DNA of 64,000 nt. Origin: Thalassospira povalilytica (GTDB lineage: Bacteria; Pseudomonadota; Alphaproteobacteria; Rhodospirillales; Thalassospiraceae). The stretch lies in assembly GCF_002844235.1 (NCBI RefSeq), contig NZ_PGTS01000001.1, forward strand, positions 496,001 through 560,000. The letters are read 5' to 3'. Within the stretch, counting starts at the first letter, position 1, and the number at the start of each line of letters is the position of its first letter. Made by a program: the position numbers and the translations under genes. Below the pieces are notes generated by a model that did not search any database, was not told the origin of the DNA, and saw nothing but the letters and a program-made list of their open reading frames with translations. Shown piece after piece: positions 1 through 64,000 of this stretch.

Positions 1-169
1 GGTTATGAAGGGAAGGTTTCAGATTCGCATGCGCCAAGCACGGACCGGCGAGTATGCCGGTCGCGGTTGCAGATGAGATTGGCGGTCCGAGGGGAGGCGG
101 TCTGTTGCGGCCCGGCATTGATCAAAAAGGGCAGGGCCGCACTTATTCGAAACATATGCGAAAGGCGGT

Positions 170-676
170 TTATGCCTGTCCGGCCGGTTCAAGCATGGCA
201 TGGGTCAGGGCTTCGTCAGGAGACTTGCCTTGTCCAAGCACGAAGTTGAAAGCCGGGAAGAAGCGTTCGCATTCCGAAATCGCGATATCGATCAGTTCTT
301 CGAACTGTTCGACCATCGGCGGGACATCGCCACCAAACAGCAGAGTATGACGGAACAGCGGCATGTTTTCTTCGAGCCACAATCCGAAATGCCCGATCCA
401 GAGCTGTTCATTGCATTTGGTCACCAGTTCATACATGCGCGGACGCAGCGGTTCTGGCACAAACAGATCAAAGCAGCAGGCAATATGCAGTGCTTCGGCA
501 TCGTCGCGCCAGGTGAAATAGACCAGATAGGTACACCAGTGGGCCGGAATTTCGACCACCACCTCGTCTGAGCTGCGTCGTTCCAGATGCCATTGGTTCG
601 TGCGGGCGATATCTTCGACAAGAAGCAACGGATTTTCGTCGCCAAGGTCGCCAATATCCTCCATTTGGTCGTTCAT
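170..676 (-). CDS. YbjN domain-containing protein
   Basis: A 168-residue soluble protein that fits the YbjN family (type III secretion chaperone-like fold), with the domain covering about residues 17-145. There is no signal peptide or membrane segment. The frame stays open 38 codons further upstream, but that extension is Arg/Pro-rich and unlike the family, so I start at the ATG at 676. Its ribosome binding site is weak. The biochemical role of YbjN proteins is not settled in bacteria, so no reaction is assigned. It stands alone and runs away from the UbiK gene. Confidence 0.75.
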   Translation of the reverse strand: MNDQMEDIGDLGDENPLLLVEDIARTNQWHLERRSSDEVVVEIPAHWCTYLVYFTWRDDAEALHIACCFDLFVPEPLRPRMYELVTKCNEQLWIGHFGLWLEENMPLFRHTLLFGGDVPPMVEQFEELIDIAISECERFFPAFNFVLGQGKSPDEALTHAMLEPAGQA

Positions 677-876
677 ATATACCCAGCCTGTATCAGCATG
701 TGCGAAAGGGCGCGCACTATATGCCGGTGCCCGCCGTCTTTCAACCGTCCCGCGACGCAGGACAGCAATGAATTTCGGAAATGGGGTCAACCCTGATCCG
801 TTTTATCGGTCTGATCGACCTTTCCGCGATCCTGATAAGACGGTCTGCATCCCTTTATGTGGGGATTAAACCGCGC

Positions 877-1203
877 TTAGGAGTCTTTTTTTGCAGCTGA
901 TTTTGATGCGGTGCGTTTTGCCGCGGGTTTGCTGGCCGGTGCCGCGGCGGATTCCGCAGTTTCAAGGCGCTTTTCAAGATCGGCAATGCGGGCTTCAAGC
1001 GCATCGATGCGTTCGGCGGCCTTGATGGCAACGTCGTGAACAACGTCGAATTCTTCGCGGGTGACCATATCCATGCCCATCAGGATTTTTTCGAACTGCT
1101 GACGGACAAGGGCATCAACTTCGCCTTTGACGCCGGTCATGGTGCCCAGTGCAGAATTGGTCACACGGGTAAGGTCGTCGAGAATGCGGTTGTTGATCTG
1201 CAT
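877..1203 (-). CDS. ubiK: UbiK family ubiquinone biosynthesis accessory factor
   Basis: A 108-residue protein of the BMFP/YqiC (UbiK) family. Residues 1-45 form the amphipathic N-terminus (MQINNRILDDLTRV). Residues about 50-82 form a coiled coil (RIDALEARIADLEKRLE), followed by an Ala/Lys-rich tail. UbiK family members act as accessory factors for aerobic ubiquinone synthesis and associate with membranes. The start at 1203 is chosen over a longer frame because GGAG lies about 9 nt upstream. The gene is divergent from hldD across 214 nt that should hold both promoters. Confidence 0.85.
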   Translation of the reverse strand: MQINNRILDDLTRVTNSALGTMTGVKGEVDALVRQQFEKILMGMDMVTREEFDVVHDVAIKAAERIDALEARIADLEKRLETAESAAAPASKPAAKRTASKSAAKKDS

Positions 1204-1417
1204 TGTTGTGGTCTCCGGCTTCTGGATCAAAGTGTTGCGCATAATATGGGTGTTTGGCCTGACAGGGCAAGCCGATCATCCGATCAGTCGCAGCAGGTTT
1301 TGTTATCAGTTTGACGATATCGTGATTTTAAGTGGCTTTTCTTGCTCCAGATCAGGGGCGGTCCTATAAAGTGACCAGAAAATTTGATTAATGGGCTGAG
1401 CCCGCCAGGAGAATGCA

Positions 1418-2404
1418 ATGCTTATCGTCACCGGTGGTGCCGGTTTTATCGGTTCCAATATTGTTGCTGCCCTTGAAGAACGCGGTGAAACCGAAATTGT
1501 TGTCGTCGATCGTCTGCGCGACGGTATCAAATGGAAAAACATCGCCAAACGCAATCTGCGCGACATTGTTCATCCCGATGATTTGCCGGCATTTCTTGAA
1601 AAGCATTCCGGGGATGTCGAGGCCATTTTCCACATGGGCGCGATTTCCGCGACCACGGAAACCGATGCCGACAAGATCCTGAACAACAACCTGAAACTGA
1701 CGACCTGGCTTTGGGAATGGTGTTCGCGTCATTCCGCGCGCCTGATCTATGCATCCTCTGCCGCGACCTATGGCGATGGCAAACAGGGGTTCGATGACAG
1801 CTTTGATGCCGAGGATCTGGCAAAGCTGGCACCGCTTAATGCCTATGGCTGGTCCAAGCATGCGACCGACCGCCGGTTCCGTCGCATTCTTGATCAGAAC
1901 GGTTTCCGCCCTAAACAGTGGGCAGGGCTTAAATTCTTTAACGTTTATGGCCCGAATGAGTACCATAAGGGCGGCATGCGGTCGGTCGTCTCGCAGATGT
2001 TTGACAAGCTGTCAGCCGGTGAAACGGCCACACTTTTCAAATCCCACCACCCGGATTACGAGGATGGCGGGCAGTTGCGCGACTTTGTCTGGGTCGGGGA
2101 TGTCGTCAATATCATCATGTGGCTGTATGACAATCCGGAAGTCAGCGATCTGTTCAATATCGGGACCGGCAAGGCGCGCAGTTTCAAGGATCTGGCATTG
2201 GCGGTGTTTAGCGCCATGGGCAAGGAGCCGGTGATCAATTACATCCCGACGCCTGAAGCCATCCGCGACAAGTACCAGTATTTCACCGAAGCCAACATGG
2301 CCAAGCTGCGCAAGGCCGGGTACGCCGCCGAGATGACATCGCTTGAAGAAGGGGTGCGTCTTTATATCCAGGATTATCTCGCGACCGAGGACCCGTTCCG
2401 GTAA
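1418..2404 (+). CDS. hldD: ADP-glyceromanno-heptose 6-epimerase
   Basis: A 328-residue extended short-chain dehydrogenase that epimerises ADP-D-glycero- to ADP-L-glycero-D-manno-heptose, the last step of activated heptose supply for the LPS core. The N-terminal dinucleotide-binding motif GGAGFIGSN lies at residues 6-14. The active-site region shows SSAATYG (about 113-119) and YxxxK in YGWSK (Tyr143, Lys147). Family-specific stretches include FFNVYGPNEYHKG and the C-terminal YFTEANMAKLRKAGY. Length is normal. AGGAG sits just upstream of the ATG. The other heptose genes are not in this window. Confidence 0.95.
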   Translation: MLIVTGGAGFIGSNIVAALEERGETEIVVVDRLRDGIKWKNIAKRNLRDIVHPDDLPAFLEKHSGDVEAIFHMGAISATTETDADKILNNNLKLTTWLWEWCSRHSARLIYASSAATYGDGKQGFDDSFDAEDLAKLAPLNAYGWSKHATDRRFRRILDQNGFRPKQWAGLKFFNVYGPNEYHKGGMRSVVSQMFDKLSAGETATLFKSHHPDYEDGGQLRDFVWVGDVVNIIMWLYDNPEVSDLFNIGTGKARSFKDLALAVFSAMGKEPVINYIPTPEAIRDKYQYFTEANMAKLRKAGYAAEMTSLEEGVRLYIQDYLATEDPFR

Positions 2405-2534
2405 TTGCCGGATGTGTTGCAGCAAGGGCCAAATCGCACGATATCGTCAGCCGGTTTGCCATGATGCTGCCCATATCCTTTGGGACACGAACATCATCCA
2501 TTTTGACAACTGATTGCCAACCGGAGTTTCCCCG

Positions 2535-3368
2535 ATGCTCAGCCTTGCCTTTCCGGCGATAGACCCGATTGCGATTTCCATCGGCCCGATTGCCATTCGC
2601 TGGTATGCGCTGGCCTATATTGCCGGGTTGCTGCTGGGGTGGAAATATGTGGTTTATTACTGCACCAAGACGCCCAACATCATGAGCAAACGCGATGTGG
2701 ATGATTTGCTGTTCTGGGCAACGCTTGGCGTGATCCTTGGCGGCCGGTTGGGCTATATCCTGTTTTACAATCTGGATTATTATCTTGAGAACCCGGCCAA
2801 TATCCTGAAGGTCTGGCAGGGCGGCATGGCATTCCATGGCGGCTTTATGGGGGTGATTGTTGCCATCATCCTGTTTGCGCGCAAACGCGGGATTTCGATC
2901 CTTGCCGTGCTGGATGCCGCCGCGGTGGCAACCCCGATCGGTTTGTTCTTTGGCCGGATTGCCAATTTCATCAATGGCGAACTGTTCGGGCGTACAACCG
3001 ATGTGGCCTGGGGGATTGTGTTCCCCAATGGCGGACCCGAACCGCGCCATCCCAGCCAGCTTTATGAAGCCGCCCTTGAAGGGTTGATCCTGTTTGTTGT
3101 GCTGTTTGTTCTGTCGCGCAGTGCTTTTGTACGCCATCGCCCGGGTATTCTGGGCGGCACGTTCGTTGCCGGCTATGGCATTTCGCGGATCATTGTCGAA
3201 TTCTTCCGCCAGCCTGATGCGCAGCTTGGCTTCCTTGCCGGCGGGGCAACCATGGGGCAGCTTCTGTCGGTTCCGATGGTGCTGGTTGGTGTCGGATGTA
3301 TTGTCTATGCGATGAAATCAGCCCCGATTGAAACCCGCCAGCATCCCAAAGAGGCAGAAGCCGCGTGA
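2535..3368 (+). CDS. lgt: Prolipoprotein diacylglyceryl transferase
   Basis: A 277-residue polytopic inner-membrane enzyme that moves diacylglycerol from phosphatidylglycerol to the lipobox cysteine of prolipoproteins. Recognisable elements are HGGFMG (His101), the Lgt signature GRIANFINGELFGR (about 140-153, Arg141) and RHPSQLYEA (171-179). About seven membrane segments are apparent. I use the ATG at 2535, preceded by CCGGAG, rather than the in-frame start 21 nt earlier. It overlaps the next gene by 4 nt (GTGA), so the two are probably translationally coupled. Confidence 0.96.
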   Translation: MLSLAFPAIDPIAISIGPIAIRWYALAYIAGLLLGWKYVVYYCTKTPNIMSKRDVDDLLFWATLGVILGGRLGYILFYNLDYYLENPANILKVWQGGMAFHGGFMGVIVAIILFARKRGISILAVLDAAAVATPIGLFFGRIANFINGELFGRTTDVAWGIVFPNGGPEPRHPSQLYEAALEGLILFVVLFVLSRSAFVRHRPGILGGTFVAGYGISRIIVEFFRQPDAQLGFLAGGATMGQLLSVPMVLVGVGCIVYAMKSAPIETRQHPKEAEAA

Positions 3369-4498
3369 GTCAGGTGCCTGAAACCCCGTCGCCACTTCTT
3401 GATCATATCAAACGCCGGATCGCGCTTTCCGGGCCGATCAGCATTGCCGATTTCATGAATGAGGCCCTGGCCCATCCGGAATATGGTTATTACCGCAAGC
3501 AGGACCCGTTCGGGCGGGCCGGTGACTTTATCACTGCGCCCGAAGTCAGCCAGATGTTTGGCGAACTGATCGGGCTGTGGGCGGCGGTAAGCTGGCAACA
3601 GATGGGCTGTCCGCCCAAGATTGATCTGATCGAACTGGGGCCGGGGCGTGGCACCTTGATGGCCGATGCCCTGCGGGCGGTGCGCAATGTGCCGGGATTT
3701 GGGGATGCGCTGACCGTGCGGTTTGTCGAAACCAGCCCGGTTTTGCGTACCCATCAGCAAACCGCCATCATGGCATCGGGCATACCGGCAACCTGGCATG
3801 AAGCGTTTGACGATATTCCGGTCCGTGCGGATGTCCCGGCCATCATCATCGGCAATGAATTCTTTGATGCATTGCCGATCCGCCAGTTCGAACGTGGTGA
3901 TCATGGCTGGGCAGAACGGCTTGTCGGTGTTGATGCCGACAGTGGTGAACTGGGATTTGTACGCGGGCGTGAAACACCGGTGACCGATGCGCTGATCCCC
4001 GCGACCTTGCGCGGGTCTGCAAAAAAGGGTGACATCTTTGAAAGCTGCGCGCCGGCAATTGCCATCGCCGATCAGGTCGCGCGCCGTCTGAATGAAACCC
4101 ACGGGGCGGCACTGTTTATTGATTACGGTCATCCCAGCAGTGCCTTTGGCGATACCTTGCAGGCCTTGAAGGGGCATGAATATCACCCGGTCCTGCGTGA
4201 TCCGGGGGATGCCGATCTGACGGCGCATGTGGATTTTGCCGCCATCGCACGGGCGATGAACGAAGCCGGGGCACGAACCGGTGCGGTTCTGACCCAGGGG
4301 ACGTTTCTTAGGATGCTGGGCATTGAACAACGTGCCGAGCTTTTGAAAACCGGTGCCGATGAACAGCAGGCAGTTGCGATTGACCAGGCGCTGGCGCGAC
4401 TTGTTGATGCCGATCAGATGGGAACGCTTTTTAAAGTTCTGATCGGGTATGGTCGCGAGACCACGCCGCCACCTTGCGTCAGCGGTGTCGCAGGATAA
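3365..4498 (+). CDS. MidA/NDUFAF7-type SAM-dependent methyltransferase
   Basis: A 377-residue protein of the NDUFAF7/MidA (DUF185) family of class I SAM-dependent methyltransferases. The mitochondrial member dimethylates an arginine of the complex I 49-kDa subunit, and a similar complex I assembly role is plausible here. Diagnostic stretches are GDFITAPEVSQMFGE (53-67), the SAM loop ELGPGRGTLM (about 90-99) and NEFFDALPI (about 166). It starts at a GTG that overlaps the lgt stop codon by 4 nt. The order lgt-midA-pgeF recurs in alphaproteobacteria. Confidence 0.9.
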   Translation: MSQVPETPSPLLDHIKRRIALSGPISIADFMNEALAHPEYGYYRKQDPFGRAGDFITAPEVSQMFGELIGLWAAVSWQQMGCPPKIDLIELGPGRGTLMADALRAVRNVPGFGDALTVRFVETSPVLRTHQQTAIMASGIPATWHEAFDDIPVRADVPAIIIGNEFFDALPIRQFERGDHGWAERLVGVDADSGELGFVRGRETPVTDALIPATLRGSAKKGDIFESCAPAIAIADQVARRLNETHGAALFIDYGHPSSAFGDTLQALKGHEYHPVLRDPGDADLTAHVDFAAIARAMNEAGARTGAVLTQGTFLRMLGIEQRAELLKTGADEQQAVAIDQALARLVDADQMGTLFKVLIGYGRETTPPPCVSGVAG

Positions 4499-4532
4499 AT
4501 ACCGACCATTCAAACCTTGGAGCCCGCAAACC

Positions 4533-5354
4533 ATGACCCATCCGATCACTGACGGTATTGAACGTTCGTCAAACGGTCTGATCTGGTTTGAAGCCGAACG
4601 TCTTTCGGGGAAGGACGGGGTGCGCCACGGGTTCCTGAGCCGCAAGGGCGGGGTCAGTGATGGCATCCATGGCGGGCTGAATGTCGGGTTCGGCTCAGAT
4701 GATGACAAGAACCGGGTGGCCGAAAACCGGGCGCGCGCGGCATCGGCCTTTGCAACGGATGCGCAAAACCTGACGACGGTGTATCAGGTCCATGGCACCG
4801 ATGTTGCGGTTCTTGACCGGCCGCTTTCACGTGACGAGGCCCCCAAGGCCGATGCGATGGTGACAGACCGGCCGGGCATCATGCTGGGTATTCTGACCGC
4901 CGATTGCACGCCGGTCCTGTTTCATGATCCGGTTGCGGGCGTGATCGGTGCGTGCCATTCCGGATGGCGCGGATCATATGGCGGGATTTCGGCCAGCACG
5001 GTTGCGGCGATGGAAAAGCTTGGTGCGAAGCGCGAAAATATCACCGCCGCTGTTGGCCCGTGCATTGCGCGAAAATCCTATGAAGTGGATGGCGCGTTTC
5101 GCGAGACCATTCTGGGCGGCCCGGAAGGCAGTGATGATTTGTTTGATCCATCGGTGCGCGACGGGCATTTCATGTTCGATCTGCCCGAATATGTACGCCG
5201 CCGGACCATTGCGACCGGTATTGCATCGGTCGAACTGGTGGCGCGCGATACCCTGGCTGAAGAAGACTTGTTTTACAGTTACCGTCGGACCACGCTTCGC
5301 AAGGAGCCCGATTATGGCCGGCAACTTTCCGCAATCATGTTAACCGAGGCGTAG
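4533..5354 (+). CDS. pgeF: Peptidoglycan editing factor / laccase-domain protein
   Basis: A 273-residue member of the multicopper-polyphenol-oxidase-like (DUF152/YfiH/PgeF) family. Members in E. coli prevent wrong amino acids entering the peptidoglycan stem; others are purine nucleoside-active or FAMIN-like enzymes. The metal/active-site triad is present: His87 (VYQVHGTD), Cys125 (TADCTPVLF) and His142 (ACHSGWRG). The start at 4533 follows TTGGAG. A longer frame exists upstream but overlaps midA and lacks homology. It is 34 nt downstream of midA and likely in the same operon. Confidence 0.9.
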   Translation: MTHPITDGIERSSNGLIWFEAERLSGKDGVRHGFLSRKGGVSDGIHGGLNVGFGSDDDKNRVAENRARAASAFATDAQNLTTVYQVHGTDVAVLDRPLSRDEAPKADAMVTDRPGIMLGILTADCTPVLFHDPVAGVIGACHSGWRGSYGGISASTVAAMEKLGAKRENITAAVGPCIARKSYEVDGAFRETILGGPEGSDDLFDPSVRDGHFMFDLPEYVRRRTIATGIASVELVARDTLAEEDLFYSYRRTTLRKEPDYGRQLSAIMLTEA

Positions 5355-5383
5355 GGCCGCAAACGGTCCGGGGGGGATACGTC

Positions 5384-5452
5384 ATGCCGCATATGATTAT
5401 GCTGTTTTTCTTTATGATCATCGTGACCATGGTCGGTTGCGTTTTGATGTGA
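5384..5452 (+). CDS. Possible 22-residue hydrophobic micropeptide
   Basis: A short open frame of 22 codons between pgeF and the lipoprotein gene. It begins MPHMIMLFFFMI and ends TMVGCVLM. A GGGGGG tract lies 7 nt before the ATG and could serve as a ribosome binding site. The product would be a single membrane segment with no charged residue, and the VGC near its end weakly recalls a lipobox. It is too short to judge by codon use and may be chance. It would need comparison with relatives. Confidence 0.3.
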   Translation: MPHMIMLFFFMIIVTMVGCVLM

Positions 5453-5468
5453 ATATATAAGTGACGTT

Positions 5469-6482
5469 ATGAAATCGATCCTCCGTTCCCTTGTTCTTTG
5501 CATTTTGATGTTGGCGCCGCTGGCGGCGTGTGGTGATTTGCCCCGCCCGTTCGAGGGGGCGGGACGCGAAGGTGATCCGTCGCTTCTGGAATTGCGCGAT
5601 GCCGGAACGGTTCGGGTCGAGGCAGGGGATGATTTGCCGGACGGGGCATCGGCACATCTGGCACGGGCGATGGCGCGTGCCCTTCGCAATCGGGATATTC
5701 CGGCCTATAGCGACAGTCTGAATGGCGGGGATTATATCCTGCGTCCCAATGTGGTGGCCAATCTGGTTGAAGACGGGGCGAAGCTTGATGTGACCTGGGT
5801 TTTGATGCGCCCGGACGGGCTTGCGATCGATACCGCGCGCGCCCAGGGTGAATTGTCTGCCGAACAATGGTTTGCCGACAGTCCGAACGGCCCGGAGGAA
5901 AGCAATCTTGCCCTGCCCAAGGAGTTTGCCGAGAAAGTGCGCGAGCTTGACGGCATCAAGGAAAACCCGATCCACAAGACCTATGACGGGCTGGTGGCCG
6001 AGTCCGCCGATCAGATTGCCTTTATGATTACCGGCGACCGGTCGGCCTTCAAGGCGGCACCCTTCATGAAGATTGCCCTGATCGATTTTGCCGGTGCGCC
6101 GGGTGACGGGAACACCGCCCTTGCGCGGTCCGCCGGGGCCTTGTTGCAGTCAAAGGGCATTCTTGTCGATAACAAGGATATCGGCGAACACAGTGTCATT
6201 CTGTCTGCGACCATTGATGTCAGCCCGATTGAAAACGGTCAGAAACCGCCGGTCGACAAGGTTTCGATCGAATGGGTGATCATGGAACCCGATGGCAGTG
6301 AGCTTGGCCAGATGAACCAGAACAATGTCGTGCCCCATGGCAGTCTTGATAAATACTGGGGGGCGGTGGCGTCACTTGCGGCACAGGCCGCGGTCGAAAC
6401 CCTTGAAGGGGTTCTTGGACAGATTGCCACGCGCAAGCAATTGCAATTGCGCGCAGATAAAAAGACACTTTCGGCGCGATAG
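5469..6482 (+). CDS. Putative outer-membrane or periplasmic lipoprotein of unknown function
   Basis: A 337-residue protein with a clear lipoprotein signal: basic start MKSILR, hydrophobic core, then LAPLAAC with the lipid-modified Cys at residue 21. The mature part is soluble with no membrane segment and no domain I recognise. It mentions two similar halves only loosely (PDGLAIDTA near residue 115 and PDGSELGQM near 275), which may reflect a repeated fold. Asp after the +1 Cys is absent at +2 (Gly), so outer-membrane sorting is possible. It lies 114 nt after pgeF and may be co-transcribed. Function unknown. Confidence 0.75.
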   Translation: MKSILRSLVLCILMLAPLAACGDLPRPFEGAGREGDPSLLELRDAGTVRVEAGDDLPDGASAHLARAMARALRNRDIPAYSDSLNGGDYILRPNVVANLVEDGAKLDVTWVLMRPDGLAIDTARAQGELSAEQWFADSPNGPEESNLALPKEFAEKVRELDGIKENPIHKTYDGLVAESADQIAFMITGDRSAFKAAPFMKIALIDFAGAPGDGNTALARSAGALLQSKGILVDNKDIGEHSVILSATIDVSPIENGQKPPVDKVSIEWVIMEPDGSELGQMNQNNVVPHGSLDKYWGAVASLAAQAAVETLEGVLGQIATRKQLQLRADKKTLSAR

Positions 6483-6820
6483 GGCAGTTTGAGAACCGGA
6501 CGAGAACCGGACAGGAATCGGGAGACGTGCCGGGATGATCGCCTGATGCATGACTGCCTTGTCGTGATTTGTCACTGGGCCCATTTACAGACTGTTAACG
6601 GCTGGTTATAAAGCCGCCGCGATCTGCCAAGGTGCGGGTTTGCCTATATATGGTCTTTGAGTGTCGTGAACATGTCGTCTATCCGGGCGGGGTTTCCCCG
6701 GTTTCCGGGCTTTTGGGCGACAAGGCAAGCAGGGAACCATCCCGGCAGAATGCACCGACCCGGATTCGCAATAGAATTTGTTTTTTCGCTTTCCCGGCAC
6801 CCATTAACCGAGGCCCCGCT
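6483..6820. other. Intergenic region before prs with an 11-bp tandem duplication
   Basis: This 338-nt stretch carries no convincing gene. Immediately after the lipoprotein stop, GAGAACCGGAC occurs twice in perfect tandem (6491-6501 and 6502-6512). The rest should hold the prs promoter; I did not find a clean -35/-10 pair. An open frame runs in from upstream in phase with prs, but it has no ribosome binding site and does not resemble the PRPP synthetase family. Confidence 0.5.
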
Positions 6821-7753
6821 ATGAAGATCCTCGCTGGTAACAGTAACCGCCCGTTGGCTGAGGCAATTGCTGACCATCTGAATCTGCCGCTTACCCGTGC
6901 AGATGTTAAGCGTTTCTCCGATGAGGAAATCTGGTGTGAAATTCAGGAAAACGTCCGCGGTGAGGACGTTTTTGTCATTCAGAGCACCTCTTTCCCCGCA
7001 AACGACAACCTGATGGAACTTCTGGTGATACTCGACGCGCTGCGTCGTGGGTCTGCACGTCGCATCACGGCTGTCATTCCGTATTTCGGCTATGCCCGTC
7101 AGGATCGTAAATCGGGTCCCCGTACCCCGATTTCGGCAAAGCTTGTTGCCAACCTGATCACGGTTGCCGGTGCAGACCGCGTTCTGACCATGGACCTCCA
7201 CGCCGGTCAGATCCAGGGCTTCTTCGACATTCCGCTTGATAACCTGTTTGCATCGCCGGTTCTGACCAGCGACATCCGCAACAAGTTCGAAGGCCAGAAA
7301 CTGGTCATCGTCAGCCCGGATGTCGGCGGTGTTGCCCGTGCGCGTTCCGTTGCAAAACGTCTGGATGCCGAACTTGCGATCATTGACAAACGTCGCCCGC
7401 AGGCCGGCGTTTCCGAAGTGATGCACGTTATCGGTGACGTCAAGGATGCGGCCTGCATCCTGGTTGACGATATCGTTGATTCGGCCGGCACCCTTTGCAA
7501 TGCAGCCGGTGCCCTTAAAGAGCGCGGCGCATCGTCGGTTGCGGCATATGTTTCCCACGGTGTCCTGTCGGGCCCGGCGGTCGAACGTATTGCCAATTCG
7601 CCGATGACCGAAGTCGTTACCACCGATTCCATCCGGGCTTCGGATGCGGTGCGTGATTGCGCAAAAATCCGACAGCTTCCGATTGCGCCGCTGATGGCAG
7701 AAGCCATTCGCCGTATCTCGGAAGAAAAATCTGTTTCCGTTCTTTTCGATTGA
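6821..7753 (+). CDS. prs: Ribose-phosphate pyrophosphokinase
   Basis: A 310-residue class I PRPP synthetase, making 5-phosphoribosyl-1-pyrophosphate from ribose 5-phosphate and ATP for purine, pyrimidine, His, Trp and NAD synthesis. The ATP-loop region reads [10 protein letters not shown] (88-97), the metal site [13 protein letters not shown] (123-135) and the PRPP loop [12 protein letters not shown] (214-225). Length is typical. The ATG at 6821 opens the family's usual MKILAGNSN start, so the longer upstream frame is discarded. A hairpin follows the gene. Confidence 0.96.
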
Positions 7754-7772
7754 GGGTATAAGGCCCTCGCCG

Positions 7773-7806
7773 CGGTGGCACCCCTGGAGGCCACCGCGCT
7801 TGTTTT
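7773..7806 (+). terminator. Possible terminator after prs
   Basis: GCGGTGGC and GCCACCGC form an 8-bp stem with a loop of about 10 nt, followed by GCTTGTTTT. The T tract is interrupted, so termination may be partial, with some read-through to rplY. Confidence 0.45.
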
Positions 7807-7876
7807 CGTGGGCTTTCAGCGGTGATTTTCACCAACCTGCGAAGACAATATTTTACTAGTTCAAGGAGATTTTCCG

Positions 7877-8500
7877 ATGGCAAATACTGTTATCTCTGCG
7901 GAAATCCGTGAACGGGCCGGAAAGGGGGCCGCCCGTGCCGTGCGTCGTGCCGGTATGGTCCCTGGTGTTATTTATGGTGCAAAACAGGAACCTGTTCTGT
8001 TCCAGATTGACCCGCGTCCGCTTTGGAAACTTCTGCATAAGCCGGGCTTCTATTCTCATGTTCTGACTGTTGAAGTCGGCAAAGAGAAATACGAAGTTCT
8101 GCCGCGCGACGTTCAGTTCGACAAAGTTACCGACGAAATCATGCACGTTGACCTTCTGCGCTTTGCAAAAGGCCAGACCATCCACGTTGAAGTTCCGGTT
8201 CGCTTCGAAAACGAAGAGAAATCCCCGGGCATCAAAAAAGGTGGTGTTCTTAACGTTGTTCGTCACGATGTTGAAGTCATCTGCGCTCCTAATGCAATTC
8301 CGGAAGAGCTGGTCTTCGACCTTTCTGGCGTTGAAGTTGGTGACTCGATCCACATTTCGGCAATTACCCTGCCGAAAGGTGTCGAGCTTGCGATCACCGA
8401 CCGTGACTTCACCGTTGCGACTGTTGCTGCTCCGTCCGCTCTGAAATCGGAAGAAAATGCCGAATCAGACGAAGACGAAGAAGAAGCAACCGAAGAATAA
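7877..8500 (+). CDS. rplY: 50S ribosomal protein L25/Ctc
   Basis: A 207-residue two-domain bL25 (CTC/TL5 type) that binds 5S rRNA. The N-terminal L25 domain covers about residues 1-95 (RAGKGAARAVRRAGMVPGVIYG). The C-terminal TL5 domain covers about 100-185, followed by a strongly acidic tail (SDEDEEEATEE). AAGGAG lies 8 nt before the ATG. The codons (many GTT and GAA) suit a highly expressed gene. It is 15 nt upstream of pth, and the rplY-pth-ychF order is common in Proteobacteria. Confidence 0.96.
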   Translation: MANTVISAEIRERAGKGAARAVRRAGMVPGVIYGAKQEPVLFQIDPRPLWKLLHKPGFYSHVLTVEVGKEKYEVLPRDVQFDKVTDEIMHVDLLRFAKGQTIHVEVPVRFENEEKSPGIKKGGVLNVVRHDVEVICAPNAIPEELVFDLSGVEVGDSIHISAITLPKGVELAITDRDFTVATVAAPSALKSEENAESDEDEEEATEE

Positions 8501-8515
8501 GATCGAGGTCTTACG

Positions 8516-9301
8516 ATGTTTTTGGTGGTTGGATTGGGAAACCCGGGATCGGGATATGCCGCCAATCGCCACAACATTGGCTTCATGGCGGCGGACGAAC
8601 TCGTCCGCCGCTATTCTTTTGGCCCCTGGCGCAAAAAGTTTCAGGGCCAGATTTCCGAAGGTGAATTGAACGGTCAGAAAGTTCTGGTTCTGAAACCGGA
8701 AACCTTCATGAACCTGTCGGGGCAAAGCGTTGGCGAAGTGCTGCGCTTTTATAAGATTCCGGTCGAAAACGTTATTGTTCTTCATGATGAGCTGGATTTG
8801 CCACCGGGCAAATTGCGCGTAAAACGCGGCGGCGGACATGGCGGGCATAACGGTTTGCGATCCATTGACGCCCATTGTGGCAAGGAATATCGCCGCGTTC
8901 GTCTTGGCATTGGTCATCCCGGGGACAAATCCCGTGTGCATGGTCATGTTCTTGGGGATTTCTCCAAGGCCGAGCAGGATGGCTGGCTGATGACGCTTCT
9001 GGACGGTGTTGCTGCCGAATTCGGGCGGATGGTCAAGGGCGATGACGGTGGCTTTATGAGCAAGGTCTCGGCCATTGTGAACCCGCCCAAGCCAAAGGCA
9101 CCGAAAAAGGACAAGCCGGACGCCAAACCGGCCAAAAAGGATGGCGATGCGGATGCCGGTTTGCAAAAGCGCGACGGCGACGGATTGGATGATTTGTCCG
9201 GTGCGGCAAAAGTCCGCGTTGAACGTGCGGACACACCGGTCAGCAATGCTGCTTCGGCCATGGCCGAAGCCCTTGCCAAGGCATTTGGCAAAAAGAAATA
9301 G
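8516..9301 (+). CDS. pth: Peptidyl-tRNA hydrolase with a C-terminal extension
   Basis: A 261-residue enzyme releasing tRNA from peptidyl-tRNAs that drop off the ribosome. The catalytic core holds GLGNPG (6-11), His19 in NRHNIGF, Asp91 in [10 protein letters not shown] and Asn112 in GGHNGLRSI. The usual bacterial length is about 190 residues. Here some 70 extra residues follow, rich in Lys, Pro, Ala and Asp ([17 protein letters not shown]) and ending in an Ala-rich helix and FGKKK. This extension looks disordered and is seen in some alphaproteobacteria. It follows rplY at 15 nt. Confidence 0.95.
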
Positions 9302-9366
9302 TCTTTCGGTCGGGGACAGCCCGGGCCGATCCTGATGAACAGAAATTCAAGTGACGGAGCCCGAAG

Positions 9367-10470
9367 ATGGGATTCAAATGCGGTATTGTTGGTCTGCCCA
9401 ACGTTGGCAAATCGACCCTTTTTAACGCCCTGACCCAGACGGCGGCTGCCGAGGCAGCAAACTTCCCGTTCTGCACCATCGAGCCGAATACCGGTCGTGT
9501 CAGTGTTCCTGATGATCGTCTGGACAAGATTGCCGCGATTGCAAAATCGGCAAACATCATTCCGACCCAGCTTGAATTCGTTGATATTGCCGGTCTGGTC
9601 CGTGGCGCGTCCAAGGGCGAAGGTCTTGGCAACCAGTTCCTTGCCAATATTCGCGAAACCGATGCGATTGTGCATGTTCTGCGGTGCTTTGAAGATGGCG
9701 ACATCACCCATGTTGACGGATCGGTTGACCCGGTACGTGATGCGGAAACCATCGAGACCGAGCTGATGCTGGCTGATATGGAAAGCCTTGAAAAGCGCGT
9801 TCCGGCCTTGCAGAAAAAAGCCCGTTCCAATGACAAGGATGCCAAGCTGGCGCTTGATCTGATCGAGCGCGCGCTTGTGGTGCTGCGCGATGGTCAGCCG
9901 GCCCGCGTGGTTGAAATCAATGGCGAGGACGAAGAAAAAGCATTCCGTATGCTGCAACTTCTGACCAGCAAGCCGATCCTTTATGCCTGCAACGTTGATG
10001 AAGACAGTGCGGCAGAAGGCAACGAACTTTCGGCCAAGGTTGCCGAAATGGCCGCAGCCCAGGGCGCGCGTTCGGTGGTGATTTCTGCGGCCATTGAATC
10101 GGAAGTGGCCCTGCTTGAAAGTGCCGAAGACAAGAAAGAGTTCCTCGAAGGTCTTGGTCTTGAAGAAACCGGTCTGGCCCGTGTCATTCGCGAAGGCTAC
10201 AAGCTTTTGAAACTTTTGACCTTCTTTACGGTTGGTCCGAAAGAAGCCCGCGCATGGACCGTGCATGAAGGGGCCACTGCACCCAATGCCGCCGGTGTCA
10301 TCCACACCGATTTCGAGCGCGGCTTTATCAAGGCCGAAACCATCGCCTATGACGATTTCATCGAATTTAACGGCGAAGCCGGTGCGCGCGATAACGGCAA
10401 GCTGCGCCAGGAAGGCAAGACCTATATCGTCAAGGATGGCGATATCTTCCACTTTAAATTCAACGTCTAA
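9367..10470 (+). CDS. ychF: Redox-regulated ATPase YchF (OLA1 type)
   Basis: A 367-residue Obg-family P-loop protein that prefers ATP to GTP and binds the ribosome; it is linked to oxidative stress control. G1 is GLPNVGKST (9-17) and G3 is DIAGLVRGASKGEGLG. The nucleotide-base motif NVDE replaces canonical NKxD, as expected for YchF. A central coiled-coil arm and a C-terminal TGS domain (KARAWTVHEGATAPNAAG to KDGDIFHFKFNV) are present. It is 65 nt after pth and ends before a terminator. Confidence 0.96.
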   Translation: MGFKCGIVGLPNVGKSTLFNALTQTAAAEAANFPFCTIEPNTGRVSVPDDRLDKIAAIAKSANIIPTQLEFVDIAGLVRGASKGEGLGNQFLANIRETDAIVHVLRCFEDGDITHVDGSVDPVRDAETIETELMLADMESLEKRVPALQKKARSNDKDAKLALDLIERALVVLRDGQPARVVEINGEDEEKAFRMLQLLTSKPILYACNVDEDSAAEGNELSAKVAEMAAAQGARSVVISAAIESEVALLESAEDKKEFLEGLGLEETGLARVIREGYKLLKLLTFFTVGPKEARAWTVHEGATAPNAAGVIHTDFERGFIKAETIAYDDFIEFNGEAGARDNGKLRQEGKTYIVKDGDIFHFKFNV

Positions 10471-10499
10471 GCCGTCCGGAATTCGGATCGAATTCAAGG

Positions 10500-10526
10500 G
10501 CCGTCGCACAATGTGCGGCGGCTTTT
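10500..10526 (+). terminator. Rho-independent terminator after ychF
   Basis: GCCGTCGCAC and GTGCGGCGGC pair over 10 bp (one G-T) around a 3-nt loop, followed by TTTT and a further T-rich stretch. It should end the rplY-pth-ychF transcript. Confidence 0.75.
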
Positions 10527-10621
10527 CCTTTGGGGAACAGCGTTTTTGACGGCAGGGGGCTTGTCAAAGAGGGAGTGAAACAGATTTAATGACCCCAGTT
10601 TCGCACCATGATGAGGACCCG

Positions 10622-11350
10622 ATGAACGAACTGAGTACCAATGATCGCATTTTGCTGATTTTCAATTCGGCCACCGGACAGCCGGGGCGGTTGGGAACGG
10701 TTTTGCGCAAATATGGTTACGAGTTCGATATTCGCCGTCCCGGCGAAGGCGATGCCTTGCCCGATGACCTGTCGGGCTATCATCTTGTTGTGGTGTTTGG
10801 CGGCCCGATGAGTGCCAATGACGATGATCTTGGCAATGTGCAGGCAATCATGGAATTCCTGCCCAAGGTGGTCGAAAGTGACGTTCTGTATCTGGGCATT
10901 TGTCTTGGCGCACAGATGATGGCCCGCCATCTGGGGGCGGATGTGGAACCCCATCCCGAAGGCTTGACCGAGATCGGATATTACCCGGTGCAGGCAACCG
11001 ATACCGGGCGTGATCTTTTCCCCGACGAGATGATGGTCTATCACTGGCACAGCGAAGGGTTCGGATTGCCCGAGGGCGCGGAGCTTGTGGCGACCGGGCC
11101 GACATTTCCCCATCAGGCCTATCACATTGATGAACGTATCTGGGGCATTCAGTTCCATCCCGAAGTCGATGATGAAACCCATGAACGCTGGCTTGCCAAT
11201 GGTGGTGATAAAACCGACCGCCCCAATGGTCAGGGACCCGATGAACAACGCGCCGGACGGATCAAATATGATCAGGCATTCGGGGAATGGTTCGAACGGT
11301 TTGCCGCCCGGGTTCTGGTCCGTGAACGCACAACCCTTCAGACCGGATAA
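10622..11350 (+). CDS. Class I glutamine amidotransferase-like protein
   Basis: A 242-residue protein with a class I glutamine amidotransferase fold like that of GMP synthase. The nucleophile elbow is GICLGAQ (Cys94) and the His/Glu pair lies in IQFHPEVD (His179, Glu181). It is a stand-alone domain with no synthetase partner, so it may be a glutaminase-like or gamma-glutamyl hydrolase-like enzyme; the substrate cannot be read from sequence. The ATG at 10622 follows GAGGA by 6 nt. An ATG at 10589 is in frame but has poorer spacing. Confidence 0.8.
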   Translation: MNELSTNDRILLIFNSATGQPGRLGTVLRKYGYEFDIRRPGEGDALPDDLSGYHLVVVFGGPMSANDDDLGNVQAIMEFLPKVVESDVLYLGICLGAQMMARHLGADVEPHPEGLTEIGYYPVQATDTGRDLFPDEMMVYHWHSEGFGLPEGAELVATGPTFPHQAYHIDERIWGIQFHPEVDDETHERWLANGGDKTDRPNGQGPDEQRAGRIKYDQAFGEWFERFAARVLVRERTTLQTG

Positions 11351-11474
11351 GGTGCACGCAAGTGCGGACTGGTTCGTGCAGCCGGGCTGATTTGCCAGCG
11401 TGATATCCGGCCGTCATGCCCATTCACCGATTTGCCGATTTTTCCATTGCCGGTCAGGGATCAGCAGCCAGTCA

Positions 11475-11981
11475 TCACGCGTCTTGCAGCAGGCTTGTCT
11501 GATGGTTCAGCCAGTCCAAGATTGCCTGTCGATCAAGGTCGAGACTTTCGGCAATGCCGCCATGGAAGTCGGCCCAGGCATCGGCATATTCACCGCGCAC
11601 CCCGACCAGCACCGGTACGCCCAGTTCAAGGGCGCGTGAAATCACATCGCGCAAACCGCGCCCGTCGGCTTCGCTGCGGCCAAAGCGCGCAACAATCAAC
11701 AGATCACAATCGGTTTCGACATCGCGTTCAAGCTGCTCGGACAGGGATGACAGGGCATCACCATCAAGCTTGCAGCCCTTTGCCATGGCGCCACGGTTCT
11801 TGGTGATCGGCATTTCATCGCCGCTGCGCAGATTGCGGACATAAACCAGTGTGCCGCAGTCCCGGTCCTTGCGGCGTTTTTGCACATAACCGGCGATGCG
11901 TTTGGCGTCATAGCCCGCTGCGATATCGGCAAGGATATCGTCAATCGGTTGTTTGGGAAGAAACGCAATACCCGCCAGCAT
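11475..11981 (-). CDS. DUF2478 family protein
   Basis: A 168-residue protein that I match to the DUF2478 family, which often sits near molybdate-transport or molybdoenzyme genes. It starts MLAGIAFLPKQPIDDILADI and has a central segment LLIVARFGRSEADGRGLRD that looks like a P-loop-type beta-strand and following loop. No catalytic motif is clear. Its start is 3 nt after the stop of the alcohol dehydrogenase gene, so the two are one transcript. The role is unknown. Confidence 0.7.
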   Translation of the reverse strand: MLAGIAFLPKQPIDDILADIAAGYDAKRIAGYVQKRRKDRDCGTLVYVRNLRSGDEMPITKNRGAMAKGCKLDGDALSSLSEQLERDVETDCDLLIVARFGRSEADGRGLRDVISRALELGVPVLVGVRGEYADAWADFHGGIAESLDLDRQAILDWLNHQTSLLQDA

Positions 11982-11984
11982 CGA

Positions 11985-13025
11985 TCAGAACCGGTCAATG
12001 ACAGTGACGCCGGTTCCGGCGAAGTGATCCATATTCATCAGCGCGGTGGCGCCTTCGGCAAGGGTGACGCGATCGCCGATCAGTTTTTGCGGGGCCAGTT
12101 TGCCGGTCATGATCATGTCGACCATGGCATCATAACGGAATGCCTGCATGCCGTGGCTGCCCAGAATTTCAAGTTCATGGGCAACAACCCGGTCCATCGG
12201 AACTTTGGCATGGGCATGGTCGCCGGTCATCAGGCCGATCTGGATATGCTTGCCGCGTTTGCGAAGGGACGCCACAGAGTTAAAGCAGGTCACTGCACTG
12301 CCAAGCGCATCGACCGAGACATGCGCACCGCCGCGCGTGATGTCCTTGATCGCGGTCGGGATATCATCAATTGCCGCGGCATTGAGAACCGCATTGGCGC
12401 CAAGTTCCTTGGCAAATTCAAGCTTGGCATCGTCAATATCAACTGCCACCACATAGGCCCCGGCGGCGGCGGCAATCATGATTGCAGACAGACCCACACC
12501 ACCAGCACCATGCACCGCGACGATCTGACCGGCACTGACCTTGCCCTGATCGATTACGCCACGGAAGCTGGTGGCAAAGCGGCAGCCAAGACTGGCGGCA
12601 GTTGCGAAATCCATTTCATCGGGCAGGCGCACCAGATTGGTGTCGGCATAGTCAATGGCAACAAATTCGGCAAAACTGCCCCAATGGGTAAAGCCCGGCT
12701 GGAATTGATGGTCACAGACCTGATGATTGCCACTATTGCATTCCGGGCAATGACCACAGCCCGATACAAACGGGACGGTGACCCGGTCGCCTTCCTGCCA
12801 GCGTTTGATATCCTTGCCGACCGCGACCACAGTTCCGGCAAATTCATGGCCCGGAACATGGGGCAATTGCACATCGGAATCATGACCCATCCAGCCATGC
12901 CAGTCACTGCGGCACAGGCCGGTTGCGCCAACCCTGATCACGACCCCGCCATTGGTCGGGGTCGGATCGTCAAGTTTCTGGACTTCGATCGGACCCTGAT
13001 ATTCGGTGAAATAGGCGGCGCGCAT
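11985..13025 (-). CDS. Zinc-dependent alcohol dehydrogenase
   Basis: A 346-residue medium-chain dehydrogenase/reductase. Catalytic zinc ligands fit Cys38 ([10 protein letters not shown]) and His60-Glu61 (VPGHEFAG). The four structural zinc cysteines are Cys90, 93, 96 and 104 ([15 protein letters not shown]). A Rossmann motif GAGGVGLSA follows at about 172. It oxidises an alcohol or reduces an aldehyde or ketone with NAD(P); the DWHGW segment occurs in a subgroup annotated as zinc-type ADHs, and the substrate is not predictable. It lies first of two genes with the DUF2478 gene. Confidence 0.9.
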
Positions 13026-13067
13026 GGCAATCCTCCGACGGGGTTAGGGGATCCTTATGGGGTGAGT

Positions 13068-14045
13068 TCAATTATCGTCCGGGTTGGCGTCTTTATGCAA
13101 GCGAACAACTTTCGGAACACCAACAGACGGCTTTGTGGGCTGCTTTTGCTTTGGGCCCGTGGCAGGGCGATAGCGCCCCCAGGGTGATGTGTCGCGATTG
13201 TCGCCTTCCTTGCCCCACGGACCGCGCTGATCGTCGCGCATGCTGGCATGTTTTGCCGCACGTTCGGCCTCGTAGGCGGCAGCCCATGGCGGGATATTGG
13301 CACCCGTGCCAGCGTCGCGGGCCTTGCGGCCGGGGCGATAAATGCCAAAGGCCGGGGCAGGGGATCCGTCGTGCCAAAGCGGGATGTTGCGATGCTTGAA
13401 AAGCGGGATCAGTGCAAGACCGGCAACGAAACCCGCAATATGGGCAACCCAGGCAATGCCGCCATCGGCACCGCTTCCGAAATTGATGATCTGGGTGACA
13501 AACCAGAAACCGAGCACGAAAACGGCGGGCACATAGAAAATGAAAACCCAGAAGAACCACACCAGCACGCGTGCCTTGGGATAAAGCAGGAAATACGCCC
13601 CCAGCACACCGGCCAGCGCCCCGGATGCACCGATCATCGGGATATGGGACTGGGTATCAAGCAGGCCATGGCCAAGGGCCGCGGCAATGCCGCAAATCAG
13701 ATAGAACATCAAAAAGCGGATATGCCCCATCGCGTCTTCGACATTGTTTCCGAAGATCCAGAGATACAGCATATTGCCGCCAAGATGCATCCAGCCGCCA
13801 TGCATGAACATGGCCGAAAAGATCGACAAAAAGCCAAAGCCCGGCGGGAAGGGGGAGAATTCCGGTGGCAAGTCGGCATGGCCGAAGACAATGGCGGGGA
13901 TTGCACCATATTGCAGATTGACCAGCTGGGCCGACCGCGGATCAAGCGAGACGGTAAACAGAAACACCACCACATTGAGCGCAATGATCGCGTAGGTCAC
14001 CCAGGGGGTGATGGTGGTCGGGTTGTTATCCTTGATCGGTAACAT
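13068..14045 (-). CDS. Rhomboid family intramembrane serine protease
   Basis: A 325-residue membrane protein. The catalytic Ser141 lies in IGASGALAGVLGAY and His202 in WVAHIAGFVAGL; Asn91 in HLGGNML is the oxyanion helper. Six membrane helices carry the rhomboid fold (about residues 15-215). A hydrophilic C-terminal tail of about 110 residues follows, rich in Arg, Gly and Trp (GKEGDNRDTSPWGRYRP), and is probably cytosolic and disordered. Rhomboids cleave membrane-spanning substrates; the target is unknown. The gene stands 42 nt upstream of the dehydrogenase. Confidence 0.92.
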   Translation of the reverse strand: MLPIKDNNPTTITPWVTYAIIALNVVVFLFTVSLDPRSAQLVNLQYGAIPAIVFGHADLPPEFSPFPPGFGFLSIFSAMFMHGGWMHLGGNMLYLWIFGNNVEDAMGHIRFLMFYLICGIAAALGHGLLDTQSHIPMIGASGALAGVLGAYFLLYPKARVLVWFFWVFIFYVPAVFVLGFWFVTQIINFGSGADGGIAWVAHIAGFVAGLALIPLFKHRNIPLWHDGSPAPAFGIYRPGRKARDAGTGANIPPWAAAYEAERAAKHASMRDDQRGPWGKEGDNRDTSPWGRYRPATGPKQKQPTKPSVGVPKVVRLHKDANPDDN

Positions 14046-14102
14046 CGACGATAAGCCTGTTTCCTGTTTTACCCGTAAAACAAATCAATGAGGCCGGGCA
14101 AA

Positions 14103-15026
14103 TCAGGCAACGTCGGCCTGATGCCGCGGGGTAAGCCGATCACGCAAATAGGTTGCCAGTTGGCGATATTCACGTTTGCGGGCCGAACTTCTGCGCCAGA
14201 CCATGCCGATGCGCCGGATCGGGACCGGGTTTTCAAACGGCATGATTTTCAAAAGGTCGGGGCGGCGGGCCTCGACTTCAAGCGACATTTCGGGAAGCAG
14301 GGTCGATCCGACACCCGCCGCCACCATCTGAACCAGGGTCGACAGGCTGTTGGCCTGGAAGTCGGCGGATTTGCTCCATCCGGCTTTCTGGCAGACTTCA
14401 AGGGCCTGATCGCGCAGGCAATGGCCGTCTTCAAGCAGCAAAAGTTTTTCATCCTTGATATCGGAAATTTCAAGGCGGCTTTTGCTGGTCAGCGGGTTGT
14501 CGGGGCTGCAGGCAAAGACGAACTGGTCTTCGAACAGATCAAACTCTTCAAGCCAGGCTTCCTCGATCGGAAGGGCAATCAGGGCAAGATCAAGTTTGCC
14601 CGCCGACAGAAGCTTGATCAGGTTGCCGGTCTGGTCTTCGCGCAGGAAGGGCTGCAATTTCGGGAAGCCGGACTTGATCTGGGTCATCACATCGGGCAGC
14701 AAATACGGACCGATGGTCGGGATGACGCCGATATGGATCGGGCCCGACAGCGGTTCTGTTGCGGCCTGTGCCATGGTGGTCAGTTCGTCGACTTCCTGAA
14801 GAATGCTTCGCGCCCGCGAAACGACTTCTTCGCCCAGCGGGGTGATCAGGACCTGACGCTTGTTGCGTTCGACAAGCTGCGCCCCAAGAAGGTTTTCAAG
14901 TTCGTTGATTGCCGCAGACAGGCTGGGCTGCGTGATAAAGCAGGCCTCGGCCGCGCGGCCGAAATGGCCGCATTCCGCAAGGGCAACTAAGTACTTGAGC
15001 TGCTTGATACTTGGTTGGGCAGCCAT
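14103..15026 (-). CDS. oxyR: Hydrogen peroxide-sensing LysR regulator OxyR
   Basis: A 307-residue LysR regulator. The N-terminal winged helix covers about 6-65 (FITQPSLSAAINELENLLG). The redox pair that forms the regulatory disulfide is Cys203 and Cys212 in GHCLRDQALEVC, nearly identical to the E. coli OxyR segment. It is divergent from ahpC-ahpD, its natural targets, across 166 nt. An OxyR-spaced motif overlaps its own start codon (see the regulatory site), which would allow autorepression. Confidence 0.95.
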   Translation of the reverse strand: MAAQPSIKQLKYLVALAECGHFGRAAEACFITQPSLSAAINELENLLGAQLVERNKRQVLITPLGEEVVSRARSILQEVDELTTMAQAATEPLSGPIHIGVIPTIGPYLLPDVMTQIKSGFPKLQPFLREDQTGNLIKLLSAGKLDLALIALPIEEAWLEEFDLFEDQFVFACSPDNPLTSKSRLEISDIKDEKLLLLEDGHCLRDQALEVCQKAGWSKSADFQANSLSTLVQMVAAGVGSTLLPEMSLEVEARRPDLLKIMPFENPVPIRRIGMVWRRSSARKREYRQLATYLRDRLTPRHQADVA

Positions 15027-15061
15027 AAATTTTTCCTATCACCAACTGAGGATTTATCTAT
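15025..15061. promoter_or_regulatory. Candidate OxyR binding site
   Basis: Two CTAT half-sites lie exactly 22 bp apart (15036-15039 and 15058-15061), the period of the ATAG-N7-CTAT tetramer site. The partner positions read ATAA (15025-15028) and TGAG (15047-15050), giving 13 of 16 consensus bases. The site abuts and overlaps the oxyR ATG and lies about 130 bp before ahpC. Function is inferred from spacing only. Confidence 0.45.
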
Positions 15062-15192
15062 TTGTCTTAGTTAGTCCATTTCACTACAAATCGCCAGCAG
15101 GGAGTGCATTTTTTGCACTTGCACACAAGATGACGCGGCCTGTCGGGGGCCGTTAATCGGGAATTTTAACTGGGTTATGGAGTACCAAAATA

Positions 15193-15720
15193 ATGCTTAC
15201 CGTTGGTGATACGCTTCCTGAATTCAATCTGACTGGTGTTTCGGGCAAAACCCCGGACAGCTTCGCACCGGTGACCGACAAGTCCTATGAAGGCAAATGG
15301 AAGATCCTGTTCTTCTGGCCGAAAGACTTCACCTTTGTCTGCCCGACCGAAATCGTCGGTTACGGCGAACTGAACGGTGAATTCGAAGACCGTGACGCGG
15401 TTCTTCTGGGTTGCTCGACCGACACCGATTTCGTCCATGCAGCATGGCGTACCCACCACGAAGATCTGGGTGACAGCCCGTTCGTATGGCTGGCTGACGA
15501 GAAAAAAGAACTGTCGGCAGCCCTTGGTGTTCTGGCGAAAGATGCCGGTGTTGCCCTGCGTGCGACCTTCATCGTCGATCCGGACAACATCATCCGTCAC
15601 GTCCAGGTTAACGACCTTAACGTTGGTCGTAACCCGCAGGAAGCCCTGCGTATTCTTGATGCACTGCAGACCGACGAACTTTGCCCGTGCAACTGGAACC
15701 AGGGTGACGCGACCCTCTAA
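15193..15720 (+). CDS. ahpC: Peroxiredoxin, alkyl hydroperoxide reductase C
   Basis: A 175-residue 2-Cys peroxiredoxin reducing H2O2 and organic peroxides. The peroxidatic Cys50 sits in FTFVCPTE. The C-terminal LCPCNW (Cys164, Cys166) supplies the resolving cysteines, an arrangement found in AhpC proteins that use AhpD rather than AhpF, as in Mycobacterium. Pairing with ahpD immediately downstream supports this. It is divergent from oxyR and probably OxyR-activated. A hairpin after the gene may reduce read-through to ahpD. Confidence 0.95.
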   Translation: MLTVGDTLPEFNLTGVSGKTPDSFAPVTDKSYEGKWKILFFWPKDFTFVCPTEIVGYGELNGEFEDRDAVLLGCSTDTDFVHAAWRTHHEDLGDSPFVWLADEKKELSAALGVLAKDAGVALRATFIVDPDNIIRHVQVNDLNVGRNPQEALRILDALQTDELCPCNWNQGDATL

Positions 15721-15752
15721 GTCGTATTTTACGACTTGGTCCAGACCGATTT

Positions 15753-15782
15753 TGGGGCCGGACACCTGTCCGGTCCCGTTTT
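15753..15782 (+). terminator. Hairpin between ahpC and ahpD
   Basis: GGGGCCGGAC and GTCCGGTCCC form a stem of about 10 bp with a 4-nt loop, followed by GTTTTC. It would partly terminate ahpC transcripts, making ahpD expression lower or dependent on its own promoter in the next 110 nt. Confidence 0.55.
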
Positions 15783-15897
15783 CAGCCCATCGGGAAATTT
15801 GATTGATCCATCTGCCGATATGGTCGGCGGCTTGGTGATGGCTGAAGAGTTTTGTGATTTTCGCTTTCAAAGCAGCAATGAATTCAGGGGTTAAACA

Positions 15898-16434
15898 ATG
15901 ACTTCTATCGTCGAAATCAAAGACGCAATGCCGTCCTATGCCAAGGATCTCAAACTGAACCTGTCGAGCATGGCCAACAATCCGGGCATGACCGACCAGC
16001 AGGTTTACGGCACAGCCCTTGCGTGTGCATTCGCATCGCGCAACGCCAAACTGATCAAGGCCGTTGCCGCCGAAGCAAAAGAAAAACTGTCCGAAGAAGC
16101 CATTGAAGCTGCCAAGGGTGCAGCGGCAATCATGGGCATGAACAACATCTATTACCGTTTCGTGCATCTGGTTTCGGATGCCGAATACGGTTCGATGCCG
16201 GCCCGCCTTCGTATGAACATCATCGGCAAACCGGGCATCGACAAGGCCGATTTCGAACTGTTTTCGATCGCGGTTTCGGCGATCAACGGTTGCGGCATGT
16301 GCATCGATTCCCATGACAAGGTGCTCAAAGGTGCCGGCGTCAAAAAGGAAACCATCCAGAACGCCATCCGCATTGCATCGGTCATTCATGCGGTTGCGGT
16401 CGTGATCGACGCCGAAGACGCATTGGCCGAATAA
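15898..16434 (+). CDS. ahpD: Alkyl hydroperoxidase AhpD
   Basis: A 178-residue all-helical carboxymuconolactone decarboxylase-like protein. The thiol pair and proton relay are Cys132, Cys135 and His139 in GCGMCIDSHD, with Glu residues upstream. AhpD reduces oxidised AhpC with electrons from dihydrolipoamide. Length is normal. It follows ahpC by 177 nt, a wide gap that contains a hairpin, and ends before a bidirectional terminator. Confidence 0.95.
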   Translation: MTSIVEIKDAMPSYAKDLKLNLSSMANNPGMTDQQVYGTALACAFASRNAKLIKAVAAEAKEKLSEEAIEAAKGAAAIMGMNNIYYRFVHLVSDAEYGSMPARLRMNIIGKPGIDKADFELFSIAVSAINGCGMCIDSHDKVLKGAGVKKETIQNAIRIASVIHAVAVVIDAEDALAE

Positions 16435-16462
16435 GCCGACAGAATTCGGGCATAGCCCAATC

Positions 16463-16500
16463 AAAAAGCCCCGGTTGCATGACGCAGCCGGGGCTTTTTT
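16463..16500. terminator. Bidirectional terminator between ahpD and the alpha/beta hydrolase gene
   Basis: AAAAAGCCCCGG and CCGGGGCTTTTTT form a strong stem around a loop of about 13 nt. There is an A tract on one side and a T tract on the other, so it can end both convergent transcripts. Confidence 0.85.
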
Positions 16501-16520
16501 GTTTGGGCGGCAAGTTGGTG

Positions 16521-17327
16521 TTAGCCATCGACAAGTTCGGCAAGGCCCAGATGCTTGAGGCTGGCGGCAATCACCTGATCGGGTTGATCAAAATGCGGGA
16601 TGTGGCCGCAATTCTTGATCAGCATTCCGGTCGCCGGGCCGCTGACATTGGCGCAGATGGTGTGGACCTGTTCGTCGCTGCCAAACTGGTCATCATCGCC
16701 CTGAATGACCAAAAGCGGGCAGGTGATGCTGGCAAGTTCGTCGACCATGTTCCAGTCACGAAAAGCCGGTTGCCGCCAGGTGTCGACCCAGGCGCTGAAA
16801 ACGGCATCGGTCTGGAAGAAGTGATGGCGTTCAAGTTTGGTTTTCCAGTCGGTATTGGCATAAATGCCCGCTGCGTCATTGATGCCGGCAATGGTGACGT
16901 CTTCGACAAAGACGTGGGCAGCCTCGGAAATCACCGCAGTGACATTGTCGGGGAAACGGGCGGCGTATTTAAGGGCAATGGTCGCGCCGTCACTGTGACC
17001 AAACAGGATGGGTTTGCTTAGTCCCAGTTCGGTGATCAGTCCGTGCAGATAGACATCGCTTTCGGTGTTGTGGAAATCGACCGCACGGGGAATGTCGCCA
17101 TCGGCATGCGGGTCGGACCGGCCATGGCCGCGCCGTTCATAGACAATGACAGGGTGCCGGGTTGCGGTTGCCAGTTTGGCGGGGAAGTCCCGCCACATGC
17201 GAATGGTGCCCAGGGCCTCGTGAAGGAAGATAATGGTCGGGGCATCTTCACGAACATCGGCAGGGGTGATCCGCTGACAGAACAGGCTTATTCCGTCGAC
17301 GGTGGCGTAGAAGTTCTCGTTGATCAT
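16521..17327 (-). CDS. Alpha/beta hydrolase
   Basis: A 268-residue alpha/beta-hydrolase-fold protein. The nucleophile elbow is GHSDGA (Ser112), the acid probably lies in QGDDDQFG (about 218) and the His in CGHIPHFDQ (about 247). The oxyanion segment is FLHEALGT. No signal peptide is seen. Members close to this include esterases and C-C hydrolases; the substrate is not predictable. It converges on ahpD and lies downstream of the aminotransferase, but a terminator separates them. Confidence 0.85.
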   Translation of the reverse strand: MINENFYATVDGISLFCQRITPADVREDAPTIIFLHEALGTIRMWRDFPAKLATATRHPVIVYERRGHGRSDPHADGDIPRAVDFHNTESDVYLHGLITELGLSKPILFGHSDGATIALKYAARFPDNVTAVISEAAHVFVEDVTIAGINDAAGIYANTDWKTKLERHHFFQTDAVFSAWVDTWRQPAFRDWNMVDELASITCPLLVIQGDDDQFGSDEQVHTICANVSGPATGMLIKNCGHIPHFDQPDQVIAASLKHLGLAELVDG

Positions 17328-17382
17328 GATGTGTCCGATTTATCGGTAATTCAGTGCGTAATTATTGAATTCGATAATGGAC

Positions 17383-17418
17383 AAAAAAACAGGGCCCGGC
17401 AAGTGCCGGACCCTGTTT
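17383..17418 (-). terminator. Terminator after the aminotransferase gene
   Basis: AACAGGGCCCGGC pairs with GCCGGACCCTGTT over about 12 bp with a 4-nt loop. On the minus strand it is followed by a run of seven T, so it ends the aspartate aminotransferase transcript. Confidence 0.85.
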
Positions 17419-17454
17419 GGTGATCAATGCCCCGAAATATCGGGTGCAGAAACC

Positions 17455-18977
<1,523 letters not shown>

Positions 18978-21113
18978 ATGGATGCGCTACCGGAATTTCT
19001 GACCAAACGTCGCCCGCCCGTTGAAGGGTCGCGGGAATTCAAGCTGGTGACGGAATATCAGCCCGCCGGCGATCAGCCATCCGCGATTGCCGAACTGATG
19101 GCGGGCATCAACGAGAATGAACGCGATCAGGTTCTTCTGGGTGTGACCGGGTCGGGCAAGACCTTTACCATGGCCAATATCATCGCCAAGACCCAGCGCC
19201 CGGCCCTTGTTCTTGCGCCAAACAAGACTTTGGCGGCCCAGCTTTATGCCGAGATGAAGGGATTTTTCCCGGAAAACGCGGTCGAGTATTTCGTTTCCTA
19301 TTACGACTATTACCAGCCCGAAGCCTATATTCCGCGGACCGACACCTATATCGAGAAAGACAGTTCGATCAACGAACAGATCGACCGGATGCGCCACGCT
19401 GCAACGCGCGCGATCCTTGAACGCAACGACTGTATCATCGTGGCATCGGTGTCGTGCATTTACGGTATCGGGGCGGTGGAAACATATCTTGAGATGACCC
19501 AGCGCATTTCGGTTGGCGACGAGGTCGATCGCAACGACATCATGAAACGACTGGTCGAACTGCAATATACCCGTAATGACGCGGCCTTTTCGCGCGGCAC
19601 CTTCCGGGTGCGCGGTGACGTGCTTGAGATTTTCCCGGCCCACGCCGAAGACCGGGCATGGCGGGTTTCGATGTTTGGCGACGAGATCGAGGAACTGGCC
19701 GAGTTCGATCCGCTGACCGGGCATAAATTTGCGACCATGGACTCGGTCACGGTTTATGCAAATTCGCACCATGTGACACCGCGCCCGACCCTTGTGCAGG
19801 CGATGGCCGGTATCAAGCAGGAACTGAAAGACCGTCTGGCACAGTTCCGCGAGGAGGGCAAACTTCTTGCCGCCGAGCGGATTGAACAGCGCACGACCTT
19901 TGATCTTGAGATGATGGAAACGGTCGGACACTGCAAAGGGATTGAAAACTATTCCCGCTGGTTGTCGGGCCGTAATCCCGGCGATCCGCCGCCGACATTG
20001 TTTGAATATCTTCCGGAAAATGCGTTGCTGTTTGTCGATGAAAGCCACGTGGCCGTCCCACAGATCGGCGGCATGTACCGGGGGGACTATAATCGCAAAT
20101 TCACCCTGGCCGAACATGGGTTCCGCCTGCCAAGCTGTGTTGATAACCGGCCGCTGAAGTTCGAGGAGTGGGACGCCATGCGCCCGCAAAGCGTGTTTGT
20201 TTCGGCAACACCGGGCAATTGGGAAATGGAACGCACCGGTGGTGTCTTTGCCGAACAGGTGATCCGCCCGACCGGTCTTATTGATCCGGTCTGTATTGTT
20301 CGTCCGGTTGAAACCCAGGTCGATGATCTTCTGGGTGAGGCCAAGGCATGTGCGGCCAAGGGGCAGCGCGTTCTGGTCACGACCCTGACCAAACGCATGG
20401 CCGAGGATTTGACCGAATATCTGCATGAACACGGCATTCGTGTGCGGTATCTGCATTCCGACATTGATACGCTTGAACGGATCGAGATCATCCGTGATTT
20501 GCGTCTGGGCGTGTTTGACGTTCTGGTTGGCATCAACCTTCTGCGCGAAGGCCTGGATATTCCGGAATGTGCGCTGGTGGCGATCCTTGATGCGGACAAG
20601 GAAGGTTTCCTTCGGTCCAAGACATCGCTGGTTCAGACCATTGGCCGTGCGGCGCGTAACGTTGATGGTCGGGTGTTGCTGTATGCCGACAAGATGACCG
20701 ACAGCCTGGAATATGCGATTGGCGAAACCAACCGCCGCCGTGAAAAGCAGGTGGCCTATAACGAGGAACATGGCATCACGCCGGAAACGGTCCGCAGCAA
20801 GATCAATGATGTTCTCGAAAGTGTGGCGGAACAGGATTACGTCACGGTCGATACCGGCGTTTCGGGCGACACATTGATTGGTCATAACCTGCGTGCGCAT
20901 ATCGAAGATCTTGAAAAACGGATGCGTGAAGCCGCAGGCAACCTTGAATTCGAAGAGGCCGCCCGCCTGCGTGACGAGGTCAAGCGACTGGAAGACCAGG
21001 AACTTGGTCTTGCGGAAGCCGGACCGATGGCGCGAAGCATCGGAACGGCCGGCCCCGGATCAAAATCGGCCAACAAACCGAAATATAAAGGCCGCCGGCG
21101 CAAGGGACCATAA
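18978..21113 (+). CDS. uvrB: Excinuclease ABC subunit B
   Basis: A 711-residue DNA-damage recognition helicase of nucleotide excision repair. The Walker A is GVTGSGKT (about 55), the beta-hairpin region [21 protein letters not shown] is intact and the DExH-type box is VDESHV. Helicase motifs V and VI read [13 protein letters not shown] and QTIGRAARN. The C-terminal UVR motif ([28 protein letters not shown], split here as [10 protein letters not shown] and [11 protein letters not shown]) binds UvrC. A Lys/Arg-rich tail follows. CAAGGGA precedes the start. Confidence 0.97.
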
Positions 21114-21290
21114 GCCGAAAACCAATGCAGAAAACGCTGCATCAGATCGGCGAGCAATGCAAAAACAACGGTTGTTCGGGGTGATTTAGTCCGCATATAA
21201 AGCGCCATGACGGGCGACGGGAGTCGCGTTGTTGAAGGGAGCGGGTTCTTTCCCTATCCTGATGTTCTGGTGGCCTTGGAGAACAGCTTT

Positions 21291-22067
21291 ATGCTGCGTC
21301 TGAGATCTTGGCTTTTGTGGGTTGCGGTTTGTTTGGCCGGGGCAGGTGGATTGTTTGCCGGTGGCAATGCCGTTGCGCGCGAACTGAGCGTGGTGATCAA
21401 TCCCGCGCCACCCTATCGCATCGTCAAGGAAACGCCGGACGGGCTTTCATATTCGGGCATTTATGTTGAAGTGGTGCGCGAAGCCGCACGCCGGGCCGGT
21501 ATTGATCTTGCATTCGAAGTGGTGCCGTTCAGGCGTGCTCTTTACCTGATCGAACGGGGCAAGGCCGATTTGATGTTGGGCCCCAACCGTACCGATGAAC
21601 GCCAGCAATATATGTATTATTTCGGCGCGGCCTTACCCGACGAGCCAAAGGCGATCTATATCGGGGCGCTTGATGGCGATATCCGAAGCATCCAGGATCT
21701 GGGTGCAAAGTCGGTCGGGGTATTACGCGGGGCAAATCACAGCCGCCAGCTTGACGAAGTTGCCGACATCCGGCTGGTCGAGGCGGCCGATTATCCGACC
21801 CTGTTCAGGATGCTTGATATGCACCGGATCCACGCCTTGATCGTTCCGGAACTTCTGGCGGTTGAACTGATCAGACGCGAAGGGCCGTTTCGTATTCGCA
21901 AGGCCGATCTGGTGTTGCAAGGTCAGCCATCCTTTATCGGATTGTCCCGCCAGTCCGCCTATTTCACCGATGGCAGCTTTACCGCACTTGAAGCCGCATT
22001 GGTTGAAATGCGCCATGACGGCACGTTTGATGAAATCTATGCCCGCTATGCCCAGCCCGCCCAATAG
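21291..22067 (+). CDS. Periplasmic substrate-binding protein, family 3
   Basis: A 258-residue periplasmic protein of the SBP_bac_3 fold. A signal peptide is likely at residues 1-30 (WLLWVAVCLAGAGGLFAGG with a predicted cleavage near AVA-RE). The mature part shows ISGIYVEVVREAARRAG-like and MLGPNRTDERQQYMYYF segments typical of amino-acid binding proteins. No permease or ATPase genes adjoin it, so it may be a solitary sensor or binding protein. The ATG at 21291 follows TTGGAG; the frame extends 28 codons upstream without signal character. Confidence 0.8.
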   Translation: MLRLRSWLLWVAVCLAGAGGLFAGGNAVARELSVVINPAPPYRIVKETPDGLSYSGIYVEVVREAARRAGIDLAFEVVPFRRALYLIERGKADLMLGPNRTDERQQYMYYFGAALPDEPKAIYIGALDGDIRSIQDLGAKSVGVLRGANHSRQLDEVADIRLVEAADYPTLFRMLDMHRIHALIVPELLAVELIRREGPFRIRKADLVLQGQPSFIGLSRQSAYFTDGSFTALEAALVEMRHDGTFDEIYARYAQPAQ

Positions 22068-22252
22068 GCGGACCCGACATCATGCATCCCGCATTATGAG
22101 GCGGGGATAATTGTGTGCCGCCATGGGCAAATTTGCAGACTGCAATGCCGGTTCCGAAAACCGAACGCGCCGCCCATCAGCAAAGATGGCCAGCGCGCAT
22201 AACGGGAAGATCGGTTGCAAGGAGCGTGTTTGCTGCGCTCAAGGATGACCGG

Positions 22253-23221
22253 TCACATGAACAGTTTTTCGTTTTCCATGCCCTTGTAGATATCGGCGAC
22301 ATATTCGCCATATCCGTTGTAAATCCGGGTCGGGACGCTTTCGCCATTATTCAGCAGGCGTTCGTAAGCCTGACTCCATCGCGGATGGGGGACTTCGGGG
22401 TTTACATTGGCCCAAAAGCCGTATTCGTCGCTGTTGATATCTTCCCAGAAACTTTTGGGGCGTTCATCGGTGAAGGTAAAGCGGACGATGGATTTGATGT
22501 TTTTGAAGCCGTATTTCCAAGGGGTGACCAGACGCAAGGGCGCGCCATTTTGTTTGGGCAGTTCTTCGCCGTAAATGCCCGTCGCGATCATGGTCAGTTC
22601 ATTGGTGGCCTCGGCCATCGACAGACCTTCGATATAGGGCCAGGGGTACCAGAATTGACGAAGCCCCGGCATGGTTTCCTTTTGGCTGGCGGTTTCCATT
22701 TCGACATATTTGGCGCCTGAAAGCGGTTTGGCAAAATCAACCAGTGCCTTCATCGGGAAGCCGGACCAGGGCACGGTCATAGCCCATGCCTCGACACAGC
22801 GGAAACGATAGACCCGTTCTTCGAGCGGCATCTTGCGCACGAGTTCTTCGAAATCGATTTCGATCGGCTTTTCAACCAGCCCGTCAATCTTGACCGTCCA
22901 GGGGCGGATATTCATCGCCTGGGCGGCCTGCGAGATCGATTTGTGCGACCCGAATTCATAGAAGTTGTTATAGGTCAGCGCCTTGGCCTTTTCGGTCAGT
23001 TCGCGATCCACCGTATAGGCCGGATTGCGCGATACCGGATAAAGGTCGGCGGTTGATGCCGATCCTTGTGCCAGCGCACTGCCAAGTGGCAGGGACGCGG
23101 CGGTTGCACCGATCGATCCGGCGGCAATCCCCTTAAGGAACTGACGGCGGTTCTGGTAGACCGCTTGTGGTGTGGCATCACGTTCAGGAATTTCCCAGCC
23201 CTTTTTGCGGCGTATCAGCAT
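22253..23221 (-). CDS. msrP: Protein-methionine-sulfoxide reductase catalytic subunit MsrP
   Basis: A 322-residue periplasmic molybdopterin enzyme (YedY/MsrP) that repairs methionine sulfoxide in envelope proteins. A twin-arginine signal is present (NRRQFLKG, residues 24-31, then an Ala-rich core ending near ALAQ). The molybdenum ligand is Cys142 in YRFRCVEAWAM. The start at 23221 has GGAGG 6 nt upstream. The membrane heme partner MsrQ, normally downstream in the same operon, is absent: the next gene is a convergent binding protein. Confidence 0.93.
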   Translation of the reverse strand: MLIRRKKGWEIPERDATPQAVYQNRRQFLKGIAAGSIGATAASLPLGSALAQGSASTADLYPVSRNPAYTVDRELTEKAKALTYNNFYEFGSHKSISQAAQAMNIRPWTVKIDGLVEKPIEIDFEELVRKMPLEERVYRFRCVEAWAMTVPWSGFPMKALVDFAKPLSGAKYVEMETASQKETMPGLRQFWYPWPYIEGLSMAEATNELTMIATGIYGEELPKQNGAPLRLVTPWKYGFKNIKSIVRFTFTDERPKSFWEDINSDEYGFWANVNPEVPHPRWSQAYERLLNNGESVPTRIYNGYGEYVADIYKGMENEKLFM

Positions 23222-23444
23222 GTCGTCCTCCAATTACCCGGTTGGTTCAATGTCCGTGCAAAAGCATCTTTGGGCAAGTCACGCCTCGGTGATCGGTTGG
23301 TGAAACCCGGTTTGGCGCGCGGTCCGGTATCTTGGATTTACGGCAAAAGACGGGCTTCTGATCAAAAGATTGATCAATTGATCGTGCGAAGTGATCGGAT
23401 GGAGGGTAAAGTGATCACAAACAATATTGATCAGGGTGGATGGC
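23222..23444. promoter_or_regulatory. Divergent msrP / LysR control region rich in GATC palindromes
   Basis: The 223 nt before the LysR gene carry many TGATCA-type elements: ATCAAAAGATTGATCAATTG around 23360-23380, GTGATCGG, GTGATCAC and ATTGATCAG up to the start codon. Similar TGATC/GATCA elements recur between this gene and the DUF1445 gene (24324-24350). They fit LysR-type T-N11-A sites, but no single operator can be fixed by eye. Confidence 0.35.
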
Positions 23445-24338
23445 GTGTTTGAATTCAAGGATATCGAAATTCTGCAAGATATCGTCAAGGCTGGCGGTTT
23501 TCGGGCCGCAGCCCAGAAATACAATCTGTCGCAATCGGCGATTTCGGCCCGGGTTTCGGGGTTGGAAAAGAAACTGGGCATCATGCTGTTTGATCGCAGC
23601 AACCGGCAGGTTCGCCTGACGGCGGCGGGTTTGCGCTTTGTCGAGGAAGCCCAGCGCCTGTCACGGGCGCGCGACCGCATCTGGCAGGAATTGACCCATC
23701 CGGGCGAACTGAGCGGAACCGTGCGCATCGGTGTTGCCGAAACCATCGTGCATACGCTTTTGACCGATATGCTCAACAAGCTGAAAAACGACTTCCCCAA
23801 GGTCCGGTTCGAATTGTCAGTCGATACATCCGGGCAGCTTGGCAAGGCGCTTGAAGATGACGAAATGGATGTCGCGATCATGTTGCGCGAATCCGTGCCC
23901 CAAGGTGCGGTGGCAGCTCCGTTAAAGCCGGTTGAACTGGGCTGGTATTGCGCCGAAACGATGGAACTGGGGGATGCACCCCTGTCACTAAGTGAGCTGG
24001 CAAGCCATGCCATCGTGACATTTCCAAAGGGTACCCCGCCATTCCGCGAGGTCGAAAGTATCTTTGCCGCGCCCGATATTTCCCAGCCGGCATTGCATGG
24101 TTCGGCATCGCTTTCGACCGTCAAACATCTGGTGGCGGGGGGCTTCGGGATCGGGGTCTTGCCGACCCTGATGGTCAAGAATTCCGTTTGGGATGAACAT
24201 ATTAAGCAAATCCCGGTGCGCGATGAAGCATCGCTGACGGCGTTGCATTTTGTCATCACCTATTACCCGGAACGCAACCGCGAAATCGGGGCGGCAGTAC
24301 AGGAAGCAGCAAAACTGTTTGATCAAACTGATCGCTAA
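23445..24338 (+). CDS. LysR-family regulator of the adjacent catabolic cluster
   Basis: A 297-residue LysR regulator. The HTH lies at about residues 1-60 (GGFRAAAQKYNLSQSAIS, ARVSGLEKKLG) and the effector-binding domain at about 88-290. No ATG is available: candidate starts are TTG 23427, GTG 23436 and GTG 23445. I choose 23445 because it gives the usual LysR N-terminus (FEFKDIEILQDIV). It lies 89 nt upstream of the DUF1445-TRAP-amidase genes in the same direction, so it probably controls them in response to their substrate. Confidence 0.85.
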   Translation: MFEFKDIEILQDIVKAGGFRAAAQKYNLSQSAISARVSGLEKKLGIMLFDRSNRQVRLTAAGLRFVEEAQRLSRARDRIWQELTHPGELSGTVRIGVAETIVHTLLTDMLNKLKNDFPKVRFELSVDTSGQLGKALEDDEMDVAIMLRESVPQGAVAAPLKPVELGWYCAETMELGDAPLSLSELASHAIVTFPKGTPPFREVESIFAAPDISQPALHGSASLSTVKHLVAGGFGIGVLPTLMVKNSVWDEHIKQIPVRDEASLTALHFVITYYPERNREIGAAVQEAAKLFDQTDR

Positions 24339-24368
24339 ATACGATCAAAAATCAGATAAAATGATTTC

Positions 24369-24397
24369 TTGACAAGATCGGTCCGGTTTCTCAATCT
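24369..24397 (+). promoter_or_regulatory. Possible promoter of the DUF1445-TRAP operon
   Basis: A perfect -35 hexamer TTGACA (24369-24374) is followed after 17 nt by CAATCT, a poor -10. A weak -10 with a strong -35 is compatible with activator-dependent transcription by the upstream LysR protein, which remains inference. Confidence 0.35.
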
Positions 24398-24427
24398 TTA
24401 CAAAGAGGCAGAGAATGGGACTGAAAA

Positions 24428-25291
24428 ATGAACGCGTCAAAAAGCGCCCCCCGTTCCGTTGACATCGCGAAAGAAGCCATTTCCGCAATCACGCCACTGG
24501 CGTTGCGCAAGGCGATCCGTAGCGGCGAACATACAGGGACGACCACCGGTTATTCATCAGGTTACCTTCAGGGCAATCTGGCGATCCTGCCGGCCGACTA
24601 CGCAGACGAGTTTCTGCAATTCTGTGCAAAGAACCCCAAATCATGCCCGTTGATCGGGATGTCCGAACCGGGATCGCCGTTTATCCCGGCACTGGGCGCG
24701 GATCTTGATATTCGCACCGATCTTCCGGGGTATCGCATTTTCCGCGGCAGTGCTGATTACACCAGTGCGACCGATCTGACCGATGTCTGGCGCGATGATC
24801 TGGTGACATTCGTTCTGGGTTGTTCGTTTTCGTTTGAAGCGGCAATCACGCGCGGCGGTGTGCCGCTGCGTCACATGGATGCCAACCGCAATGTGCCGAT
24901 GTATGTGACCAATATCGAAACGTCCCCAGCCGGGCGTTTCCATGGTCCGCTGGTGGTATCGATGCGGTCATTCACCCCCGGTGATGCGATCCGGGCGATC
25001 CTGTATTCCGATCGATATCGTCTGGCCCACGGCGCACCGGTTCATATCGGCGACCCGGCCCAGATCGGTATTGCGGATATCATGAAACCGGACTTTGGAG
25101 ATGAACCCGTCATTCATGAAGGGGACATTCCGGTTTTCTGGGCGTGCGGAGTCACGCCGCAAATGGCAATTCGCAATGTCTTACCCGAATTTGCCATCAC
25201 GCACGAACCCGGCCTGATGCTTGTGACCGATGTCCTTGCCGAGGCCGCGGAGTTTTCCCTTCAGACCAAACCACACACACACCAATCATAA
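24428..25291 (+). CDS. DUF1445 family putative hydro-lyase
   Basis: A 287-residue protein of the DUF1445/YcsI family. Recognisable stretches are TTGYSSGYLQGNLAILP, VTFVLGCSFSFEAA, MYVTNIETSPAGRFHGP and FWACGVTPQMA. The family is annotated as putative hydro-lyase and includes a domain of mammalian D-glutamate cyclase, which converts D-glutamate to 5-oxo-D-proline. It begins the operon with the TRAP transporter, 26 nt upstream of the binding protein, so its substrate is likely an imported carboxylate. Which one cannot be told. Confidence 0.85.
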   Translation: MNASKSAPRSVDIAKEAISAITPLALRKAIRSGEHTGTTTGYSSGYLQGNLAILPADYADEFLQFCAKNPKSCPLIGMSEPGSPFIPALGADLDIRTDLPGYRIFRGSADYTSATDLTDVWRDDLVTFVLGCSFSFEAAITRGGVPLRHMDANRNVPMYVTNIETSPAGRFHGPLVVSMRSFTPGDAIRAILYSDRYRLAHGAPVHIGDPAQIGIADIMKPDFGDEPVIHEGDIPVFWACGVTPQMAIRNVLPEFAITHEPGLMLVTDVLAEAAEFSLQTKPHTHQS

Positions 25292-25317
25292 ACGATCTAT
25301 CAGAGAGGACTTTTCTT

Positions 25318-26370
25318 ATGAAAAAGATGGTTTCTTCGCTTTTGGCGGTTTCTGCCCTGGGTGCAGGTTTTGCCGCAACCCCGGCCTTTGCCGAGGATCT
25401 TTCGGTTGTCGGCAGCTGGAGCAGCCTGCCGCTTTACAAACAGTATGAAAGCCCGTTCTGGACCGAAACCCTTCCGGCAGATTCCAACGGCGAATTCAAT
25501 GTTGAAATGACCACCCATGACCAGATGGGCATCGGTGGCGGTGACGTGTTCCGTATCCTGAGCGACGGCGTTTTTGACGTTGCCATGACCGTTGGCGATT
25601 ACGCAGTTGGCGATGCGCCGGAGCTTGAAGGCCTTGACGTGCCGCTGGTCGCCAACACCGCGGCCGAAGCAAAAGCAATGGTCGAAGCAGCCCGTCCGAT
25701 GGTTGATGACATCTTTGCCGATCGTTTCAACGCCAAGGTTCTGGCAGTTGCACCGTACCCGCCGCAGGTTGTTTTCTGTGCCGGTGAAGTCAACACGCTT
25801 GCCGATCTTAAAGGCAAGAAAGTCCGTGGTTCGGGCCGTATGACCACCAAGTTCCTGGAAGCACTGGGTGCGACCGGCGTGAACGTTGCCTTCTCGGAAG
25901 TTCCGGGCGGTCTTGAGCGTGGTGTTATCGATTGTGCCGTTACCGGTGCCGGTTCGGGCTATAGCGCAGGCTGGTGGGAAGTTTCCGATCACCTGATGAC
26001 CATTCCGCTTGGCGGCTGGGATCCGGTTGTGACCGCGATGAACATGGACAAATGGAACAGCCTGAGTGCCGAACAGCAGGCCTTCATCATGGATGAAGTC
26101 AAAACCAAGTTCGAAGCACCGGCCTGGGCGTCGGCAGCAGATGCACTTAAAAACGATGTTGCCTGCCTGACCGGCAATGGCACCTGCCCGGCAGGTGATG
26201 CGGCAAGCATGAAACTCGTTGAAGTTTCCGAAGCCGACGTTGCCAAGGCCAAGGAAATCCTGACCACCACGGTTCTGCCGGAATGGGCAGAGCGCGCAGG
26301 TAACGATTGGGTCAAACGCTGGAACGATAGCGTTGGTGCGACCGTCGGTGTTACCGTACCGCTGAACTAA
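25318..26370 (+). CDS. dctP: TRAP transporter solute-binding protein (DctP type)
   Basis: A 350-residue periplasmic binding protein for a tripartite ATP-independent transporter. The signal peptide is residues 1-25 (MKKMVSSLLAV to ATPAFA), with the mature protein starting EDLSVVGSW. The ligand-clamping arginine region is seen in GKKVRGSGRMTTKFLEALGA, and VIDCAVTGAGSG is typical. GAGAGGA precedes the start. The permeases follow directly. The ligand is probably an organic acid, inferred from the family and from the neighbouring hydro-lyase and amidase. Confidence 0.92.
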   Translation: MKKMVSSLLAVSALGAGFAATPAFAEDLSVVGSWSSLPLYKQYESPFWTETLPADSNGEFNVEMTTHDQMGIGGGDVFRILSDGVFDVAMTVGDYAVGDAPELEGLDVPLVANTAAEAKAMVEAARPMVDDIFADRFNAKVLAVAPYPPQVVFCAGEVNTLADLKGKKVRGSGRMTTKFLEALGATGVNVAFSEVPGGLERGVIDCAVTGAGSGYSAGWWEVSDHLMTIPLGGWDPVVTAMNMDKWNSLSAEQQAFIMDEVKTKFEAPAWASAADALKNDVACLTGNGTCPAGDAASMKLVEVSEADVAKAKEILTTTVLPEWAERAGNDWVKRWNDSVGATVGVTVPLN

Positions 26371-26380
26371 TCAATAGTGC

Positions 26381-26947
26381 ATGGCGGAGACCGAGATCGT
26401 GACCCAGAAACTGATTGCGGCCATCCGCCGCACAAACCGCATTATCGCGCTGCTCGTCGGACTTGTTCTGATGGGCAGCGTGGCCCTGATCATCGCCGAG
26501 ATTTTGCTGCGTGAAGTTGGCATATCGCTTGGCGGATCAGAAGAAATTTCAGGTTACGTCATGGCAGGCGTTGCAAGCTGGGGCCTTTCATTTGCCCTGA
26601 CCGAGCTTGCCCATGTCAGGATTGACCTTATTCGTCTGAAATTGCAGCAGCGCGGCAAGGCGTTCCTTGATCTGCTGGCAATTGTTGCGCTGGCCGCGGT
26701 GGCATCGATTGTTGCCATTCAATGCTGGCCGGTGCTGTCCAAGACGATCGAACGTGGATCAACCGCAAACACGCCGCTTGAAACGCCGCTTTGGATTCCG
26801 CAGGCCATCTGGTTTTCCGGCTGGTTGTGGTTTGCGGTCTGTTCCTGTGCGCTGGTGATCCTTACCCTTATTCTTTTGATGCGACGCGATCTTGAACAGG
26901 CCGATACGCTTGTTGGTGCCCGCTCTGAACTGGAGCTGGAATCATGA
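26381..26947 (+). CDS. dctQ: TRAP transporter small permease (DctQ type)
   Basis: A 188-residue membrane protein with four helices (starting about residues 18, 52, 92 and 135), matching DctQ. The motif RREVGISLGGSEEISGYV-like (LREVGISLGGSEEISGYVM) is the conserved core. The ATG at 26381 has no clear ribosome binding site; a GTG at 26399 has GGAG 7 nt upstream and may be the true start. It overlaps dctM by 4 nt (ATGA). Confidence 0.9.
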   Translation: MAETEIVTQKLIAAIRRTNRIIALLVGLVLMGSVALIIAEILLREVGISLGGSEEISGYVMAGVASWGLSFALTELAHVRIDLIRLKLQQRGKAFLDLLAIVALAAVASIVAIQCWPVLSKTIERGSTANTPLETPLWIPQAIWFSGWLWFAVCSCALVILTLILLMRRDLEQADTLVGARSELELES

Positions 26948-28224
26948 TTTTTGCTGTTACTGCATCCTTGCTGGGTCTTTTGGCCCTGTCGATCCCGGTG
27001 GGGATTGTTCTTTTCCTGCTGGGTATTGGTGTTGATCAGTTCTTTACCCCGTTCCCGCTGTTGCGCGGGTTGGGGCAGGTTGTCTGGTCGTCGTCCAATT
27101 CTTCGACCCTTATTGCCATTCCGTTCTTTGTGTTGCTGGGTGAAATCCTGGTGCGTGGCGGGATTGCCGCAAAAACCTATGAGGCACTTGATAAGTGGTT
27201 CTCATGGCTGCCCGGTGGTCTGATCCATGCCAATATCGGTACGGCAACCATGTTTTCGGCAACCTCGGGGTCGTCGGTTGCAACCGCCGCCACTGTTGCC
27301 ACCGTCGCCATGCCGCAGGCCGAGAAGCTCGGTTATGATCCCAAACTGTTTTCCGGGGCGATTGCCGCGGGCGGTACATTGGGCATTATGATCCCGCCAT
27401 CGATCAACCTGATCGTTTACGGGTTCCTGACCGAAACATCGATCCCGCGCCTGTTCCTTGCCGGTCTGGTGCCGGGCCTTGTGATGGCGGTGGCCTTCAT
27501 GCTGGTGACAGCGGCCCTTTGCAAAATCAAACCGTCGCTTGGCGGGCAGAGCCGGTCCTTTACCTGGTCGGAACGCATTGTCAGCCTGAAGCATTTGCTG
27601 CCTATCCTTGTGCTGTTCTTTGTGGTGATCGGATCGATCTATGCCGGTTGGGCGACCCCCACGGAATCAGCCGCGGTTGGTGTTGCGATTGCACTTGGAA
27701 TTGCAGCATTCAACAAGGGTGTATCCAACCAGATGGTCAAAATGTGCCTTTTGGGCACGGTGCGGATTACCGCGATGATCATGCTGGTGATTATCGGCGC
27801 CTATTTCTTGAACTTCACCCTGACGGCGGCGGGTATGGGCCGCGAGCTCAAGGAGCTTCTGGTCGGTCTTAACCTGAGCCCGATGGGAACCCTTTTGGTG
27901 GTGATCGCGCTTTATATCGTGCTGGGCTTCTTTATCGAGACCCTGTCGCTGATGGTGGCGACCATTCCGATCATTGTGCCGATCATGGTCGGCATGGGGT
28001 TTGACAAGGTCTGGTTTGGCATTCTTCTGATCGTTCTGATCGAGATGGCGCTGATTACCCCGCCGGTCGGATTGAACCTTTATGTCGTGCAAGGCGCACG
28101 CAAGACCGGACGATTGTCTGAGGTCATGCTGGGTACCATCCCGTTTGTTCTGGTGATGGTGGCGATGATTATCGGTCTGATCTTCCTGCCTGATCTTGCA
28201 CTGTTCCTGCCGGAATATCTCTGA
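26944..28224 (+). CDS. dctM: TRAP transporter large permease (DctM type)
   Basis: A 426-residue polytopic membrane protein, the sodium-coupled transport subunit. About 12 helices are visible. The family motifs IPFFVLLGEIL, SATSGSSVATAATVATVAMP and GGTLGIMIPPSINLIVYG (near 145-162) are intact, with IEMALITPPVGLNLYVVQG near the C-terminus. The start overlaps the dctQ stop. It ends 159 nt before the DUF2848 gene. Confidence 0.94.
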   Translation: MIFAVTASLLGLLALSIPVGIVLFLLGIGVDQFFTPFPLLRGLGQVVWSSSNSSTLIAIPFFVLLGEILVRGGIAAKTYEALDKWFSWLPGGLIHANIGTATMFSATSGSSVATAATVATVAMPQAEKLGYDPKLFSGAIAAGGTLGIMIPPSINLIVYGFLTETSIPRLFLAGLVPGLVMAVAFMLVTAALCKIKPSLGGQSRSFTWSERIVSLKHLLPILVLFFVVIGSIYAGWATPTESAAVGVAIALGIAAFNKGVSNQMVKMCLLGTVRITAMIMLVIIGAYFLNFTLTAAGMGRELKELLVGLNLSPMGTLLVVIALYIVLGFFIETLSLMVATIPIIVPIMVGMGFDKVWFGILLIVLIEMALITPPVGLNLYVVQGARKTGRLSEVMLGTIPFVLVMVAMIIGLIFLPDLALFLPEYL

Positions 28225-28383
28225 GCCGGGAACGCGCAGACCCCATTTCCCTGAACGGGCCCATAAAGAATGCGGATCCACAACCGATCCGCATTCGGGC
28301 CCCGCGTCCGCCTGTTGCATCGCGTATCCGCACCGCGCAACAGGCCGGACGCCCCAAAAAACAAGTTGAACGGGACTATAAAA

Positions 28384-29067
28384 ATGCAGATGAAATTCAG
28401 CCTTTCTGGCAAAGAGATCGCCTTTGATATCAGCCATTGCACCGTTGCCGGTTGGACCGGACGCGATGCCAAGGCCATTCAGCATCACATCGACGAGCTG
28501 GCCGCAATCGGGGTCAAACCGCCATCAAGCGTTCCGCTTTATTACCGGACGGCATCGGGCATGGTGACCCAGCAGGACGTGATTGAAGTGGTTGGCAAAG
28601 GCACATCGGGTGAGATCGAACCGTTCCTGATTGCAAGTGATGGCGTGCTTTATATCGGTCTGGCATCGGATCATACCGACCGTGAACTTGAAGCGCATTC
28701 GGTTGCCCTGTCCAAACAGATCTGTGAAAAGCCGGTGGCACGTGACATCTGGCGTTTTGACGAAGTGGCCGACCATATCGAACAGATCGAAATGCGGTCG
28801 TGGATTTCGGAAAAGGACGGCGATGAGTGGGTTCTGTATCAGGAAGGCACGATTGCCTCGATCCGTCCGTTGACTGACCTGATTGATGGTTCGGGTCTGA
28901 TGTCATCGGCCCCGGCCGGCAAGGCATCGGTGATGCTGTGCGGGACCCTTGGTGCCAAGGGTGGCGTGCGTCCGGCAAAACGTTTCAAAATGGCGTTGCA
29001 TGATCCGGTACTTGGTCGCACGATCGAGCACTCTTATGCAATTAATGAACTGCCGGAAATTGCCTGA
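28384..29067 (+). CDS. DUF2848 family protein
   Basis: A 227-residue protein of the DUF2848 family, which I associate with fumarylacetoacetate hydrolase-like folds (a GTSGEIEPFLI and YIGLASDHTDRELE segment is typical). No catalytic assignment is possible. An in-frame extension reaches upstream to 28270, but its composition is unlike the family; the ATG at 28384 begins MQMKFSLSGKEIAFD. It lies between the TRAP permease and the amidase, suggesting a step in the same catabolic route. Confidence 0.75.
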   Translation: MQMKFSLSGKEIAFDISHCTVAGWTGRDAKAIQHHIDELAAIGVKPPSSVPLYYRTASGMVTQQDVIEVVGKGTSGEIEPFLIASDGVLYIGLASDHTDRELEAHSVALSKQICEKPVARDIWRFDEVADHIEQIEMRSWISEKDGDEWVLYQEGTIASIRPLTDLIDGSGLMSSAPAGKASVMLCGTLGAKGGVRPAKRFKMALHDPVLGRTIEHSYAINELPEIA

Positions 29068-29116
29068 GCCAGTTTCCGTCTGAACCATAACGATAAAACA
29101 AGGATGAGGCAGCCAG

Positions 29117-30385
29117 ATGGGTGCGATGATCGACAAGGCACAAGCAGCAATCGACAAGGTCAATGAACTTGGGGATCTGAAAGGTAAAATCTTTACCGAA
29201 TTTGACCCGGACCGGATTCTGGCTGCTGCGGCAAAGGCCGAAGAAATGGCTGCTGCCAATCCTGACCTGCCATTGGCCGGGATGCTGGTGTCGATCAAGG
29301 ACCTGTATGACGAGGCTGGCATTGCCACCACGGCGGCATCCAAGCTTTTGCTTGATCGCGCACCGGCCGATCAGGACTGCGATGTTGTGGCCCAGGTCAA
29401 AAAAGCCGGTGCGATCCCGTTCGGGCGCACCAGCCTGAGCGAATTTGCCTATTCCGGTGTCGGGCTTAACCCGCATTACGGCACACCTGGCAATGTGTTC
29501 GACCCTGAAGGCATTCCGGGCGGTTCAACATCGGGCGGCGGTTTGACCGTTGCCCATGATCTGGTTGATTTTGCACTTGGCACCGATACGGGGGGATCGA
29601 TCCGCATCCCGTCGGCAATTAACGGGCTTTATGGTTTCAAACCCAGCCGGTTGTGCGTTTCGGGCAAGGGCATCCATCCGTTGGCAAAAAGTTTCGATAC
29701 GCCAGGCCCGCTTGCGCGTGATCTGGAAACCGCGATCACGGTTTTCGAAGTCATGACCGGCAAGGCCGTTGCGCAGACTGCTGCGAAATCCATGCGGATC
29801 GGTGTGCCGACCAGCGGGTTTGTCGACGGGCTGGATGACCGGGTCAAAGCCGACTTTGCCGCGATTTGTGACAAGCTGAAATCGGCGGGCCATGAGTTGG
29901 TAGAGATCGAGCTTGGCTTTGTTGCCGAGAATGCGATCCTGAATAAGATGCTGGTGGCGTTTGAAGCCCACGCGATCTATTCGGAGGACTTGGAGACACT
30001 TGAAACGGTCGGTGATCCACGTGTTCTGGCACGGATCAAATTTGCCGAAACCCTGTCCAAGGACGAAATGATCGCAGCCTATGCCAAGCGGGCCGACATC
30101 GTTTCGATGTTTAATGCCGCGATGGCCGATGTCGATGTCATGATTGCGCCGACCTTGCCGATGATGGCACCGAAAATTGCCGAGGTCGAAGCCGATTTCG
30201 ACCATTTGAATGCGCAGATGCTGCGCAATACCAGTTATCTTAATCTGGTTGATGCCTGTGCCATTTCGATCCCGGTCCATGTTGAAGGCGAAACCATCCC
30301 GGCGGCCTTGATGATCGCAGCCCCGCACGGGGCGGATAAAGTGGTCCTGAATGCAGCCCGTCAGATCGATCCGCTGTTTGGCTAA
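29117..30385 (+). CDS. Amidase signature family enzyme
   Basis: A 422-residue amidase with the Ser-cisSer-Lys triad: Lys61 (VSIKDLYDEAG), the cis-Ser in GGSTSGGG (137-139) and the nucleophile Ser161 in TDTGGSIRIPSA. It hydrolyses an amide to acid and ammonia; substrates in this family range from urea derivatives to aryl amides and cannot be read here. It starts 49 nt after the DUF2848 gene and closes the operon at a strong terminator. With the TRAP transporter this suggests uptake and breakdown of a nitrogen-containing acid. Confidence 0.9.
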   Translation: MGAMIDKAQAAIDKVNELGDLKGKIFTEFDPDRILAAAAKAEEMAAANPDLPLAGMLVSIKDLYDEAGIATTAASKLLLDRAPADQDCDVVAQVKKAGAIPFGRTSLSEFAYSGVGLNPHYGTPGNVFDPEGIPGGSTSGGGLTVAHDLVDFALGTDTGGSIRIPSAINGLYGFKPSRLCVSGKGIHPLAKSFDTPGPLARDLETAITVFEVMTGKAVAQTAAKSMRIGVPTSGFVDGLDDRVKADFAAICDKLKSAGHELVEIELGFVAENAILNKMLVAFEAHAIYSEDLETLETVGDPRVLARIKFAETLSKDEMIAAYAKRADIVSMFNAAMADVDVMIAPTLPMMAPKIAEVEADFDHLNAQMLRNTSYLNLVDACAISIPVHVEGETIPAALMIAAPHGADKVVLNAARQIDPLFG

Positions 30386-30407
30386 GATCTCCTGTCTGAC
30401 AGAATAG

Positions 30408-30444
30408 AAAAAACGGCCCGGGATTTCCGGGCCGTTTTCTGTTT
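30408..30444 (+). terminator. Terminator after the amidase gene
   Basis: AAAACGGCCCGG pairs with CCGGGCCGTTTT around a 5-nt loop, with an A tract on one side and TTTTCTGTTT on the other. It can serve both the amidase operon and the converging dps gene. Confidence 0.85.
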
Positions 30445-30464
30445 GGGAAAGATTGATCTGATGA

Positions 30465-30935
30465 TCAGCTTTCAAGCAGGGAACGCAGCATCCAGGCGGT
30501 TTTTTCATGAACCTGAATGCGGGCGGTCAGAAGATCGGCAGTCGCGTCATCGTCCGAGCTGTCGCAAATCGGATAAAGCGAACGCGCGGTCTTGATCACG
30601 GTTTCATGGCCCGATACCAGCTGACGGATCATGTCCTTGGCAGCGGGGACGCCTTTTTCTTCCTCGATCGAAGACAGTTCGGCATAGGCCGAGAAACTGG
30701 CCGGTGCAAAGGCACCCAGCGAACGGATACGTTCGGCGATTTCATCAATCGCGGTGGCCAGTTCGGTATATTGTTCTTCGAACATGGTGTGCAGGGTCTG
30801 GAACATCGGACCCGTCACGTTCCAGTGGAAGTTGTGAGTCTTGAGATACAGCGCATAGGAATCAGCCAGAACGCGGCCAAGGCCGTCGGCGATTGCAGTG
30901 CGGTTGGTTTCATTGATGCCAATATCAATCTGCAT
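30465..30935 (-). CDS. dps: Dps-type ferritin, DNA starvation/stationary-phase protection protein
   Basis: A 156-residue Dps protein, a dodecameric cage that oxidises Fe(II) with H2O2 and can coat DNA. The inter-subunit ferroxidase residues lie in [10 protein letters not shown] (His31-like) and [19 protein letters not shown] (Asp and Glu). It lacks a Lys-rich N-terminal tail, so DNA binding may be weak. The start at 30935 follows AAGGAGAT. It converges on the amidase operon. Confidence 0.94.
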
Positions 30936-31103
30936 GGTCGATCTCCTTTCGTCGAGGGCGCAACCCACGAAGGTTCTTTGTGTTTCTGTCTTGAGAAGGA
31001 GTATGAAACACGCAGAAACGTTACGCCAATCAATAGTTTATTGATTTGCAATAGATCAATTCTATTACAAAAAGTGTGGTTATAGATTGTGTCATGCCAA
31101 GGG

Positions 31104-33164
31104 CTATTTCCCGGCTTTCTGTTGCTGGGTGACGATGGTGTCGGCCTGTTTCCCGGTCAGTTCCTGCATGTGGGAATAGCTGCGTGTGAAAAAGCCGGTT
31201 CCCTGTGTCAAAGAACGTAATTCCGTCACCATGTCGGCGGTTTCCGATGTCGGCATCTGAACGTCGATTTCATCCCATCCCTGCCAGCCATCCTTGGCAT
31301 TGAAGCCAAGAATTTGACCGCGCCGGGTGCTGACCAGCCGCTGGGCCTTGGATGTGAAGTCTGACGGGATCGAAATGGTACAGCGATCAACCGGTTCAAG
31401 AAGCACCGGACCGGCATTGCCAAGTGCCTCGCCGGTGGCGATGCGGCCAGCCATCTGGAAGGCTTGATCGGAACTGTCGACAGTGTGATAGGACCCGTCG
31501 ACCAGCTTGACTGCGACATCAATTACGGGAAAACCAAGTGGCCCGCATCGCAAGCCGTCACGAATGCCTTTTTCGACTGCCGAGATATATTGCCGCGGGA
31601 TGGCGCCACCAACGATATGGTCGCTGAAGTCAAATCCTTCGCCGCGGCCAAGCGGGCGCAGTTCGATTGCAGCATCCCCGAATTGGCCATGTCCGCCGGT
31701 CTGTTTTTTGTATCGTCCGCGGGCCGAGGACGGTTTGCGGATGGTTTCCTGATAACCGGTCAGAACCGCCGTCGTGGTGATTTCCAGATGATAGTGATCG
31801 CGCAGATGTGCCAGCGCGCATTGCAGATGAATGTCCCCCTGACCGGCCAGAACCAGTTGTCCGGTGCTGTCATTGTGGGTGAAGCTCAGGGAACGGTCCT
31901 GTTCGCATAAATGTCGCAAGGCTTCGGTCAGTTTGACATCATCACCCGGTTTGGTGACTTCAAGCCCGGTTTCATAAAGCGGGGGCAGGGGATCGGGCCA
32001 TAAACTGTCGATCAGGCCATCGGTTGCAACCAGGCTTCCGGTGCGCAAATGTTCAATGCGCGGCAGGCCGACAATTGCCCCGGTTCGGGCAGCATCAAGT
32101 TTTTCATGCTTGTCGGCAAAGATGGTGCAAAGTCCTGACAGCTTGTCCGCACCAAGCGCATCAGCGTTTTTAAGAACCCCCGACAGAACGCGCCCAAAGC
32201 AGAACCGCCCGGCATGGGACAGATGCAGGGTTTTGAAAATCTGAACGATGGTTTTCTGATCATCGGGATCAACACCAAGACGATGGGCACAGACATCCGC
32301 CGCAGGGGCTTCGTGGCGCAATGCCTTAAGCAGCCGGATAATCCCGTGATCCTGTTCGGCCGATCCGAAAAACACCGGCACGATCAGATCGCGGCCAAGA
32401 TCCTGTTTAAGATTGTCATAGATCGTGGCAGGGGCGGGTGTTTGATCTTCGAGAATCTGTTCAAGAAGATCATCATCAAAATCAGCCAGTGTTTCGAGCA
32501 GGCCTTCGCGTGCTTCGTCTTCGCGGCTTGCCAACGTGGAGGGCATGGTAATCAGTTTGGAAGGCTGACCTTCGAGATACTGATAAGCCCGTTCAGAGAC
32601 GATATCGACAAAGCCGGTGATGGCATCGTCATGACCATCGCCATCGCGGATCGGTATTTCACGCAGGATCAGGGGGCGTTCGGAAATAGATTGCAGGGCG
32701 TCGATATTATCGCGCAATCGTACGCCGGCATGATCGGTCTTGTTGATGAAAATCAGATGGGGGATGCGGTTGCGATCAAGAAATTTCAGGATCGGGGCAA
32801 CCGTCATCACCCGGGCGGGATCACAATCAACCACGACAATGGCGACATCGCAGATCATCGCGACTTCGCGGGCATCCTGGGCAAAGTCGACCGATCCCGG
32901 ACAGTCGATAAAATGCCATTCCTCGTCAAGATAGGTGGTCTGGGCGCAGGTGAGTTCGGTGCTCATTTCGCGGGTGCGCGATTGGGGATTGTTGTCACCG
33001 ACGGTATTGTGGTCGCGGATGGTTCCCTTGCGGTGGATGCGCCCGGTTGCACATAGCAAACTTTCAAACAGGGAAGTCTTGCCGCTGGAATAGGGGCCGA
33101 TCAGGGCCGCAACGCGCGGGGGATGTGTGCCGGGTGAAGTGGTCGAACGGGCGGTGCTGGGCAT
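31104..33164 (-). CDS. EF-G-like translational GTPase paralogue
   Basis: A 686-residue protein with the full EF-G domain order: GTP-binding domain, domain II, III, IV and V. It is not canonical EF-G: the P-loop is IGPYSSGKTS (22-31) instead of AHIDAGKT, and it lacks the TTTERIL-type sequence. G3 is DCPGSVDF and G4 is NKTDHAG. Domain IV (SSARGRYKKQTGGHGQFGDAAIE) is preserved. Such second EF-G proteins (FusA2 type) are widespread with unclear function. The start at 33164 is chosen because AAGGAG lies 6 nt upstream. It is monocistronic. Confidence 0.88.
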   Translation of the reverse strand: MPSTARSTTSPGTHPPRVAALIGPYSSGKTSLFESLLCATGRIHRKGTIRDHNTVGDNNPQSRTREMSTELTCAQTTYLDEEWHFIDCPGSVDFAQDAREVAMICDVAIVVVDCDPARVMTVAPILKFLDRNRIPHLIFINKTDHAGVRLRDNIDALQSISERPLILREIPIRDGDGHDDAITGFVDIVSERAYQYLEGQPSKLITMPSTLASREDEAREGLLETLADFDDDLLEQILEDQTPAPATIYDNLKQDLGRDLIVPVFFGSAEQDHGIIRLLKALRHEAPAADVCAHRLGVDPDDQKTIVQIFKTLHLSHAGRFCFGRVLSGVLKNADALGADKLSGLCTIFADKHEKLDAARTGAIVGLPRIEHLRTGSLVATDGLIDSLWPDPLPPLYETGLEVTKPGDDVKLTEALRHLCEQDRSLSFTHNDSTGQLVLAGQGDIHLQCALAHLRDHYHLEITTTAVLTGYQETIRKPSSARGRYKKQTGGHGQFGDAAIELRPLGRGEGFDFSDHIVGGAIPRQYISAVEKGIRDGLRCGPLGFPVIDVAVKLVDGSYHTVDSSDQAFQMAGRIATGEALGNAGPVLLEPVDRCTISIPSDFTSKAQRLVSTRRGQILGFNAKDGWQGWDEIDVQMPTSETADMVTELRSLTQGTGFFTRSYSHMQELTGKQADTIVTQQQKAGK

Positions 33165-33536
33165 TGGCATCTCCTTGAACAGGAAGACCGATATCCCATG
33201 GTGCCGGGCGTGTGTTGCGATCTGTTCCACGCTGCAGCAATCCTGGCAGCCGGTCTGGACGTTTCGAATGCCCGGTTTTGTCCGGGATGTCTTTTTAAGG
33301 CAGGGTGGGGACATTGGGCGTCAGGCTGAGCCATTTGGTTGATATGCAGCCCGGTTTGCATGTTTCGTGCTGTCCGATACACCCCCTTAAGTAGATCATG
33401 GCTTGGGGCATTGGTATCAAGTGGTTGGTGGAAATGTGCCCAGATTTGAACATAATTCGCCCCGAAATGGCCCAATCAGGCCTGTTTTCCTGCCTTGTTC
33501 TTCGGTCAAATTCGTTCTTGTCAGTCGAGGACATGG
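33165..33536. other. Promoter region upstream of the EF-G paralogue, no gene seen
   Basis: This stretch between the EF-G-like start and the first candidate sRNA shows only short frames without codon bias or ribosome binding sites. It should contain the divergent promoters for the EF-G-like gene and sRNA A. I could not fix -10/-35 elements. Confidence 0.5.
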
Positions 33537-33684
33537 CCAGCCAAATCTGTCCCCCCTCACAAGGCTGGGCCGGTTGTTTTCAGGTTAGTTCCCCCACCTG
33601 GAATGCCGCGACTGACAAGGTCTCCCCAAGACCGTAATGACCCCGAATATGTTGGGGCGGGTTTATCCCGCCCCATTTTTTTAT
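33537..33684 (+). ncRNA. Candidate small RNA A with C-rich loops
   Basis: A non-coding stretch that folds into three hairpins and a terminator. Hairpin 1 pairs CCAGCC (33537-33542) with GGCTGG (33563-33568) and exposes CTGTCCCCCCTCAC. Hairpin 2 pairs CAGGT (33581) with ACCTG (33596) around a loop ending in CCCCC. Hairpin 3 is GGTCTCCCCAAGACC (33619-33633). The last is a GC-rich terminator with seven T. The unpaired C runs could bind Shine-Dalgarno sequences. Hairpin 3 recurs exactly in sRNA B. The 5' end is not known. Confidence 0.5.
33654..33683 (+). terminator. Terminator of sRNA A
   Basis: GGGGCGGG and CCCGCCCC form a perfect 8-bp stem with a TTTAT loop, followed by ATTTTTTTAT. No coding gene lies upstream on this strand, so it marks the 3' end of a non-coding transcript. 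Confidence 0.85.
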
Positions 33685-33788
33685 GTCCTGATCCGGGGCG
33701 GGACAGGTGCCGTATTTGCCCCATTTCGCCCGCAAATGGTCATCAAGCGTAGATTTTTAAGCCCCAATTACATGGCAAATTCCTAATT

Positions 33789-33966
33789 ATCGGAAGCGCA
33801 AACACCGATGCAGTGCCCTCCCTCACGACGCATCGGGGCCCGAATGAACGTTTTCTCCCCCGAAACGTTCACACCCCACGGGCAAGGCAACGCTTCCGAT
33901 CGGTCTCCCCAAGACCATCTGTCCCCAAAGCCCGGGCGAGCCCCAAGCTCCCCGGGCCTTTTTTTG
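33789..33966 (+). ncRNA. Candidate small RNA B with C-rich loops
   Basis: A closing stem of 10 bp (33789-33798 with 33891-33900, ATCGGAAGCG/CGCTTCCGAT) encloses two hairpins: CCGATGC/GCATCGG (33805-33836) with inner GTG/CAC exposing CCCTCCCT, and GAACGTTT/AAACGTTC (33846-33870) exposing TCTCCCCCG. Then comes GGTCTCCCCAAGACC (33902-33916), identical to one in sRNA A, and a terminator. The long-range 10-bp stem is strong evidence for a structured RNA. The anti-Shine-Dalgarno character of the loops suggests a trans-acting riboregulator. Family assignment is open. Confidence 0.6.
33930..33966 (+). terminator. Terminator of sRNA B
   Basis: GCCCGGG and CCCGGGC (33930-33936 and 33951-33957) with inner GAGC/GCTC form an 11-bp interrupted stem with a CCCAA loop, followed by CTTTTTTTG. 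It converges on the cyclase gene end. Confidence 0.85.
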
Positions 33967-33997
33967 TCTGTGGCATGGTGCGCAAACAGAGCTGCGA

Positions 33998-35374
33998 TCA
34001 GGCCTGTTGCGGGGTTGTTCGTGTAGTGTCGGCGTGACGTGGCTGCGGCGGGGCAATCCCGAATATTCGTGTCGGGGTTTCACGCCCGCGCATGGTGACC
34101 TCACCGCGCGAAATCCAGTTCGGGATATCGGCATGATCACCACAGGCCCTGACGGTGCTTTCTGTGGCCAGGATGTAGCTTCCATATTGTTTGTTCATGC
34201 CTTCAAGGCGGGCGGCGATATTGACGTTGTCACCATGGACGGTAAAGGTCAGGCGGTTTTCCGATCCGATGGCACCGATCACGATATCACCGGTATTGAT
34301 CCCGCATCGTGTTTTCAGCTTTCCACCGAAACTGTAGACCCGGTTTTCGGACAGTTCCTGAATGGCAAGTGCGGTGCGCACCGCATTCAGCGCATGATCG
34401 GCATCCGGGGTGACCGCGTTAAAGGTGATCAGCATGGCATCGCCTTCGAACTGCGTGATCACACCCCCGAAACGCGAAATGATGGCATTGGTCTGGGTGA
34501 AATACTCATTCAGCATCGTCGCCAATGCCTGGGGGCTCAGTTTTTCGGAGATGGATGAGAACCCTTCGATATCGGTGAACATCACGGTTGCGCTAACCGC
34601 TTCGCCATCGCCGGGTTTGATCTGTTGGTCGGCATGGGTGATGCGATCGGCAATTTCGGGCGATACAAACCGTGACAGATCGCGGGCGGCAATTTCATCG
34701 GTGACTGCACGGATAAAGGACCGTTTGGCACGCATTACCGCAATCGTGAGTACAAGGGTGACCAGAACAATTGCGATGATCTTGTCAATTTCCGCACCGA
34801 TCAGGATCGAGTTCGAGGTCAGATAGGTGACATAGTCACGGGTGATCATGCTTTGGCCGCCCTCGCTCCAGATCACGTAACCGGCAAGGATCAGCCAGCC
34901 CAGCGCGGCCGTGCCGCCGGCAATCAGGATATAGCGCGGATCAAAGCGCAGGCTGCGCAACGCGATAAAGATAAAGACATACATCACCGTCGGCGCTTTG
35001 AGATAGAAGCTGGCCGGTTGCATATACTGGATATGGAAGCTCCAGATCAGGACCATCAGAAGCCCGATATCGGCAATCACCGACAAGGTCAGAAAACCGT
35101 CAGTCAGGGCATTGCGATAGGCCAGCATCAACCGTTTCAGCGTGAACAGGTAATAAAGCCCCAGCGCCCATGGCACCGGCTGAATGCCATTGGACATGGT
35201 GGCACTTGGCGAGATCGCATACAGGCTGGCGAAAATGGTCACCAGCAACAATTGCACCCAGCCAATCAGCTTTTCGCTGTCATGTTGTTGTTTGTCGATC
35301 GCGGCCTGAACCCGTTCGGGCAGGTGGGACTGGGCTTTGTTGCCAAACAGGAATGCACCAAGTGTGCTTTTCAT
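33998..35374 (-). CDS. Membrane-bound class III adenylate/guanylate cyclase
   Basis: A 458-residue protein. About six membrane helices occupy residues 30-230, without a recognisable extracellular sensor. The C-terminal class III cyclase domain (about 255-440) contains the metal-binding segment VMFTDIEGFSSISEKLSP and FEGDAMLITFN, plus GINTGDIVIGAIGSENRLTFTVHGDNVNIAARLE. Both metal aspartates are present, so it should be active. Cyclic AMP is the likelier product, but substrate residues are not decisive. The start at 35374 is one of two in-frame ATG codons (35410, 35374). It is flanked on both sides by candidate sRNAs. Confidence 0.9.
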   Translation of the reverse strand: MKSTLGAFLFGNKAQSHLPERVQAAIDKQQHDSEKLIGWVQLLLVTIFASLYAISPSATMSNGIQPVPWALGLYYLFTLKRLMLAYRNALTDGFLTLSVIADIGLLMVLIWSFHIQYMQPASFYLKAPTVMYVFIFIALRSLRFDPRYILIAGGTAALGWLILAGYVIWSEGGQSMITRDYVTYLTSNSILIGAEIDKIIAIVLVTLVLTIAVMRAKRSFIRAVTDEIAARDLSRFVSPEIADRITHADQQIKPGDGEAVSATVMFTDIEGFSSISEKLSPQALATMLNEYFTQTNAIISRFGGVITQFEGDAMLITFNAVTPDADHALNAVRTALAIQELSENRVYSFGGKLKTRCGINTGDIVIGAIGSENRLTFTVHGDNVNIAARLEGMNKQYGSYILATESTVRACGDHADIPNWISRGEVTMRGRETPTRIFGIAPPQPRHADTTRTTPQQA

Positions 35375-35555
35375 TGTGACCGGAATCCCGATTGCTGTGG
35401 CCGAAACCATCAGACAATAGCACAGGATTGCTTAACAGACCCGGCAATGGCGCACACGACCGGCGGGCATTGTTAATCATCGCCCATTTGCCAAACAGGC
35501 CATGCCGGTGCCGGTTAAACAAGCAGGTGTATTGATGGAGGGGGAGGATGCGGGC

Positions 35556-35587
35556 AAAAAAAAAGCCGGGCAACAAATGTGCCCGGC
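35556..35587 (-). terminator. Terminator of sRNA C
   Basis: On the minus strand GCCGGGC and GCCCGGC (35581-35587 and 35565-35571) form a 7-bp stem with a 9-nt loop followed by nine T. It lies 180 nt upstream of the cyclase start, so it does not belong to a coding gene. Confidence 0.85.
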
Positions 35588-35700
35588 AAGTTTATCAGGG
35601 AGGCTTCACGTCTGGGAGACGTAGGACCCTTCGCAGGGCCCTGGGTAAGCCGGACAGGGCGTCCGGCTAAGACCGAAATTCGGTCAGGGAGAAAACTCTT
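35556..35700 (-). ncRNA. Candidate small RNA C with CUCCC loops
   Basis: Read on the minus strand: GACCGA/TCGGTC hairpin (35671-35685) preceded by TCTCCCTG, then AGCCGGAC/GTCCGGCT (35648-35668), then a GGGCCC/GGGTCC stem (about 35624-35641), then ACGTCTCCCAGACGT (35608-35622), single-stranded CCTCCCTG and a terminator with nine T. The block 35596-35625 recurs in sRNA D with a single 1-nt gap. The accessible CUCCC motifs resemble those of AbcR-type sRNAs. The 5' end is a guess. Confidence 0.55.
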
Positions 35701-35925
35701 TACCGCGGTGCGGTGTTTGCCGCTGCGGTTCGAGAGGGAAGATAGCGTTTTTGCCGGGAAACACCACTGCCAAATTGCTTTTTCAGCCATGCAAAATCTG
35801 CATAAATGTTGGGCTGCGAAGATTTGTGGTTTAACTATTTGAAATTGCGCGATTTTATTTGGGTGATCTGTGTCACTTGCTTGTGAAATGGGCATTTGAC
35901 CGCGAAATCAATTGTGCAACAGCAC

Positions 35926-35960
35926 AAAAAAAATGCCGGTAGCAGGGGGGCGCTACCGGC
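35926..35960 (-). terminator. Terminator of sRNA D
   Basis: On the minus strand GCCGGTAGC and GCTACCGGC form a perfect 9-bp stem, with a loop of eight nt containing six C, followed by ATTTTTTTT. Confidence 0.85.
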
Positions 35961-36060
35961 AAAGATCAACAGGGAGGCTTACGTCTGGGAGACGTAGGGA
36001 ACCTTGGGGAAGATTCCGGTGCCGGATTTCGTTCCGACGGACGGATCATGCGGAGATCAG
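35926..36060 (-). ncRNA. Candidate small RNA D, tandem paralogue of sRNA C
   Basis: On the minus strand: short hairpins TCCGTCCGTCGGA and TCCGGCACCGGA, unpaired CTTCCCCAAGG, then ACGTCTCCCAGACGT (35981-35995), CCTCCCTG and a terminator whose loop holds six C. The segment 35970-35998 matches 35596-35625 of sRNA C except for a 1-nt gap. Outside this block the two differ, so the shared hairpin and CCTCCCTG are probably the functional core. It lies between the LysR gene and sRNA C on the same strand. Confidence 0.55.
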
Positions 36061-36574
36061 GGAAGCTGAAGCGATCACGATTTCGCGTCTGCTCACAACT
36101 TATGATGCAAATGTAAGTATGCTTGCTTCCGATTTAAAGTAGAATAAGGTCAGACCAACCATGCAGGGAATGCATGGCAGAAAAATGTCAATAATTTTAA
36201 GAAATTATGACCAGCCCCGCGTCTGGCGCATTCCAAAACACTTATATTAGACCCTGATCCGGATGGCTTGTCCGCGCGATTTTGCATGTAACGGACCGTT
36301 CTGCGACCCGAAAAACAGCATCTGGCGATTCTGTCGGCCAGATATCGGCGGGGATCAACGCCGATCAGGTCGCCTTTTCAGGGGACAGAGATGAATTTTG
36401 GGGCCGCATTTGGCGGGTTCGCAAAGCGTGGTCCGGATGGTGCGTGTATTCCCGTGGTCCGACATCCGGATCATCCCGGTGATGGCAGGGGGCATGCGGG
36501 CAAGGGGGCAGGACGGGGCCATGATCAGTGACCATGGGGATGGGGCGAAATTATCCATGCGTTGCGCGCAATGC

Positions 36575-36604
36575 AAAACGGCCCGGCGGAACTGCCGGGC
36601 CGTT
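36575..36604 (-). terminator. Terminator of the LsrB/VtlR-like gene
   Basis: AACGGCCCGGC and GCCGGGCCGTT pair over 11 bp around a 6-nt loop; on the minus strand the stem is followed by TTGCATTGCG, a poor T tract, so termination may be incomplete and read-through towards sRNA D is possible. Confidence 0.55.
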
Positions 36605-36631
36605 TCAAACGGGATTTGGGTAAGCCTTGCG

Positions 36632-37561
36632 CTATTTGTCGGCGCTGGCACTGCTGGCGGCGGCCGCGGCCTTGGCTTTTACCTTCGAGATTTCTTCGAT
36701 CAGGAAGTCGCGGAACACGGCAATGCGTTTTGAATGGCGCAATTCTTCCGGATAGACGAAATAGGCATCAAAGCTTGGCCCTTCGAGCTCGGGCAGGATG
36801 CGGACCAGATTGCTGTTGGTCGGCAGCAGATAATCAGGCAGGGCTGAAATCCCCAGACCGGATTCGGTCGCGCGGAAAATGCCGTAAATATTGTTCAGCT
36901 TCAGAATCGGGCGCATGTCCGGTTTGAACTGCTGGGCAGTGGCCATCATCCAGTTGACGTTCGAAACCGGCGGGCGGGCATCCGCACCATAAATGATCAG
37001 CCGGTGATCTTTCAGATCTTCGGGTGTCTTGGGCATGCCGTATTGTTTGATATATTCCGGCGACGCAAAGACGTGATAGCGCAGGGTCATCAACTGCCGC
37101 TGTACCAGATCGGCCTGACGCGGTGGCTGCATGCGGATGGCGACATCGGCCTCACGCATGGCAAGATCAAGTTCCTCGTCATTGAGGACCAGCGACAGTT
37201 CGATTTCCGGATAGCGTTCCAGGAATTCATTGATGCGCGGAGTCAGCCAGGTCGAGCCAAAGGCCACCGTGGTGGTGACTTTCAACGGGCCACTCGGGCG
37301 TTCCTTGGATTCACGAATGCGGGCTTCGGCCATGGAAAGCTTGGCAAAGACGTCATGGGCGGTGCGATACAGCAACTCGCCCTGTTCGGTCAGAATCAGG
37401 CCACGGGCATGGCGGTGAAAAAGCGGAACCTTGACGCTTTCTTCAAGCGCGCTGATCTGTCGGCTGACAGCCGACTGGCTCAGATTAAGGTTTTCCCCTG
37501 CGTGAGTGAAGCTTCCGGCTTCCGCAACAGCGTGAAATACACGCAGCTTGTCCCAGTCCAT
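36632..37561 (-). CDS. lsrB: LsrB/VtlR-like LysR-family regulator
   Basis: A 309-residue LysR regulator. The N-terminus MDWDKLRVFHAVAEAGSFTH with LNLSQSAVSRQISALEE and HRHARGLILTEQGELLYRTAHDVF closely matches LsrB (Sinorhizobium, Agrobacterium) and VtlR (Brucella), and its position next to trxB agrees. Those proteins govern cell-surface, oxidative-stress and sRNA genes. The protein contains no cysteine at all, so it cannot use the Cys-based redox sensing reported for Agrobacterium LsrB. TAGGAG precedes the ATG at 37561. Two tandem sRNA candidates lie downstream. Confidence 0.85.
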   Translation of the reverse strand: MDWDKLRVFHAVAEAGSFTHAGENLNLSQSAVSRQISALEESVKVPLFHRHARGLILTEQGELLYRTAHDVFAKLSMAEARIRESKERPSGPLKVTTTVAFGSTWLTPRINEFLERYPEIELSLVLNDEELDLAMREADVAIRMQPPRQADLVQRQLMTLRYHVFASPEYIKQYGMPKTPEDLKDHRLIIYGADARPPVSNVNWMMATAQQFKPDMRPILKLNNIYGIFRATESGLGISALPDYLLPTNSNLVRILPELEGPSFDAYFVYPEELRHSKRIAVFRDFLIEEISKVKAKAAAAASSASADK

Positions 37562-37947
37562 AGACCCGCTCCTAGATGTCACTGCCGCACGGCTCTGCGC
37601 CAGTCCCCTGATAATACTTCTCTTCTTTTATGGGTAATTTGGTTTCAACACTGTTAAGCGCGTCACACAAACGACCCAAGCCCGTAATTGGGTTCAGACC
37701 CTTTACCAATATGAGGCCTGTAGCATTTTCTGCAAGCAGGCATTTTCCGCAATGTTGATTTCGCAGACGCGTGATTCTTTTGAAATGTCAGACGATTGGC
37801 GGGATCAGGTAATTTGTAAGCATGAAAAAAGGGGATGCATGTTGCATCCCCTTGCAGGTATTTCTGACCACTTCGCGTGATCGGGCAATCATCCTGTTTG
37901 GCCCGGCGATTGACGTGTTGTCAAAGCACGGTCAACGCCCTGTCAGA
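37562..37947. other. Intergenic region between trxB and the LysR gene
   Basis: These 386 nt hold the trxB terminator (37825-37853) and, nearer the LysR gene, its presumed promoter. No gene is visible. The terminator means the LysR gene is transcribed separately from trxB. Confidence 0.6.
37825..37853 (-). terminator. Terminator of trxB
   Basis: GGGGATGC and GCATCCCC form an 8-bp stem with an ATGTT loop; on the minus strand it is followed by TTTTTT. Confidence 0.8.
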
Positions 37948-38898
37948 TCAGGCTTCGTGTTCGGCAATGAACTTTTCGGCCTCAAGCGCGGCCATGCAGC
38001 CCATGCCAGCCGCGGTCACGGCCTGACGGTAAATCTTGTCGGTGACATCGCCAGCCGCAAACACACCCGGGACATTGGTCACGGTGCTGCCCGGCTTGAC
38101 CAGAACATAGTTCTCGTCATCCATATCGACCTGGCCCTTGAAGATGGCGGTCGCCGGATCATGGCCGATGGCAACAAAGAAGCCGTCAGCCGGAATGTCG
38201 GTGACTTCGTCGGTTTTGACATTGCGGACGCGAACTGCCTCGACGCCATCCATCGGGCCGTCACCGCCCAGAATGTCTTCGACAACGCTGTCCCAGACCA
38301 CGTCGATTTTTTCATGCTTGAGAAGGCGTTCCTGAAGCATCTTTTCGGCGCGCAATTCATCGCGACGATGGATCAGGGTAACTTTCGAGCAGATACCGGC
38401 AAGATACAGGGCTTCTTCAACGGCGGTATTACCGCCGCCAACAACCGTGACCGGTTTGTTGCGATAGAAGAACCCGTCACAGGTCGCGCATGCCGAAACG
38501 CCGCGACCATTGAATTTTTCTTCGCCCGGAAGGCCAAGCCAGCGTGCCTGCGCACCGGTGGAAATGATCACGGTTTCAGCGATATAGGTATCGCCGGAGT
38601 CGCCTTTGCAGACGAACGGACGTTTGGAAAAATCGACCTCGGTGATCAGGTCATGCACCATTTTGGTACCGACATGTTCAGCCTGTGCCTTCATCTGATC
38701 CATCAGCCACGGACCCTGAATGACATCGGCAAAGCCCGGGAAGTTTTCGACATCGGTGGTGATCGTCAACTGACCACCCGGCTGAAGGCCCATCACCATC
38801 ATGGGTTCAAGGTTGGCGCGTGCCGCATAGATTGCCGCAGTATAACCGGCAGGGCCGGAGCCGATGATGAGGACTTTGGTCTGATGTTCCTGGGCCAT
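37948..38898 (-). CDS. trxB: Thioredoxin-disulfide reductase
   Basis: A 316-residue FAD/NADPH flavoprotein that reduces thioredoxin. The FAD motif is GSGPAGYTAAIYAARA (13-28), the redox-active disulfide is Cys137-Cys140 in ACATCDGFF, and the NADPH motif is VVGGGNTAVEEAL (152-164). The C-terminal FAD motif reads GVFAAGDVTD. The ATG at 38898 begins MAQEHQTKVLIIG; a longer frame upstream lacks family similarity. It is divergent from the Lrp-type regulator and next to an LsrB-like gene, an arrangement typical of alphaproteobacteria. Confidence 0.96.
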   Translation of the reverse strand: MAQEHQTKVLIIGSGPAGYTAAIYAARANLEPMMVMGLQPGGQLTITTDVENFPGFADVIQGPWLMDQMKAQAEHVGTKMVHDLITEVDFSKRPFVCKGDSGDTYIAETVIISTGAQARWLGLPGEEKFNGRGVSACATCDGFFYRNKPVTVVGGGNTAVEEALYLAGICSKVTLIHRRDELRAEKMLQERLLKHEKIDVVWDSVVEDILGGDGPMDGVEAVRVRNVKTDEVTDIPADGFFVAIGHDPATAIFKGQVDMDDENYVLVKPGSTVTNVPGVFAAGDVTDKIYRQAVTAAGMGCMAALEAEKFIAEHEA

Positions 38899-39243
38899 GT
38901 TCTTTGTATATGTCCGAGATTGATAAAAGCTGACGTCGAACATATGGGCAGTCCGGACAAGACGCAACCGCTTCACGCAAAGTTTGACCGGCGGATATCG
39001 CGTTTTTTGAATGGTGAAATTTTACGCAACAAACCGGTAGTTTCGCCAGACTGTTGAAGGCCGGGGACAATGCCGGAATTCTGCATCGTCAGCGATGCCA
39101 AAAAGCGGATTTTACTGCATTTTCAGTTACGGCATCCAAGCGCAAGATTGCATTCTTGCTCGGAATATATTATTGCCAGCAACTTGCCTCGCTGTAATAT
39201 TGTTTCAATCGGGGTAACTTTCGCGCACAGAATCGAGGAATAA
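38899..39243. other. Divergent promoter region between trxB and the Lrp-type gene
   Basis: A 345-nt gap with an AT-rich centre (GGAATATATTATTGCC near 39161). It should contain both promoters and probably the Lrp-type operator. No gene or clear hairpin was found. Confidence 0.45.
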
Positions 39244-39729
39244 ATGCAACGGGTCAAACTCGACAAGATCGACCGCAGAATCCTGCGCGATCTACAGGAA
39301 GATGGCCGCATGACCAATGTGGAACTTGCCAGACGTGCAGGTATCTCGGCCCCGCCCTGTTTGCGTCGTGTGCGCGCACTCGAAGAAACCGGATTTATCC
39401 AGGGCTATCATGCCGATGTCGATGCGCAGGCGCTTGGCTATAACGTGACGGTGTTTGCGATGGTCGGTCTTGCCAGCCAGGCCGAACATGATTTGCGTGC
39501 CTTTGAAGCCCGTGCGGCGCAATGGCCGGAAGTTCGTGAATGCCACATGGTGGCCGGTGAAATGGACTTCCTGCTGAAAATCGTTTCGCACAGCTGGGAC
39601 GAATATCAGAAATTCCTGACCACCGAACTGACGGTTGCCGAAAACGTCAATCACGTCAAATCGGCATTGTCGATTCGAACCGCAAAGAACATGCCCGGCG
39701 TTCCGATTGATATCGACGCCGAAGACTGA
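39244..39729 (+). CDS. Lrp/AsnC family transcriptional regulator
   Basis: A 161-residue regulator. The N-terminal HTH (LDKIDRRILRDLQEDGRMTNVELARRAGIS, about 6-35) is followed by the RAM/AsnC ligand-binding domain (70-145). Such proteins form octamers and respond to amino acids; the closest functional group seems Lrp-like (PPCLRRVRALEETGFI). AGGAATAA precedes the ATG. It is divergent from trxB and followed by a terminator, so it is monocistronic. Confidence 0.93.
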   Translation: MQRVKLDKIDRRILRDLQEDGRMTNVELARRAGISAPPCLRRVRALEETGFIQGYHADVDAQALGYNVTVFAMVGLASQAEHDLRAFEARAAQWPEVRECHMVAGEMDFLLKIVSHSWDEYQKFLTTELTVAENVNHVKSALSIRTAKNMPGVPIDIDAED

Positions 39730-39756
39730 TCGCTTCGGACATTTGCTGCGTAATGT

Positions 39757-39790
39757 AAACCGGTGCCAATTTGGCGCCGGTTTTGTTTTT
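39757..39790 (+). terminator. Terminator after the Lrp-type gene
   Basis: AAACCGGTGCCA and TGGCGCCGGTTT pair over 11 of 12 positions with a 4-nt loop, followed by TGTTTTTG. Confidence 0.85.
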
Positions 39791-40052
39791 GCACCCTGTT
39801 TCCGTGCAACCCGCCATGGGCAGCGCATGCCGCCCGGGTTTATGTGCCGTCGTGCGGCGATGTCGCGGGCAGGGTGTGGCTAGCGGACTGATATCATGAT
39901 GGAAAAACGTGATTGAGGAATACGGTCAAATACACGTGCAGATGAATAACCTTACTAAACGTAGGGATGAAAATCCTTGTAAAGGATGTGGTTTAGGCAT
40001 ACATACCAAGTACCTATACCAATGGGATAAGTTTTATATCAAAGGTTAGTCA
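39791..40052. other. Intergenic region before the small membrane protein gene
   Basis: The second half (39900-40050) is noticeably AT-rich and contains a small hairpin ATCCTT-GTA-AAGGAT (39973-39987). It presumably carries the promoter for the membrane protein/chemoreceptor pair. It does not match the cyclic-di-GMP riboswitch pattern I looked for. Confidence 0.4.
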
Positions 40053-40430
40053 TTGGAAGCGTTCAGATCACAGCATCAAGCCCGCGAAAATGAACCGGTC
40101 ATCGATCAGGGATGGTCGGGGATCGTGCCGGCAGGTTTATTTGCCCTGTGCGGTGTGGTGTTGCTGGTGCTTTTGTCCTATCGCCCGGCCGATGACATGA
40201 CCGGTGTCGGTATGGTGTTTCCACTTTCACTGTCTGAAGATGACATTCTTGCGCAAGTCGGTGCGTCTGGCGGGCGCGTTGTGCGGTTTGGCGGCTTTGG
40301 CCATATGGCGGTCGTTGTGCGCGACGATGGTGCCGTCCCGCAGGCCGAAGATTTCGGCGCGATGTTTACCCTGTCTCCGCTGATTGCTTCAGCATGTTTT
40401 GAGTCCGGCGATACCAATAACGCCTTTTGA
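40053..40430 (+). CDS. Small single-membrane-span protein of unknown function
   Basis: A 125-residue protein starting at TTG (40053), with AAAGG 8 nt upstream. One membrane helix lies at about 24-41 ([15 protein letters not shown]). The C-terminal soluble part ([21 protein letters not shown] and [12 protein letters not shown]) resembles no family known to me. Topology suggests a short cytoplasmic start and a periplasmic domain. It ends 17 nt before the chemoreceptor start, so the two are probably co-expressed. Confidence 0.6.
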
Positions 40431-40447
40431 CGTCTGGGTGTAAGTCC

Positions 40448-41911
40448 ATGGAAAAGTTACTAGAAATTCGGGCCAACGCGATAAAGACACTGTTCGTGAT
40501 CCTGGCGCTGCACATCCCGCTTAGCGGGATTGCCGGATATGTCGCCAGCAGTGATGCATGGTCTCCATTGATTGCCAGTGCAGTTTTTGCCGCTGTTGCC
40601 TTTGTGATTTATCGCCTGGCGGGAACGCAGGCACAGGTCACGCGGTTTGTTGTGGCCTCGGCGATGATTTTGCAGGTTGGTGTGCTGGTTTATGCGTTTC
40701 GCGGGCATCACTGGCAGATTGACGTGCATATGTATTTCTTTGCTGCCCTTGCGGTTCTTGGCGCACTGGTATGCTGGAAAACAATTGTCGTTGTGACCGG
40801 CGTGATCGCGCTGCATCACCTGATCCTGAATTTTGCGGTGCCTTACTGGGTGTTCCCCGAAGGCGGCCAGTTCTGGCGTGTGGTTTTGCATGCGGTGGTG
40901 GTGATTGTCGAAGCGGGCGTTCTGATCTGGTCGTGCAAAAGCCTTTATACCACGCTTGCCAATGCCGAAACCGCACGCAACGAAGCGGTCAAGGCTGCGA
41001 CCGCGGCCGAAGACCTGTTGGCGCAGAATGAACAATTGCGCAAACAGCGTCAGGTCGAACGCGAACAGTTCAAACGTGAACTGGCCGACCAGATCAGTGC
41101 GATGATTGGTAAATCGGCCGGGGCGGTTGATGATGAATCTGTTCAGTTGCAGAAACGTGCACAGCATATGAATGACCGTGCACGGGTTGCAAAGGAAGCA
41201 TCCAAAGGGGCCGTGCACGCGTCTGAAGAAACGTCGCAGAACGTTGAATCAGCGGCATCGGCAGTAGATGAAATCAACGCATCGGCCGAAGAAATCGCCC
41301 GCCAGATCGGGCGTGCCCGCGAGATTACCGACAATGCGGTGGAGCGGTCAAAAACCGCCAGCGACCGGATCGAATGGTTGTCAAATGCGGCCGAAAAGAT
41401 TGGCGAAGTCGTCAATCTGATTACCGATATCGCGTCCCAGACCAACCTTCTGGCGCTCAACGCGACGATCGAGGCCGCCCGTGCCGGAGAAGCCGGCAAG
41501 GGCTTTGCCGTTGTTGCCAACGAGGTCAAAAACCTGGCCAACCAGACCGCGCGGGCAACGGACGAGATCGCCCAGCAGATTTCCGAAATCCAGGCCGCAA
41601 CCGGGGATTCGGTATCGGCAGTAAACGGGGTTTCCGAAACCATCGGCGATATGGTCGAAGTGGCGGCAACCATTTCGGCCACGATGGAACAGCAGCAAAG
41701 TGCAACCCGCGAGATCGCGCATAGTCTGGGCAGCACGGTTGAGGCAACCCGCGATCTGTCGGACCTGATCCATCAATTGTCACAGATTTCGGCCGAAACC
41801 GGCGAGATGGCAACCGAACTTCTGGGCAGTGCCGATCATCTGGGATCGGAGGCAACCGATCTTAATCGCAATGTGGAGGCCGTTCTCGAACGGTTGGCCA
41901 AAAGCGGTTAA
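40448..41911 (+). CDS. Methyl-accepting chemotaxis protein with polytopic sensor
   Basis: A 487-residue chemoreceptor. Instead of two helices flanking a periplasmic domain it has about six membrane helices in residues 10-170, with conserved-looking His ([28 protein letters not shown]). A coiled coil follows (175-215). The signalling domain carries the hairpin tip with [20 protein letters not shown] and [20 protein letters not shown], both hallmarks. No HAMP domain or C-terminal CheR pentapeptide is seen. The sensed signal is likely in the membrane. The start at 40448 is chosen; an in-frame TTG lies at 40427. Confidence 0.9.
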
Positions 41912-41949
41912 AGCCAGCAGATCCGTTGCCAAAATGGCAGACAGCAGAA

Positions 41950-41976
41950 AGCCGGGCATATGCGCCCGGCTTTTTT
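41950..41976 (+). terminator. Terminator after the chemoreceptor gene
   Basis: GCCGGGC and GCCCGGC pair around a 6-nt loop and are followed by TTTTTTG; an A tract lies on the other side. Confidence 0.85.
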
Positions 41977-42025
41977 GTTTGCAGTGATCGGGGGCCTGGA
42001 GCGGGGATACCCGGCATACGGGCAT

Positions 42026-42057
42026 AAAAAAACGGCCCGATAATCATCGGACCGTTT
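42026..42057 (-). terminator. Terminator after greA
   Basis: AAACGGCCCGAT and ATCGGACCGTTT form a stem with one mismatch and a 4-nt loop; on the minus strand it is followed by a run of seven T. It ends the carA-carB-greA strand. Confidence 0.85.
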
Positions 42058-42080
42058 TGATCACTGGGACATTTCCCGAT

Positions 42081-42554
42081 TTACGAGAAATCGACCTTCA
42101 GAATTTCATAGCTTTTGGTGCCGCCCGGGACGGTTACTTCGACGGAATCACCGACAGACTTGCCGATCAACGCACGCCCGATCGGCGAGGTGGTTGAAAT
42201 GCGGCCAGCATTGATGTCAGCCTCGATCGGGCCGACAACCTGATAGGTGGTTTCCTCGTCGGTATCTTCGTCGACAAGATCAACCTTGGCGCCGAACTTC
42301 ACAACGTTGCCGGCCAGAGACGGCACGTCGATCACTTCGGAACGGCTCAGGACATCTTCGAGCTCGGCAATACGACCTTCGCAGAAACTTTGGCGTTCGC
42401 GTGCAGCATGGTATTCGGCGTTTTCCGAAAGATCACCATGTTCGCGTGCTTCCGCGATAGCCTTGATGATTTCAAGACGTTCGACGGACTTGCGATGCTT
42501 CAGTTCTTCTTCGAGGCGCTGATGCCCTTGCGGGGTCATTGGTACTTTTTCCAT
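42081..42554 (-). CDS. greA: Transcription elongation factor GreA
   Basis: A 157-residue factor that rescues backtracked RNA polymerase by stimulating transcript cleavage. The N-terminal coiled coil with the acidic tip ([21 protein letters not shown]; Asp and Glu at the DLSENAEY turn) and the C-terminal FKBP-like domain ([22 protein letters not shown]) are complete. The start at 42554 gives the usual MEKVPMT; a GTG 9 nt upstream is possible. It lies 105 nt downstream of carB. Confidence 0.96.
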
Positions 42555-42659
42555 CGCGCTCACAGCCTATTCTTATTAGCGGTCGATACTACAAAATCAA
42601 CCGCCCGGCATTTTACCGCCGGGCGGTCTGAATTCTTCCGTCAGGTTCGGTAAGGAACC

Positions 42660-45600
42660 TTAGTACTTGTCCCCAAGATATTCCTGAACCGGACGAACTG
42701 CAAGTGCGCCGCGTTTCAGGTTGTCGATGGCGCGCAATGTTGCGCGGGCACCGGCGACAGTGGTGTAGTACGGAATATCATCGGTAAGTGCAGTACGACG
42801 GATCGAGAAACTGTCGACCACGGCCTGTTTGCTTTCCGTGGTATTGAATACCAGGTTGATATCGCCGTTCTTCATCATGTCCACGATATGGGGACGTCCT
42901 TCCTGTACCTTATTGACCGGGGTGACGTCCAGCCCTTCTTTTTCAAGAGCTTCTGCGGTGCCGTGCGTCGCAACCACGCTAAAGCCAAGGGCAATTGCGT
43001 CGCGTGCGAGTTGAACAGCAGCCGGTTTGTCGTGATTTTTGACCGAGATGAAGACCTTGCCACCTTGCGGCAGCGTGTGGCCTGCGGCCATCTGTGCCTT
43101 GGCAAAGGCGCGACCGAAATCGGTATCAAGGCCCATGACTTCGCCGGTTGAACGCATTTCCGGGCCAAGCAGGGTGTCGACACCCGGGAAGCGGTTGAAC
43201 GGAAGGACCGCTTCCTTGACGGCGATATGTTTGAACGGACCGTGATCAATGTCAAAGTCGCCCAGTTTTTCGCCCGCCATGATACGTGCGCCGATTTTTG
43301 CAATCGGGTTGCCGGTTGCCTTGGCGACGAACGGAACGGTACGCGATGCGCGCGGGTTAACCTCGATCAGATAGATCGTGTCATCCTTGATCGCGAACTG
43401 AACGTTCATCAGACCAACAACATTAAGCGCCTTGGCCAACTGGACAGTCTGTGCCTTGAGGCGTTCAATCATGGCCTCGTCAAGCGAGTAGGGCGGCAGC
43501 GAGCAGGCAGAGTCACCGGAATGAATACCGGCTTCTTCGATATGCTGCATGATGCCCGCGACAAAGACGCTTTCACCATCGGAAACCGCATCGGCGTCGA
43601 TTTCGATCGCATCCTGAAGGAAGCTGTCGATCAGAACCGGGCTTTTGCCGGAAACCTGAACGGCTTCGTGCATGTAGCGCAGCAGGTCTTCGGTGGTGTG
43701 AACGATTTCCATCGCACGACCGCCAAGCACGTAAGACGGGCGGATCACGATCGGGTAACCGATGCTTTCGGCAATCTTGACGGCTTCGTCAACCGAACGG
43801 GCAATGCCGTTGGCCGGCTGTTTGAGGCCGAGCTTGTTGATCAGCGCCTGGAACCGGTCGCGGTCTTCGGCAAGGTCGATGCTGTCCGGGCTGGTACCAA
43901 GGATCGGGATGCCGGCCTTTTCAAGGGCAGCGGAAAGTTTCAGCGGGGTTTGGCCACCATACTGAACAATCACGCCCATCAGTTCGCCCTTGGACTGTTC
44001 AAGCTGGCACAGCTCGATCACGTCTTCGGCGGTCAGCGGTTCGAAATACAGGCGATCGGAGGTGTCATAGTCGGTTGAAACCGTTTCCGGGTTGCAGTTG
44101 ACCATGATGGCTTCGATGCCTGCTTCGCGCAGCGCATAGGCCGCGTGCACACAGCAATAGTCAAACTCGATGCCCTGACCGATACGGTTCGGACCACCAC
44201 CAAGAATGATGACTTTCTTGCGGTCGGTGACTTCGGCTTCGTTTTCCGGCTCGAAGAAACCGTCGCCTTCATACATCGAATACATATACGAGGTGCGCGA
44301 CGGGAATTCGGCGGCACAGGTATCGATGCGTTTGTAAACCGGACGCAGGCCAAGGGCCTGACGGTCGGCGCGCACGGTGTCTTCGTCCTTGCCGGCCAGT
44401 TCGGCCAGACGGGCATCGGAGAAGCCGAGCTTTTTAAGGCGCAGCAATTCCTGCTTGTCGGTCGGAATGCCGTTGGCGCGGACTTTTTCTTCTTCGGCGA
44501 CCAGCATTTCAAGCTGTTTGAGATACCAGCGGTCAAACTTGGTGGCCGACTGGATTTCTTCGAGCGTCATGCCATGGCGGAAAGCCTGGGCCGCGTAAAG
44601 AATACGGAACGGGATCGGCTGGGTCAGCTGGGCGCGGATTGCGGCCTTGTCCGGGGCGCCTTCGATTTTGACTTCGTTCAGGCCCGTAAGGCCGGTTTCC
44701 ATCGACCGCAGGCCTTTCTGAAGGCTTTCGGCAAAGCTTCCGCCAATCGACATGGCTTCACCGACCGACTTCATGGCTGTACCCAGAAGCGGTTTGGCGC
44801 CCGGGAACTTTTCAAAGGTGAAGCGCGGGATCTTGGTGACGACATAGTCGATGGTTGGCTCGAACGAAGCCGGGGTCACACCGGTAATGTCGTTATCAAG
44901 TTCATCAAGGGTGTAACCAACTGCAAGCTTGGCCGCGATTTTGGCAATCGGGAAGCCGGTTGCCTTGGATGCCAGGGCAGATGAGCGCGAGACGCGCGGG
45001 TTCATTTCAATAACGATCAGACGACCGTCGTCCGGATTGACCGCGAACTGAACGTTGGAACCACCGGTATCAACACCGATCTCGCGGAGCACGGCAAGCG
45101 ATGCGTCGCGCATGATCTGGTATTCTTTGTCGGTCAGGGTCAGGGCCGGGGCAACCGTGATCGAATCCCCGGTATGGATGCCCATCGGATCGACGTTTTC
45201 AATCGAACAGATGATGATGCAGTTATCCGCGCTGTCGCGGACGACTTCCATTTCATATTCTTTCCAGCCGAGAATGGATTCTTCGATCAGGACCGTATGA
45301 GTCGGGGAGATCGCCAGACCGTTGCGCACGATCTGTTCGAATTCTTCACGGTTATAGGCAATGCCGCCGCCTTCGCCGCCAAGGGTGAAGCTCGGACGGA
45401 TGATTGCCGGCAGACCGGTGATTTCAAGTGCCTTGACCGCATCTTCGAAGGTGCTGACCATCGCAGAACGCGCACTTTCCAGACCGATCTTGTCCATGGC
45501 GTCACGGAACAGCTGGCGGTCTTCGGCCTTTTCGATGACGTGCTTTTTCGCACCGATCATTTCCACGCCGTATTTTTCAAGGGTGCCGTCATTGAACAGG

Positions 45601-45902
45601 GCCAGTGCCGTGTTCAGCGCGGTCTGGCCACCCATGGTCGGCAGAAGCGCGTCCGGGCGTTCCTTTTCGATGATCTTGGCGACCATTGCCGGTTTGATCG
45701 GCTCGATATAGGTGGCATCGGCCAGGTTCGGGTCGGTCATGATGGTCGCCGGGTTCGAGTTGACCAGAATGACGCGGTAACCTTCTTCCTTGAGCGCCTT
45801 ACAGGCCTGGGCGCCGGAATAGTCGAATTCGCAAGCCTGACCAATGACAATCGGGCCAGCACCGATGATGAGGATTGATTTGATATCTGTACGTTTCGGC
45901 AT
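42660..45902 (-). CDS. carB: Carbamoyl-phosphate synthase large subunit
   Basis: A 1080-residue synthetase that makes carbamoyl phosphate from bicarbonate, ammonia (channelled from CarA) and two ATP, for arginine and pyrimidine synthesis. Two ATP-grasp halves are visible: the first begins [23 protein letters not shown], and the second begins near residue 555 ([21 protein letters not shown]). Further signatures are [16 protein letters not shown] and [15 protein letters not shown], then the C-terminal methylglyoxal-synthase-like allosteric domain. Length is standard. It is 96 nt after carA. Confidence 0.98.
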
Positions 45903-45998
45903 GTCGTTTTCCGCTTTTCGCAGGGCGGGCGCGCGTGCTGCACCGCCTCGTTTAAGTCCGTTAATCGCGTATCTTCGGAGCGTGTCCTGATCGGGTGA

Positions 45999-47165
45999 TC
46001 AGGATTTTGCTTCTTCGATCAGACCAACGAAACGTTTGAACAGGTAGTGGCTGTCATGCGGCCCCGGCGATGCTTCCGGGTGGTACTGAACCGCAAAGGC
46101 CGGTTTGTCTTTGGCGCGCAGCCCGGCAAGGGAGCCGTCAAACAGCGAGAAGTGCGTTGCCTCGACATTGTCGGGCAGGCTGTCCTTGTCGACGACAAAG
46201 CCGTGGTTCTGCGAGGTGATCTCGACGACACCGGTGGTGGTATCCTTGACCGGGTGGTTTGCACCGCGATGGCCGACATCCATTTTCTTGGTCTTTGCAC
46301 CAAGCGCCAGCGCCATCATCTGATGACCAAGGCAAATGCCAAAGACCGGCTTGCCGCTATCGATCAGTTTCTTGATGGTCGGAACGGCATATTCGCCGGT
46401 TGCTGCAGGGTCACCGGGACCGTTTGACAGGAAGATGCCATCCGGGTTCATCGCCAGGACTTCCTCGGCGGTGGTGGTGGCCGGGACGACCGACACCTTG
46501 CAGTCGAGGCTTGCGAGGTTGCGCAGGATGTTGCGTTTCACGCCGTAATCAATGGCAACCACATGGTGTTTTGCATTGCCAAGTTTGCCGTAACCGCCTT
46601 CGCGTGACCACAGGGCTTCATCCCAGTCGTAACCGGTGGTGCAGCTGTTGTCCTTGGCAAGGTCCATGCCCTCAAGGCCCGGCCATTCATTGGCCTTGGC
46701 GATCAGGGCGGGGATGTCAAAGGTGCCGTCAGGGTTATGGCAGATCACACCGTTCGGTGCGCCTTCGGTACGGATGCGTTTGGTCAGGCGGCGGGTGTCT
46801 ACACCGGCGATCCCGATGCGGCCATGCTCGGCAAGCCAGTCATTGAAATGTTTGCGCGCACGGTAGTTGGAAGGTTCGGTAATGTCCTGGCGCAGGATGC
46901 AGCCAAGGGCGACCGGTTTGGCATTTTCGATATCTTCGTCATTGGTGCCGACGTTACCGATATGCGGGAAGGTAAAGGTGATCATCTGACCGGCATAGGA
47001 CGGGTCGGTCATGATTTCCTGGTAGCCCGTAATGGAGGTGTTGAAGCAGACTTCACCGACGACCTCTCCTCGGGCCCCGACGCCGCGTCCCCAAAAAACT
47101 GAACCATCTGCGAGAACCAGTACGGCAGAAGCACCAGGAGGCGGGGTGTGCGTGGGCGCTGACAT
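45999..47165 (-). CDS. carA: Carbamoyl-phosphate synthase small subunit
   Basis: A 388-residue glutaminase subunit feeding ammonia to CarB. The N-terminal CarA domain holds FNTSITGYQEIMTDPSYAGQ; the class I glutamine amidotransferase domain carries the nucleophile in FGICLGHQMMALALG and the His/Glu pair in VQYHPEASPGPHDS. The ATG at 47165 follows AAGGAC; the longer in-frame extension upstream is not family-like. Divergent from yqeY. Confidence 0.97.
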   Translation of the reverse strand: MSAPTHTPPPGASAVLVLADGSVFWGRGVGARGEVVGEVCFNTSITGYQEIMTDPSYAGQMITFTFPHIGNVGTNDEDIENAKPVALGCILRQDITEPSNYRARKHFNDWLAEHGRIGIAGVDTRRLTKRIRTEGAPNGVICHNPDGTFDIPALIAKANEWPGLEGMDLAKDNSCTTGYDWDEALWSREGGYGKLGNAKHHVVAIDYGVKRNILRNLASLDCKVSVVPATTTAEEVLAMNPDGIFLSNGPGDPAATGEYAVPTIKKLIDSGKPVFGICLGHQMMALALGAKTKKMDVGHRGANHPVKDTTTGVVEITSQNHGFVVDKDSLPDNVEATHFSLFDGSLAGLRAKDKPAFAVQYHPEASPGPHDSHYLFKRFVGLIEEAKS

Positions 47166-47533
47166 TGGCAAATGTCCTTTCGATCTTTCCACGGTGAGAC
47201 ACGGAGTCTTTTTATATATAATAAATGCGGGCAAGCCGATAAAAACGACTGCAATTTGCCTGCATACCGGACATGCGGACGTGCCAAGTCGTTCCCAGCA
47301 TGTTGAACTGTGCACTGTTGATGCGACAGCGGACCGTGCTGGAAGCGGGGCAAATCGTGATCCCGGTAGGCAAATTGGCGGATGTCTACGGGAGTCGCGG
47401 ACCCATGTCAAGGACGCATCGAAACTTTTATTTCCCAAGGAAAATCAACGGTTTGCGGGGGCAGGTTTTCTTTGCGTCTTATGCTGTAATGCGGTATGTT
47501 CGCTCCTTTCTTCCACAAAATCAGAGATGAGCC
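47166..47533. other. Divergent carA / yqeY control region
   Basis: These 368 nt hold no gene. An AT-rich tract reading TTATTATATATAAAA on the minus strand (around 47210-47227) is the best -10 candidate for carA and would give a leader of about 45 nt. I found no attenuator-like hairpin and no PyrR site. Confidence 0.45.
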
Positions 47534-47989
47534 ATGCTGCGATCGCAGCTTAATGACGCTTTGAAAAAGGCTGTCCTTGCCAAGGATGCCTGCTCCGTTA
47601 CCACCGTGCGCCTCATTCTGGCAGCACTGAAAGAACGCGATATCGCAGCACGGGGCGAAGGCAACACCGATGGCATTTCGGATGACGAAATCATCAATCT
47701 GCTTCAGGCGATGGTGAAACAGCGTCGCGAAAGCATCGAGATGTATACCAAGGGCAACCGTCCCGAGCTTGCCGAACAGGAAGCCGCAGAAATCGCGGTG
47801 ATCGAGAAATTCCTGCCCGCACAGCTTTCCGACGAGGAAATCGAGGAAGCTGTGCGCGGTACGGTAAGCGAAATCGGTGCGACCTGTCTTAAGGATATGG
47901 GGCGCACGATGGCGGCCCTTCGCGAAAAATACAGCGGCACCATGGATTTCGGCAAAGCCGGTGGTGTTGCCAAAAAACTTTTGGGCTAG
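47534..47989 (+). CDS. yqeY: GatB/YqeY domain-containing protein
   Basis: A 151-residue helical protein of the YqeY family, related to the tail domain of GatB. It starts MLRSQLNDALKKAVLAKDA and has the family-typical FLPAQLSDEEIEEAVRGTV and MGRTMAALREKYSGTMDFGKAG. A role in tRNA-dependent amidation is suggested by the homology, but the free-standing protein has no established reaction. It lies upstream of dnaG and rpoD, as in many alphaproteobacteria. Confidence 0.92.
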   Translation: MLRSQLNDALKKAVLAKDACSVTTVRLILAALKERDIAARGEGNTDGISDDEIINLLQAMVKQRRESIEMYTKGNRPELAEQEAAEIAVIEKFLPAQLSDEEIEEAVRGTVSEIGATCLKDMGRTMAALREKYSGTMDFGKAGGVAKKLLG

Positions 47990-48013
47990 TCCCGGAAGAC
48001 CTATCTTTATTTA

Positions 48014-48045
48014 GAAAGCCGGGCGTGTAAAATCGTCCGGCTTTC
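48014..48045 (+). terminator. Possible weak terminator after yqeY
   Basis: AAAGCCGG and CCGGCTTT (with C-GT inside) pair across a loop of about 14 nt, followed by CGTCGTCC. The T tract is nearly absent, so it may be only an mRNA-stabilising hairpin. Confidence 0.35.
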
Positions 48046-48158
48046 GTCGTCCCAGAGCCGGCACTTCGCACAGACGAATTCATAATGCCGCGCCGGGACA
48101 AGGACCAACAACAGGGTTGCGCATGTGCGCAACAGCATCATCACGGGATCGGGACATC

Positions 48159-50048
48159 ATGAGCTTTCCCCAGTCGTTTCTGGACGACCTGCGGGCACGG
48201 GTCGGACTGGCAGATATTGTCGGTTCATCGGTGAAGCTGATCAAACGCGGCCGGGAATATTCCGGGCTGTGCCCATTCCATTCCGAAAAATCCCCGTCCT
48301 TTACGGTCAATGAACAAAAGGGCTTCTATCACTGCTTTGGCTGCGGGGCGCACGGGGATGTCATCAGTTTTGTGATGAATACCCGCGGGCTGACCTTTGT
48401 CGAGGCGGTCGAGGTGCTGGCCAATCAGGTCGGCATGGATGTCCCCAAACCGTCACGCGAAGCCCAGGAACGCGAACAGAAGGCCAAAACCCTTTACGAG
48501 GTGATGGAAGCGGCCTGTGTGTTTTTTGAACGCATGTTGCGCATGCCCGAAGGCAAGGAAGGGCTGGATTATTTTCATCGTCGCGGCCTTGATGACAAAA
48601 CCATCGCTGAATTCCGCCTGGGATTTGCGCCCGACAATCGCGGCGCGCTGAAGGCGGCACTCAAACGCGAAGATATCGACGAAAAGCTGATGATCGAGGC
48701 CGGGCTTCTGATCGAACCCGAAGATAGCGGTCGGCAAAGCTATGACCGGTTCCGCGGGCGGGTGATGTTCCCGATCCTTGACCGGCGTGGGCGGGTGGTG
48801 GCGTTTGGCGGGCGCGTGATGGGCGATGCCAAGCCGAAATACCTTAACAGTCCGGATACGCCGCTGTTTCACAAGGGGCGCCTTCTTTATGGCCTGCCCC
48901 AGGCGCGCGAAGCTGCCCGTCACGATGCACCGATCATTGTGACCGAAGGCTATATGGATGTTATTGCCCTGCACCGGGCCGGGTTCCGCGGGGCGGTGGC
49001 GCCGCTTGGCACCGCGGTTACCGAAGAACAGATTGGCGAGCTTTGGAAAATGACCAACGAGCCGATCCTGTGTCTGGACGGGGATGCGGCCGGGAAACGT
49101 GCAGCTGTGCGTGCGGCGGAACGGGCACTTCCGATCCTGCGGCCGGGCAAGTCATTGCTGTTTTCCATTCTGCCCGAGGGCGAAGACCCCGACAGTCTGA
49201 TGGGCGCACCGGGCGGGTTTGAGAATTTCAAAAAGATCATTGAACAGGCCGTGCCACTGGCCGAGCTGGTCTGGCGCATGGATGTGGGGGCGCACAAGAT
49301 CGATACCCCGGAACGGCGGGCCGCCCTTGAGGCCGATATCAATCAGCGGATTTCGGTGATTGCCGACGAGGCAGTGCGCAGCCAGTACAAGTCGATGTTC
49401 AATGATCGCATCTGGAAATTGTTCAAGGGCGACCGCGGCGGCAACACGGCCGGTCGCGGGGCATCTGGCGGCGGTTATCAAAATAAAAAACCCGCACGGG
49501 GTGGCAAACGCGGAAAAAATGACCATTTCTGGGGTCCGGCCGGAAAAGCCGTACCGGGCATGTCGCGACCGCCAATGCAGAAGAAGCGCGATCTACAGGA
49601 CTCCATTCTTTTGCTGACGCTGATCAATCATCCTGCCCTGCATGATGAGATCGGTGAACAGCTTGGAATCTATAGTTGTGCAGACTCCGCGCTTGACAAT
49701 CTTCGTCGGGCCGTCTTAAAGCTGCTTGATGACGATCCTGGACTTGATTCCGATTCAATCCGGGCTCATTTGGAGCGCGACGGGCTGTCAGAGACAGTTT
49801 TGCGGGTGGTTAGTGCGGATGTAATCGCGCACGCTGCTTTCGCCAAGCCCGAAACGCCGCTGGAACGGGCCAGAACGGGTTGGAAACAGGTTTTTTCCAT
49901 GGCTGTAAGCTCCCTGGAGGACGAAGAGGCAAAATACGCCGTCCGACAGTTGGCAGCAGATATCAGTCAGGAAGAATGGGAGAGGTTTTCTCACAGGCGT
50001 GAGGATCTCGCCCGTCGCCGGGAAAAAGTGTTTAAGCTCGACGACTGA
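48159..50048 (+). CDS. dnaG: DNA primase
   Basis: A 629-residue replicative primase. The N-terminal zinc-binding domain has Cys38, His41, Cys59 and Cys62 (LCPFHSEKSPSF, HCFGCGAHGD). The RNA-polymerase/TOPRIM core shows EGYMDVIALHRAG and LCLDGDAAGKRAA with the metal-binding acidic residues. The C-terminal DnaB-interaction region starts after a Gly/Lys-rich linker (GRGASGGGYQNKKPARGG). The ATG at 48159 is preferred to an in-frame start 42 nt earlier. It precedes rpoD in a macromolecular-synthesis arrangement. Confidence 0.97.
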   Translation: MSFPQSFLDDLRARVGLADIVGSSVKLIKRGREYSGLCPFHSEKSPSFTVNEQKGFYHCFGCGAHGDVISFVMNTRGLTFVEAVEVLANQVGMDVPKPSREAQEREQKAKTLYEVMEAACVFFERMLRMPEGKEGLDYFHRRGLDDKTIAEFRLGFAPDNRGALKAALKREDIDEKLMIEAGLLIEPEDSGRQSYDRFRGRVMFPILDRRGRVVAFGGRVMGDAKPKYLNSPDTPLFHKGRLLYGLPQAREAARHDAPIIVTEGYMDVIALHRAGFRGAVAPLGTAVTEEQIGELWKMTNEPILCLDGDAAGKRAAVRAAERALPILRPGKSLLFSILPEGEDPDSLMGAPGGFENFKKIIEQAVPLAELVWRMDVGAHKIDTPERRAALEADINQRISVIADEAVRSQYKSMFNDRIWKLFKGDRGGNTAGRGASGGGYQNKKPARGGKRGKNDHFWGPAGKAVPGMSRPPMQKKRDLQDSILLLTLINHPALHDEIGEQLGIYSCADSALDNLRRAVLKLLDDDPGLDSDSIRAHLERDGLSETVLRVVSADVIAHAAFAKPETPLERARTGWKQVFSMAVSSLEDEEAKYAVRQLAADISQEEWERFSHRREDLARRREKVFKLDD

Positions 50049-50162
50049 TCTTTGGGTGCCTTGCATTCAGGATCGGCGATCGGGCTATTTGTGATTTGCG
50101 CTGAAAAGACAGTGCGTGGGACAACAACGGTACGAACGTACCCAGCGGGAAACGGGGAATAG

Positions 50163-52220
50163 ATGTCGTCTAAGACTTCGAACGCTGAAGAGAAAAAGAA
50201 CTCTTCTGAAAACGCAGACGGACCTCTTCTCGATACATATAAAGCGGCCATCAAAAAGCTCATTGCCAAGGGCAAGGAGAAAGGCCACATCTCTGTCGAT
50301 GAGTTGAACGCGGCACTGCCGTCAGAACATTTCTCCTCTGAGCAGATCGAAGACGTGATGAGCAATCTCAACGAGATGGGCATCAATGTCATCGATGGTG
50401 ATGAGGCCGATGACAATGATGACGACAACGACGATTCCGACAACGATCCGAGTGGCAATATTTCTGCCGATGATGTTGGCCGTACCGATGACCCGGTACG
50501 TATGTATCTGCGCGAGATGGGCAGTGTCGAACTGCTGTCGCGTGAAGGCGAAATCGCCATTGCCAAGCGTATCGAGGCCGGCCGTGACATGATGATTGGC
50601 GGGATTTGCGAATCCCCGCTGACCATTCGTGCGATCGTGAACTGGCATGATCAGCTTCAGGCTGGTGAGCTTTTGCTCCGTGATGTCATTGACCTTGAGA
50701 CCACCTATGGCGGTGGCCCGGATGCCGAAATCGGTGCCGAGGAAGGCGAGGACGAAGACGTTGATGCAGAGGCAGATGTCGAAAGCTTTGACTCTGCCAA
50801 TGATGATGAGGACGAAGACGCCGAAACCGAAACCCCCGATGCGATCGGTGGTGAGGAAACCGAAGAGGAAGAGGACGATGAGTCCGAAGACTCCGAAGGT
50901 GAAGAAGGCGGCGAAGGCGATGATGAGGACGAAGACGAGAACGAGCAGGTCAATGTTTCGCTTTCCAAGATGGAAGAGGAACTGACCGAGCAGGTTCTCG
51001 AGAAATTCGAACTGATCGCCAAGACCTATGAGAAGCTGCACAAGGCGCAGGAACAGCGTCTGGTGGCGCTGAACAAGGGTGAGACCGTTCCGGCGGCGAC
51101 CGAGAAGCGCTATACCAAGCTCAAGAACGAGATGGTCGAGCTGATGGAAGATGTTCACCTGAACAATTTCCGTATCGAAGAGCTTCTTGACCATCTGACC
51201 GGCCTTAACAACCGTCTTCTGGGTCTTGAGGGCAAGCTTCTGCGCTTTGCCGATCGTTGCAAGATCAAGCGTCCGGACTTCGTCAAACAGTATCAGGGCA
51301 ATGAACTTGACCCGAACTGGATGGAACGTGTTGCCGGTCTGCCGGGCAAGGGCTGGAAAACCTTTATCGAACGCTATCCCGAAGAAATCGCCAAGCTGCG
51401 CGAAGATATCGGTGGTGTTTCGGCCGAGGTCGGTCTTCCGATTTCCGAGTTCCGCCGTGTTTACGGTGTTGTAAACAAGGGCGAACGCGAAGCCGGCCGT
51501 GCGAAAAAGGAAATGATCGAGGCCAACCTGCGTCTCGTGATTTCGATCGCCAAGAAATATACCAACCGCGGTCTTCAGTTCCTTGACCTTATTCAGGAAG
51601 GCAATATCGGCCTGATGAAGGCGGTGGACAAATTCGAATACCGTCGCGGTTACAAATTCTCGACCTATGCGACCTGGTGGATCCGTCAGGCTATTACCCG
51701 CTCGATCGCGGACCAGGCCCGTACGATCCGTATTCCGGTTCACATGATCGAAACCATCAACAAGCTGGTGCGTACCTCGCGCCAGATGCTGCATGAAATC
51801 GGTCGTGAGCCGACCCCGGAAGAGCTGGCAGAAAAGCTTCAGATGCCGCTTGAAAAGGTTCGCAAGGTTCTGAAAATTGCCAAGGAGCCGATCTCGCTCG
51901 AGACCCCGATCGGGGACGAGGAAGACAGCCATCTTGGCGATTTCATCGAAGACAAGAACGCCGTTCAGCCGCTTGATGCAGCGATCCAGGCCAACCTGCG
52001 TGAAACCACCACGCGCGTTCTGGCATCGCTCACCCCGCGTGAAGAACGTGTTCTGCGTATGCGTTTCGGGATCGGCATGAATACCGACCACACCCTTGAG
52101 GAAGTTGGTCAGCAGTTCTCTGTTACCCGTGAACGTATCCGTCAGATCGAGGCAAAAGCACTGCGCAAGCTCAAACATCCGTCGCGCTCGCGCAAGCTGC
52201 GGTCGTTCCTCGATTATTAA
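50163..52220 (+). CDS. rpoD: RNA polymerase primary sigma factor
   Basis: A 685-residue sigma-70. Region 1.1 covers about 20-80, region 1.2 begins at [11 protein letters not shown] (110-120), region 2 holds [16 protein letters not shown] and [18 protein letters not shown], region 3 [16 protein letters not shown] and region 4 [22 protein letters not shown]. The non-conserved insertion between 1.2 and 2 is unusually acidic: residues 187-262 are almost only Glu, Asp, Ser, Gly and Ala. Start at 50163 follows ACGGGGAATAG. A strong terminator follows. Confidence 0.98.
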
Positions 52221-52276
52221 TAGGATTACAGGCGACGTTCGGGCTTGACCTTGGCCGGAAAATCGCTAGTTTTCGG

Positions 52277-52310
52277 GACCGCACCGGTAATCCGGTGCGG
52301 TCTTTTCTTT
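52277..52310 (+). terminator. Terminator of rpoD
   Basis: GACCGCACCGG and CCGGTGCGGTC form a perfect 11-bp stem with a TAAT loop, followed by TTTTCTTT. Confidence 0.9.
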
Positions 52311-52332
52311 ACCCTGACACATCTTGTCTTGG

Positions 52333-52409
52333 GGGCCCGTAGCTCAATTGGTTAGAGCCGACCGCTCATAACGGTCTGGTTGGGGGTTCAAGTCCCTCCG
52401 GGCCTACCA
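52333..52409 (+). tRNA. tRNA with CAU anticodon (Met elongator or lysidine-Ile2)
   Basis: A 77-nt cloverleaf including encoded CCA. Acceptor strand GGGCCCG pairs with CGGGCCT with a G1-U72 wobble, D arm GCTC/GAGC, anticodon stem GACCG/CGGTC around CTCATAA, and T arm GGGGG/CCCTC around TTCAAGT. It is not an initiator: the C1-A72 mismatch and three G-C pairs of the anticodon stem are absent. CAU can be elongator Met or Ile2 (lysidine-modified); the position after rpoD and the GGGCC...AATTGGTTAGAGC body favour Ile2, but I am not sure. Confidence 0.85.
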
Positions 52410-52597
52410 TTTTTCCCGAAAATTTATGCCGCCTGAAGCCGACGCATATATGCGTCGGTACCGCCAATGGTTTGTCATAATTCGGGGGTATGGAGCACAA
52501 AACCCCGATTTCTTTGATAGCCACTCCGACTGCGAAGCAAGATATTTATGCTTCGCTTGACGTGTAGTTAACTGGCCAAGCTTTTAGCTTCCGTCTG

Positions 52598-53791
52598 TCA
52601 TGTTCTTTTTTTGAGCAATAGTGGTCCATACAGAAGTGCGAAACCAGTGAAACTCGCAACCCACAAAGCGGCAGAAATTCCGTAAAGAGACATCGAAAAT
52701 GTGGGCAGAAAACCAGCTGTAACCCGCGTTAGCGTCGCTAAAATGATGCAGGCATACAAAGAAGTTGTGCCTGCGCCGCCTACCAGATCGCTACCAGTAT
52801 GCCCCAACGTGGCTCGCGTCATTACCGCAATTGTCATCACACCGATCGCACCCCCCATCCAGAGATGCTGTGCCGAGGCGCTATCCATCAGTGAGGGCAT
52901 GAGGGTTGCGACTGCAAGTGCAACAGCCCCCAAGGGGACAAACGCGTATCCAACGTGCAGAATCCATACAAGTGGCTCTTTCCCTGTTTGATGTCCTTGC
53001 CAGCGTGATAGGCGCACAAAATGAAGGCTGCCTGCGAGAGCAAGTGCCAGGGCAGTAAAGTCCTCGAAAGGGAAAACGACCCAAAGCATTACCGCAACAA
53101 ACAACATGACCAGACAGGCCATATCAAATTTTCCAACCTGTGCAGGAAGTGAAGTTACTTTTTGTTTGGCGAGCCAGTTTCGGGTGAAAGATGGAACGAT
53201 GCGTCCACCAATCAATGCTACCAGCATGATGCTCGCAGCCAGACCCAGACGCAAACCTACGCCTTGTGCCGCGTATTCTCCCTGCAAGATTTCCCAATGA
53301 AAAACTGCATTGCCGAGGACCACAGTCCCAAGCAGCCCGAGGACGATAAAATTGCGTTTGCTTTTTCCTGCGATGACTTCTCGTGCAATCATCAAGGCAA
53401 AGACGATCAAAAATGACAAATCGATGGAAACAACAATGCCAGCAGGAAAATGTGCTGCGAGCAAAATTACAATACGCCCTGCCATCCAAAGCAACACAAG
53501 CATTCCCAAACGTCGATTGCGAATAGGAAGCCGTCCTGTCCAGTTGGGAACAGCAGTTAGCATGAAACCTGCAATGACGGCGCCAAGATATCCGAAGAGG
53601 AACTCATGTGCGTGCCAGGAGACGATATCAAACGTCAGAGGTAACGCGATGACATTCATGAGCAAAAGTACCCAGATGATCATCGCAGCGGCCGCCCAAA
53701 TCGAACTGAGCAAAAAGAACGGTCGAAAGCCGTGGCTGAGGAAGCCTGTATTCCCTTGCTGCGGTTCCTGAATCCTGATTTTGGTTGCCAT
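52598..53791 (-). CDS. nnrS: NnrS family membrane protein
   Basis: A 397-residue polytopic membrane protein of the NnrS family, with about 12 helices. Characteristic segments are LSHGFRPFFLLSSIW, WHAHEFLFGYLGAVIAGFMLTAVPNWTG and MTRATLGHTGS, with His residues that bind heme and copper in Rhodobacter NnrS. NnrS proteins ease nitrosative stress in denitrifiers. It is third in a minus-strand set after the Crp/Fnr regulator and the CMD-like protein. The DNA here is visibly more AT-rich than the core (25 of 60 G+C in 53401-53460 by hand count). Confidence 0.92.
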   Translation of the reverse strand: MATKIRIQEPQQGNTGFLSHGFRPFFLLSSIWAAAAMIIWVLLLMNVIALPLTFDIVSWHAHEFLFGYLGAVIAGFMLTAVPNWTGRLPIRNRRLGMLVLLWMAGRIVILLAAHFPAGIVVSIDLSFLIVFALMIAREVIAGKSKRNFIVLGLLGTVVLGNAVFHWEILQGEYAAQGVGLRLGLAASIMLVALIGGRIVPSFTRNWLAKQKVTSLPAQVGKFDMACLVMLFVAVMLWVVFPFEDFTALALALAGSLHFVRLSRWQGHQTGKEPLVWILHVGYAFVPLGAVALAVATLMPSLMDSASAQHLWMGGAIGVMTIAVMTRATLGHTGSDLVGGAGTTSLYACIILATLTRVTAGFLPTFSMSLYGISAALWVASFTGFALLYGPLLLKKRT

Positions 53792-53914
53792 TTCTGCACC
53801 TTAATGTTTCTAGGCAAATTGGCGTTTCCAGACAAAAGCCGCCTGACGCCGAGACGCAACACAAAAAGTTGGTTGCGTGAGCCTGTTCAATTCCTAAGGT
53901 GCTCAAGGAACCTG

Positions 53915-54220
53915 TTAGATGTCTTCGATCCAGGTTTTGGCAGCAACTGCACGTGGCAAACCGGCTGGTCCAATCGACAGCATCGCGACTTGCAACAAGT
54001 CATCAAGCCCGATGCCTTCTGCCTTCGCACGCCGGGTATGGGAATGCACAGCGCCCTCTGAACCAAGACCAATTGCCAACGCAAGTTTTACAAGACGACG
54101 TTCACGGTCTGTCAGTGGGCCTGCTTCTGCTGTCGCCTTACCAAGATCAGCATAAGCCATCCAAATATCCGGATACTGTTCCGCCAATGTTCCTGCAGCA
54201 CCGGGCATAGATTTAACCAT
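53915..54220 (-). CDS. Carboxymuconolactone decarboxylase-like protein lacking the CxxC pair
   Basis: A 101-residue helical protein of the CMD/AhpD fold (LTDRERRLVKLALAIGLGSEG, HSHTRRAKAEGIGLDDLLQVAMLSIGPAGLPRA). At the place of CxxCxxxH it reads Ser54, Ala57 and His61, so thiol peroxidase chemistry is impossible. It may bind a ligand or act on a lactone. It starts 11 nt after the Crp/Fnr gene and precedes nnrS by 123 nt, so it is probably part of the nitrate/NO response. Confidence 0.85.
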   Translation of the reverse strand: MVKSMPGAAGTLAEQYPDIWMAYADLGKATAEAGPLTDRERRLVKLALAIGLGSEGAVHSHTRRAKAEGIGLDDLLQVAMLSIGPAGLPRAVAAKTWIEDI

Positions 54221-54231
54221 AACTTCGCTCC

Positions 54232-54930
54232 TTACGTTTGATTGTCGTCAATAAGAGTTGTCGGTTTGGCGAACTTTTCGAGCTCGGTAATATCACTTAA
54301 CTCAACGTTCTCCCCGCTCACGGCTACCCCGTATGCTTGCAAGGCTTTGAAAGCACGGCTCAGGTTTTCAGGTGTCATTCCCAAAACAGAGGCAAGCTGA
54401 CGCTTTTCGAGGTCCAAAGCAAAGTGTTGAGCGCCATTGTGGTCTTTGGAGCGACTGAGCAGGTAGTTTGCAAGTCGTTCAAGTGCTGTGCGCAGTTTCA
54501 AGTTTTTTGTGGTCTTGATTACTGAGCGATAGCAAGCGGCCAGTTCAACCACCACTGCACGTGCAAAACCCGCATCCAGATCGAAAATTTCGCGGACATC
54601 TTGACTGGGTATCATCACGATACGGCTTTTTTCCATGGTTCGGGCTGACATCAAGTAGCGTGCATCACGGATTGTCGCCGCCAGAATGAAGGTCGACACA
54701 GGTTTGACAATTGAGACACTGGTTTCTCGGTTATTCCAACTGGAGAAAAGGTCAACTGAACCCAAAACGAGTACATGCAGAAAGTCGGCCTCTTCGCCTT
54801 CTGTGATCAAGTCAACATGCGGCGGAAAAGTTTGCAGATAGGCGCCACGCATCAGCTTGGCGTAACTCTCGTCGCTCATATCTGCGAAGAGATCAAGGCT
54901 ACGTACCTCCGGGAAGGTCGAATCGAGCAT
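54232..54930 (-). CDS. Crp/Fnr family regulator of nitrate respiration (NarR/Dnr-like)
   Basis: A 232-residue Crp/Fnr protein. The cyclic-nucleotide-like effector domain covers 5-120, the dimer helix 125-150 and the HTH 165-215. The recognition helix ENLSRAFK has the E-xx-SR of FNR, predicting TTGAT-N4-ATCAA targets. Only one Cys (in AACYRS) is present and no N-terminal cluster, so it is not an oxygen-sensing FNR; NarR of Paracoccus and the heme-dependent Dnr/NnrR are the closer analogies. The ATG at 54930 follows TGAGGAAC; an in-frame start 33 nt earlier is less likely. It is divergent from narK and has a box 46 nt upstream of its start. Confidence 0.9.
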   Translation of the reverse strand: MLDSTFPEVRSLDLFADMSDESYAKLMRGAYLQTFPPHVDLITEGEEADFLHVLVLGSVDLFSSWNNRETSVSIVKPVSTFILAATIRDARYLMSARTMEKSRIVMIPSQDVREIFDLDAGFARAVVVELAACYRSVIKTTKNLKLRTALERLANYLLSRSKDHNGAQHFALDLEKRQLASVLGMTPENLSRAFKALQAYGVAVSGENVELSDITELEKFAKPTTLIDDNQT

Positions 54931-54976
54931 TTGTTCCTCACTTCTAACCCTGTTCAGGAACATATCGACCAGTCAC

Positions 54977-54990
54977 TTGATATTTATCAA
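54977..54990. promoter_or_regulatory. Perfect FNR/NarR-type box
   Basis: TTGATATTTATCAA matches the consensus TTGAT-N4-ATCAA exactly. It lies 47 nt upstream of the regulator start at 54930 and about 200 nt before narK, so it is placed for autoregulation. Confidence 0.8.
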
Positions 54991-55091
54991 GCGTCTATTT
55001 GCTCCTGATCTCTCTCTGGCTTGAGCTTTAGCAAATCGTTGCGCGAAATACTTGGCGAGCCTGTTTATTTCACCGAAGGGTTCCATGTTTT

Positions 55092-55105
55092 CTGATTTAG
55101 ATCAA
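55092..55105. promoter_or_regulatory. Near-consensus FNR/NarR-type box before narK
   Basis: CTGATTTAGATCAA differs from TTGAT-N4-ATCAA at one position. Its centre is about 89 nt from the narK start, compatible with an activating site at -41.5 and a leader of about 48 nt. Confidence 0.65.
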
Positions 55106-55187
55106 CCCTGATTGCCCTCGTCTCATTCGATGATCAGCACCGCAGCAAGCGCTGCAATGTGCAGACAGATGTTCGAGGGGATCGACC

Positions 55188-56549
55188 ATGCATACGTTAA
55201 AAGGGGTTTCACGAACTGATCAATATCGTGCCCTAGGTCTTAGCACCTTTGCCTTTACGATATGCTTCGCGGTATGGACAATTTTTTCCATCATCGGGGT
55301 GAAGATCAAACAGGAACTGGGGCTGAGTGACACCCAGTTCGGTTTGCTGGTCGCAACACCAGTTCTGACCGGCTCAGTCAGCCGTATCTTCCTCGGCGTA
55401 TGGACAGAGCAATTTGGCGGTCGAGTCATGTTTCCGCTGCAGATGCTGATCACAGCCGTCTGCGTCTGGCTCCTGACGTCTGTTCACAGTTATGAAATTT
55501 TTCTTGTCGCCGCCCTGGGGCTTGGTCTTGCGGGTGGGTCCTTTATCGTTGGTGTCGCCTATACGTCACGCTGGTTTGAAAAGGAACGTCAAGGTACTGC
55601 TCTGGGTATTTTTGGCGCTGGTAACGTTGGCGCGGCTGTAACGAACTTTGCCGCCCCATTTCTGGTGGTTGCTCTTGGTTGGGAAGGAACGGCCCGTGTA
55701 TATGCCGTTGTCCTTGTCATCACTGCCGTTTTGTTCTTCCTGTTTGCAAAAACCGACCCAGTGCAGCAAGCGCGCAAGGAATCCGGTGAAGGCCCGGTAT
55801 CAGCCAGCTCGCAGCTTGAGCCGCTTAAGAACATTCAGGTCTGGCGTTTTGCAACCTATTACTTCTTCGTTTTTGGTGCCTTTGTCGCACTCGCAAGCTT
55901 TTTGCCACGTTACTATGTCGGCGCCTATGGGCTGGAACTAACGACGGCGGGTGTCTTTGCCGGACTTTATTCGCTGCCTGGCTCGGTCTTTAGAGCACTG
56001 GGTGGCTGGATGTCGGACAAATGGGGGGCACGTGCGGTCATGTATATGACCTTCATCGTCTCCCTGGTCGTCCTGTTCATCATGAGTTACCCGCAGACGA
56101 CCTATCTGGTTTCGGGAATCAACGGCCCCATCGAGTTTAATTTCGGTGTTTCGGTTGGCATGTTTGTCGCCCTGACAGTCGTTCTCGGCTTCGTCATGAG
56201 CCTCGGCAAAGCCGCCGTCTACAAACACATCCCGGTTTACTACCCACATCACGTCGGATCGGTTGGCGGTCTGGTTGGCATGATCGGTGGCCTCGGCGGT
56301 TTCTTCCTGCCAATCGCCTTCGGCGTGCTTCTTGATCTGACCAATGTCTGGACCGCGCCATTCATGCTGCTGTTCGTTCTGGTCGCAGTGTCCACGATCT
56401 GGATGCATGTCGTGATCCGCCGCATGGAACGTTCGCGTCATCCGGCACTGGCCGACGAAAAATACCTTTCGGATGTGCCCGAGAAACCACTGGAAAAGCC
56501 GGAAACTGAAGCCGGCAAGACGTCGGGCGTTACCAAACCTGCTCAGTAA
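55188..56549 (+). CDS. narK: Nitrate/nitrite MFS transporter, NarK1-like
   Basis: A 453-residue major facilitator protein with 12 helices. The nitrate-signature helices read ALGIFGAGNVGAAVTNFAAP (TM5) and MSLGKAAVYKHIP (TM11), and the substrate arginine lies in SVSRIFLGVW (TM2). NarK1-like members behave as nitrate/proton symporters. GAGGGGAT precedes the ATG. Transcription is away from the Crp/Fnr gene; an FNR-type box lies upstream. Its C-terminal tail is Lys/Glu/Pro-rich. The NarK2-like gene follows after 61 nt. Confidence 0.93.
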   Translation: MHTLKGVSRTDQYRALGLSTFAFTICFAVWTIFSIIGVKIKQELGLSDTQFGLLVATPVLTGSVSRIFLGVWTEQFGGRVMFPLQMLITAVCVWLLTSVHSYEIFLVAALGLGLAGGSFIVGVAYTSRWFEKERQGTALGIFGAGNVGAAVTNFAAPFLVVALGWEGTARVYAVVLVITAVLFFLFAKTDPVQQARKESGEGPVSASSQLEPLKNIQVWRFATYYFFVFGAFVALASFLPRYYVGAYGLELTTAGVFAGLYSLPGSVFRALGGWMSDKWGARAVMYMTFIVSLVVLFIMSYPQTTYLVSGINGPIEFNFGVSVGMFVALTVVLGFVMSLGKAAVYKHIPVYYPHHVGSVGGLVGMIGGLGGFFLPIAFGVLLDLTNVWTAPFMLLFVLVAVSTIWMHVVIRRMERSRHPALADEKYLSDVPEKPLEKPETEAGKTSGVTKPAQ

Positions 56550-56557
56550 TGCAAACC

Positions 56558-56582
56558 GGCAGAGCGCAGGTTGCGCTCTGCC
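56558..56582 (+). other. Hairpin between the two narK genes
   Basis: GGCAGAGCGC and GCGCTCTGCC form a perfect 10-bp stem with a 5-nt loop. No T tract follows, so it is not a typical terminator. It may set relative mRNA stability along the narK-narK-narGHJ message. Confidence 0.65.
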
Positions 56583-56610
56583 TCTCCACCAGTTTCATCG
56601 GGAGGTTCCC

Positions 56611-58005
56611 TTGGAAGTCACGCATGCAAACAATGGCCAAAAAGGCGCTGTTCTGACCGATTGGCGACCCGAAGACACAGAGTTCTGGTCAAGCAAGGGC
56701 AGTGCAATTGCCACCCGCAATCTCTGGATCTCCATTCCGTGCCTTTTGCTGGCATTTTCGGTCTGGATGGTTTGGTCAGTTGTTGTCGCCAAGCTGCCGG
56801 TCATCGGCTTTACCTACACCACCGGTGAACTGTTCTGGCTGGCCGCACTTCCGGGCCTGTCTGGGGCAACGCTTCGCATTTTCTATAGTTTTATGGTTCC
56901 AATCTTTGGCGGCCGCATCTGGACAACGCTCAGCACGGCATCCCTGTTGCTGCCAGCACTTGGTATCGGCTTTGCCGTACAGGACCCCAACACGTCCTAC
57001 AGCTGGTTCCTTATTCTCGCACTGTTGTGCGGGTTCGGGGGCGGGAACTTTGCCTCCTCGATGGCAAACATCGCCTATTTCTATCCGAAAAGGGCAAAGG
57101 GTAACGCCCTGGCCCTGAATGCGGGACTTGGCAATCTTGGTGTTTCGGTCATGCAGTTTGTGGTTCCGCTTGTGATCACGGCCGGTGTGTTCGGCGCCTT
57201 TGGTGGAGCAGCCCAAAGCGTTGCAGGTGGCGGCGAAATCTTCCTGCAGAATGCCGGTTTCATCTGGGTGCCGTTCATCGTGGTTTCGACCATTGCGGCA
57301 TGGTTTGGCATGAACAGCATCGCTGATGCCAAAGCCAGCTTCAAAAAGCAGTCGATCATTTTTAGCCGCAAACATAACTGGATCATGTGCATCCTCTATA
57401 CCGGCACATTTGGCAGTTTTATCGGCTATTCCGCTGGGTTCCCGCTGCTGATGAAAACCCAGTTCCCGGAAGTTGATGCCTTGCAATATGCATTTCTCGG
57501 CCCGCTGGTTGGCGCGCTGAGCCGTGCTGGCACAGGATGGATTTCTGACAAGCTTGGTGGCGGACGGGTAACGTTCTGGACCTTTATCGGCATGATTGTT
57601 GCGGTTGTCAGCGTCCTTCAATTCCTGCCGCTTGGCGGAACCAGCGGTCATTTCTGGGGCTTCTTTGCCTGCTTTATGGCGCTGTTTTTCCTGACCGGTG
57701 TCGGCAATGCGTCAACCTTCCAGATGATTCCATCGATCATGCGTCAGGAAATCCCGCGCCTGATGCCCGATGCTGATCAGGCAGCCCAGCTTAAACAGTC
57801 GGAACTCGAAAGCTCCGCCATCATCGCCTTTACCAGTGCGATTGCTGCCTATGGCGCGTTCTTCATTCCAAAAGCCTATGGCACCTCCATCGCACTGACT
57901 GGCGGTCCCGCAGGCGCGCTTTGGTGCTTTGCAGGCTTCTATGCGGTCTGTGTTGCCATCACCTGGTTCTATTACAGCCGCAAGAACGCACCGGTTTCGT
58001 GCTGA
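56611..58005 (+). CDS. narK2: Nitrate/nitrite MFS transporter, NarK2-like
   Basis: A 464-residue MFS protein, second NarK in the operon. Signatures are LLCGFGGGNFASSMANIA and LALNAGLGNLGVSVMQF, and the substrate Arg lies in GATLRIFYSF. NarK2-type members exchange nitrate for nitrite. The long frame starting at 56473 overlaps narK1 and lacks homology; instead the TTG at 56611 lies 6 nt after GGAGG and gives a plausible start. In Paracoccus the two are fused in one protein; here they are separate. Confidence 0.92.
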   Translation: MEVTHANNGQKGAVLTDWRPEDTEFWSSKGSAIATRNLWISIPCLLLAFSVWMVWSVVVAKLPVIGFTYTTGELFWLAALPGLSGATLRIFYSFMVPIFGGRIWTTLSTASLLLPALGIGFAVQDPNTSYSWFLILALLCGFGGGNFASSMANIAYFYPKRAKGNALALNAGLGNLGVSVMQFVVPLVITAGVFGAFGGAAQSVAGGGEIFLQNAGFIWVPFIVVSTIAAWFGMNSIADAKASFKKQSIIFSRKHNWIMCILYTGTFGSFIGYSAGFPLLMKTQFPEVDALQYAFLGPLVGALSRAGTGWISDKLGGGRVTFWTFIGMIVAVVSVLQFLPLGGTSGHFWGFFACFMALFFLTGVGNASTFQMIPSIMRQEIPRLMPDADQAAQLKQSELESSAIIAFTSAIAAYGAFFIPKAYGTSIALTGGPAGALWCFAGFYAVCVAITWFYYSRKNAPVSC

Positions 58006-58019
58006 TTAACCGAAATTCT

Positions 58020-58048
58020 CCCTGCCCAACCTAACCGGTTAGGCAGGG
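58020..58048 (+). other. Hairpin upstream of narG
   Basis: CCTAACCGGTTAGG (58030-58043) is a perfect self-complementary palindrome, and CCTGCC/GGCAGG (58021-58026 and 58042-58047) offers an alternative overlapping stem. It lies 30 nt before the narG ATG and has no T tract. An mRNA-processing or stability role is possible. Confidence 0.5.
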
Positions 58049-58072
58049 CCCGCAGCCTTCAGGAGAAACGCC

Positions 58073-61000
58073 ATGAGTCACCTGTTAGACAGACTTAACT
58101 TTTTCCAGAACAAGGAACTGGAAAGGTTTTCAAACAATCACGGTCAGGTCACCCGCGAGAACCGCGACTGGGAAGATACCTATCGCAACCGCTGGCGCCA
58201 CGACAAAATCGTTCGCTCGACACACGGTGTAAACTGTACCGGATCGTGCAGCTGGAAAATCTATGTTAAGTCCGGGATCGTCACCTGGGAAACCCAGCAA
58301 ACCGATTACCCGCGTACTCGTGCAGGACTGCCAAACCATGAACCGCGCGGCTGTGCCCGAGGGGCAAGCTATAGCTGGTATCTGTATTCTGCCAACCGTG
58401 TCAAAAACCCGCTGATCCGTGGCAAGCTTTTGAAGCTGTGGCGCCGGATGCGTTCGACAATGAACCCGGTTCAGGCATGGACAGCCATTCAAAATGACCC
58501 TGTCTTGCGTGCAAGCTATGTTGCGAGCCGCGGCAAAGGCGGGTTTGTCCGAGCAACCTGGGATGAGGCAACCGAACTGGTTGCAGCCGCCAACGCCTTT
58601 ACCGCGAAAACATATGGCCCTGACCGTGTGTTTGGTTTCTCTCCCATTCCGGCAATGTCCATGATCAGCTATGCGGCAGGTTCACGCTATCTCAGCCTTC
58701 TGGGCGGCGTGTGCATGTCATTTTATGACTGGTATTGCGATTTGCCGCCGGCATCGCCGATGACGTGGGGCGAGCAGACCGACGTTCCGGAATCGGCTGA
58801 CTGGTACAATGCCGGATATCTGATCCTTTGGGGATCGAACGTGCCGCAAACCAGAACACCGGATGCTCATTTCTATACCGAAGCGCGTTATCGCGGGACC
58901 AAATCGGCTGTTATTTGCCCGGATTACTCGGAAGCTGCGAAGTTTGGTGATGTCTGGCTGAACGTCAAGCAGGGTACGGATGCTGCATTGGCATTGGCTT
59001 TTGGTCATGTGATCCTGCGCGAATTCCATCTCGACCGTCAGACCGATTATTTCGAAGAGTATTGCCGCAAATATTCGGACTTCCCGATGTTGGTTAAACT
59101 CGACGAAAAAAACGGTTCGCTAATACCCGGCCGCTTCCTGCGTGCCGCAGACCTTAGCGACAAGATCGGCGAAGAAAATAATCCGGAATGGAAAACCATC
59201 GCAATCGACGAAAAGTCGGGTGGCTTGGTCGCGCCGAATGGCTCGATTGGATATCGCTGGGGTGAAGCTGGTGAATGGAACCTCGAAGAGCGCGCTGCCG
59301 GGGCGGATACCTCTCTGAAAATGTCGCTGATCCTTGAAGAAGATCATGACGAGATTACCGGTGTCGATTTCCCCTATTTCGGTGGCGATGCCTCGGAACA
59401 TTTTGCAACTGACGCTCAGCATCCCAATGTCCTGACCCGCAACATTCCGGTCAAACGCGTCCAGACTGCCGATGGCGAGGTCATGGTTGCGACCGTATTT
59501 GACCTGTTCTGTGCCAATTACGGCCTTGATCGAGGACTGGGTGGTGACTGGGTCACCAATGACTATGCTGACGGTATGCCAGGCACCCCGGCCTGGGCCG
59601 AAAAAATTACCGGTGTTTCGGCCGACAAGATCATTCATGTCGCCCGTGAGTTTGCCCAGAATGCCGAAAAGACCAAAGGCAAATCAATGGTCATCATCGG
59701 TGCGGCGATGAACCACTGGTACCACATGGACATGAATTATCGTGGTGTCATCAACATGCTGGTGATGTGCGGGTGTGTCGGCCAATCGGGTGGCGGTTGG
59801 GCCCACTATGTCGGACAGGAAAAACTCCGTCCGCAAACCGGTTGGCAACCGCTGGCGTTTGCTCTTGATTGGGGACGTCCGCCTCGGCACATGAATTCCA
59901 CCAGTGCTTGGTATGCCCATACCGATCAGTGGCGTTATGAGACCCTTACGGCCAATGAAATCCTGTCTCCGACCGCACCGGAAGGCGATTGGGATGTTTC
60001 AATGATCGATTACAATATCCGTGCAGAACGGATGGGGTGGTTGCCATCGGCACCGCAGCTAAAAACCAATCCTCTGGATGTTGCCAAGGAGGCTAAAAAA
60101 GCCGGCAAGGAAATCCCCGCCTATGTTGCCGAGCAATTGAAAGCCGGTGATCTGGAAATGTCCTGCGAAGATCCCGATGATCCCAAAAACTGGCCGCGCA
60201 ACCTGTTCGTCTGGCGGTCCAACCTGTTGGGTTCTTCGGGCAAGGGTCACGAGTACTTCCTGAAGCACCTGCTTGGCACCGATCACGGTGTTATGGGCAA
60301 GGATCTTGGTGAAGAAGGTCGGCAACTGCCGAAGGAAGCCAAATGGCATGAAGAAGCTCCGCGCGGAAAGCTTGACCTTCTGGTCTGTATTGATTTCCGT
60401 ATGAGCACGACCGCGGTCTATTCCGATGTCGTTCTGCCAACTGCAAGTTGGTACGAGAAGAACGACCTAAATACATCGGACATGCACCCGTTCATCCACC
60501 CGCTTCAGGCTGCTGTTAACCCGGCTTATGAAAGCAAGTCGGATTGGGAAATCTTCAAGGCCATTGCCAAGAAGTTCCAGGAAATCGTACCGGGTTACCT
60601 TGGTAAGGAAACCGACATCGTCGCTCTACCGATCCTGCATGATACCCCGGGTGAAGTCGCCCAGGATCAGGTCAAGGATTGGAAGAAAGGCGAATGCGAA
60701 CTTATTCCCGGCAAGACCGCACCGAACTATATCGCCGTTGAACGCGATTACACCGCAATCCACGACCGCTTTACTGCACTTGGTCCGTTGCTCGACAAGT
60801 TGGGCAATGGTGGCAAGGGCATCAACTGGAAAACCGAGGTAGAGGTGCAACATCTTCGCGATCTGAACGGCATGTGGCAGGAGGGGGCTGCCAAAGGCTG
60901 TGCGAAGATTGATACGGATATCGATGCCACGGAAGTGGTTCTGATGCTGGCACCGGAAACCAACGGAGAGGTGGCGGTCAAGGCATGGGATGCGCTTGGC

Positions 61001-61813
61001 AAGGTTACCGGACGGGATCACACCCATCTTGCCCTGCCCAAGGAAGATGAAAAAATCCGCTTCCGCGATATTGCCGCCCAGCCGCGCAAGATCATTTCTT
61101 CGCCAACGTGGTCGGGGCTTGAGTCAGAACATGTCTGTTACAATGCGGGTTACACCAACGTTCACGAGTTGATCCCGTGGCGAACCCTGACGGGGCGTCA
61201 GCAGCTTTATCAGGATCACCTCTGGATGCGGGCCTTCGGGGAAGGGTTTGTTTCCTATCGTCCGCCGGTCGACCTTAAGACGGTGACAGAGGAAATCAAC
61301 GATGAAGCCCGCGATGGTGTACCGCATGTGGTGCTGAATTTCATCACACCGCATCAGAAATGGGGCATCCATTCGACCTATACCGACAACCTGCTGATGC
61401 TGACGCTCAACCGTGGTGGTCCGGTCATCTGGATCAGCGAAAACGACGCACAGCGCGCGGGGATCGTCGATAACGACTGGGTGGAGCTTTACAACACCAA
61501 CGGTGCCTTGACCGCACGTGCGGTCGTTTCCCAGCGCATCAAGGATGGTACGACCTTCATGTACCATGCCCAGGAAAAAATCGTGAATACGCCCGGTTCG
61601 GAAAAAACCGGCAAACGTGGCGGCATTCATAACTCTGTCACCCGCACGACCCTTAAACCTACGCACATGATTGGGGGCTATGCCCAGCAATCATATGGTT
61701 TCAACTACTACGGAACCGTCGGTGCTAACCGTGATGAGTTCGTCATTGTCCGCAAAATGCAGAAGGTCGACTGGCTCGACGAAGAAGCAAACGACAAGGA
61801 GATCGGGAAATGA
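58073..61813 (+). CDS. narG: Respiratory nitrate reductase alpha subunit
   Basis: A 1246-residue catalytic subunit of membrane-bound, cytoplasm-facing nitrate reductase. The FS0 cluster ligands are His51, Cys55, Cys59 and Cys94 (STHGVNCTGSCS, EPRGCARG). The molybdenum ligand Asp223 lies in YDWYCDLPPASP. The two bis-MGD binding regions follow, with PNYIAVERDYT and MTLNRGGPVIWIS near the end. No twin-arginine signal is present, as expected. It starts after CAGGAGAAACGCC and overlaps narH by 4 nt. Confidence 0.98.
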   Translation: MSHLLDRLNFFQNKELERFSNNHGQVTRENRDWEDTYRNRWRHDKIVRSTHGVNCTGSCSWKIYVKSGIVTWETQQTDYPRTRAGLPNHEPRGCARGASYSWYLYSANRVKNPLIRGKLLKLWRRMRSTMNPVQAWTAIQNDPVLRASYVASRGKGGFVRATWDEATELVAAANAFTAKTYGPDRVFGFSPIPAMSMISYAAGSRYLSLLGGVCMSFYDWYCDLPPASPMTWGEQTDVPESADWYNAGYLILWGSNVPQTRTPDAHFYTEARYRGTKSAVICPDYSEAAKFGDVWLNVKQGTDAALALAFGHVILREFHLDRQTDYFEEYCRKYSDFPMLVKLDEKNGSLIPGRFLRAADLSDKIGEENNPEWKTIAIDEKSGGLVAPNGSIGYRWGEAGEWNLEERAAGADTSLKMSLILEEDHDEITGVDFPYFGGDASEHFATDAQHPNVLTRNIPVKRVQTADGEVMVATVFDLFCANYGLDRGLGGDWVTNDYADGMPGTPAWAEKITGVSADKIIHVAREFAQNAEKTKGKSMVIIGAAMNHWYHMDMNYRGVINMLVMCGCVGQSGGGWAHYVGQEKLRPQTGWQPLAFALDWGRPPRHMNSTSAWYAHTDQWRYETLTANEILSPTAPEGDWDVSMIDYNIRAERMGWLPSAPQLKTNPLDVAKEAKKAGKEIPAYVAEQLKAGDLEMSCEDPDDPKNWPRNLFVWRSNLLGSSGKGHEYFLKHLLGTDHGVMGKDLGEEGRQLPKEAKWHEEAPRGKLDLLVCIDFRMSTTAVYSDVVLPTASWYEKNDLNTSDMHPFIHPLQAAVNPAYESKSDWEIFKAIAKKFQEIVPGYLGKETDIVALPILHDTPGEVAQDQVKDWKKGECELIPGKTAPNYIAVERDYTAIHDRFTALGPLLDKLGNGGKGINWKTEVEVQHLRDLNGMWQEGAAKGCAKIDTDIDATEVVLMLAPETNGEVAVKAWDALGKVTGRDHTHLALPKEDEKIRFRDIAAQPRKIISSPTWSGLESEHVCYNAGYTNVHELIPWRTLTGRQQLYQDHLWMRAFGEGFVSYRPPVDLKTVTEEINDEARDGVPHVVLNFITPHQKWGIHSTYTDNLLMLTLNRGGPVIWISENDAQRAGIVDNDWVELYNTNGALTARAVVSQRIKDGTTFMYHAQEKIVNTPGSEKTGKRGGIHNSVTRTTLKPTHMIGGYAQQSYGFNYYGTVGANRDEFVIVRKMQKVDWLDEEANDKEIGK

Positions 61814-63333
61814 GAGTCCGCGCACAAATCGGCATGGTGCTGAACCTCGACAAATGCATCGGTTGTCATACCTGTTCGGTCACCTGCAAAAATGTCTGGA
61901 CGAGCCGCGATGGCGTTGAATACGCTTGGTTCAACAACGTCGAAACCAAACCGGGCACTGGCTATCCGACCGATTGGGAAAACCAGAACCGCTGGAATGG
62001 TGGTTGGGAACGCACCAAGTCGGGAAAGCTTCAGCCCAAACAGGGATCGAAATGGCGGATTTTGGCAAACATTTTTGCCAACCCGGATCTGCCGGAAATC
62101 GACGACTATTACGAGCCATTCGATTTCGATTATGACCACCTGAAATCCGCCCCGGAAATGAAAGCCTTTCCGACCGCACGTCCGCGTTCGCGCATCTCCG
62201 GCGAACGGATGGAAAAAATCGAAAAGGGTCCGAATTGGGAAGAAATTCTGGGCGGGGAATTTTCGAAGCGCTCGGAAGATTATAACTTCGAGGGCATCCA
62301 GAAAGACATCTACGGTGAATACGAAAATACATTCATGATGTATTTGCCGCGCCTGTGCGAACACTGCCTGAACCCAGCATGTGCAGCTAGTTGTCCTTCC
62401 GGTGCAATCTATAAGCGCGAAGAAGACGGTATTGTCCTGATTGATCAGGAAAAATGCCGTGGTTGGCGCATGTGCGTTTCGGGCTGTCCGTACAAGAAGG
62501 TTTATTATAACTGGTCAACGGGAAAGTCGGAAAAATGCACGCTTTGCTATCCGCGTATTGAATCGGGAAACCCGACCGTCTGTTCGGAAACCTGTGTCGG
62601 GCGCATCCGCTATATTGGTGTGATGCTTTACGATGCAGACAAGATCGAAGCAGCGGCCAATGCTGAAGAAACCACCGATCTTTATGACGCCCAGCTTGGC
62701 GTGTTCCTTGATCCCAAAGATCCGGAAGTCATTGCCGCTGCGCGTGCTGATGGTGTTCCCGAAGATTGGATCAAGGCGGCACAGGAAAGCCCGATCTGGA
62801 AAATGGCCATGGAGTGGAAGGTTGCCTTCCCGCTACATCCGGAATACCGCACGCTTCCGATGGTGTGGTACATCCCGCCGCTTTCCCCAATTCAGAATGC
62901 AGCGGAAGCAGGTGCGATCGGTATGGACGGTGCGATGCCTGATGTACGCAATCTCCGCATTCCGTTGAAGTATCTCGCCAATATGCTGACGGCTGGCGAC
63001 GAAGAGCCGGTGGCACATGCGCTTGAGCGGATGTTGGCAATGCGTGCCTATATGCGTTCAAAAACCGTCGAAGGTGTCATCGACGAGACCGTGGCAAAAC
63101 GCGTCGGTCTGGATGGTGCAACCATCGAAGATATGTACAAAATCATGGCGCTGGCCGACTACGAAGACCGGTTCGTCATTCCAACGACACATCGCGAGCA
63201 GGTCGAAGAAGCCTATGATCTGCGTGGCGGTGAAGGGTTCACCAACTGCAATGGCTGTTCTTCGGGGATCAGTCAGGGTTCCCTGTTTGGAGGCAGCAAG
63301 AAGCCTCTGAAAATGCCAGAGGAGGTACGTTGA
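61810..63333 (+). CDS. narH: Respiratory nitrate reductase beta subunit
   Basis: A 507-residue electron-transfer subunit with three [4Fe-4S] and one [3Fe-4S] cluster. Cysteine groups are KCIGCHTCSVTCKNVW, CEHCLNPACAASCPSGAI, EKCRGWRMCVSGCPYKK (with Trp replacing a Cys at the [3Fe-4S] site) and KCTLCYPRIESGNPTVCSET. It passes electrons from NarI hemes to NarG. The ATGA overlap with narG and the TGATG overlap with narJ indicate tight translational coupling. Confidence 0.98.
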   Translation: MRVRAQIGMVLNLDKCIGCHTCSVTCKNVWTSRDGVEYAWFNNVETKPGTGYPTDWENQNRWNGGWERTKSGKLQPKQGSKWRILANIFANPDLPEIDDYYEPFDFDYDHLKSAPEMKAFPTARPRSRISGERMEKIEKGPNWEEILGGEFSKRSEDYNFEGIQKDIYGEYENTFMMYLPRLCEHCLNPACAASCPSGAIYKREEDGIVLIDQEKCRGWRMCVSGCPYKKVYYNWSTGKSEKCTLCYPRIESGNPTVCSETCVGRIRYIGVMLYDADKIEAAANAEETTDLYDAQLGVFLDPKDPEVIAAARADGVPEDWIKAAQESPIWKMAMEWKVAFPLHPEYRTLPMVWYIPPLSPIQNAAEAGAIGMDGAMPDVRNLRIPLKYLANMLTAGDEEPVAHALERMLAMRAYMRSKTVEGVIDETVAKRVGLDGATIEDMYKIMALADYEDRFVIPTTHREQVEEAYDLRGGEGFTNCNGCSSGISQGSLFGGSKKPLKMPEEVR

Positions 63334-64000
63334 TGGACCGCACGATCAAATCACTCTCGCTTCTGTTGAGCTACCCGACGGAGGAACTGCAAGGTGCCAT
63401 GCCTGAAATCGGCGCTGTGCTGGCATCCGAAACGCGGCTGACAGCTGCGACCCGTCGCGATTTACGCCCGCTGGTCGAAGAGCTATCGAGCGACGACATT
63501 TACGATCTGCAAGAACGCTTTGTCATGCTGTTCGATCGGTCACGGACCCTTTCGCTCAATCTGTTTGAACATGTTCACGGCGAAAGCCGTGATCGTGGCG
63601 GGGCCATGGTTAGCCTGCTTGAAACATATCGGGCTGGCGGCTTTGAACCGGCAACAACGGAATTACCCGATCATTTGCCTGTGTTACTGGAATTCCTTGC
63701 AACCCAGCCCCCGGCAGATGCGAAGGAGGTCCTTGCGGATGCGGCTCATATTTTCGATGCCGTTCGCGCCCGTCTTGAGCATCGCGAAAGCCCCTATCAG
63801 GCAGTCTTTGCCGCTTTAACGCAGTTGGCAGATGTAACAGTCAGTGCAACTGCTGTTGCCGAACTGCTTGAACAGCCTGAAGACGATCCCGATGACCTCG
63901 AAGCACTTGATGAGGTCTGGGAGGAAAGCGAGGTCACGTTCGGACCGGACCCGAATGCCGGTTGCCCGCAGGTGCGTGACATTCTGTCGCGTATTGATCA
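63333..64000 (+). CDS. narJ: Nitrate reductase assembly chaperone (partial, runs off the window)
   Basis: The frame begins ATGGACCGC at 63333, overlapping the narH stop, and is still open at the window end after 222 codons. It codes for a TorD-type chaperone that inserts the molybdenum cofactor into NarG before membrane attachment. Typical NarJ segments are LLSYPTEEL, ERFVMLFDRSRTLSLNLFEHVHGESRDRG and YRAGGF. A narI gene should follow just outside the window. Confidence 0.95.
   Translation, partial: MDRTIKSLSLLLSYPTEELQGAMPEIGAVLASETRLTAATRRDLRPLVEELSSDDIYDLQERFVMLFDRSRTLSLNLFEHVHGESRDRGGAMVSLLETYRAGGFEPATTELPDHLPVLLEFLATQPPADAKEVLADAAHIFDAVRARLEHRESPYQAVFAALTQLADVTVSATAVAELLEQPEDDPDDLEALDEVWEESEVTFGPDPNAGCPQVRDILSRID

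Follow-up and report, generated by a model that had tools for sequence, protein, structure and literature searches.

The window, by which we mean the whole stretch of 64,000 nucleotides from Thalassospira povalilytica that was analysed, contains two pairs of small RNA-like units: A and B on the forward strand, and C and D on the opposite strand beside a LysR-type regulator gene and trxB, with a class III cyclase gene between the pairs (Table 1). A preliminary description had placed four such units here, each with a hairpin and a terminator, and all four were found where it had put them. In every unit the fold is better than in any of 200 shuffles of that unit (z scores of -4.1, -5.8, -5.8, and -6.4 for A, B, C, and D, respectively). 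Over 4.5 kb, a terminator scan returned 12 terminator-like sites against a mean of 4.9 in shuffled sequences, with strong sites at 33653-33675 (+), 35565-35587 (-), and 35934-35961 (-). The view of the units as terminated, sRNA-like elements with C-rich loops was borne out for all four.

Table 1. Features of the locus (positions in the window)
Feature	Position	Strand	Description and basis
Promoter-like block of A	33485-33513	+	TTTTC-N2-GCC-N4-T-N5-GGCA-N-ATTC; pattern match, 1 mismatch
Unit A	33515-33682	+	Outer stem TGTCAGTCG/CGACTGACA around SL1 (loop CCCCCCUC) and SL2 (loop CCCCC); then SL3, C-rich linker, terminator
SL3 of A	33619-33633	+	GGUCUCCCCAAGACC; sequence
Terminator of A	33653-33682	+	Terminator scan
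Promoter-like block of B	33754-33782	+	Pattern match, 1 mismatch
Unit B	33784-33966	+	Outer stem UCGGAAGCG/CGCUUCCGA, SL1 (loop CCCUCCCUC), SL2 (loop CUCCCCC), CACCCCA, SL3, linker CUGUCCCC, terminator; fold, alignment, covariation
SL3 of B	33902-33916	+	GGUCUCCCCAAGACC; sequence
Terminator of B	33930-33966	+	Read from sequence and fold; absent from the terminator-scan list
Class III adenylate/guanylate cyclase gene	33998-35410	-	PF00211, E 9e-24; between the pairs, probably incidental
Unit C	35556-35733	-	Long 5' part with CUCCCUG, hairpin, CCUCCCUG, terminator; putative start from -10-like CGCTATCTT
Hairpin of C	35607-35623	-	UACGUCUCCCAGACGUG; sequence, match to TACGTCTCCCAGACGT(A/G)
LsrB-type palindrome upstream of C	35784-35803	-	ATGC-N7-GCATGGCTG; ATGC-N6-8-GCAT in 29/29 genomes
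Unit D	35926-36100	-	Hairpin, CCUCCCUGUUGA, terminator; putative start from conserved TATATT/TACATT
Hairpin of D	35980-35996	-	UACGUCUCCCAGACGUA; sequence, match to TACGTCTCCCAGACGT(A/G)
LsrB-type palindrome upstream of D	36156-36175	-	ATGC-N7-GCATGGTTG; right half continues to fit GCAT-N3-TG-N3-T
LysR-type regulator gene, LsrB/VtlR-like by locus	36632-37582	-	PF00126, PF03466; beside trxB; predicted as likely activator of D and C
trxB, thioredoxin reductase	37948-38976	-	TIGR01292 above cut-off

The same description treated the four units as a single family, and this did not hold. The hairpin GUCUCCC(C)A(A)GAC is indeed common to A, B, C, and D, and it is the sole feature that all four share; the motif TCTCCCMNRGA is matched twice in the window, where shuffled sequences average 0.4 matches and 5 of 100 reach two. 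The two pairs differ in promoters, distribution, and architecture, and their models do not detect each other: C and D score 10 and 12.8 bits with the A/B model (R1), while A and B score 4.4 and 12 bits with the C/D model (R2). The locus thus holds two unrelated pairs of putative RNAs. As for the cyclase around which they were said to be arranged, the gene is real, but its part in the arrangement looks incidental, because C/D accompany the neighbouring trxB and LysR genes across the order and because one relative has four of its five A/B copies about 43 kb from C/D. A CRP-like GTGA-N6-TCAC sequence upstream of C, a hint of cAMP control via the cyclase, is absent from aligned relatives and was dropped. 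The miRNA tables in two sections of a Thalassospira small-RNA paper (PMC6413936) hold no sequence matching the units.

Both pairs are present in all 29 Thalassospira genomes. The A/B family occurs there in 2 to 7 copies each, and the R1 search of the other 288 genomes of the order gave no convincing match; two weak ones (24.4 and 22.7 bits) are taken as chance, as are 12 non-Thalassospira matches among 39 stretches in a pattern scan. Unit A is detected by R1 at E 3e-17 with no A-type copy in the model. At gathering scores, Rfam returned nothing for A or B and only a tRNA in the whole window; below threshold there were L20_leader (19.7) and suhB (18.3) in part of A, and nrdJ (23.4) at the B terminator on the other strand. 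A/B seem to be a newly recognised family confined to the genus. The compensatory stem changes that the preliminary description had looked to for support are seen in the B-type copies, where 23 of 33 pairs have changed on both sides and 95.3% of cells are paired (34-45% in slid alignments). In the alignments the loops read CCCUCCCUC or CCCCCCUC, CCCCC, and CUCCCC, and an A/B RNA has on average 4.5 C-rich sites predicted to be single stranded (range 2 to 6, 71 units), compared with 1.6 in 120 shuffles. Loop 1 carries the seed CCUCCCU, identical to that of C/D, in 40 of 47 B-type copies. Of 78 copies, 75 have the SL3 sequence GGUCUCCCCAAGACC without any change, and the SL3 stem hardly varies (four of five pairs are invariant) while the other stems covary. 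This near-invariance exceeds what pairing by the loop alone requires. The string GGTCTCCCCAAGACC, which lies at 33619 and 33902 (+), occurs nowhere else in the 4.44-Mb genome, and its reverse does not occur at all. The promoter-like block precedes 75 of 78 copies with at most 3 mismatches and 77 with at most 4; genome-wide, at most 3 mismatches gave 29 matches, A and B included, against 16 for the reversed pattern, and the four inspected among the 27 others looked coding by eye.

C and D share a core of 84 nt made up of the hairpin ACGUCUCCCAGACGU, CCUCCCUG, and the terminator, and R2 scores them at 91.1 and 70.4 bits, both sequences being part of that model. Rfam gave no match above threshold for any of the four units. 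Of the 317 genomes in the order, 244 have the core, as do 215 of the 288 that are not Thalassospira and 148 of the 385 in the class sample; by genera, the figures are 93 of 115 searched in the order and 105 of 276 in the class sample. The hairpin, motif, and T-tract of unit C are kept in 29 of 29 Thalassospira genomes. Its 3' end serves as an integration site in three genomes, a use typical of stable RNA genes.

The neighbourhood of C/D is conserved as well. Of 150 genomes sampled from the order, 137 contain a match to the LysR protein at E <= 1e-80. Among the matches listed (R2 matches to about E 7e-15, in genomes of the LysR sample), 65 of 70 other genomes have the core downstream of the LysR gene, at a distance of 150-1171 nt; without the eight genomes that supplied R2, the count is 57 of 62. 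In four of the five exceptions C/D and LysR are on different contigs, and in the fifth they are about 18 kb apart on opposite strands. trxB lies upstream in 15 of 16 other-genus loci, and the synteny holds throughout the order and in the 10 class loci that were read, the best-scoring ones outside the order. The published LsrB/VtlR box is GCAT-N3-TG-N3-T, as given in a section of PMC8844928. Such a box stands upstream of D in all 29 Thalassospira genomes, with the palindrome in 28; upstream of C it is partial (GCAT-N3-TG in 23 of 29), and the C of the window lacks the final T. Allowing one mismatch, the palindrome has 37 matches genome-wide against 3 for the reversed pattern, which is a poor control for a palindrome. 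Six further palindrome contexts were read, and they include a DUF1127 gene confirmed by Pfam and a second small ORF with no Pfam match. Two palindromes, each with one mismatch, precede a DUF1127 gene, the kind to which the small VtlR targets belong. Small genes do occur among the VtlR targets in the sections of PMC7486931.

Complements of the presumed seeds were sought at computed starts in 1.2 of the 4.44 Mb. Those of the C/D seed lie at 37 ribosome sites versus 12 in the control window (20 shuffled motifs gave a mean of 11 and a maximum of 23), a comparison in which the shuffled motifs do not control for the closeness of AGGGAGG to a plain ribosome site. Twenty of the 23 candidates were scanned with Pfam, excluding a LivK-like protein that spans two stretches, a 235-aa ORF, and a 142-aa ORF. 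Nine of the 20 are parts of ABC or TRAP uptake systems, two of them in one operon, versus 3 of 20 random ORFs with ABC or tricarboxylate uptake (Fisher 0.08), and 5 versus 0 are solute-binding proteins (Fisher 0.047); with any transporter counted the figures are 9 and 5, and the ORF length floor was unequal (100 aa for targets, 200 aa for random ORFs). For A/B, the complements of loop 1 (29 versus 10 in the control; shuffled mean 19, maximum 33) and of the linker (21 versus 16; mean 8.5, maximum 23) gave weak signals. The C/D hairpin complement is not enriched at ribosome sites (16 versus 15 in the control window; shuffled 14), and neither is that of SL3 (16 versus 13; shuffled 17). In a first, small test GGGAGA, the complement of SL3, preceded 6 of 243 starts and was missing from a background stretch; the larger test did not uphold SL3 as a general ribosome-site seed.

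Taken together, the computed conservation, structure, predicted loop exposure, box, synteny, and seed complementarity at transporter genes lead us to a reading to which we give a probability of roughly 0.6: two independent sets of trans-acting anti-Shine-Dalgarno sRNAs, with C/D of the AbcR type and A/B a Thalassospira-only, LhrC-like set. The gene order trxB-LysR-sRNA, the presence of an LsrB box ahead of D, and the seed complements at transporter genes suggest that C/D are an AbcR-type system, the counterpart of a nutrient-uptake regulator. The LysR protein would bind the ATGC-N7-GCATGGYTG boxes and switch on transcription of C/D, and the single-stranded CCUCCCUG would pair, presumably with Hfq bound to the RNA, with ribosome sites reading AGGGAGG in transporter genes, mostly those for substrate-binding proteins, so that uptake is damped. 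A/B, under their separate promoter, are most likely multi-site anti-Shine-Dalgarno RNAs that act as LhrC does in Listeria. Their covarying scaffold would keep the C-rich segments single stranded, and translation might be blocked by multiple pairings at G-rich ribosome sites, each weak and redundant with the others; tandem duplication to between 2 and 7 copies would raise the dose, as with Listeria LhrC. The missing enrichment of the SL3 complement at ribosome sites counts against this, and SL3 may have another partner.

The behaviour of SL3 also fits a different role for A/B, that of decoys. The numerous, much alike C-rich sites and the GGUCUCCCCAAGACC hairpin would then titrate a candidate RNA-binding protein, or else a putative G-rich sponge RNA by which C/D would otherwise be inactivated, and tandem copies would provide more sites. 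The unvarying SL3 pairs amid covarying stems, the missing enrichment of the SL3 complement, and the resemblance of SL3 to the C/D hairpin favour this idea, and there is a precedent in Caulobacter, where, in sections of PMC12559287, the G-rich sponge CrfA inactivates the C-rich alphaR8 sRNAs. However, the C/D seed in loop 1 of most B-type copies and the result of the smaller GGGAGA test speak against it, and we consider decoys rather unlikely. A related proposal, which we hold to be unlikely, is that A/B form a new family of multivalent C-loop RNAs, restricted to the genus, in which the near-invariant GGUCUCCCCAAGACC hairpin mimics that of the ancient LsrB-linked C/D and competes with it for a shared partner, be it a protein or a sponge RNA rich in G. 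The tandem array would in this way tune the activity of an AbcR-type regulon, and the number of copies, 2 to 7, would determine how strongly.

It is very doubtful that C/D are instead alphaR8 RNAs (MmgR/SisA-like). Their scores for suhB/mmgR (RF00519; C 29.7 and D 26.4 bits, cut-off 41) and SorX (RF02784; C 26.3 and D 30.7 bits, cut-off 46.6) point that way, but they are below threshold, the genome has a clear alphaR8 copy elsewhere (50.5 bits; all 29 genomes have one above cut-off), AAGCCUCCCU stands in C and D in place of UUUCCUCCCU, and the locus and box are those of AbcR; we rejected this identity. That A/B might be made from the opposite strand, with GGGGA/GGA loops titrating a CsrA-like protein, is suggested by the GGA in the complement of most C-rich sites, but the promoter-like block, as well as the T-tracts that follow the terminator stems, indicates the C-rich strand, which makes this hardly credible. 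Equally far-fetched is a non-regulatory origin of the units as terminator debris, short genes, or repeats, given the stem covariation of A/B, the conserved neighbourhood of C/D throughout the order and in the class loci that were read, and the use of the C 3' end for integration.

On the preferred reading, two sets of anti-Shine-Dalgarno sRNAs, the LsrB-AbcR circuit, known from work on rhizobia and related bacteria, would have a counterpart whose core occurs in most of the genera searched in the order and in part of the class sample. As C/D are widespread with no Rfam family above threshold in the loci scanned, targets could be predicted in many bacteria. In A/B, a single multi-site RNA is naturally available in tandem arrays of 2 to 7 copies, and therefore why bacteria multiply sRNA genes and anti-Shine-Dalgarno loops can be tested by copy number within a single genus.

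The comparison with AbcR made in the preliminary description stands for the locus and promoter box of C/D and fails for the Rfam model: ar15 (RF02345) has no match at the locus up to E 5. The class search with this model carries no weight, because it found nothing in the 14 controls either, just as in the 385 genomes. Across the order and class, the scanned C/D loci gave only sub-threshold Rfam matches. AbcR1/AbcR2 (alpha-r15) of rhizobia and related bacteria are a tandem pair beside lsrB, which is in an operon with trxB, and C/D show this arrangement with a LysR gene that is LsrB-like by locus; in both, an LsrB box precedes the sRNA, a C-rich loop (anti-Shine-Dalgarno in AbcR, putatively so in C/D) is combined with a single-stranded motif before the terminator, and substrate-binding proteins of transporters are among the targets (candidate targets for C/D). 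The motifs differ, being CUCCUCCC and UUCCCCUC in AbcR and CUCCCA and CCUCCCUG in C/D, and S. meliloti requires LsrB for AbcR1 and RpoH1 for AbcR2, whereas the palindrome precedes both C and D. SorX, the best Rfam match of D, shares CCUCCCUGUU before the terminator and has a sub-threshold match in 9 of 10 class loci, but its score is below cut-off everywhere tested. The cuckoo RNAs, or CcsR, of Rhodobacter are tandem small RNAs with CUCCUCCC loops; the A/B loops have another sequence, and no such Rfam match occurs at the locus. The alphaR8 RNAs (MmgR, SisA-D) resemble C/D in a weak hairpin, a single-stranded CCUCCCU, and a terminator, and differ in their core, given as UUUCCUCCCU in part of PMC12559287. 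NfeR1 (alpha-r14) likewise carries several anti-Shine-Dalgarno motifs per RNA, three according to a section of PMC8844928, but it is 115 nt long and no Rfam match of that kind occurs at the locus. LhrC1-5 come from an unrelated bacterium, Listeria, and A/B are longer, are closed by an outer stem, have more sites, and contain a hairpin that is near-invariant; like A/B, they are multicopy sRNAs with redundant UCCC sites in a stem-loop, a single strand, and the terminator loop, as set out in part of PMC4132741.

In the 4.44-Mb Thalassospira genome around the window, the four hairpins and terminators named in the preliminary description are all present at the locus, and for each of the units A, B, C and D none of 200 shuffles folds as well as the unit itself. 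An Rfam scan of the whole window gave only a tRNA above threshold. The grouping of the units into one four-member family could not be maintained. R1, a covariance model trained on 29 B-type units and on no A-type member, recovered the A-type ones with E-values from 8.6e-19 to 1.3e-11 and gave only 10 bits for C and 12.8 bits for D, and a model of the C/D core built from LysR loci (R2) gave 12 bits for B and 4.4 bits for A (E-values of both are rough, and scores of training members carry no evidential weight). The upstream elements also differ, a promoter-like block being common to A and B and the palindrome ATGC-N7-GCATGGYTG to C and D. What all four units have in common is a hairpin, GUCUCCC(C)A(A)GAC (SL3 in A/B). 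Judged by these comparisons, A/B and C/D are two predicted families, not one.

Positions of the units and of other features, in the window or as genome:contig:position (G000, this genome; G010, a relative)
Feature	Position	Strand	Remark
Dps-like ferritin gene	30465-30968	-	adjoins the next gene
Elongation-factor-G-like gene	31104-33314	-	upstream of A; NF009379 above cut-off
Unit A	33515..33682	+	predicted sRNA
Unit B	33784..33966	+	predicted sRNA
Unit C	35556..35733	-	predicted sRNA
Unit D	35926..36100	-	predicted sRNA
LysR gene	36632..37582	-	LsrB/VtlR-like by locus
trxB	37948..38976	-	
alphaR8 (mmgR-type) RNA, L095	G000:C2:39865-39939		50.5 bits
Terminated stretch L098	G000:C1:975808		suhB 26.0 bits, sub-threshold
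Terminated stretch L099	G000:C8:74178		suhB 25.8 bits, sub-threshold
Palindromes L245, L246	G000:C2:628273-628399		LsrB-type
A/B copy near C/D	G010:C1:3332343		
Four A/B copies	G010:C1:3373452-3374750		41 kb from the copy near C/D

The hairpin, CCUCCCUG and the T-tract occur in both C and D in 29/29 Thalassospira genomes, and across the order 244 of 317 genomes, in 93 of 115 genera, have an R2 match to the core at E <= 0.001; in a class sample the figures are 148 of 385 genomes and 105 of 276 genera at E <= 1e-5. Among 70 genomes outside the genus with both an R2 match among those listed and a LysR match, 65 carry the sRNA downstream of the LysR gene on the same strand, at 150 to 1171 nt (median 218); 8 of the 70 had fed R2, and without these the count is 57/62. 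Seven of the 70 genomes have at least two copies downstream of the LysR gene. Of 16 loci with DNA from other genera, 15 have trxB upstream, 13 the core and 12 the palindrome; the 10 best-scoring R2 loci outside the order show the LysR gene in 9 (one partial) and the palindrome in all. Within Thalassospira, GCAT-N3-TG-N3-T, the LsrB box consensus (PMC8844928), precedes D in 29/29 genomes, and GCAT-N3-TG is retained ahead of C in 23/29. In the published systems, lsrB adjoins tandem AbcR1 and AbcR2 in Sinorhizobium (PMC8844928, PMC3712013), and trxB and lsrB form one operon in Rhizobiales (PMC11975290). The likeness to AbcR raised in the preliminary description is borne out for C/D by the locus (LysR gene, trxB) and the box, but not by the Rfam model. 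As AbcR synteny across alphaproteobacteria is already in print (PMC8844928), C/D belong by their locus to a known kind.

Elsewhere in the genome, two LsrB-type palindromes, one mismatch each and 107 nt apart, lie upstream of a DUF1127 gene. We take the small genes activated by VtlR to be DUF1127 genes. VtlR is described as an activator of small genes (PMC7486931). In three relatives (G002, G012 and G019; L064, L075 and L082) the unit C gene carries in its 3' end an element some 4 to 5.5 kb long, with a 62-65-nt copy beginning CTCCCAGACGTGAAGCC left on the element's far side, so that this sRNA gene seems to be used for integration. Pfam confirmed a phage-type integrase in the two elements scanned (G012 and G019).

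Targets of C/D were sought in 1017 ORFs (1.2 Mb of this genome) with computed rather than annotated starts. Seven-mers complementary to the single-stranded motif fell on 37 ribosome sites; a control window upstream had 12, and 20 shuffled versions of the motif gave a mean of 11 and a maximum of 23; part of the excess is expected of any ribosome-site-like sequence. AGGGAGG, GGGAGGC or CAGGGAG stands at the ribosome site of 23 ORFs. The 20 scanned (a candidate with a LivK-like start is among those outside the 20) include 5 solute-binding proteins (families 5, 8, 1, 1 and DctP), and another 4 are ATPases or permeases of ABC transporters. Among 20 random ORFs, solute-binding proteins were absent and parts of ABC or tricarboxylate uptake systems numbered 3, or 5 counting every transporter (Fisher p = 0.047 for solute-binding proteins and 0.082 for uptake parts). 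Small as the numbers are, the predicted target set points the same way as that of AbcR.

R1, run over the order, finds A/B in 29/29 Thalassospira genomes and no member in the other 288 save two weak matches (24.4 and 22.7 bits); beyond the order the search was an exact-pattern scan. Fetched regions hold 2 copies in 22 genomes, 5 to 7 in five, and 3 and 4 in two fragmented assemblies, spaced about 270-550 nt, and 77 of 78 copies have the promoter-like block ahead of them (<=4 mismatches). The array of G010 seems to have been split by a large insertion or rearrangement. An outer stem enclosing SL1 and SL2 is followed by SL3, a C-rich linker and the terminator; 77 units divide into 47 B-type, 40 of them with CCUCCCU in loop 1, and 30 A-type, which carry CCCCCUCA. 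Compensatory stem changes, to which the preliminary description had looked for support, are evident in the B-type alignment (29 sequences), where 95.3% of cells are paired versus 34-45% with slid partners and both sides have changed in 23/33 pairs; the A-type alignment (23 sequences; 3/26 pairs) is less informative. C-rich segments are predicted to be unpaired with a mean probability of 0.86-0.99 versus 0.49 for all C (71 distinct units of 78), and exposed C-rich sites number 4.5 per RNA (2 to 6) versus 1.6 in 120 shuffles.

The best explanation, to which we give a probability of about 0.6, is that the locus holds two independent anti-Shine-Dalgarno sRNA sets, AbcR-type C/D and multi-site A/B. 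This value was lowered from 0.62 to 0.60 because plain Shine-Dalgarno likeness is compatible with the ribosome-site control and the transporter excess is smaller when every transporter is counted; for the same reasons the alternative that C/D are alphaR8 RNAs gained slightly, and we still regard it as improbable. An alphaR8 RNA scores above the Rfam cut-off in 29/29 Thalassospira genomes. L098 and L099, with GATGCCTCCCTG ahead of the terminator, are perhaps further small RNAs with the same seed. For A/B, SL3 does not fit the view of redundant C-rich contacts. It is exact in 75/78 copies, with 4/5 stem pairs invariant in the B-type alignment; its complement GGGAGA gave 6 versus 0 in a smaller test on 243 starts and was without enrichment at ribosome sites in a larger one (16 versus 13), and a loop seed leaves the frozen stem unexplained. 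The partner might thus be a protein or an RNA sponge, and PMC12559287 offers a Caulobacter precedent of C-rich sRNAs acted on by a G-rich sponge.

If the two-set reading is correct, the LysR regulator would probably act through the box on the C/D sRNAs, whose CCUCCCUG would pair with ribosome sites of uptake genes, and A/B would probably act by redundant C-rich contacts, several per molecule, from several molecules per locus. The titles and abstracts consulted on Thalassospira sRNA or Hfq, or on AbcR in Rhodospirillales or Azospirillum, describe neither set for Thalassospira. On sequence grounds, A/B appear new and their kind known, that of multicopy, multi-site anti-Shine-Dalgarno RNAs. In Listeria, the UCCC motifs of LhrC are spread over a loop, a single-stranded stretch and the loop of the terminator, and the effects of its five copies add up (PMC4132741); A/B resemble LhrC in their predicted redundant C-rich sites per molecule and their multiple copies.
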